Shown: positions 1 to 29,083 of the stretch, piece after piece | Layout of the letters: every line of letters begins with the position of its first letter | Numbering within the stretch: position 1 is the first letter of the stretch | Source: a virus | Direction: 5' to 3' (one strand) | DNA: 29,083 nt | IMG/VR virus record: IMGVR_UViG_3300022592_000023 | Location: 1 to 29,083 of that record | Made by a program: the position numbers and the translations under genes | Notes under the pieces: generated by a model | What the model was told of the DNA's origin: nothing | The model's input: only the letters and a program-made list of their open reading frames with translations | The model's database searches: none

Positions 1-3000
1 GTTTACAATAATACCAGTCAATGTATCAAACAATGTGTTCATTGTTGGAATTGCACTTGCACCGCCAGTCAACGCTAGTTGAGTAACTTGTGTAGTTGTA
101 TTTTGTAAAGCGTTTGCCAATGTGTTTGCAACAACTTTGTCAGCTAAGTTTGCAATAAATGTAATTGCTTGAGTTTCTTGTGCTGTTTGATCATTACCAG
201 TTGAATCAACAGCCGCACTAATGAATGACTGTCCTGGAGTAATAGGATCAGGAGCTGAAACAGAACTTAGAACTGTGTAGTAAGCATTACCTGCTACATA
301 GATTGTAAAGTATGTTGGGTTGTTAACGTCACCGCCGCCTGTTTGTAGAGCTTTACTTAATGTTAGACTTTGGAATCCAACGTCTGCAACTACAGTACCT
401 GTTGCACAATAGTATGTACCATCAATGTCAGTGTAGTTACCGTACTGGTCACGAACATAAACGTTTTGACCAATAACGATACCAGTGTTGTCAATGCCAT
501 GGATTGTTACAGTACCAGTTGTAATAGTTGATGTGTTTGGATTTGCGGCCAAGAAGCCTGGCAATCCTTGATTGTTTATGTACCCTTCTGGGGCAACAAC
601 TTCCATGATCTGACCAATGTGTGGACGATCATTAGGATCTGGACAGTAAACCTGAACAACCTGTTGACTTGGGTATACACCGTTTGGATAGTATGGAAGT
701 ACTGGTGGGTTATAAATTTCACCAAAGAAATCTAATCGACCATAACCTTTTGATACCAAGCAGTAGTCACCAAAGTTGGCGTTAGAGTTAGTAATAGAAC
801 AAATACCGCCGTTCTCTGTAATAACAGATGTTCCGCAGAAGATTGTAAACACAGAAACTAGCTGTGCATAGCCGTTGTTAGTAATCTTAATACCAACACC
901 ACCTTGGTTGATTTGCGTAAACGCATCGTAAACGAACGATTGAATTGGTGAACGATCACTAATTACAGCGCCGTCAACTAAGCTACCACCCATTGATCCA
1001 AATGGATCAATCTTACGTTGTGCCCATTCATCTGGGACATCTTTATCTTGTACAGGATAAACTGATGTTTGTCCAAAGTACATTGTGTAGTTTGTACCTG
1101 CGCCAACTGTATTTTGTGTTAGGCCAATGTTGTATGTGCCATCACCGTTGTCTGTTAGGCTTGCAATTACTGGGGCAATGTTAACGTTGTCAATAATTGG
1201 ATCAAAACGTACTGGGAAGAAACCAGAACCATCGTAACCATCTGGAGCCGCACTTGGACCATTAGCAATAATGTTGTTCATCATAGCTACTAGACTGTTA
1301 ATACGTGGAACAGCATAAATGCCACCGTCATAGAACGGATTAACAATTTGTTTAGCGTATGAGAATGTGTTGGTCATTGTAGTGTTTGACACTACATTTC
1401 CGGCAACTGTTGCTAGATAATTGTATGCCGCAGTAGTTTGTGTAATTTCACCTTGAATAACACTTACTGCACCTACCCAGTAGGTAACAGCGGCTTCAAT
1501 TGATTTGTGATTACCACCTAATAAAATATCTTGACTGATTGCGTCAACAATTAATCCAGTATCTCTATAGCATACTTCTTGATTGTAGTTAAAGCCGTTG
1601 CTATTGTATGTATAGTCAACCCATGCTGTCATTTCTTTTTGTAAGAAAGCACGGTTCGCTTCTAAAATAGCAAATGCACGTTGAATATTAATGTTAGGTG
1701 ACTTAGTTAAACTAATACTGTTTGGAGTACCAGCAACACTTGGGCCATTTGTAATAATATTTGTAATATTTGCAAAAATATTTTGTATTAAAGTTACTTC
1801 AGATGCACTTGCAACTGGTAATCCAGATACTGGTAGTAAAGGATTGCCAACTGTTGGGATTACTAACTGGCCTCTAATTAATAATTCTGCAACATCGCGT
1901 ACATGGTTAAATGCCGCAACTGTTTGAGTTTTCTGATTTGGAATCTGTGTTGTGCCACCAGTGTAGCTGTAATAGTAAACGCCTGACTGAACTGCTTGAC
2001 GATTACCGCCGTGCAATAAGTCAAACGCAACAGAATCAACCATGTATCCTGCATCACGGAAACATTTTGCCTTGTCATAAGTAAAGCCTACAGTCTTGTT
2101 AGCTTCAACCCATGCAACTGTTTCTGCTTGTAGATATTGTCTGTTAGCAACTAACAATGCGTAGGCGTTGTTAATAGTAATATCAGTTAGTGCAGAGCCA
2201 TTAGGAATAATACCATCAGTGATTGGTAATCCTGTTACAGTATAGTTGTTAATAACTTCTACAATAATATCAAAGTCTGCGCCAATTAATGTTACTTCAG
2301 CTTGTGTTCCTGGTGCGCCGGCAACAGTTGTTTGGCTGATGTTGTTTTGATAACGAGCACCACTTGTATCATTTAGAATAACTTTTTGTGCTAGGCTCTT
2401 TAGGTAACCAACGGCATTTGTAGTTGTCGACAACTCGCTACCAATTGATCCTGTGTAAGTACCCTGGCTCCAATATTGAACGCCGGCAAATGTTGACTGG
2501 CTGTATTGATTGCCAGGATATAACATATCAAATGCTACTGCATCAACAATTAAACCAGTATCGCGTTGGCATTTTGCACTATCGTACGGGAAGTCTAAGA
2601 AACTTTGATTAATGTAAGAAATAACTTCTTGCTGAATAAAGCTTCTGTTCAACTGTAATAATATTTCAGCACTCATAAACGCTGGGTCAACTGCACTACC
2701 GATATGGCTTTCTGGTGCGGCTGATGGGCCGTTCTGAATAATGTTTGTAATAATGTCTACGCCGTTGGCAAGTGCTGTGCTAGCAATGCCGCCACCAATT
2801 AACGCTGTGTTAATAACTTGTGCGTTAGTTGCTGTAACACCGATTAGATTTGGTGCTACTGTATTTGTAATAACATCTTGTGCTAAAGTATTGATGTAAT
2901 TAATTGCACCAATAGTCTGTGTTGTTTCACCTTGGATTACACTTGTAACACCACGGTAGTAACCTAAGCCAGACTCAACAGCTTTTGCATTACCGCCAAA

Positions 3001-6000
3001 GGAAATATCGTAGGCCAAGTTTTCAACAATAATGCCAACGTCACGACGGCACTTGGCTTGATCGTAAATGAAGTTTGGCATTGTATTGACATAGGCAATA
3101 ATTTCTGCTACAATAAAATCACGGTTAGCTTTCAATAGTGCATAGGCATTTGCTCTAGCAGTATCGCTTGAAGGAGTTAGGCTGATAGGAATCAGTGCAG
3201 GTGCTTCAGTAGGACCGTTACTGATAATACGTGTCATTAACTCAATGTCAGCTGTTAACTCTGCGGCAACTGCAATATTGCTCTTGGCATTTTCATTTAG
3301 TACCTGTGGAACTTCTGACTGATAGAAACTAGTCAACGCTTGACTTTGAACAACTGCACTAACCACTGTTGACAAATACTTGTATGCCATAACAGTTTGT
3401 GTTAGTTCATTTGGTACTTGAGTTTGTGTATTGCTGTAACCAAAGTATAGTGTACCAGCTTGAATAGCTTGACGGTTACCACCACGTAGTAAGTCAAATG
3501 ACACACAATCAATCATGTAGCCAATGTCGCGATAGCACTTGGCTTGATCGTATTCAAACGCTGTACCGTATTGTGCGTTAACATAAGCAACAACTTCGTT
3601 CGCAATAAACGTACGGTTAGCCATCAAGTAGTTAAATGCTTTTTGTGCATTTACATCTGAGCTAATAGTTAAGCTAATTGGAGTTGGAGTTGCGGCCGCA
3701 CTTGGTCCAATGTTAATAATGTTTGTGATCTTATCAACTTTAGATTGCAAGTTTGTAATTTGCAACTGACTTGAAATTGGTAATCCTAATTGCTGTGTGC
3801 TTGGGTTACCAGGTGATTTATTAATTGCCTGTCCTAATAAGATTGGACCAATGATTGCTTTAATTCTGTTGTATGCCGCAATAGTATTAGCCTGTTCGCC
3901 AGGAATAGCACTTGCAGTACTAGAGAAGCCATAGTAGTAAACACCTGACTGAATAGCTTGACGATTACCGCCGTGTAGTATATCAAATGCAATACTATCA
4001 ACAATATATCCAGTGTCACGGAAGCACTTGTCTTCGTTGTATGAGAATACATTATACTTTTGATTAATATAAGCTGTTAGTTCTGCTTTAATAAAATCTT
4101 TATTTGCTTCTAGTAGTTGAACAGCATTGTATACGCTAGCATTACTACTTGGTACTAACGGAATTGATGTTGGAGCACTAGCTACCAACGGGCCGTTTGC
4201 AATAATGTTTTTAATTACAGAAACATTGTTTTGTAGTGTTGTAACTTCTGCATTTGTTGCGCCTGGCAAGTTTGAAACTTGAGTAACGTCTGTTTGGTAT
4301 GGAATGACAGGAGTTGCTGTTATGATACTGCCAACAAGAGTGCTTAGATATGTATAAGCATCAAGTACTTGTGTAGTTTCGTTTGGAATAGCACTTGAAC
4401 TATTGCTATAACCATAATAGTAAACACCTGATTGAACTGCTTGGCGATTGCCTCCCCACTTCAAGTCAAATGCAACTGAGTCTACCATAAAGCCAACATC
4501 ACGAGCACACTTAGTTTGATTATAAGTAAAGCCACTTGTCTTAGTTGCTTCAACGAACGCAACAGCTTCTGCTTCTAAGTATGTCTTGTTAGCTTCCAAT
4601 AGTGCATAGGCATTTAATACTCTAGCAGTAGTTGAAGGAGTTATTCCATTTGGAATAATCTTATCACTAATACCAACTGTACCTGTGCTTAGAATATTTA
4701 AAATAGTTGCAAACTCATTTGCAATTACTGCCGCTTCGGCCGCTGTACCAGGAGCACTTAAATTTGTTACTTGTGTTGATGTTGTGTAACGAATACCAGT
4801 TGTATCGTTTAGAACAATACGTTGTGCCAATGTAGCTACGTAACTAATGGCCGCTGTGGTAGTATTAATTTCACTAGGAATTGCACCGACTAGGCTTGTA
4901 TGATTCCAATACTGGATACCTGCAAATGTTGTTTGGCTTGTACCACCAAAGTATAAGTCTTGTGCTAATGCATCAACAATTAAACCTGTGTCACGTTTGC
5001 ACTTGGCTTCGTTATAGGTAAATGTGTTTGATGAGTAAGTTGCGTCAATGAACGCTGTAACTTCTTGTGCAATAAATTCTCTATTAGAATGTAATAGAGT
5101 AGCCGCATTGATTACGTTTGGATTTGTACTGCGTGTTAATCCAATTGGAACTTCGGCAGGCGCCTGACTTGGGCCGCTTTGGATAATATTTTCAAGAGTA
5201 TCAACTAGAGCCTGTACATAAGTTACTTCAGAGTTAGAACCGCCTAGACCAGAAGTAGTTTGTGCTTCCCATGTTTGATAAGGACTAGTTGAGAATCCTT
5301 GAATAACACTTGGAAGAATATTTTTAATATGTGTGTAGGCCGCAAGTACTTGTGCTGATTCACCAGGAATAGCAGTAGTGCCGTTAAAGTTATAGTAGTA
5401 AACACCTGACTGAACTGCTTGACGATTACCGCCATACAACAAGTCAAATGACACAGAGTCAACCATGTAACCAATATCACGCTGGCATTTAGTACCATTG
5501 TAGGTAAAGCCACTAGTCTTAGTTGCTTCAACATAGGCAACACCTTCAGCAATCAAATAGGCTTTGTTTGCCTGTAGAATATTATAGGAATTTGTTATGT
5601 TGTTATTGCCACTTGCTGTAATTCCGTTAGGAACAATTCTATCAGTTACGTCTTTAGTGCCGTTGGTTATAATATCAACAATCAATGCGAAGTCTGTACC
5701 AATTGCAGATTTCTCAGATGTTGTGCCCGGAGTAAAGCTGACGTTTTGTGTAACAGTCGATTGATAACGAACACCTGTTTGGTCGTTTAGAATAACTTTT
5801 TGTGCTAGACTAGAAACATAGTTAATTGCGTTTGTAGTTGTTGACAACTCACCTGCAATAGAACCAGTATAGCCTGCTTGATTCCAATAGCTCAAACCTG
5901 AAAATACTGTTTGGCTAGAACCTTGGAATAATAAATCTTGTACAAGCGCATCAACAATTAATCGTGTATCACGTTCGCACTTGGCGTGGTTGTATGGGAA

Positions 6001-9000
6001 TGTACCGCGAATAGCATCAACATAAGCAACAGTTTCTGCTTGGATGTAAGTGCGGTTAGCATTTAAAATATTGTAAGCGTGTAGAATACTTGCAGTTGAA
6101 CTTGCAGTGGTATTAGGAACAATCTTATCTGTTACACCAACTGTACCTTTGTTAAGGATGTCAAGGACAACACCAAAGTCGCTAGCAACTAGGCCAACTT
6201 CAGCTGTTGTTGCGGCTGGTAATGTTGTTACCTGTGTAACTGTGCTTTGATATCTTGCACCAGCTGTTGAGTTTGTAACAAGTTTCTGTGCAAGTTTGCT
6301 TGCAAATAAGACAGCGTTAGTTGCTGTGATAATTTCATTACCAATTGGCTTAACGTAGTCGCCTTGGTTCCAATATTGTAAACCAGCAAATGTTGATTGA
6401 CTGTCTGTAGCTGTTGGATACAATAGGTCAAATGCAAGTGCATCAATAATCAATCCTGTATCACGTAGACATTTTGCCTGATCATAAATTGCGTACTGTG
6501 CGTTTATGTATGCGATTGTTTCTGCACGAATGAAACTACGGTTAGCTTCTAACAATGCCGCGGCATTTAATATGTTAGCATTTCCGCTCTTAGTTTGTGG
6601 AATGCTTGTTGGACTTGCGGCAGATGTAGGTCCGTTGTTAATAATTGTAGTAATAACATCTAGTTTACTTTGTAGTGTTGTTACTTCAGATGCAGTAGCA
6701 GGAGTTAAATTTGTTACTTGTGGAACTGCATATTGATAAGTTACAGATAGCGGACTACCTGCTACAATGTCGGCAATGATACTTCTAATATGAGTATATG
6801 CATTTAGAGTTTGTGCTTTTTCACCTGGAATAGCACTTGAAGTGTTTGAATAACCGTAGTAGTAAACACCTGACTGAACTGCTTGACGATTACCGCCATA
6901 TAGTAAGTCAAATGCAACCGAGTCAACCATGTAGCCAACATCACGAGCGCACTTAACACCATCGTATGTGAACCCAACAGTCTTAGTAGCTTCAACAAAA
7001 GCAATAGCTTCTGCTTGCAAATAAGTTTTGTTAGATTCTAATAGTGCGTAAGCGTGTTGAACATTTACGTCTGCACTAGCGTTGATGCTGTTAGGAACAA
7101 TAATATCTGTTACACCGACTGTACCGTTGTTGATAATATTTAAAATTACATCAAACTCTGCGCCAACAGTTGCGGCTTCTGCAACAGTACCAGGGGTTGG
7201 ACTTGTAATTTGAGGAGCACTATTTTGATAGCGTGTTCCTGTTAGATCGTTCTTAACAACTCGCTGTGCTAGATCTTTAATGTAGCTGATAGCCGCAGTT
7301 GTTGTACTTAACTCATTGGCAAATGTGTTAACGTACCCTGCTTGATTCCAATACTGGATACCTGCAAATGTTGATTGGCTTGTGCCACCAAATAACATAT
7401 CTTGTACAATAGCATCAACAATTAAACCGGTGTCACGTGAACACTTAGCTTGGTTGTAAGTAAATCCAATAGTCTTATTAGCTTCAACCCAAGCAATGGC
7501 TTCTGCTTGTAAGAATGCTTTGTTCGATTGTAATGCTTGGTAAGCATTTAATGTGTGAGTAGCAGTAGTAATGCTACCGTTAGCGATAATTTTATCAGTA
7601 ACCGCAGTTGTACCTGTTGTTATGATATCTGTAATAACTTTGAAATCTTTTTGTACTGTTGTAACGTCTGCAGAGTTACCAACATTAGTTACTACTGTTT
7701 GAGTAACTGTATTTTGATATGTAAATGGTACTGCTTGACCTAAAATAATTGCAGATGTTAAACTTGAAATCCATTGAACAGCCGCTGTGGTAGTTGATAC
7801 TTCACCACCAATTGCGCCAACGTATCCTGTTTGGTTCCAATATTGTAAACCTGAGAATACTGTTTGACTTGTACCTGCATATAGAGCATCAAGTGCTAGG
7901 CCGTCAATAATTAAGCCAGTGTCGCGTGAACATTTTGTAGCGTTGTACTGGAATGGGCCGCCGTATTCTTGATTGGTCCAAGCAACAACCTGTTCTTGAA
8001 TAAATGCTTCGTTGGCAAGTAATAATGTACGTGCCGCAAAGTATCCTTCATCTTGAGGACCTGAGTTAACTGCTTGACCAACATATAGAGTACCTGTTGT
8101 AAGGCTAACTGTAATTGTATTTGTGTTTGCTACATAACTTGCAACGCCAACAGCTTCAGGAACTTGAACTGTTTGGTTAGGAATAAACATTGTACCGTCA
8201 TACAACCAAGGACCAGATTGATTACTTACGTTCTGAATGTATGGTGAGTGGTATAGGTCAATGATTTGTGTATTTGGAAACGCTGTTGCGTATGCTCCGC
8301 GATTGTTACCAATCTTGTATCCGTATTCGCTTACACCAAAGCCACCTGGAATTAAACCAGAACGACCATTTAACAAACGCATCTGTGCAACATAGCAACC
8401 AGATTGAACGTGGAACAAGTCGCGAGTTTTGTTAATTGGCTCAACGTCTGTTGTACGTAAGTCACTACCAATTACAGATGTATAAGGTTTTAATTCAATT
8501 GGGTTGTCTTCTAAATAACGACCAGGAGCAACTTTAATACTTGTACCTGACTGATAGTAAGGACTCTTTGTTGCACCGCTAATTGTACGGCAAGCACGAC
8601 TTGGGTCAGCCGCACGTCCGTCATTGGTATCGCTACCGTCCATAGAAACGTATAATACGTTTGAAGTAACAGGTGCTGTACCTAATGGGTTAGTACCCAA
8701 TACTCGAATGTTTGAATTAACATTGGTAACACCGTTGCCTGTTGGGCTAATGTTAATATCTGTGTTTGGTGTTGTAGGAGTTATTGTATTGCCTGCAAAA
8801 CCTAATCCGCCTGCTACAATACTATTAAAATAACCGTGTGCCCAGTTAGATGTTGTACTACCAATGTCGTATGTATTATTCACTTTAGGAATAATACTGC
8901 TGACTAATTCGGCTCCAAGTGCCAAGGTATCGACTAGTTGATTGCTACCTAAGATAATATTGCCATCGGCTGTAATGTTGCCAATTGCATGTAGGTTACC

Positions 9001-9324
9001 GCCGATTGTAGTGTTTGTGCCAACGAATACTGTTTGATTCGTAGCTGGGGTAATATTTAAAGGACCACTGATTGTGCTAATAGTAGCACTATTCACTGAT
9101 CGAGAAATTTGTAAGAGACCTAATGTTGAAGTTGTATCAACTATTAGTTTATTTGCGTGTAGAGTTCCGTTTACGTCTAGGTCATATGCTGGTGATTGAG
9201 TCTTAACACCAATGCGTCCATTAGTAACGTCTAGATAAAGTAATCCACTTTCGACTTGTAAGTCTATGCCGTCACGTAGCAAATTGCTTGCAAGTAACGG
9301 ACCTGTAATGCGACCTATGGCCAT
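1..9324 (-). CDS. Giant tail-fibre-like virion protein with split beta-helix-type domain and 14 tandem repeats (partial, 3' end off the window)
   Basis: One open frame runs from an ATG at 9324 (good ribosome site AAGGAG about 10 bases upstream) to the left edge, 3108 codons with no stop found; I checked the frame at each repeat and scanned much of it triplet by triplet. Residues 1-220 carry fibre-type motifs (RIGVKTQSPAYDLDVNGT; YDIGSTTSNWAHGYF). Residues from about 224 (LYVSMDGSDTNDGR) to about 420 look like the start of a pectate-lyase-like right-handed beta-helix. Fourteen units of about 163 residues follow (about 424-2690). A second beta-helix-like stretch starts near 2791 (RSPIQSFVYDAFTQINQGG, then YAQLVSVFTIFC, CSITNSNANFG). 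From about 3034 the sequence again resembles the linker half of a repeat. I recall similar motifs in cyanophage T4-like virion proteins, so a tail-fibre or baseplate-associated adhesin is likely; receptor or enzyme activity is not shown. The C-terminus is missing. Confidence 0.9.
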   Translation of the reverse strand, partial: MAIGRITGPLLASNLLRDGIDLQVESGLLYLDVTNGRIGVKTQSPAYDLDVNGTLHANKLIVDTTSTLGLLQISRSVNSATISTISGPLNITPATNQTVFVGTNTTIGGNLHAIGNITADGNIILGSNQLVDTLALGAELVSSIIPKVNNTYDIGSTTSNWAHGYFNSIVAGGLGFAGNTITPTTPNTDINISPTGNGVTNVNSNIRVLGTNPLGTAPVTSNVLYVSMDGSDTNDGRAADPSRACRTISGATKSPYYQSGTSIKVAPGRYLEDNPIELKPYTSVIGSDLRTTDVEPINKTRDLFHVQSGCYVAQMRLLNGRSGLIPGGFGVSEYGYKIGNNRGAYATAFPNTQIIDLYHSPYIQNVSNQSGPWLYDGTMFIPNQTVQVPEAVGVASYVANTNTITVSLTTGTLYVGQAVNSGPQDEGYFAARTLLLANEAFIQEQVVAWTNQEYGGPFQYNATKCSRDTGLIIDGLALDALYAGTSQTVFSGLQYWNQTGYVGAIGGEVSTTTAAVQWISSLTSAIILGQAVPFTYQNTVTQTVVTNVGNSADVTTVQKDFKVITDIITTGTTAVTDKIIANGSITTATHTLNAYQALQSNKAFLQAEAIAWVEANKTIGFTYNQAKCSRDTGLIVDAIVQDMLFGGTSQSTFAGIQYWNQAGYVNTFANELSTTTAAISYIKDLAQRVVKNDLTGTRYQNSAPQITSPTPGTVAEAATVGAEFDVILNIINNGTVGVTDIIVPNSINASADVNVQHAYALLESNKTYLQAEAIAFVEATKTVGFTYDGVKCARDVGYMVDSVAFDLLYGGNRQAVQSGVYYYGYSNTSSAIPGEKAQTLNAYTHIRSIIADIVAGSPLSVTYQYAVPQVTNLTPATASEVTTLQSKLDVITTIINNGPTSAASPTSIPQTKSGNANILNAAALLEANRSFIRAETIAYINAQYAIYDQAKCLRDTGLIIDALAFDLLYPTATDSQSTFAGLQYWNQGDYVKPIGNEIITATNAVLFASKLAQKLVTNSTAGARYQSTVTQVTTLPAATTAEVGLVASDFGVVLDILNKGTVGVTDKIVPNTTASSTASILHAYNILNANRTYIQAETVAYVDAIRGTFPYNHAKCERDTRLIVDALVQDLLFQGSSQTVFSGLSYWNQAGYTGSIAGELSTTTNAINYVSSLAQKVILNDQTGVRYQSTVTQNVSFTPGTTSEKSAIGTDFALIVDIITNGTKDVTDRIVPNGITASGNNNITNSYNILQANKAYLIAEGVAYVEATKTSGFTYNGTKCQRDIGYMVDSVSFDLLYGGNRQAVQSGVYYYNFNGTTAIPGESAQVLAAYTHIKNILPSVIQGFSTSPYQTWEAQTTSGLGGSNSEVTYVQALVDTLENIIQSGPSQAPAEVPIGLTRSTNPNVINAATLLHSNREFIAQEVTAFIDATYSSNTFTYNEAKCKRDTGLIVDALAQDLYFGGTSQTTFAGIQYWNHTSLVGAIPSEINTTTAAISYVATLAQRIVLNDTTGIRYTTSTQVTNLSAPGTAAEAAVIANEFATILNILSTGTVGISDKIIPNGITPSTTARVLNAYALLEANKTYLEAEAVAFVEATKTSGFTYNQTKCARDVGFMVDSVAFDLKWGGNRQAVQSGVYYYGYSNSSSAIPNETTQVLDAYTYLSTLVGSIITATPVIPYQTDVTQVSNLPGATNAEVTTLQNNVSVIKNIIANGPLVASAPTSIPLVPSSNASVYNAVQLLEANKDFIKAELTAYINQKYNVFSYNEDKCFRDTGYIVDSIAFDILHGGNRQAIQSGVYYYGFSSTASAIPGEQANTIAAYNRIKAIIGPILLGQAINKSPGNPSTQQLGLPISSQLQITNLQSKVDKITNIINIGPSAAATPTPISLTISSDVNAQKAFNYLMANRTFIANEVVAYVNAQYGTAFEYDQAKCYRDIGYMIDCVSFDLLRGGNRQAIQAGTLYFGYSNTQTQVPNELTQTVMAYKYLSTVVSAVVQSQALTSFYQSEVPQVLNENAKSNIAVAAELTADIELMTRIISNGPTEAPALIPISLTPSSDTARANAYALLKANRDFIVAEIIAYVNTMPNFIYDQAKCRRDVGIIVENLAYDISFGGNAKAVESGLGYYRGVTSVIQGETTQTIGAINYINTLAQDVITNTVAPNLIGVTATNAQVINTALIGGGIASTALANGVDIITNIIQNGPSAAPESHIGSAVDPAFMSAEILLQLNRSFIQQEVISYINQSFLDFPYDSAKCQRDTGLIVDAVAFDMLYPGNQYSQSTFAGVQYWSQGTYTGSIGSELSTTTNAVGYLKSLAQKVILNDTSGARYQNNISQTTVAGAPGTQAEVTLIGADFDIIVEVINNYTVTGLPITDGIIPNGSALTDITINNAYALLVANRQYLQAETVAWVEANKTVGFTYDKAKCFRDAGYMVDSVAFDLLHGGNRQAVQSGVYYYSYTGGTTQIPNQKTQTVAAFNHVRDVAELLIRGQLVIPTVGNPLLPVSGLPVASASEVTLIQNIFANITNIITNGPSVAGTPNSISLTKSPNINIQRAFAILEANRAFLQKEMTAWVDYTYNSNGFNYNQEVCYRDTGLIVDAISQDILLGGNHKSIEAAVTYWVGAVSVIQGEITQTTAAYNYLATVAGNVVSNTTMTNTFSYAKQIVNPFYDGGIYAVPRINSLVAMMNNIIANGPSAAPDGYDGSGFFPVRFDPIIDNVNIAPVIASLTDNGDGTYNIGLTQNTVGAGTNYTMYFGQTSVYPVQDKDVPDEWAQRKIDPFGSMGGSLVDGAVISDRSPIQSFVYDAFTQINQGGVGIKITNNGYAQLVSVFTIFCGTSVITENGGICSITNSNANFGDYCLVSKGYGRLDFFGEIYNPPVLPYYPNGVYPSQQVVQVYCPDPNDRPHIGQIMEVVAPEGYINNQGLPGFLAANPNTSTITTGTVTIHGIDNTGIVIGQNVYVRDQYGNYTDIDGTYYCATGTVVADVGFQSLTLSKALQTGGGDVNNPTYFTIYVAGNAYYTVLSSVSAPDPITPGQSFISAAVDSTGNDQTAQETQAITFIANLADKVVANTLANALQNTTTQVTQLALTGGASAIPTMNTLFDTLTGIIVN
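1400..8060 (-). repeat. Array of 14 tandem protein-coding repeats, period about 489 bp (163 residues)
   Basis: I anchored each unit on the Cys codon of a C-x-R-D-x-G-x-(I/M)-(V/I)-(D/E) motif. The anchors lie at plus positions 7932, 7443, 6951, 6471, 5979, 5487, 5001, 4509, 4026, 3537, 3051, 2571, 2064 and 1572. Spacings are 480-507 bp, always a multiple of three, mean 489. Two main kinds occur: type A continues as DLLFGG...STFAGxQYWNQ, type B as FDLLYGGNRQAVQSGVYYY. Reading from the N-terminus the order is A A B A A B A B B B, a divergent unit, A, B, and a second divergent unit. Each unit also has a helical-looking stretch (LLEANKxFIxAEAxAxVxA) before the anchor and a linker after it. Segments of different B units remain nearly identical in DNA (for example around 5400-5440, 6855-6895 and 1975-2010). 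Confidence 0.92.
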
Positions 9325-9366
9325 GCTAACGAGCTCCTTATACACCGAGTTTCACGGATAACCACC

Positions 9367-9411
9367 TTACATTGCGGGTTTACCACAGTATGTTCTGCCG
9401 GAATTCGGCAT
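9367..9411 (-). other. Possible 14-codon leader ORF ahead of the giant fibre gene
   Basis: An ATG at 9411 opens a 14-codon frame (MPNSGRTYCGKPAM) ending in TAA at 9367. It starts six bases after a TAAATA late promoter core and has no Shine-Dalgarno sequence. It overlaps a small inverted repeat (TGCCG/CGGCA around 9397-9407). It may be a leader peptide or chance. Nothing else is seen between the two fibre genes. Confidence 0.25.
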
Positions 9412-9416
9412 CAAGT

Positions 9417-9424
9417 GTATTTAG
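9417..9424 (-). promoter_or_regulatory. T4-type late promoter core CTAAATAC
   Basis: On the minus strand this reads CTAAATAC, close to the T4 late consensus TATAAATA. It lies about 95 bases ahead of the giant fibre gene and just past the end of the 263-residue gene. The same core recurs in most gene-start gaps of the window, which supports it as a phage late promoter. Confidence 0.55.
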
Positions 9425-9447
9425 CTGGTTAGTTTAAAATACCAATA

Positions 9448-10239
9448 TTAGGACTCAAAAAGTCCGTTTGGTGTTGGGAAGTAACCGTCGTAACCTTGTA
9501 AGGTATACACAGTTTTAGATGGAGCAGGACCAGTAAATTGTACGTAGGTTCCTGTTGAGAATGTGAATGTAAGATTAGTACTTGTAGCAATAGGAGCAGT
9601 AGTAGGACTACTAATTCTAATTGTATTTGTTACTGTACTGGTGATAGATTGAACTACTGTACCCGGAGCAATACCTGCACCAGAAATCTTTTGACTGATA
9701 CCACCTGCTACGTCTTGTAGACTTTGTAAGCTCAAAGTAATAGCACCTTGAACCACTGGAGCAGATAAGTTTGTAACTACTGCTGGTGTTTTTACTAGTT
9801 TAAAATTTCCTGAAATATTGCTTCCTGGAATATTACTAGTGTCCGGTAACTGTTGAACGTTTTCAACAAACACAGTTATATTTTGTGGCTTGGTAAGATC
9901 TGTATCGTATGCTAAAGGACCAAAAATTGTGTTTAGGTAGTTTGCATTTGAATAACTCTTATAACTGATACTAGGTTGACGAATAGTTCTTAAGATTTCC
10001 CAAGTACCGTTAACGTATGCTTCTAATTCTTGTAGTGTTTGATTATAACGTAATTGACCATTTTTAAACACATTAGGGCGTGTGCTTTGCGGACCAGATG
10101 GCACTTGTGTACTTACTACACTATTAGTTTCAATTCTTTCAAGTGGAAGTCCGTATTGATCAAAGTGATCAATGACTATATTGAATTCCTGGCTAGCTGG
10201 ACGCTTGCGGTTTAAATTTAGTTTTTTTACGTATTTCAT
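9448..10239 (-). CDS. Virion/tail-fibre-associated structural protein, 263 residues
   Basis: The protein has a basic N-terminus (MKYVKKLNLNRKRP). A short motif near residues 62-86 (NGQLRYN...LEAYVNGTWEIL) resembles the 'R-Y-N-x-x-x-x-x-x-E-x-Y-x-N-G-x-W' motif common in phage fibre and fibre-linked proteins. The second half is rich in Ser, Thr, Val and Ile, typical of beta-structured virion proteins. Its ATG shares a base with the stop of the gene before it (TAATG) and there is no clear ribosome site, so translation is probably coupled. It ends in TAA. The neighbours are fibre-like genes, so a tail fibre or baseplate part is inferred; I cannot assign an exact role. Confidence 0.8.
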   Translation of the reverse strand: MKYVKKLNLNRKRPASQEFNIVIDHFDQYGLPLERIETNSVVSTQVPSGPQSTRPNVFKNGQLRYNQTLQELEAYVNGTWEILRTIRQPSISYKSYSNANYLNTIFGPLAYDTDLTKPQNITVFVENVQQLPDTSNIPGSNISGNFKLVKTPAVVTNLSAPVVQGAITLSLQSLQDVAGGISQKISGAGIAPGTVVQSITSTVTNTIRISSPTTAPIATSTNLTFTFSTGTYVQFTGPAPSKTVYTLQGYDGYFPTPNGLFES

Positions 10240-10598
10240 TATGATGTCGCTATTGCGCTAACTGTGCAGGTTACAATACCGCCGTTACCAGAAACTTCTT
10301 GAGCATCTAAACGGTCGTTGCTTTCTAAAATAAACTTTTCTGTATCCATAACAAAAGTTTCTGTTGGTGGAATAGTAATAGAATTTAGAATACAGGTACT
10401 TGTACCAATACCTAAATTGCCTGTTGCGCCAATAGCGCCGCCACCTGCAAAACTTTGTGCAAACACGCTGACTTGAGCTGTTGCCGCATTTGAAGTATTA
10501 CATAATATAATTGTCGTCACAGCGTACTGGCTACCTGTGCTGGCAAAGAAAATGTTTGTCGACTGTGGTGCGCCTGTGATTTGTGTACTTACGATCAT
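10239..10598 (-). CDS. Small beta-rich virion protein, 119 residues
   Basis: The start ATG at 10598 has an AAGGAA ribosome site. The sequence is rich in Thr, Ser, Val and Ile; motifs such as GSQYAVTTIILCNTSNA and PPTETFVMDTEKFILESND look like a single beta-sandwich domain. I recall similar small proteins beside fibre genes in T4-like environmental phages, but their function is unknown. It lies 9 bases after the 377-residue fibre-like gene and overlaps the next gene by one base (TAATG), so the three are probably co-transcribed. Confidence 0.8.
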   Translation of the reverse strand: MIVSTQITGAPQSTNIFFASTGSQYAVTTIILCNTSNAATAQVSVFAQSFAGGGAIGATGNLGIGTSTCILNSITIPPTETFVMDTEKFILESNDRLDAQEVSGNGGIVTCTVSAIATS

Positions 10599-10607
10599 AT
10601 AATTTCC

Positions 10608-11741
10608 TTAAAATACAATAGCATAAACTAATGCTCTTCTGCGTGATACCAATTCTTCTGGGATAACGGTGTTTGTAGTTGGATCTACTTTATTGTTACT
10701 ATTTACAAAAAACAAGTTTGTTCCGCCACCGGTAACGACTGAAGTAGAACTTGAGTAAACAATAGTATCGCCTACTCCTAAGTTGTTTTTGGCCGCTGTC
10801 CAATTGGCCGCAGATTGTGTAGCATTTGATAAAACAGCATAACTTCTTAGAGCAATACCTGCGTTTCCGCTCGCTGTTAATATTAGTGGTGCAGAAGATG
10901 CTGTAGTTGCAACCGCAGTAAACGAGTTATCTAGTATACTCATACTAGCATTTTGTCCATCAATGCGTAATTCGCCGTTAGACTTAAAGGTGTACTGTAC
11001 GTTTGGACCACCTAGATTAATTTTAACATCTGGTGCATCTACACCGTTATCAGTTAATGTCACAGAGCTGTTTAGCTGTGTTAGTTTTCTAACATTAGGG
11101 GGCGTTGAAGCCGCATTGAGCACATAACGCTTAACCCATCTAAGGTTAGGAATAGCATCCTCGTCCTGTATAGAATCAATGTTGTCTTCGTAATTGTGAG
11201 TACCGGACACACTTAATATAGCAAATTGGTTTTCATTACCAAATAGGCTTAGTGTTTGAATTCCTAACTGTCCTGTACCTTTAGCTAACTGTGGGCTTGA
11301 CCCTAAGCGGATAGCATTAACTTTAATTGCGGCGCCTTTGTTGCTGTTAACAAAGTTCCAAGAGCCTTTAGGTTTTGTTCCTGCAAAGCCAAAGTATGGA
11401 GTCCAAGTATACGCATCTTCAAATTCTAAACTAGCACGTGTGCCTATTGCGGCATTGTCACCTCTGTCGACCCAAAAGCCAGCAGAGCCGTTAGTTATAG
11501 TATCGCTTCCTGTCTGTCCACTATTCAATACAATAATGTTATCACGAATAGTTGCAGTTGTTGATTCTATTGTAGTAGTTGTTCCGCGAACTTCTAAATT
11601 GCCTTCAACAACAACTACACCAGTCGTAGCAGTATTACCATCAAGATTGGTAAATGAAATTCCAGGGTTTAATGTAATATTGCCGTTAGGGGCTTGGATT
11701 ATATAATCCCCTTGAACACGTAGTACGTCACTGATAGCCAT
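10608..11741 (-). CDS. Tail-fibre-like structural protein, 377 residues
   Basis: Residues 1-30 (MAISDVLRVQGDYIIQAPNGNITLNPG) and about 43-75 (VVVEGNLEVRGTTTTIEST, then ATIRDNIIVLNSG) match the repeated beta-strand pattern often seen in long fibre-like proteins of T4-type phages. The rest is a mix of beta-rich and Asn/Ser-rich sequence with no enzyme motif that I can see. Translation starts at 11741 behind an AAAGGAA site, 20 bases after a strong late promoter core (AATAAATA). It heads a small cluster ending in the giant fibre gene, so it is probably a fibre or fibre connector. Confidence 0.82.
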   Translation of the reverse strand: MAISDVLRVQGDYIIQAPNGNITLNPGISFTNLDGNTATTGVVVVEGNLEVRGTTTTIESTTATIRDNIIVLNSGQTGSDTITNGSAGFWVDRGDNAAIGTRASLEFEDAYTWTPYFGFAGTKPKGSWNFVNSNKGAAIKVNAIRLGSSPQLAKGTGQLGIQTLSLFGNENQFAILSVSGTHNYEDNIDSIQDEDAIPNLRWVKRYVLNAASTPPNVRKLTQLNSSVTLTDNGVDAPDVKINLGGPNVQYTFKSNGELRIDGQNASMSILDNSFTAVATTASSAPLILTASGNAGIALRSYAVLSNATQSAANWTAAKNNLGVGDTIVYSSSTSVVTGGGTNLFFVNSNNKVDPTTNTVIPEELVSRRRALVYAIVF

Positions 11742-11761
11742 TTAGATTGATTCCTTTAGTG

Positions 11762-11769
11762 TATTTATT
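11762..11769 (-). promoter_or_regulatory. T4-type late promoter AATAAATA
   Basis: The minus strand reads AATAAATA followed by C, seven of eight bases of the T4 late consensus TATAAATA. It overlaps the stop codon of the 173-residue gene and is 20 bases before the ATG of the 377-residue fibre-like gene, leaving room for that gene's AAAGGAA ribosome site. Confidence 0.65.
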
Positions 11770-12286
11770 CGCCGTAAAAACAAATTTGGACCATGTCAAT
11801 TTGCATTCCATCATTATGCGGATACATAGGATGTGCTTGAAAACGCATGGTTAATCCCCAGCTAGGATCACGTACCATATCTGAAGTAATACTAGCTCCC
11901 CACATATCGTTTTCACCACCATATGTCATGATATCGTTATTATAAAGATGCTGTTCTACGTCTGTAAGATAGGATGTCTTGTTATCGCTAACAATATTGC
12001 CACCGTATCTTAAGGCTATAGTTTCATCAAAAATTCTACCTCTTCTACGGCATTTGGTTATAACTTTAATACCAGTGATTACACTAGGAAGAGTTTCGTC
12101 TACTTTAAAATGTAGGAAATTTATAAACCAAGTGCGCTCTCTAATATTACCAACTGAAGTATTACTTAGGTGTCGAACGTTTCTAATAGTCTGCGGTTTG
12201 TTAATTAACTGCCACTCGATGTCATCCACTGTATCAGTAGTTTGATCAATAATTTGAGCACGAAAGAGGTTAGATTGAATAGCCAT
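11765..12286 (-). CDS. Conserved-looking virion protein of unknown role, 173 residues
   Basis: This is a single small domain with a well-mixed composition, basic patch TKCRRRGRIF in the middle and a C-terminal part with YGGENDMWGASI and MVQICFYGE. It has no catalytic motif, signal peptide or membrane segment. The start MAIQSN at 12286 is chosen because the nearby ATG at 12290 is closed after six codons. There is no Shine-Dalgarno sequence; instead a TAAATA late core ends six bases before the ATG. Its place among fibre genes suggests a virion or fibre-attachment part. The function is not known to me. Confidence 0.8.
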   Translation of the reverse strand: MAIQSNLFRAQIIDQTTDTVDDIEWQLINKPQTIRNVRHLSNTSVGNIRERTWFINFLHFKVDETLPSVITGIKVITKCRRRGRIFDETIALRYGGNIVSDNKTSYLTDVEQHLYNNDIMTYGGENDMWGASITSDMVRDPSWGLTMRFQAHPMYPHNDGMQIDMVQICFYGE

Positions 12287-12292
12287 ACATCT

Positions 12293-12300
12293 TATTTACC
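12293..12300 (-). promoter_or_regulatory. Late promoter core GGTAAATA six bases before an ATG
   Basis: The minus strand reads GGTAAATA, then six bases, then the ATG of the 173-residue gene. With T4 late spacing the transcript would start at or next to the ATG. It overlaps the stop codon (TAG) of the 89-residue gene. Confidence 0.5.
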
Positions 12301-12569
12301 TACTGTGCTAGAAGGCTCATAAAATGAAATTTATGTACTAATTTGATTTGTTCGTTGATTTTTGATACTTTAGAAGCACACTCTCGTTCTAACTGCTTCG
12401 AGTGTGTTCTGCGAAGGTCTACTTCTAATTTGCTTAACTCTGTTACATCTTCACGTATTGCTTTTATAAAACGTTGTACATCATGTTTGAACAACGGGAG
12501 GGTGTTTTCTAAGCCTTTTATTTCGGCTTCGATTGCATTCCAGTCTAAACTTGTCTCTAACGTTTTCAT
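12300..12569 (-). CDS. Small coiled-coil protein, 89 residues, unknown function
   Basis: The protein is charged and helical: heptad-like Leu/Ile/Val spacing from about residue 10 to 78 (AEIKGLENTLPLF, FIKAIREDVTELSKLEVDL) suggests one coiled coil. There is no signal peptide or membrane segment. The ATG at 12569 comes right after the terminator hairpin of the upstream gene, and its AGGAG ribosome site lies inside the 3' arm of that hairpin. It may be a small virion part or an assembly helper; I do not recognise a family. Confidence 0.72.
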   Translation of the reverse strand: MKTLETSLDWNAIEAEIKGLENTLPLFKHDVQRFIKAIREDVTELSKLEVDLRRTHSKQLERECASKVSKINEQIKLVHKFHFMSLLAQ

Positions 12570-12571
12570 AT

Positions 12572-12596
12572 AAAAAAGGACTCCTAAGAGTCCTTT
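12572..12596 (-). terminator. Rho-independent terminator that also holds a ribosome site
   Basis: AAAGGACTC and GAGTCCTTT form a perfect 9-bp stem around the loop CTAA (12575-12596). On the minus strand it is followed by a run of T, directly after the stop of the 191-residue gene. The AGGAG of the next gene lies in the 3' arm. Confidence 0.85.
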
Positions 12597-12598
12597 AA

Positions 12599-13174
12599 TT
12601 AAAAGCCTTCTACAACTGCATGTTTTCTGTAAACATATCCAGATGGAGATGTAATTACAGGACCACTTGTTGTGTCAATGTAAGTAATTGCGGCTGTACT
12701 AACTAGTGCATATGGAAAACGCACTGATGATGAGTTTTCATATGTGCCATTCCATACAAATTTATTTGTAATGCGACTTGCATAAAACAAATTGCCGTCT
12801 TTGTCAACACCTTTGATACTACCTTGGCTTGCTGTTAAGCTACCAGGAGCAACTGCTGTTAACACTACGCGACTTAATGTAGCGGCGCCACCTGCTTGAC
12901 TTTGTACCATGAACTGTCTACTGCCTTTTTGCGCAATAATTTGTCCATCTGTGTAAGCATTGCCATCTTTGTCTTTGTAATTGATTAGAATTACAAGACT
13001 AGTAGTTCCGGCTGTTACGCCACCTACACCACCAGCAAACGCTGTTACTGTTGTACTTGTACTATCAGCAACTGTAACTGTTTGCGGTTGAATTGCTTGA
13101 TCTGTTTGAATATTTGAACTAGTTTGTGTGCCACCTAGTGTATTATTCTTTGCGGTTTTCATTCCTCTTGCCAT
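12599..13174 (-). CDS. Probable virion structural protein, 191 residues
   Basis: After a short polar N-terminus (MARGMKTAKNNTLGG) the protein is rich in Thr, Ser, Val, Ala and Gly with alternating beta-type patterns (TSLVILINYKDKDGNAY, SRQFMVQSQAGGAATLSRV). There is no catalytic motif. A clear AAGGAG ribosome site precedes the ATG at 13174. The gene has its own late promoter (13252-13260) with a roughly 80-base leader that can form small hairpins, and its own terminator. A single-gene unit of this sort fits a virion protein made in quantity, perhaps a decoration or fibre-linked protein, but that is a guess. Confidence 0.78.
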   Translation of the reverse strand: MARGMKTAKNNTLGGTQTSSNIQTDQAIQPQTVTVADSTSTTVTAFAGGVGGVTAGTTSLVILINYKDKDGNAYTDGQIIAQKGSRQFMVQSQAGGAATLSRVVLTAVAPGSLTASQGSIKGVDKDGNLFYASRITNKFVWNGTYENSSSVRFPYALVSTAAITYIDTTSGPVITSPSGYVYRKHAVVEGF

Positions 13175-13198
13175 TTTAATTTCTCCTTAATGTTTGTG

Positions 13199-13247
13199 GG
13201 TTCTAGCCACTGCGCGGATGGGAACCGCAACAAGTTCTTTTTTGAAC
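13199..13247 (-). promoter_or_regulatory. Hairpin-forming leader of the 191-residue gene
   Basis: The leader has two inverted repeats: GGTTC/GAACC (13199-13203 with 13222-13226), enclosing a GC-rich stretch, and GTTC-TTTTTT-GAAC (about 13234-13247). They lie between the late promoter and the AAGGAG site, so they could affect transcript stability or translation. No effect is shown. Confidence 0.35.
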
Positions 13248-13251
13248 AGTA

Positions 13252-13260
13252 TTATTTAAC
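13252..13260 (-). promoter_or_regulatory. Late promoter GTTAAATAA (leftward arm of an inverted pair)
   Basis: The minus strand reads GTTAAATAA, a T4-type late core, ahead of the 191-residue gene. It is an exact inverted copy of the nine bases at 13277-13285 that drive the endolysin. The same nine bases appear ahead of the low-complexity protein gene (24764-24772, minus). Confidence 0.6.
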
Positions 13261-13276
13261 CTACTTTGGTTTAAGA

Positions 13277-13285
13277 GTTAAATAA
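13277..13285 (+). promoter_or_regulatory. Late promoter GTTAAATAA for the endolysin
   Basis: The plus strand reads GTTAAATAA 21 bases before the endolysin ATG, with an AAAGGAGAG ribosome site between. It forms a perfect inverted repeat with the leftward late promoter at 13252-13260, so two late promoters diverge from one 34-base palindrome. Confidence 0.62.
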
Positions 13286-13306
13286 CAATACAAAAGGAGA
13301 GCCAAA

Positions 13307-13948
13307 ATGAGCTTTGAATTTAATTTTACCCCTAGCAAGTTACAAGAATGCCTAAGTCGCAATCAAGAGATTGCCGAATGGTATCCTTTGCTTGCGGCAA
13401 CATTACCTCAATTTGGTATTACATCAATACAGCGTGTAGCGGCCTTCTTGGCTCAATGTGCTCATGAAAGTATGGACTTTACAGTTGTTCATGAGAACTT
13501 AAACTATAAAGCAGAAACGCTAAGCCGTGTATGGCCAAGACTGTTTCCTGCAGATGTAGCGCAACAATACGCACACAACCCGGAAGCTATTGCTAATCGT
13601 GCCTACGGTGGACGTATGGGCAATGGTCCTGAAGCAAGCGGTGACGGATATCGTTTCCGCGGACGTGGTATTGTACAAATCACTGGCAAAGACAACTATC
13701 GTCAATGCTCACATGATCTATATCAAAATGATTCTTTGTTAGAAAATCCTGATTGGTTTGAAACTAAGGAAGGTGCATTATGGAGTGCTTGCTGGTTCTG
13801 GCACAAAAATAATCTTAATCCGTTAGCAGATCAAGAAGACTTAGAAACAATGACAAAACGTATTAACGGTGGTACACTAGGTATGAAAGAACGTATCGAT
13901 CACTTTAATAATTTCTGTGATATTTTAGCCGACGATAGTCAAGGTTAA
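13307..13948 (+). CDS. GH19 chitinase-type endolysin (cell wall lytic enzyme)
   Basis: The protein has 213 residues and one glycoside hydrolase family 19 domain, the fold of plant chitinases and many phage lysozymes that cut the sugar backbone of peptidoglycan. Family marks seen are AQCAHES (His53-Glu54, the likely catalytic acid), HENLNYKAE (Glu63/Glu70), NRAYGGRMGN (about 96-105) and RFRGRGIVQITGKDNY (about 116-131), then a Trp-rich ASCWFWH-type segment. There is no signal peptide or transmembrane anchor, so a holin elsewhere would be needed to reach the wall. It is the only gene in this region on the plus strand, with its own late promoter, a strong AAGGAGAG site and a terminator, as expected for late lysis. 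The domain type fits a Gram-negative host. Confidence 0.93.
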   Translation: MSFEFNFTPSKLQECLSRNQEIAEWYPLLAATLPQFGITSIQRVAAFLAQCAHESMDFTVVHENLNYKAETLSRVWPRLFPADVAQQYAHNPEAIANRAYGGRMGNGPEASGDGYRFRGRGIVQITGKDNYRQCSHDLYQNDSLLENPDWFETKEGALWSACWFWHKNNLNPLADQEDLETMTKRINGGTLGMKERIDHFNNFCDILADDSQG

Positions 13949-13965
13949 TATTTTTTAAGTCAACA

Positions 13966-13989
13966 AAAAACCGCCCTAGGGCGGTTTTT
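13966..13989. terminator. Bidirectional terminator between endolysin and capsid gene
   Basis: CCGCCC and GGGCGG form a palindromic GC core (13971-13984) flanked by A-run on the left and T-run on the right. The A/T flanks make it work for both the endolysin (plus) and the major capsid gene (minus, stop at 14016). Confidence 0.9.
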
Positions 13990-14015
13990 GTTTGGATACT
14001 TAGTCCTACTACTGA

Positions 14016-15194
14016 TTAACTGAAACTTACGTTTGCAGAAACAATAGCCACCTTACCTAGGTAGTCAGCGGCGTTGCCTAAGCTAGACGCTGTGTTTGTC
14101 AACTCAACATAGCCGTAGCGTGTTAAGAAGCCAACTACTGGTTCGAATGTGTTTGGATCTAGAACAACACCAGAACTCATTAGAGGAATATATGGGCAAT
14201 AGAACGCTGGAGCGTCTGCTTCTGAAGCACCCTTATAACCAATAAGAACTTGGTCGTTGTCACGGCCTGTATCAGGCATGTAGCTGTTTACATAGATACG
14301 CATTGCGTTGTTCAATGTACCAACAAACTTAGTGTTTGTAGGTGCTTCGAATGTACCTTCTGTAGTACGTGCAAAAGCTGATGTAGTTGCTGATTGAAGA
14401 ATTGTAAGAGCTTGGTTACTTACAACTGCCCAGTTAGCCGCACCACGACGTGTACGCTGAGCGATCAAGTTTGCAACACGGTTGATTTGGATTGCCAATG
14501 CGGCATGCTCGTCACCAACGAATGTAGCTGTACCAGAAACTAATGACTGGTCATAAGTTTGTTCAACAGTTGCTAAACCACTTAATGAAGCTAGGATTTC
14601 TTGGTCTATTTCAGCTGTAATTTCTTGAGCTAAAGCGGCCATGATTTCTGCTTCGATGTCAATACCTTGTTGTGCTTGAGCATCTTGAGCGGCTTCGAAT
14701 GTCCAACGAGCTGATAGCTTGCGTGACTTAGCTTCGACTGGTGCCTTCAAGATTTGAATGCTCATACGCTTACCAGGTGTACCTTCCATTGCGGCTGTTG
14801 TGTTAGCCTTTGGAGTTGCATCAGTATTGTTACCACTGTAAGCGGCCGCAATCTTGAATGGGCTTAATGCCTCTTCACCTGCTACAACTTGGTCACCGTT
14901 GTCTGCGTAACGTACACGTAGAGTATGGATTTGACCAACTGGACCTGTCATTGGCTGAACGCCGATGATTTCGTTCGCAATAACTGTCGGCATAACACGA
15001 CGGATTACTGGAAGAATAACACGGTTAAGTGTTGCAATGTTACCTGCGGATGTTGCACCAGCAGTTGCGCTTTCAGCCAAGTACTTGCGAGTATTTTCTA
15101 AGCAAACTGCCATAGAAGACTTGCGGTTACCTTGTAGGCCTTCAAGCAGAGCTTCTTTGGTCTCTGACCATCTTTCATTTAATAATTGTGACAT
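14016..15194 (-). CDS. 23: Major capsid protein, gp23-like
   Basis: At 392 residues this is the shell subunit of the T4-type head. The N-terminal part is a helical prohead peptide (SQLLNERWSETKEALLEGL) that ends at L39-A40-E41, a fitting (L/I)-x-E site for the gp21 protease; the mature chain would start at Ser42. Then come RVILPVIRRVMPTVIANEIIGVQPMTGP-type sequence (about 59-86), typical of gp23, the RYADNG segment, the long helix region AEIMAALAQEITAEIDQEIL (about 181-201), and C-terminal QVLIGYKGA and FYCPYIPLM stretches. T4 gp23 has 521 residues, so this is a short version, probably with a reduced insertion domain. The gene is last in the order 20-core-21-22-23, with AAGGAGA ahead of the ATG and a strong terminator behind. 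Confidence 0.95.
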   Translation of the reverse strand: MSQLLNERWSETKEALLEGLQGNRKSSMAVCLENTRKYLAESATAGATSAGNIATLNRVILPVIRRVMPTVIANEIIGVQPMTGPVGQIHTLRVRYADNGDQVVAGEEALSPFKIAAAYSGNNTDATPKANTTAAMEGTPGKRMSIQILKAPVEAKSRKLSARWTFEAAQDAQAQQGIDIEAEIMAALAQEITAEIDQEILASLSGLATVEQTYDQSLVSGTATFVGDEHAALAIQINRVANLIAQRTRRGAANWAVVSNQALTILQSATTSAFARTTEGTFEAPTNTKFVGTLNNAMRIYVNSYMPDTGRDNDQVLIGYKGASEADAPAFYCPYIPLMSSGVVLDPNTFEPVVGFLTRYGYVELTNTASSLGNAADYLGKVAIVSANVSFS

Positions 15195-15218
15195 TTTATG
15201 TCTTCTCCTTGAATTTAA

Positions 15219-16310
15219 TTATTTTAGACCCGCTAGTTTGCGGATATCTATAATATTATCTAAGCCTACCTCTGGCTGACTTTTTGCTTCACGATCCCCA
15301 GTTACCTCGACTGCTTCTTTTAAGTAAACAGCTTTTGGTTTCTGGACATTATTTTCTAGAACCGCTGGTAGGTATTTGTCATATGAACCACGTAGTTTCT
15401 GTGTTGAAACAGATTCTAACAATGATTTCATAATCTCTCTTTTGTCAGCACTTAGAGGTGCTAATAACTCACTCATAACTTCTTTACGTTCCATTAAATC
15501 TTTAGCAACACGAATTTCGCGGTCCTTAGATTCTGCAATAGTTTGTACTTGGTTTAGAGCTTGTTGTGCTTCGGCGATCTCTTGTTCTTTCTTTTGAATG
15601 ATCGTTAACAATTTACTTGTTTCTGATTTTTCATTTAAGTAAGAGCTTGAAAACTCCTGGGCAAAGGCTTCAAAAATCTTGCGACCGAAGTTGTTAGTAC
15701 GAGCAGAGTCGATATCTTCTTTCAATTGCTTGATTTCTGTTGTCAACTTCTGTGTTACAGTACCTTCAACCACTTTAGCGGCACGACTAATGAATTGTTT
15801 CTTAACTTCATCAAATTTCTCTTTAGCACCCGCTACTAACTTAACTTTCGTTTCTGCTAGATCACGTTTGTCTTGAGCGAACTCTTTGATTTCTTTAGCA
15901 AGAGCATGAACAATAAACTGCTCCAACTTGTTGATATTCTCTGCAACTGTTTTACGGTCGCTTTGGAATTCAACTAATTCTTTCGCTAGCTGATTCATAA
16001 CAAATGATTCCATTACTGAAGCGTCATCTGTCATCTTTGCGGCATACTTGGCTTGAGCTTGCGCTAATGCCTTTCTGTCTTCTGCAAGTTCAGCCAATTC
16101 TACGGCCAATCTTTCGCCGATCATCTTGTCGATTGCCTCAACCATAACAGTCTTATCATGACTGTATTTTTGAGCAAATTCTTCACGTAGTTCAGCTGTG
16201 ACTTGGTCGCGATTCTCTTGAATTTTAGCGTTGAAAGCTTCTTCAATCTGAGATTTTACTTCCTCAGACATCATGCCACTTTCTACTAGTTGTTTGAATG
16301 CGTCCAACAT
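15219..16310 (-). CDS. 22: Prohead scaffold (core) protein, gp22-like
   Basis: The 363-residue protein is almost wholly charged and helical, with coiled-coil spacing from about residue 40 to 290 (for example AVELAELAEDRKALAQAQAKYAAK, KELVEFQSDRKTVAENINKLE), as in T4 gp22, the main internal scaffold of the prohead that gp21 later degrades. Its place between gp21 and gp23 gives the assignment; composition alone would not. A repeated K/E-(L/I)-x-(E/Q)-(F/L)-x-x-D-(R/K) pattern suggests internal duplication. The ATG at 16310 has a clear AAGGAG site and the gene is 24 bases ahead of the capsid gene, so both share a transcript. Confidence 0.9.
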   Translation of the reverse strand: MLDAFKQLVESGMMSEEVKSQIEEAFNAKIQENRDQVTAELREEFAQKYSHDKTVMVEAIDKMIGERLAVELAELAEDRKALAQAQAKYAAKMTDDASVMESFVMNQLAKELVEFQSDRKTVAENINKLEQFIVHALAKEIKEFAQDKRDLAETKVKLVAGAKEKFDEVKKQFISRAAKVVEGTVTQKLTTEIKQLKEDIDSARTNNFGRKIFEAFAQEFSSSYLNEKSETSKLLTIIQKKEQEIAEAQQALNQVQTIAESKDREIRVAKDLMERKEVMSELLAPLSADKREIMKSLLESVSTQKLRGSYDKYLPAVLENNVQKPKAVYLKEAVEVTGDREAKSQPEVGLDNIIDIRKLAGLK

Positions 16311-16328
16311 CTATCTATCTCCTTAGGC

Positions 16329-16958
16329 TTATTTTAGACCTTTGATAACATTAAGGAGTGCTTCCTTAATGTACTTCTGGGCCTTTGGATCTTCTTTTAC
16401 TTCTGTCGCCACGTTCCATGCTTTCATCCCGCCACGTTGATTCATGAGTGCTTCATAAACCGGTGTAGGATAAGCGCCTGGTGCGCTAGGCTGTGCAACT
16501 ATATCAACTGTGATAATCTCAAAATCAGATACTTCGCCAGACATTTCGTTAACGTTACCGCTACCTCGTGAACTGACTCCAAGTTTTACACCGCTTTCAA
16601 GCATAGTTTTGATTAAGTTACCCATTGGAGTAGGCAAAATTTTCATTTTGCCATATCCGTTTGGACCGTCCATCCACATATCTGTGATCATGTGACTAAC
16701 ACGGTCTAAATTTACTTTTAGGTCATCCGGATGATCAACTTCGCCTAAGACTGAATAACCGTTTTGTATCTGATCATTTAATGTCTTGACAGCATTTGTG
16801 ATTTCGCCTACAGGATAAACACGTTGATTTTGATTACGGATTCCGCCCTGAATAGCAATACCTTTTAGGTATAGGCTCTTCTGACCTTTTTCTTCCGCCT
16901 CGTATAATTCTACACGAGCTTGATCAAAATTTAGGTTTTCTCTTAGGTATTTTATCAT
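16329..16958 (-). CDS. 21: Prohead maturation protease, gp21-like
   Basis: The 209-residue protein matches T4 gp21, the serine protease inside the prohead that cuts capsid and core proteins after (L/I)-x-E. Seen in the sequence: the conserved YLKGIAIQGG and NQNQRVYP stretches (about 30-49), GEVDHP with His76, and GVSSRGSG with Ser129/Ser130, the likely catalytic pair. A V-D-I-V-A-x-P-S-A-P-G-A segment (about 151-162) also fits the family. The C-terminal 40 residues are charged and may be removed on activation, as in T4; this is inferred. The start is preceded only by a weak AGAGAA site. The neighbours (acidic core protein upstream, scaffold downstream) match the T4 order. Confidence 0.95.
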   Translation of the reverse strand: MIKYLRENLNFDQARVELYEAEEKGQKSLYLKGIAIQGGIRNQNQRVYPVGEITNAVKTLNDQIQNGYSVLGEVDHPDDLKVNLDRVSHMITDMWMDGPNGYGKMKILPTPMGNLIKTMLESGVKLGVSSRGSGNVNEMSGEVSDFEIITVDIVAQPSAPGAYPTPVYEALMNQRGGMKAWNVATEVKEDPKAQKYIKEALLNVIKGLK

Positions 16959-16971
16959 CCAAGTTCTCTAA

Positions 16972-17961
16972 TTAAAACTTACGGTCTGTTGGGCTACGTG
17001 TGTCAACTGAACCAGTCTGACCAGCTTTATCGCCGCGACCTGCACCAACACCTTCACCTTCTTTCTTCATAGCTGGCTTGCTAACTGCTGATAGTTTTGC
17101 ACCATCTTGCATTTTAGCTGTTGAACTAGAAGCTACGTTCTTTGTACCTGCTGGAACAAAGTCGCCACCTGATTTCAATACGCCTGCTGGACCTTTTGCA
17201 TTAGGACTTGTACCAGTGTTGTTACCTTCACCTGTACCACCTGCGGCAATGTTCTTAGCACTTGCTGAAGTTGTTGGCTTACCTGCACCTGAGCTTACTG
17301 GGCTACGTGAGTTTACTGAACCAGTTTGACCGGCTAAATCGCCTTTACCTGATCCAACACCGCCACCATCAGTCATTGCTGGTGTAGATACTTTTTCACG
17401 ATATTCACGTGTTAGTTGACGGCTTTCGTTGTAAAGACTTTCAAATTCGTCTTCTTCGCCTTCACCTTCTTCATCTTCTGCATCATCAGATTCTTCACCT
17501 TCGTCGCCTGTTAAGGACGCATCACCGTGAACACCTGGATTTTCTTCTTCTTCAGCTTCTTCAGCGTTCATTAAACGCTCAAATTCTGCTTTTAATTCTT
17601 CTAGTGCATCTTCTAGATCTTGCACATCGGCTTTAGAAGCTGGTGTATCATCACCGCCTTCTTCTTCGCCGCCAAATTCGTCATCTGGTGATTCTACATC
17701 GCTAACGAAGTCATCAGTAGCATCGCCACCCATTTCTCCATCATCGCTTTCTTCACCTTCGTCTTCCATACCAAAAGCTTCTTCGACTTCATCTTTGTCG
17801 TCTTCTTCTTTAGTATCTTCTTCTTCCTGTTCTGCTTCTTCAGCAATTAGGTTCTCATATATTTCTCTAGATTTTTCTACAACGATCTCGTGAAATAGCT
17901 CATTAGCTTTTTCATGTTCTTCGTTAACAAGTAAATCTAGCAACTGTTCAAATTTAGACAT
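16972..17961 (-). CDS. Acidic prohead core protein, gp67/gp68-like with long Gly/Ser-rich extension
   Basis: Residues 1-45 (FEQLLDLLVNEEHEKANELFH, then IVVEKSREIYENLIAEE) followed by a long Glu/Asp-rich stretch resemble T4 gp67, whose helical start and acidic tail form part of the prohead core. T4 gp67 has only about 80 residues; this protein has 329. A second helical segment lies at about 111-135, another acidic block at 150-175, and residues 200-329 are Gly/Ser/Thr/Ala-rich. Two copies of a 20-residue motif (G-V-G-x-G-x-G-D-x-A-G-Q-T-G-S-V-x-x-R-S) occur at 201-220 and 304-323. A possible gp21 cut site, I-A-E, ends at residue 41. The AAAGGAG site before 17961 is strong. Position between the portal and protease genes supports the core role; gp67 versus gp68 cannot be settled here. 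Confidence 0.82.
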   Translation of the reverse strand: MSKFEQLLDLLVNEEHEKANELFHEIVVEKSREIYENLIAEEAEQEEEDTKEEDDKDEVEEAFGMEDEGEESDDGEMGGDATDDFVSDVESPDDEFGGEEEGGDDTPASKADVQDLEDALEELKAEFERLMNAEEAEEEENPGVHGDASLTGDEGEESDDAEDEEGEGEEDEFESLYNESRQLTREYREKVSTPAMTDGGGVGSGKGDLAGQTGSVNSRSPVSSGAGKPTTSASAKNIAAGGTGEGNNTGTSPNAKGPAGVLKSGGDFVPAGTKNVASSSTAKMQDGAKLSAVSKPAMKKEGEGVGAGRGDKAGQTGSVDTRSPTDRKF

Positions 17962-18010
17962 TTGCGGGTTCTCCTTTAATCGTATTCGTAATAAGGCAAG
18001 GCTGTCAGCA

Positions 18011-18020
18011 TATATTTAAC
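18011..18020 (-). promoter_or_regulatory. Late promoter GTTAAATATA ahead of the core protein gene
   Basis: The minus strand reads GTTAAATATA about 50 bases before the ATG at 17961. It lies in the loop and arm of a small inverted repeat (GGCTGT at 18000-18005, ACAGCC at 18019-18024). It would start the core-21-22-23 transcript. Confidence 0.5.
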
Positions 18021-18050
18021 AGCCAGGTTAATTACTTATGGGAAATAGGC

Positions 18051-18068
18051 CAAAAACGGCCGTTTTTG
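18051..18068. terminator. Palindromic terminator between small gene and core protein gene
   Basis: CAAAAACGG and CCGTTTTTG form a perfect 18-base palindrome with a T-run on either strand. It stands in the 198-base gap after the 82-residue gene, so it probably ends part of the portal transcript before the late promoter at 18011-18020 starts the next. The rest of the gap (18069-18159) shows nothing I can name. Confidence 0.6.
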
Positions 18069-18159
18069 ACTTTAGATGGGGCAAGTTTTGACGACTTTTG
18101 AAGTCTTTCTGCAAAAATATTTAAGTTTCTTGATATCGAAGTAATCAGATAACTTAATT

Positions 18160-18408
18160 TTAAGCCGGTGCCCCAGCTTCTGGTTCAGGCATAGCGTACA
18201 TTTGACGAACAAGAACAAGGTCTTCTTTTTGTTCTTTATCACGTGCTTCGCCTGCTTTGCGTAGTTTGTTAATCATACGCAGGGTTAATCTAGTCTTACG
18301 TAGATCCTTAGACTTTAGGATACTCTTATCGTCAAAGGGATCATAGCGATCTTGATCTTTTTGATCACGATCAGTTTCGTTAAAATAGATAAACTCGTTT
18401 AGTAGCAT
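18160..18408 (-). CDS. Small conserved protein next to the portal gene, 82 residues
   Basis: The start MLLNEFIYFNETDRDQKDQ at 18408 is preferred: a longer frame to 18597 would lie wholly over the portal gene and its extra residues look like portal codons in the wrong frame. The protein is charged, with a likely helix at KTRLTLRMINKLRKAGEARD and a C-terminal PEPEAGAPA tail. I recall similar small proteins with a NEFIYFN start and a R-L-T-L-x-x-I-N-K-L-R motif just after gp20 in T4-like marine phages; their function is unknown. It begins 17 bases after the portal stop, with no Shine-Dalgarno sequence and a TAAATA core five bases upstream. Confidence 0.78.
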   Translation of the reverse strand: MLLNEFIYFNETDRDQKDQDRYDPFDDKSILKSKDLRKTRLTLRMINKLRKAGEARDKEQKEDLVLVRQMYAMPEPEAGAPA

Positions 18409-18413
18409 AGGAG

Positions 18414-18421
18414 TATTTACC
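18414..18421 (-). promoter_or_regulatory. Late promoter core GGTAAATA five bases before an ATG
   Basis: The minus strand reads GGTAAATA, then CTCCT, then ATG at 18408. With T4 late spacing the first transcribed base would be the A of the ATG. It lies between the portal stop codon and the small gene. Confidence 0.5.
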
Positions 18422-18424
18422 AAA

Positions 18425-20176
18425 TTAGACAGTAGGTGCTGGAGTAGAACCTCCCGCAGGAGCTCCACCCGGTGCGCCAGGCATACCTTCACCTTCTGGT
18501 GCCATGTCTGCAGGGTCCATACCGTCTTCGCCGGTATCTGCTTCGCCCATAGAATCCATGTCACTACTAATGCCGCCAGCTGTAATACCTGCGCCACGTA
18601 GTTCTTGGCTTGAAGATAACTCGTCTTTGAAGTCGATGTTTTCTTCTTTCCATAGCTCTTCGTTTTCTGCCATTTCTTCTTGGCTTAGTCCTAAGAAGCG
18701 TTTTAGAGCAAAACGCTTACTGATAAATGGAACTTCAACTAGGCTAGCAAATGTGCTGATGCGAGCCGCATCCATTTCTGTTTGACGATAGCTAGCAAAG
18801 TTTTGCGGAGTTTGGAACTTAACTGAAAAGATGTTAGGGTCAATGTTAACACCTTTGTTGTTTAAGAATAACTTAAACTCTGTATCAAAGTTACCGTTTA
18901 GTAAACTCTGTAATCTCTCGCAGTACTTGTTAAAACGCAATTCTTGGATATAAGCGGTACCCACTCGGCCATCATTGAAGTTAGAACCTCCATCATCTGA
19001 ACCGGTAGGTAAGTAGCTTGACGGAATACGTAAAGCCCTAAAAAGTTTATTTGTAAAATAGCGTAAGTCATCTATTTCTCCTAAGTTTGTACCTCCAGGT
19101 AGAATTTCTACCTTAGACCCACGACCTTCAGCAGTTTGTGGGAAGAAGTAATCTTCATTTATGCTTAGAGGATTATAACTGGCGTCAATTACACTATTTC
19201 CGCCGCCTGTTACGCTAGGAATACGTCTTTGATTGATTTCGTTCTTGATACGTTCAACAAAGCCCATGGCCAAGTGACTTGGCATATTACCTACGTCAAT
19301 ATAAAACACTCTACGCTCAGGAGCACGTTGTACACGATAGATAATGATACTGTCTTCAAGCAATTCTTTCTGCTTGTATACTTTGAAAATGCTTTCCATT
19401 AGGCTGTTACCAAATGGGAAGTTGTTGTCTAAGCCTTCACTTAGACTAATATGGATAACGTGTTTAGCATCAATAGCCCATTGATTTTGCTGTTGCATAA
19501 ATCTGCTACCAGAGCCGCCTTGTGTTGCGCCACCTGCTCCGTAGCTACCTGTCATGCCACGTTGTTGTGCGCCACCTTGTGCAAAGTTTGCACCAAAGCC
19601 ACCACCGCTTGTACCAGCTGTTGGTTGTATCTGTGTTGCGGCTAATGATTGTAAATTTGGATTAATATCGCGAATTACATACTGTTCAGGCTTTTTACCG
19701 TCTGATTCGTTCACGATAATTTTATCTACTTTTGCAGGATCAATATACATCCATGATTGGGTTTCTGGATCACGTACAAAGAAACTGTCGCCGTACTTGA
19801 ATACGTTACGAACAATTTTAAAGATGCGTGTATCAAATTTGTTTAACTTAGTCCACTGCTGTAGGTACTTTGAAATAACTTTAATTTCTGTACTTGTGGC
19901 TTTGTCTTTAAATTCAATTTGAAACGGAGTCATGTTCTCATCGTTTTGTTGAGAACAGAATTCTGCCAGGATATCAAATGCCGCATTAACTTCACTATCA
20001 GTATCCATTGTATCGTACTGACCGTAACGTTCTAAACGGTTTGGATGTCCTGAGTAAACATCTGGAAGATAGCTTGAGTAGTTAGATCTTGCAGGTGTGG
20101 CACCACCACTACCACCACTAATTGGGCCTAACTGCCCTGTAGTTGATACTGGTGTAAAATACTTTTTCCAAGCCAT
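18425..20176 (-). CDS. 20: Portal vertex protein, gp20-like
   Basis: The 583-residue protein forms the dodecameric ring through which DNA is packed and where head assembly begins. Strong family marks are the stretch RVQRAPERRVFYIDVGNMP (about 281-299), INEDYFFP (about 338-345), and RGSKVE.LPGG.NLGEIDDL followed by RYF, with R.P.SYLP after that. The N-terminal part carries DTDSEVNAAFDILAEF, also typical. A Gly/Gln-rich insert at about 185-235 (ANFAQGGAQQRGMTG...) is unusual, as is the Gly/Pro/Met-rich C-terminal tail (about 545-583). The AAGGAA site at 20176 is clear. It follows the tape-measure-like gene by 11 bases on the same strand. Confidence 0.95.
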   Translation of the reverse strand: MAWKKYFTPVSTTGQLGPISGGSGGATPARSNYSSYLPDVYSGHPNRLERYGQYDTMDTDSEVNAAFDILAEFCSQQNDENMTPFQIEFKDKATSTEIKVISKYLQQWTKLNKFDTRIFKIVRNVFKYGDSFFVRDPETQSWMYIDPAKVDKIIVNESDGKKPEQYVIRDINPNLQSLAATQIQPTAGTSGGGFGANFAQGGAQQRGMTGSYGAGGATQGGSGSRFMQQQNQWAIDAKHVIHISLSEGLDNNFPFGNSLMESIFKVYKQKELLEDSIIIYRVQRAPERRVFYIDVGNMPSHLAMGFVERIKNEINQRRIPSVTGGGNSVIDASYNPLSINEDYFFPQTAEGRGSKVEILPGGTNLGEIDDLRYFTNKLFRALRIPSSYLPTGSDDGGSNFNDGRVGTAYIQELRFNKYCERLQSLLNGNFDTEFKLFLNNKGVNIDPNIFSVKFQTPQNFASYRQTEMDAARISTFASLVEVPFISKRFALKRFLGLSQEEMAENEELWKEENIDFKDELSSSQELRGAGITAGGISSDMDSMGEADTGEDGMDPADMAPEGEGMPGAPGGAPAGGSTPAPTV

Positions 20177-20187
20177 TATATTATTCC

Positions 20188-22617
20188 TTATTCAAACAAG
20201 TTGCCTGTCCAGGTCATCTTGTTTAGCAAATCTTTTTGATGCTTTGCTTGCTCGGTATTAAGAGCAATTAGTTTCGCTGTTTGCATATTTAACGTTTCTA
20301 GGGCTGATACAAGCGCATCTTGATTTCCGCCTTTGCTCGTTCCTGCAATCAAATTCTTTAATTGCTCTTTGTTTAACACGGCTTCTTCGCCATGTAATGT
20401 AACATCTTTACCTTTACCAAAGTCTTGTAATACGTCACCGGATCCACCTGTACCGTTGGCGTATTTTGGTTTTTCCGTACCTGGATTTGCGGGTGCAGTA
20501 GTTTCTTTACTCTTTTCTGCAATAGTAGCTTCAAGTGCTTTACGCTCTTTATCAAGCTTCTCTGCTTCTCCGGTTTTACGCATCTCTTCAACTTTAGCTA
20601 ACGTACTATTTTGTGCATCTACTTCTTTCTGAAGCATTGATCGTTTCTGCTCTAACTGCATTTTTTCTAATGCAGACATATTTTTAGTATCAGTATCGCC
20701 AAGTTTTTTAATTTCTGCTTGTTTGTCGCTAATTGATTTCTTTTCTGCGGCCAATGCTTCGCCGTTCATAGCTAGCTTGGCTAGAGTAAACTGTTCTTCT
20801 TTCCTACGTAGTTCGCCTTCGGCAGTTAGTTGGGCTTCGGTAGCCGCTGTCTTTTTAGCTAATGCTTCTTTATCACGTTTAGCATCTGCTTCACTATAGA
20901 TTGCATCACCAACTTTACCAAGACTAGCCGCAAGCCCGCGTTTAATATCAATCCATAAGCCTGCAAAGAAGTCTGCAATATTGTTAGTAATCTTCAATAT
21001 ATTTTCTTTACTGAATACTTTGTCAGCCCATTCCATAACTGACTTAACAGTCTTTTCAACAGTTACCGCAAAACTTAATAGTTTGGTCATAACAGGTCCG
21101 CTAATAAAATTAGCAAAGCCTTGTATCACGCTACTCATTAATGGAGTAAGCACATCTAACAACGGAGCAATAAACGCATCCATAACTTTGCCAAGATTCT
21201 TTAGAGCATTTTCTGCATCAGCCATTGCTGTTGCTTGACTTTTCATTTGTGCGTTTTGTGAATCTGTAGCTTTCTTAAGGTTAGCTATTGCGCCCTCGTA
21301 AGTTGTTACGCCAGCTTTTTTCATGTCGTTACTGGCTTTTAACATAGCAATGGCGTTTTGATCACCTTGCGCGGCCATTGCTTGTAGAGTTTGAATACCG
21401 ATAGCTTCTGCATCTCTGGCACGATCTAACTGTAACATAGCGCCAAGCTCTTCTAACTTTTGACGTTTTTGTTCTGCGCTCATATTACTCTTAGTAACAG
21501 CTTGCATTTCTTCTAGACGTTTACTAGCATTACCACTCATTGCAACAAACTTTTGACCTGCTTCTGTCATTGGAGGCAAGCCCATCATTTTGGCTTTTAA
21601 TGCATCAACTGCACCTTGTCCACCGGTAGCCATTGCAACTTTAAGAGCTTCGTTTGCGGCTTCACGATCTTTCTCGTCCATGCCTTGTAGTGTTGCTTGC
21701 CAAGCTTCGTCTTGTGCTTCCTTGGCCATTTTCTTTTCAATTTCTTCAGCACTAGTACCAGTTAATTTGGCAAGTCTATCTGTTTGCTTTGCGTATTCTG
21801 CTACAGAGTTTGCAACACCTGCATAGTCTTTCTTTTGTCTTTCAGTTAGTCCGCCTTGGTTACGAATATAGTTGGCCATTGCATTTGCACTATCATCTGC
21901 GCTCATACCTAATGAACGTAAGTTGCTACCTGCTTGGCTGTCGCGAAGTGCCGCACCAAATTTTACAAACTGTTTAGCACCTGTTTCAACATCACCACCG
22001 AGCATACGGAACACATCTGTGTTACGACTCATCGTGGCCGCAAACTGATCTACAGTCATTCCTAATGCAAGTGCGCTAGTTCGTAATGTGGTTAGACTGC
22101 CTTCAAAGCCAACACCGCTTTTGGACATAGCTCTGAATGCACGTAAATTCTCTTCTTGTATTTTTGCCAGCGCACCCATCTTTTCAATGAGTCCACCAAT
22201 AAGTGGGATTCCTTTGAACGCATCAAAGAAGTCTGACATCTTAACATCGCCGTCATAGGCCTGCTTGGTTAGTTTAGTTAACCCGCCAAACATTTCAGTA
22301 AGAGCTTGTGTAACTCCTATGATAGCCTGCACGTACACTGGCATTTTGTTACCCATGGCTTTCATACCAGCATTAGCTAGACTTTGTGCTTTGCTAAAAT
22401 CACCTATGCCTTTATTAACACCTGGCATAGTTTTACCAAGACTACCAAAATTCTTTTGAAGATCATTTAGACCAGCACCCGCACCTCCGCCTCCGGCAGT
22501 AGCACCGGCTTTGGATTGCCCTCGCATTACTGCAAGGAGTTGTTTTAGCGTTTCTTCAGTGGCCGCATTGTCTAGTACAATGGGTTGACCACCTAGGGTT
22601 CCGGTTACTGCGGCCAT
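20188..22617 (-). CDS. Probable tail tape-measure protein
   Basis: The 809-residue protein is mostly helical with many Ala, Lys, Gln and Met residues, a build typical of tail-length rulers. Its middle holds hydrophobic helices (FIAPLLDVLTPLMSSVIQGF, near 475-495). From about 585 to 700 it has a long Lys/Glu/Ala coiled coil, and near 730-757 a Gly-rich turn followed by DVTLHGEEAVLNKEQL, like the C-terminal 'G-x-x-x-x-V-x-L-H-G-x-E-A-V' end of phage tape-measure proteins. Such proteins fix tail length and may help DNA entry. AAGGA precedes the ATG, and a late promoter lies at 22670-22677. The next genes on the other strand are baseplate/tail assembly genes, which supports the tail role. It is not clearly T4 gp29. 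Confidence 0.75.
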   Translation of the reverse strand: MAAVTGTLGGQPIVLDNAATEETLKQLLAVMRGQSKAGATAGGGGAGAGLNDLQKNFGSLGKTMPGVNKGIGDFSKAQSLANAGMKAMGNKMPVYVQAIIGVTQALTEMFGGLTKLTKQAYDGDVKMSDFFDAFKGIPLIGGLIEKMGALAKIQEENLRAFRAMSKSGVGFEGSLTTLRTSALALGMTVDQFAATMSRNTDVFRMLGGDVETGAKQFVKFGAALRDSQAGSNLRSLGMSADDSANAMANYIRNQGGLTERQKKDYAGVANSVAEYAKQTDRLAKLTGTSAEEIEKKMAKEAQDEAWQATLQGMDEKDREAANEALKVAMATGGQGAVDALKAKMMGLPPMTEAGQKFVAMSGNASKRLEEMQAVTKSNMSAEQKRQKLEELGAMLQLDRARDAEAIGIQTLQAMAAQGDQNAIAMLKASNDMKKAGVTTYEGAIANLKKATDSQNAQMKSQATAMADAENALKNLGKVMDAFIAPLLDVLTPLMSSVIQGFANFISGPVMTKLLSFAVTVEKTVKSVMEWADKVFSKENILKITNNIADFFAGLWIDIKRGLAASLGKVGDAIYSEADAKRDKEALAKKTAATEAQLTAEGELRRKEEQFTLAKLAMNGEALAAEKKSISDKQAEIKKLGDTDTKNMSALEKMQLEQKRSMLQKEVDAQNSTLAKVEEMRKTGEAEKLDKERKALEATIAEKSKETTAPANPGTEKPKYANGTGGSGDVLQDFGKGKDVTLHGEEAVLNKEQLKNLIAGTSKGGNQDALVSALETLNMQTAKLIALNTEQAKHQKDLLNKMTWTGNLFE

Positions 22618-22641
22618 TTAATTTCCTTGGTTATAGTGGTA

Positions 22642-22649
22642 CATAAATA
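22642..22649 (+). promoter_or_regulatory. Late promoter CATAAATA for the gp26-like gene
   Basis: The plus strand reads CATAAATA (seven of eight bases of TATAAATA) about 40 bases before the ATG at 22690. Its transcript would overlap that of the leftward promoter at 22670-22677 in the same gap. Confidence 0.6.
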
Positions 22650-22669
22650 CATTCACACGTTTGTTAAGT

Positions 22670-22677
22670 TATTTATT
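22670..22677 (-). promoter_or_regulatory. Late promoter AATAAATA for the tape-measure gene
   Basis: The minus strand reads AATAAATA, identical to the promoter at 11762-11769. It is about 52 bases before the tape-measure ATG at 22617. Confidence 0.6.
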
Positions 22678-22689
22678 CGGAGAAAAAAT

Positions 22690-23550
22690 ATGGATACAAC
22701 AGCTAAAAAAGTCAACCCGCTTTTATCGCACATGCGACAACCAAAGATCTACATCAAATTGCCCAGTAACGGCAAGTGGTGGCCAGAGGGCAGTCTAAAC
22801 ATGAGCGTAAACGGAGACTATCCTGTTTTCTCTATGACTGCCAAAGACGAACTGTTACTAAAGACTCCGGACGCTTTAATTAACGGTCAGGCAGTTATTG
22901 ATGTGATCAAAAGCTGTATGCCAAACGTGTTAGATCCGTGGGGTTGTCCTAGCATCGACATAGATGTTATTCTAATTGCTATCCGTATTGCAACTTATGG
23001 ACACATGATGCCATTGCAAGTAACTCACGAAGATATTGAAGGCGGACAAGGCGAATATGAAATTGATTTGCGTACTATTCTTGATCAACTACAAGAAGAC
23101 ATTACATGGGATGAGCGCATTGAAGTGCGTGATAATCTAGTGTTGTATGTGCGTCCGTTAGATTACAAAACACAAAATAAAAATAATCTAGCTGACTTTG
23201 AAAGCGAACGTATCTTACAAATAGTGCAAGATGACAAGCTAACAGAAGATCAACGTCTAGAATATTTTACACAGAGCTTTAAGAAACTTACAGACATAAC
23301 TGTAAACATGATCAGCCATTGTGTATACAAAATTGATTCAGACTCGGGCGCAACTGAAGATTCAGAATTTATTTTAGAGTTTATGGAAAACAGCGATAGA
23401 GAAATATTTGATTCTGTTAAAAAACGTTTAGAAGAATTAAAGATTAAAAACAGCGTTAAACCAATGAACGTAAATTTAAGCCAAGATCCTGCTAATCCTA
23501 AAATGAGAGAACTACCTATCGTATTTGACTATTCAAGTTTTTTCGCATGA
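22690..23550 (+). CDS. 26: Baseplate hub / tail assembly protein, gp26-like
   Basis: The 286-residue product looks like the T4 gp26 baseplate-hub family as annotated in T4-like environmental phages: an early KLPSNGKWWP segment, then MTAKDELLLKTPDALINGQAVIDVIKSC-type sequence with the conserved 'A-K-D-E-L-L-L-K-T-P-D-A-L' core (about 50-62), and a C-terminal acidic helical part. The start MDTTAKK at 22690 is chosen because a GGAGA ribosome site stands just before it; an upstream ATG at 22627 would lie in the promoter region. It ends ...SSFFA-TGA, with the TGA overlapping the next ATG (ATGA) and a T TTT TTC heptamer just upstream. Divergent from the tape-measure gene. The hub role is from family memory. 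Confidence 0.78.
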   Translation: MDTTAKKVNPLLSHMRQPKIYIKLPSNGKWWPEGSLNMSVNGDYPVFSMTAKDELLLKTPDALINGQAVIDVIKSCMPNVLDPWGCPSIDIDVILIAIRIATYGHMMPLQVTHEDIEGGQGEYEIDLRTILDQLQEDITWDERIEVRDNLVLYVRPLDYKTQNKNNLADFESERILQIVQDDKLTEDQRLEYFTQSFKKLTDITVNMISHCVYKIDSDSGATEDSEFILEFMENSDREIFDSVKKRLEELKIKNSVKPMNVNLSQDPANPKMRELPIVFDYSSFFA

Positions 23551-23565
23551 GGCTCTTGAGTCTCA
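23538..23565 (+). promoter_or_regulatory. Candidate -1 ribosomal frameshift site (T TTT TTC plus stem-loop)
   Basis: At 23538-23544 the codons ..T TTT TTC form a canonical X-XXY-YYZ slippery heptamer in the gp26-like frame. After a three-base spacer, bases 23548-23565 can fold into a 7-bp stem (one G-U pair) with loop CTTG. A -1 slip leads directly into the frame of the next gene, and the zero-frame stop TGA follows one codon later. The pieces are seen; the event itself is inferred. Confidence 0.45.
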
Positions 23566-23774
23566 ACATGACTGAAATACTCAAGTTAGTTGATGACATG
23601 GATAAAGAATCAAGGGCCCGACACCGCGAACTGTTAAAACTATGTTGGTATATGCGTGGCGGAATTACGCTAGATGAAATGTATGCTACTGATCCTACAC
23701 AGCGAGAATTAATTGGTGAGATTGTTACAGAGAATCTGGAAACAACTAAAGAAACAAAACTACCGTTCTTTTAA
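23547..23774 (+). CDS. Small tail/baseplate assembly protein (gp51-like or tail chaperone partner)
   Basis: The protein has 75 residues from the ATG at 23547, which overlaps the previous stop by four bases (ATGA); a second start at 23568 would give 68 residues beginning MTEILKLVDDMDKES and may be the native one. Neither has a good ribosome site. The sequence is helical, with LKLCWYMRGGITLDEM in the middle and IVTENLETTKETKLPFF at the end, which I recall from small proteins next to gp26 in T4-like marine phages; these are sometimes labelled gp51. The placement after a gp26-like gene and next to the tape-measure gene is like that of tail assembly chaperone pairs. It ends at a strong terminator. 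Confidence 0.75.
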   Translation: MRLLSLNMTEILKLVDDMDKESRARHRELLKLCWYMRGGITLDEMYATDPTQRELIGEIVTENLETTKETKLPFF

Positions 23775-23781
23775 TCAACAA

Positions 23782-23805
23782 AAAAGCCTGCTTATGCAGG
23801 CTTTT
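23782..23805. terminator. Bidirectional terminator
   Basis: AAAAGCCTGC and GCAGGCTTTT form a perfect 10-bp stem with loop TTAT, with A-run before and T-run after. It ends the plus-strand gp26-like pair, and in the other direction lies 16 bases past the TAA at 23822, the second possible end of the low-complexity gene. Confidence 0.88.
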
Positions 23806-23821
23806 GTTTGAATGCATTGTA

Positions 23822-23956
23822 TTAAATGCTCATTCCTAAGAACTTACTTTCAAATTGAAAGTCCTCACGTTTAACATTTTGTTTGAATACCGGATTACCT
23901 TGAGCATCTGCGCCTGACAATGTTTGACCACCGCCACCTTTTACATAGTTGTTAAA
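23822..23956 (-). pseudogene. In-frame continuation of the low-complexity gene after its TGA (44 codons)
   Basis: Beyond the TGA at 23957-23959 the same frame stays open for 44 codons to TAA at 23822. The translation begins FNNYVKGGGGQTLSGADAQG and ends REDFQFESKFLGMSI, a balanced composition that looks like a true protein C-terminus, unlike a chance frame. A terminator hairpin starts 16 bases after this TAA. So the gene may once have, or may still, extend to 23822; a nonsense change, a sequence error or stop readthrough are all possible. Confidence 0.6.
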
Positions 23957-24733
23957 TCAACTTCCTACTTTTGCACCAGCGCCTTGTCCAGCTTTTAAAC
24001 TAGCTTTAAGTGCATTTTGTGCTTTTGGATCTAACTTTTGTTGAGCTGGAGCAGGCTGTTGTCCTTGTGCAGGAGCGGCATTTGGTTGCGGAGTAGCATC
24101 TGCAGGAGCCGCTTGCTGTTGAGCATTTGCATCAGCAGGTTGTGCTGTAGCACCAGCTGGAGGCGCATTTGGATCCATTGTAGGTTCTACTCTACCATCG
24201 CCTGCATCTTGTGCGGGAGGAGTTTGGCCTTGTGTAGGGGCGGCATTTGCACCATTATCTGCATTGCTTTGTGATCCTGTTGGACCACTTACTTGACTAC
24301 CTTGTTGTTGACCAGCTTGCGCTTGCTGACCTTGTGATTTTTGTTGTTTTTCTAGATCGTCAGCTTGTTTGATTAGAGCTTTACCTTGCTGACGTAATTG
24401 ATTTGGATCTTGTCCACCACTTTGTACTGGAGCACTACCTGCGGCGGCTTGTTGCCCACCTGCTTGCTGAGTACCAGGAACTGCATCACCACCTACTGCG
24501 GCACGCCCTGCATTGTATCCTTGTTTAGCTTTATCCCATGCGCCACGAAGTCCACCTGCAACAGCACCAACTCCTTTAGCGGCACCACCTACAGTACCAG
24601 GAATACCTGCAACAGCACCCTTAGCTACATTGCCAACACCTTGAGCCATTTGACCTAAGCCCTGTTTAGCTTGATCCCATCCAGGACCCTCTTCAAGATT
24701 GTGACTTTCTATTAATAGTTCTTCAATACGCAT
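23957..24733 (-). CDS. Low-complexity Gly/Ala/Gln/Pro-rich protein, possible internal or virion protein
   Basis: The 258-residue product starts MRIEELLIESHNLEE, a short helical N-terminus with a possible gp21 cut site (L-I-E at 7-9), like the capsid-targeting starts of T4 internal proteins. Residues about 25-70 are Gly/Ala/Val-rich with small-residue helix patterns (GAVAGIPGTVGGAAKGVGA); about 85-245 is mostly Gln, Ala, Gly and Pro with repeated QxQPAPAQQ-like runs; there is no enzyme motif. A GGAG site precedes the ATG and a late promoter lies at 24764-24772, so it is a late, probably packaged or virion, protein. It stops at an in-frame TGA although every other non-overlapping gene end I checked uses TAA or TAG; the frame then stays open to 23822 (separate entry). 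The internal-protein idea is inference. Confidence 0.72.
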   Translation of the reverse strand: MRIEELLIESHNLEEGPGWDQAKQGLGQMAQGVGNVAKGAVAGIPGTVGGAAKGVGAVAGGLRGAWDKAKQGYNAGRAAVGGDAVPGTQQAGGQQAAAGSAPVQSGGQDPNQLRQQGKALIKQADDLEKQQKSQGQQAQAGQQQGSQVSGPTGSQSNADNGANAAPTQGQTPPAQDAGDGRVEPTMDPNAPPAGATAQPADANAQQQAAPADATPQPNAAPAQGQQPAPAQQKLDPKAQNALKASLKAGQGAGAKVGS

Positions 24734-24763
24734 TTATAACTCCAACTTAGATAGTTTGATGTT

Positions 24764-24772
24764 TTATTTAAC
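24764..24772 (-). promoter_or_regulatory. Late promoter GTTAAATAA ahead of the low-complexity gene
   Basis: The minus strand reads GTTAAATAA, the same nine bases as the paired promoters near the endolysin. It is about 30 bases before the ATG at 24733, with a GGAG ribosome site between. Confidence 0.6.
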
Positions 24773-24774
24773 CC

Positions 24775-25229
24775 AAATACTAATTTTAAGTACTTATGTG
24801 AGCTAACGCTCACATGTTTCTGCGCTATCGCTTGAAACATTTACTATATGTAGATACTGCGAAGCAGTTTTAAATATTATCTAGATATAATGGTCACACT
24901 TAGCCCAGACAGGGCTAAGAAAAACTTGACATTATCTGAGTACGCAAGTCACATCGCATTGTAGCATTACCAGGGCGGTCAGCCTGTACCCCTAGCTACG
25001 TCTTTTCCTGACGGCGATTATTACGCAGATGCGATCCTGTATAATAACCCGGGGCTTCACTGTCCCCTCATTTTAGCTCTTAATCACTCTATTCAAACAA
25101 CTAAATCGCGGCATTTGCGATCGACGTCCTGTTAAGGATGGTAGTTGAGTACTCTGTACAGCGCAGAGAGTTCCGTCCGGGCGTAGTTAAACCCCTTGTC
25201 ATGGGCACACGATTTTAGCCTGTGCTAGC
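24775..25229. ncRNA. Structured non-coding region, candidate novel RNA (strand unknown)
   Basis: About 455 bases hold no convincing gene on either strand: the longest open stretches are a 33-codon minus frame and a 56-codon plus frame without a start. Instead I find many hairpins: CTTAGCCC/GGGCTAAG (24899-24919, perfect 8 bp), GTAGC/GCTAC (24961-24999), TTATTA/TAATAA (25018-25047), GGGG/CCCC (25051-25067), ATCGC/GCGAT (25105-25121), TCCT/AGGA (25127-25138), CTCTG/CAGAG (25152-25168) and GCACA/TGTGC (25205-25225). By hand count 24961-25200 is about 50% G+C, above the AT-rich genes on both sides. No tRNA, tmRNA, RNase P or group I intron core was recognised. On the minus strand it would be read after the GIY-YIG gene. 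Confidence 0.5.
24796..24868. repeat. Three consecutive hairpins
   Basis: ATGTGAGC/GCTCACAT (24796-24815, 8 bp, loop TAAC), ATGTTTC/GAAACAT (24814-24840, 7 bp) and ACTGC/GCAGT (24856-24868, 5 bp, loop GAA) follow each other closely. There is no clear T-run, so they are not plain terminators. They lie between the structured region and the late promoter, at the boundary between early-type and late genes on the minus strand. Confidence 0.55.
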
Positions 25230-25673
25230 TTATACTGTTTTAGTTGCCTGAGATTTGATGATATGAGAGCCGTGGACTCTAACTTGAATGTGCCCGTTGT
25301 AGTATGCGTCTGATTCTAGTACTTTGCGTTCGAATTGTTCTTTTGCTTCTAGATATGATGTGAGGGCCTTGGATGTGCAATAATGTAATATTTCACGAGT
25401 GAATTTGTCTGTGCCTATTGCAGTAATGTCTGCGGTTAGATTAGGACTGGAACCATAATAAGTTTTCCAATCAGAATCTATTTTGCCTTTGATTTTTTTA
25501 CGTTTCTTCTTACCGTTTTTTAACTTGACGGTTTTATATGTTGTTTTTGAGAACTTGGCTAATTTTTTGCCTATGTACATACGCCCGTTGACTGTATTTG
25601 TGATAAGATAAACAAATCCAATACAGTCCTCAGGTAGTTCTTCAACTAAAGTACCTTGATACGTCCAAGACAT
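25230..25673 (-). CDS. GIY-YIG family endonuclease
   Basis: The 147-residue protein has the GIY-YIG signature as GFVYLITNTVNGRMYIGKK (residues about 19-37: Tyr in VYLI and Tyr-Ile-Gly in MYIGKK), then DSDWKTYYGSSPNL (about 66-79), and a helix with the likely metal-binding Glu (SYLEAKEQFERKVL, about 105-118). A very basic run (KLKNGKKKRKKIKGK, about 50-64) would bind DNA. This form, with its DW-x-x-YYGS motif, is widespread in T4-like phages and related to Seg homing nucleases, but it has no added DNA-recognition domain visible. Its ATG overlaps the stop of the Hc1-like gene (TAATG), so it is translated with the recombination operon. It may be a homing nuclease or a domesticated nuclease. Confidence 0.88.
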   Translation of the reverse strand: MSWTYQGTLVEELPEDCIGFVYLITNTVNGRMYIGKKLAKFSKTTYKTVKLKNGKKKRKKIKGKIDSDWKTYYGSSPNLTADITAIGTDKFTREILHYCTSKALTSYLEAKEQFERKVLESDAYYNGHIQVRVHGSHIIKSQATKTV

Positions 25674-25867
25674 TAAGCAGTCTTGGCCTCCTTGCGAGCA
25701 TTTTTAGTTTCTGTAATTTCATTACGGCGAGCTTTGATCAGCTTGCTTACTTCTGCTAATGCTTTGCGGGCACGAGTACCAGCCGCGGAATTGCCTTTTT
25801 CAAACTTAGTGTCTTCTGCTTCCCACGCTGTTACTGCGTCTTTAATTGCTTGAATTGTTGCGCTCAT
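25673..25867 (-). CDS. Small basic Hc1/histone H1-like DNA-binding protein, 64 residues
   Basis: The chain is Lys/Arg/Ala-rich and helical. The stretch KGNSAAGTRARKALAEVSKL (about 24-43) is close in pattern to the bacterial Hc1 histone H1-like family (K-G-N-x-A-A-x-x-R-x-R), which coats DNA. The C-terminal RRNEITETKNARKEAKTA tail is also basic. I recall similar small proteins in T4-like marine phages. It starts 26 bases inside the end of the 83-residue gene and shares a base with the GIY-YIG start. It may organise phage DNA or act with the recombination nuclease; the role is inferred. Confidence 0.8.
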   Translation of the reverse strand: MSATIQAIKDAVTAWEAEDTKFEKGNSAAGTRARKALAEVSKLIKARRNEITETKNARKEAKTA

Positions 25868-26093
25868 TTTTATTTTTCTCCCTAACTTCTTTATTTTTTG
25901 CTTGTACAGCTCTGCGGACTACTTGGATTTCGTCCATTATTTCTTTCTCAATCTCACGCAGATGTTTTAATGTTCTGCGTAATTCAAAAGCTCTTTCATA
26001 AGTTGGACGTTTCGACCAGTGTTGATGTACGTTGTACCATTCCACTAGTTGAGTAAACAACTTTTCATGAAGCTCGTTGTATTTGTTTAGCAT
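25842..26093 (-). CDS. Small charged protein of unknown function, 83 residues
   Basis: Most of the chain looks helical (NELHEKLFTQLVEWYNVHQH; RTLKHLREIEKEIMDEIQVV), ending in a Lys/Asn/Arg/Glu-rich tail. There is no family mark I recognise. It begins at the TAATG overlap with the gp46 stop and ends 26 bases inside the Hc1-like gene, so it depends on the gp47-gp46 transcript. That close linkage hints at a helper of recombination or DNA handling. Confidence 0.72.
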   Translation of the reverse strand: MLNKYNELHEKLFTQLVEWYNVHQHWSKRPTYERAFELRRTLKHLREIEKEIMDEIQVVRRAVQAKNKEVREKNKNERNNSSN

Positions 26094-27883
26094 TAGACCT
26101 CAACGACATCCACATCGTTTGAGTAAGAGGTAAAACCGTTCTCCTTAATTACTCGGAGTACAGTATTCACACGACCTATTAACTCGTCTTTGTGTGAAAT
26201 CAAGTAAATGTTCTTGTTGCGTTCACGTGCCATCTTCTTAAGAACAGCAACACCTGCTTCAACACCTGCCGCATCCATACCTGCATCAATAAGCTCATCG
26301 ATGAACAATAGGTTGATATGCTGATACAAGTTCTCCCAAACATCGCGGAACGCCCAGCTTAATGATAAAATTAAGCGATTTCGCTCACCGCGACTTAAAT
26401 TGTCAAAGTCTAAGTCTTGACCAAACTGTGTAATTTCAACATTAAGATCATTTTTAAATGTGACTGTGTGTGGTAGACCAATCTTATCAATGTAATAGCT
26501 CAACCGTTTGTTCAAATAGGTTAAGTTTTGATCAATAATCTTCTTACGAACAAATGAATCTTTATTGGTTAACAGTTTGTACAAGAACTCTTGATGGTCT
26601 TTGACACGAGTTAACTCGTTTACTTCGTCCCAACTGATCTCTTGGATAGCAGTTTTCTTAAGTTCTTCAATTTGTTCTTCGTATGGATTAGCTTCGTCTG
26701 CACGAGCAATCATATTCTTTTCTAAACTGTCTAGATTATTCTTGTGTCCTAGTGCTTCGTTTTCTGTTTCGTAGAACGTTATAGGCTTGCGCCCCAGTTC
26801 TCCAATAGTAGCAATAGCTTCATTTACTGTTTGTAAATCAGTTGCTACCTTTTTCTGATATGTAACTGCATCTTCAAAGTGCTTTTCTGCGTCCGCAGAC
26901 ATTTCTTCATGCTTGTGATCATGCAATTCTTGCTCGCAAGCTGGGCAAGTTTTATCACGTAGCTTGTTAATATCATTCAAACATCTGGTAACGCTTCTAT
27001 CTGCTTGCCCTACTGCGGATTCTAATGTAGCACGTTGCTTGTTTAGCTCTCGAATAGTGTTATTATCTTCAGTCCACTTCTTAAGTGCTGTATGTGCAAC
27101 TAATTCTGCTTCAATATCTACACTAGATAACTGCATAATAGCACGACTTAGGTTTTCTACATCACCCTGCTTCTTGTTTTCCCAAGCAGAGCTCTTTAAA
27201 ATCAAACTGTCAATACTCTTTTGTACGTTTTCGTTTGCGGCCTTAACACCATCAATGCGGAAAGTTTCTGCTGTGATAGCATCTTTTGTTTCCTTCATGA
27301 TAGCTTTTAGGCTCTCTGCTTTCTCTGAAAGCAAGGTAATGCCCAATAACTGTTCAATAATCTCACGTTGCTCCGCGGCTTTTAGACTTAAGAACGGTTC
27401 TGTATAGGTATTGAGTGCAACTAGATGCTTGAACATCAAATGACTCATGCCTAATAGTTGCTCGATGTGCTTTTGTGTTTCGCGGCTGTCGCCCTGTGCG
27501 TCATCGTCTGACTCGTCGTCAGCCGTTGTGTCTTCGTTGTTAACGTACAGCTTTAGAATGTTAGGCTTACGACCACGTTCGATGCGATATGCAGTACCGT
27601 TAACATCAAACTCAACAGTAACCAACATGGCTTTACCGTTAGTTTTGTTAATTAGGTTTTCTTTACGGATGTTTGTAAGTGCTTGTCCGTACAGAGCATA
27701 ACTCAATGCGTTAATCATTGTAGTCTTACCTGTACCGTTACGGCTTCCGCTGTCGTCTCCGCCTAAGTCTAAGTTCTCACCTAGTACTAAAGTTAGATGC
27801 TCTTTATCAAAATCTACTGCTTGTGTTTGGTTACCTACTGATAAAAAGTTTTTAACTGTTATATTTTTTATGTTAAATGTCAT
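26093..27883 (-). CDS. 46: Recombination nuclease ATPase subunit, gp46-like (SbcC/Rad50 type)
   Basis: The 596-residue protein is an SMC-like ATPase that with gp47 resects DNA ends for recombination-dependent replication. Residues 46-55 (GSRNGTGKTT) are the Walker A loop; the two coiled-coil arms run from about 170 to 300 and 330 to 450; the zinc hook is Cys313-Pro-Ala-Cys316; the signature is LSRGERNRL (496-504); Walker B is INLLFIDE (523-530); and the switch His is His564 in LISHKDE. All key residues are present and the length fits T4 gp46 (560). The ATG overlaps the gp47 stop by four bases (ATGA), so both are made in step. Acidic insert DDESDDDAQGD (about 122-132) is notable. Confidence 0.97.
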   Translation of the reverse strand: MTFNIKNITVKNFLSVGNQTQAVDFDKEHLTLVLGENLDLGGDDSGSRNGTGKTTMINALSYALYGQALTNIRKENLINKTNGKAMLVTVEFDVNGTAYRIERGRKPNILKLYVNNEDTTADDESDDDAQGDSRETQKHIEQLLGMSHLMFKHLVALNTYTEPFLSLKAAEQREIIEQLLGITLLSEKAESLKAIMKETKDAITAETFRIDGVKAANENVQKSIDSLILKSSAWENKKQGDVENLSRAIMQLSSVDIEAELVAHTALKKWTEDNNTIRELNKQRATLESAVGQADRSVTRCLNDINKLRDKTCPACEQELHDHKHEEMSADAEKHFEDAVTYQKKVATDLQTVNEAIATIGELGRKPITFYETENEALGHKNNLDSLEKNMIARADEANPYEEQIEELKKTAIQEISWDEVNELTRVKDHQEFLYKLLTNKDSFVRKKIIDQNLTYLNKRLSYYIDKIGLPHTVTFKNDLNVEITQFGQDLDFDNLSRGERNRLILSLSWAFRDVWENLYQHINLLFIDELIDAGMDAAGVEAGVAVLKKMARERNKNIYLISHKDELIGRVNTVLRVIKENGFTSYSNDVDVVEV

Positions 27884-28893
27884 AGATTATTGTAGATATT
27901 AAGTAAAAGTGATTTGTCAAACGCATCAGACTCAATTGCAATCAGTTGTTCGCTAACAATTTGATCAACAGATTCAAATTTAGCATCTGGATTATCGTCA
28001 ATTGTACCTTCTACGTTGTTCTTTTCCTGTATCAAACTCATTTCACGAATATCGTAACTAGCAGTAAACTCTTCTTTGATAAAGTTTGCTTCTTCGTAGC
28101 TGATAGGAATATCTAAATGTACTTTCAAGTACATCTTAGACTTCATGATATCGTCTTTTTTATCAATAAGATCAGATAATTTTAGTGTACGGAACTTAGG
28201 AGCGTCTGCCCAAGTCTTATACTCAGGAGTGCCACCCCAATCTAACATCATCATTCCGCGGTCATCATCCCATGCATCTGCAAAGTTATGCGGAAATGCA
28301 TTGCCAATGTATTGCACTTTCTGATTAACTTGTCGTTTATGGAAGTGTCCTGAGAACACATAGTCGGGTGCGCCAAAGTCTTCTGCACGGAGTTCTCCGT
28401 GATCGGGCATCTGCACCATTGCGTTCATGAAGAAGTTAGGTAATTCAAAGTGACCAAAAACATATTTGCTGGTCAGCTTCTTCATATCCTTCCATTCGTC
28501 ACCTACTAACCATGGAACGAAAGTAACATCATCGACGGTAAGGATGTGGTCAACAACTGTAACGCCAGGAATGTGCTTGCCAAAACTACTGCTATGTATA
28601 GTCCGCTTGTCTTTATAAAATAAATCATGATTTCCGGGGAACCAAAAGAACTGCTCAAACGCGGCACCCAACTTCTCTAGACTTCTAATGCTAGTGTCTA
28701 GAGTAGTTAGGTTAATCGAATTGCGATTGTGATGCCAGTCGCCTAAGAAGATTGCTGTTTCACAACCTTCTTTCTTTGCTTCAGCAATAAACCAATCGAC
28801 AAATTCTTCACAATCTTCATTATGCGTCTGACTATTTGATTTTAAACCAAAATGTATATCAGTAAAACACGCGGCTTTCTTAAAAAGTCCCAT
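27880..28893 (-). CDS. 47: Recombination nuclease subunit, gp47-like (SbcD/Mre11 type)
   Basis: The 337-residue protein is a calcineurin-type metallophosphoesterase. Metal-binding motifs are in order: D12-I-H14 (TDIHFG), G51-D52-W-H54, G87-N88-H89-D90, G147-H148-F-E, and G182-H183-F-H185. With gp46 it forms the nuclease that trims DNA ends to start strand invasion. T4 gp47 has 339 residues, so it is full length. The start at 28893 follows a clear AGGAGA site and a sigma70-like promoter (28915-28943), suggesting early expression, and the TAG of the gene upstream directly touches the ATG. Confidence 0.97.
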   Translation of the reverse strand: MGLFKKAACFTDIHFGLKSNSQTHNEDCEEFVDWFIAEAKKEGCETAIFLGDWHHNRNSINLTTLDTSIRSLEKLGAAFEQFFWFPGNHDLFYKDKRTIHSSSFGKHIPGVTVVDHILTVDDVTFVPWLVGDEWKDMKKLTSKYVFGHFELPNFFMNAMVQMPDHGELRAEDFGAPDYVFSGHFHKRQVNQKVQYIGNAFPHNFADAWDDDRGMMMLDWGGTPEYKTWADAPKFRTLKLSDLIDKKDDIMKSKMYLKVHLDIPISYEEANFIKEEFTASYDIREMSLIQEKNNVEGTIDDNPDAKFESVDQIVSEQLIAIESDAFDKSLLLNIYNNL

Positions 28894-29083
28894 CTATATT
28901 AATCTCCTATGTAAAGTATAGCAGATAATTTGACTAAGATCAAGCCTCTGCCTCGCCTTCTTCTTCACGGACGGTTTCCAAAGAATGTACTGTGTGATGA
29001 CGCCCTCAATTTCTTCTTTGAAAACTTCGACCTTGAGACGGTATTTGTTGATGGCAGACAAAGCACTCTTCACGCTGTCATAT
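28894..29083 (-). CDS. Partial gene at the right edge, unknown (C-terminal 62 residues)
   Basis: From the right edge one minus-strand frame is open to TAG at 28894, beginning YDSVKSALSAINKYRLKVEV. It is mixed charged and helical at first, then basic (PSVKKKARQRLDL), and finally runs over the promoter and ribosome site of gp47 (ICYTLHRRLI). Another frame, open only over the last 20 codons, ends LETVREEEGEAEA-TGA at about 28940, just where the promoter begins, and looks like a natural acidic C-terminus. So a frame change near 28985 is possible. The 5' end lies outside the window and the family is not known to me. Confidence 0.5.
   Translation of the reverse strand, partial: YDSVKSALSAINKYRLKVEVFKEEIEGVITQYILWKPSVKKKARQRLDLSQIICYTLHRRLI
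28915..28943 (-). promoter_or_regulatory. Sigma70-type promoter for the gp47-gp46 operon
   Basis: The minus strand has TTGATC (28943-28938), a 17-base spacer, and TATACT (28920-28915), close to TTGACA/TATAAT. The start point would fall near 28908, just at the AGGAGA ribosome site of gp47. It is the only good host-type promoter I saw, which fits early expression of recombination genes. Confidence 0.6.

Follow-up and report, generated by a model that had tools for sequence, protein, structure and literature searches.

Extent and Family Assignment of the Giant Open Reading Frame

The window, that is, the whole stretch of DNA analysed (29,083 bases of an IMG/VR virus record), carries a giant open reading frame (ORF) on its minus strand, the features of which are listed in Table 1. 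The likely start codon of this ORF is preceded by AAGGAG 9 bases upstream, and no stop codon occurs up to the window edge at base 1. The complete open frames of two near relatives, read to the stop codon, comprise 4265 and 4262 amino acids, which indicates that the window covers about three quarters of the giant protein. Relatives with complete frames have the same first array of repeated units, followed by a second beta region and then by a second array. In the complete relatives L217 and L218, approximately seven and a half units make up this second array, which opens on a C-terminal half unit and closes on an N-terminal one. The 15th, half unit of the window likewise sits behind the second beta region.

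The N-terminal region of the giant protein was found by phmmer to be common to the fibre genes of its relatives. Comparison of the whole protein with the PHROG tail-fibre families 4527 and 5342 gave E-values of 7.2 × 10−134 and 1 × 10−127 over 15 and 12 stretches, respectively, although part of this match is due to the units themselves. No T4 fibre Pfam family was matched by the giant protein. The major head protein and portal genes are found in the same window, placing the giant ORF among the virion genes of a tailed phage, and the capsid protein encoded in the window is closest to those of GAP32/CBB-type large phages (68–70%). All of the named records with matches to the units are cyanophages, and the matched genes are mostly annotated as tail or structural.

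Table 1. Positions of the giant ORF, its domains and its repeated units in the window.
Feature	Positions	Strand	Details	Basis
Giant ORF, tail-fibre type	1..9324	-	3108 aa from ATG at 9324; runs off the contig end at base 1	
N-terminal region	8677..9324	-	residues 8–223	phmmer matches in L001–L009, L013, L014 and others
Predicted beta-helix, first part	8098..8676	-	residues 224–416	matches to relatives and alignment
Unit 1	7618..8097	-	residues 417–576	HMM
Unit 2	7129..7617	-		HMM
Unit 3	6637..7128	-		HMM
Unit 4	6151..6636	-		HMM
Unit 5	5665..6150	-	motif CERDTR, without G	HMM and motif
Unit 6	5179..5664	-		HMM
Unit 7	4690..5178	-		HMM
Unit 8	4201..4686	-	modelled together with unit 9, pLDDT 93.5	HMM and AlphaFold
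Unit 9	3712..4197	-	modelled together with unit 8	HMM and AlphaFold
Unit 10	3223..3711	-		HMM
Unit 11	2734..3219	-		HMM
Unit 12	2248..2733	-		HMM
Unit 13	1750..2235	-		HMM
Unit 14	1267..1749	-		HMM
Predicted beta-helix, second part	466..1065	-	residues ~2761–2960	matches to relatives and alignment
Half unit	7..195	-	residues 3051–3113, profile positions 101–163; start of the second array, runs off the contig	HMM

Tandem Array and Properties of Its Units

A profile HMM of the unit detected 14 full-length units within residues 417–2693 of the giant protein (window 8097–1267, minus strand), each with an independent E-value of ≤1 × 10−56. This result rules out a chance or low-complexity repeat and confirms the original prediction, which placed tandem units at 1400–8060. 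The 14 C-x-R-D motifs lie at residues 472–2592 and are 160–169 residues apart, so that the predicted regular spacing was also borne out. The longer motif C-x-R-D-x-G had been claimed for every unit; it is kept in 13 of the 14, the G being missing from unit 5.

Protein identity between the units within the array ranges from 27% to 64%, which suggests that the array is old and diverged. Moreover, the order of the units corresponds one-to-one in relatives L002–L005, with unit-by-unit identities of 56–86%. Recent expansion of the array was therefore rejected, as its units are both old and orthologous across these relatives. The unit family is widespread in environmental viral contigs, where at least 526 stretches were confirmed.

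The AlphaFold model of units 8 and 9 (132 sequences; pTM, 0.85) shows the units as mainly helical, with five predicted helices and one strand in each. Across 822 distinct units, about 10 core residues are nearly invariant, including D74 (99.9%), Y90 (99.8%), D63 (99.5%), R62 (98.3%), C60 (97.2%) and N33 (96.2%), while the non-core positions have strongly diverged. The motif C-x-R-D is retained in 792 of the 822 units. In 3% of the units its cysteine is exchanged for F, Y, W or S, with R-D usually kept, and C60 covaries with position 107. Both the covariation and the exchange for aromatic residues or serine fit a buried core position of C60.

Predicted Beta-Helix Domain Interrupted by the Array

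Beta-helix-like sequence had been predicted on both sides of the array, along with the possibility that the repeats interrupt a fold, and both predictions agree with the homologues. The two flanks are contiguous, with no units between them, in P-SSM2, S-CAM9, B23, SynMITS9220M01, AG-345-O18, L048–L051 and paralogous genes of related phages. In total, contiguous flanks were found in 20 ORFs, with −4 to 54 residues between the two parts. The alignment places the array of the window protein in the loop flanked by GPWLYDGTMFIPNQTVQ and DVPDEWAQRKI..GGSLVDG, the insertion point being at about residue 397–416. Judging by these homologues, the flanks really are two parts of one predicted pectate-lyase-like beta-helix domain, with the array in one of its loops, and the description of them as two halves was right. 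Two objections raised beforehand did not hold: the contiguous homologues rule out that the flanks are two unrelated domains, and the units, rather than being common domains with no link to a fibre, occur in fibre-type proteins.

The type of fold is indicated by the unbroken relatives. The joined domain matched DUF1565 in 11 of 14 members (best E-value, 3.8 × 10−6), and a profile of the unbroken domain matched a xylosidase (E-value, 1.5 × 10−5), the phage tail fibre 9rkv and pectate lyase in the PDB. A search of the whole window protein against Pfam (E ≤ 0.1) revealed no direct match to a beta-helix family; the domain is thus assigned to the window protein through its homologues. The structure of L016, a relative with two units between the beta-helix halves, was modelled with a mean pLDDT of 72.8 overall; strands were predicted in both halves, and most of both beta parts is confident. 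The top Foldseek hits of this model were pectin methylesterase, AlgE epimerases, a Geobacillus phage protein and the tail fibre 9rkv (E-values, 0.004–0.1; low TM).

Number of Units at the Insertion Site

Counting the units in relatives, which had been suggested as a check, revealed 127 ORFs that have both halves of the beta-helix domain and carry 0 to 18 units at the same site; some contigs appear twice in this set, having been fetched by two scans. The counts obtained with the HMM were 0 (20 cases, with ≤54 residues between the halves), 1, 2, 4, 5, 6, 7, 8, 10, 11, 12, 13, 14 and 18, of which 7, 11 and 13 include partial units. A rule of even unit numbers is not supported, as 1 and 5 occur. 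In addition, 15 ORFs contain three or more units and neither beta-helix half. Since arrays are also found outside the beta-helix, its interruption is one use of a general module.

Packing between Neighbouring Units

Direct-coupling analysis of 447 adjacent unit pairs revealed 14 position pairs above z 5. The fourth helix of unit n is strongly coupled with the first helix of unit n + 1, and the coupled pairs 109–48, 113–41, 114–37 and 121–29 follow the pattern of antiparallel helices. Above the same threshold, only one such pair was obtained for units two apart and none for shuffled partners; as tandem sequences share ancestry, these controls lessen that effect on the covariation rather than abolish it. 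Among the features of an alpha-solenoid, the tandem helical units are present, and regular packing of neighbours is indicated by covariation, not by coordinates. It is therefore probable, on this covariation between adjacent units, that the array forms a continuous alpha-solenoid rod.

The interface also bears on another explanation, in which the units, instead of acting as a spacer, would bind receptors or glycans and be repeated to raise avidity. A nearly invariant core combined with diverged positions elsewhere would suit a scaffold with variable surfaces, and the number of units does differ among relatives. However, the 14 units of relatives correspond one-to-one in order and identity, nothing in that clade points to turnover of individual units, the coevolution of adjacent units at their interface favours a rod over binding domains, and the unit profile matched no known carbohydrate-binding family among PDB sequences or in Pfam. 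This explanation was therefore considered unlikely.

Resemblance of the Units to Phycobiliproteins

Phycobiliproteins surfaced in undirected searches of PDB sequences, of Pfam with 114 units, and of structures by Foldseek with both models. The units might accordingly be phycobiliprotein-like domains, either by shared ancestry or by having the same fold, and might bind bilins through the cysteine of C-x-R-D, a reading that we regard as improbable. Among PDB sequences, the 14-unit profile matched phycocyanin alpha best (E-value, 0.0015), and phycocyanins made up 10 of the 14 among the matches listed. Within Pfam, PF00502 alone had matches to more than one of the 114 units (16 members; best E-value, 2.1 × 10−4), and it was also the only family to match the whole giant protein at E ≤ 0.1. 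Deep profile-profile comparison with phycobiliproteins gave a probability of 88%. The bilin-attachment motif C-x-R-D is present in nearly all units, the KCxRDIGY...GG helix of the unit is in register with phycocyanin alpha, and the unit is 163 residues long compared with 162 in a phycobiliprotein. Foldseek aligned the two-unit model of L016 with phycobiliproteins at target TM values of 0.5–0.67, in one case with an rmsd of 3.0 over 156 columns.

Several controls argue against membership in this family. With the ten motif columns masked, the profile-profile probability fell to 0.8%, whereas block-shuffled profiles reached up to 89%; the sequence signal thus comes from the 10-column C-x-R-D motif alone. 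A broader unit profile (A2) gave a weaker match (E-value, 0.022), and the whole protein scored 18.6 bits against the PF00502 gathering score of 22.2. Counted from the cysteine, all of the 43 phycobiliproteins have Arg at position +9 and Tyr at position +13, while the units have D/E and F/Q/Y, respectively, and the cysteine itself is exchangeable, as described above. The high-confidence two-unit model of the window did not superpose on phycobiliproteins (TM, 0.14–0.35; rmsd, ~20), but genuine viral homologues superpose on it poorly too, which makes this negative result weak. CpeT was absent from all 14 IMG/VR relatives and heme oxygenase from 13 of the 14, psbA was not found in the records of any of the 22 relatives tested, and the presence of bilin genes does not follow that of the units among environmental relatives. 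Searching eight cyanobacterial genomes with the unit profile yielded one match (E-value, 0.745), located inside a phycobilisome gene. After the masking, block-shuffling and conservation controls and the survey of bilin genes, membership in the phycobiliproteins was dropped; the units show a motif-level likeness to these proteins, with a possible relation in fold.

Helix swapping would be one consistent, if speculative, reading, since in tandem arrays it is the neighbouring unit against which the first helix packs. A bolder proposal joins these points: the rod of the fibre would consist of phycobiliprotein-like domains that were taken over from cyanobacterial antenna proteins or have a common ancestry with them, the first helix of each would be swapped to the neighbour to build a solenoid, and some such fibres may still bind bilins at C-x-R-D. 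We consider this proposal very improbable. If it were true, the phage-encoded bilin genes of cyanophages would gain an unexpected substrate, namely fibres binding bilins at C-x-R-D; were the likeness real, it would connect the fibres of phages with antenna proteins, and the role of cyanophage bilin genes could be tested directly.

Proposed Role of the Array

Taken together, it is likely that the giant ORF encodes a tail-fibre-type virion protein of an uncultured T4-like phage, in which a helical array in one loop of a beta-helix domain serves as a length-variable spacer or arm rod. According to this explanation, a parallel beta-helix domain, which is unbroken in cyanophage fibres, would have received mainly helical domains of 163 residues at one loop, and the inserted tandem array would have expanded to 14 copies and then diverged. 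Packing helix on helix, the units would form a continuous alpha-solenoid rod that sets the reach of the receptor-binding parts from the virion; a solenoid rod of ~2,280 residues inside a fibre protein may thus change that reach. Display on the virion as a fibre, the role as spacer and the physical length of the rod are what we infer from these data. The earlier suggestion that such an arm would be long beside common T4-type fibres is likewise conjectural.

The unit number varies freely while both beta parts are conserved, which makes a closed ring less plausible than either a projecting arm or an in-line shaft. In the in-line form, a variant compatible with the spacer or arm explanation, the array would be a shaft joining two separate beta-helix segments. 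The ends of a solenoid rod lie far apart, and free unit numbers (1, 2, 4, 5, 6, 8, 10, 14 and 18) are easier to accommodate in line than in a closed loop. On the other hand, the contiguous homologues indicate that both parts were ancestrally one domain, both are still conserved, and inserts of one or two units would suit a re-closed fold. We consider the in-line shaft possible, though less likely than not.

Comparison with Known Systems

A literature search on these units, on interrupted beta-helix fibres and on phycobiliprotein-like fibre domains found nothing relevant. Named PHROG families already cover tail-fibre proteins of such a type; the new element would be a helical rod, predicted and variable in length, that sits within a defined beta-helix domain. 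With between 0 and 18 units inserted at a single site of a folded fibre domain, the repeat array forms a natural series; as the remainder of the domain stays the same, phages may be compared with one another for fibre length and reach.

With phycocyanin alpha and PF00502, the units share the K-C-x-R-D helix, a Gly at +18, a length of ~163 residues and, in one model, a resemblance in fold. They differ in scoring below the Pfam cut-off, in the loss of Arg +9 and Tyr +13, in a signal confined to the motif, and in that most relatives are without bilin genes. The unbroken relatives of the flanks match DUF1565/pectate-lyase-like right-handed beta-helices (PF07602, PF12708) as well as PDB beta-helices, whereas the predicted domain of the window is split by ~2340 residues.

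The tail fibre and structural proteins of cyanophages (Kyanoviridae and allies; PHROG 4527 and 5342) have the same beta-helix domain as the window protein. The examples compared were P-SSM2 PSSM2_293, S-CAM9 gp224, S-SKS1, S-SCSM1 and ACG-2014h gp26. Related units, often with the cysteine motif, are found in cyanophages S-SKS1, S-SCSM1, B23 and ACG-2014h. In the listed cyanophage proteins, between zero and two units can be recognised at the insertion site, or units lie elsewhere in the protein, and none of those examined has so long an array there. The long tail fibre of T4 (gp34–gp37) is a beta-structure. It resembles the giant protein in the proposed role of an extended spacer bearing receptor-binding parts, but differs from it in that the window protein has repeats of a putative helical solenoid.

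Irregular, Out-of-Phase and Diverged Units

In four relatives of the window's giant tail-fibre-type protein (L006, L008, L013 and L014), a unit of the array is broken off at about position 129 of the 163-position unit profile, and the next one begins at about position 49. These arrays end in a fragment (positions 2–51), which is followed by the second part of the beta-helix. A second unit array, C-terminal to the beta-helix, was observed in L217, a relative with a complete frame, as well as in L016, L020, L023, L030, L032 and L035. In all seven, it starts at profile position ~95–108 and ends at ~99–107, and this phase shift of most of one unit is consistent across the relatives. Diverged cyanophage units of L054 (residue 242), L057 (residue 177) and L061 (residue 1103) carry C-x-D-D in place of C-x-R-D, with the Cys and the Asp retained.

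Genes Accompanying the Units

The phages of L016, L027, L037, L038, L041, L042 and L046 have an unbroken beta-helix in a nearby fibre gene, and a further gene with a unit array lacking the beta-helix. In the survey of bilin-related genes, heme-oxygenase-like sequence (E-value, 1.8 × 10−12) was found in the unit-bearing, 230 kb viral contig of L214 (G014), in which searches for psbA and CpeT found neither. L061 (ACG-2014h) has a CpeT gene, adjoined by two 2OG-Fe(II) oxygenases, ~2 kb upstream of its 11 kb unit-bearing fibre gene.

Coordinates of features in the window and in related loci
Feature	Sequence	Position	Strand	Similarity
GH19 gene	window	13307-13948	+	class I chitinase-like
Major head protein	window	14016-15194	-	68-70% identity to phage head proteins
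Heme-oxygenase-like sequence	L214 contig (G014)	47416-47790		
Second unit array	L217	residues 3060-4150		

The chitinase-like (GH19) gene of the window, probably encoding a lysin, is flanked on either side by virion genes of the opposite strand. The phages matched by the major head protein at this identity are large phages of GAP32/CBB type, as well as Sinorhizobium phage Phosso and Vibrio phage 2.275.O. Within the same window, the head protein is close to GAP32/CBB-type large phages, whereas the fibre resembles those of cyanophages.
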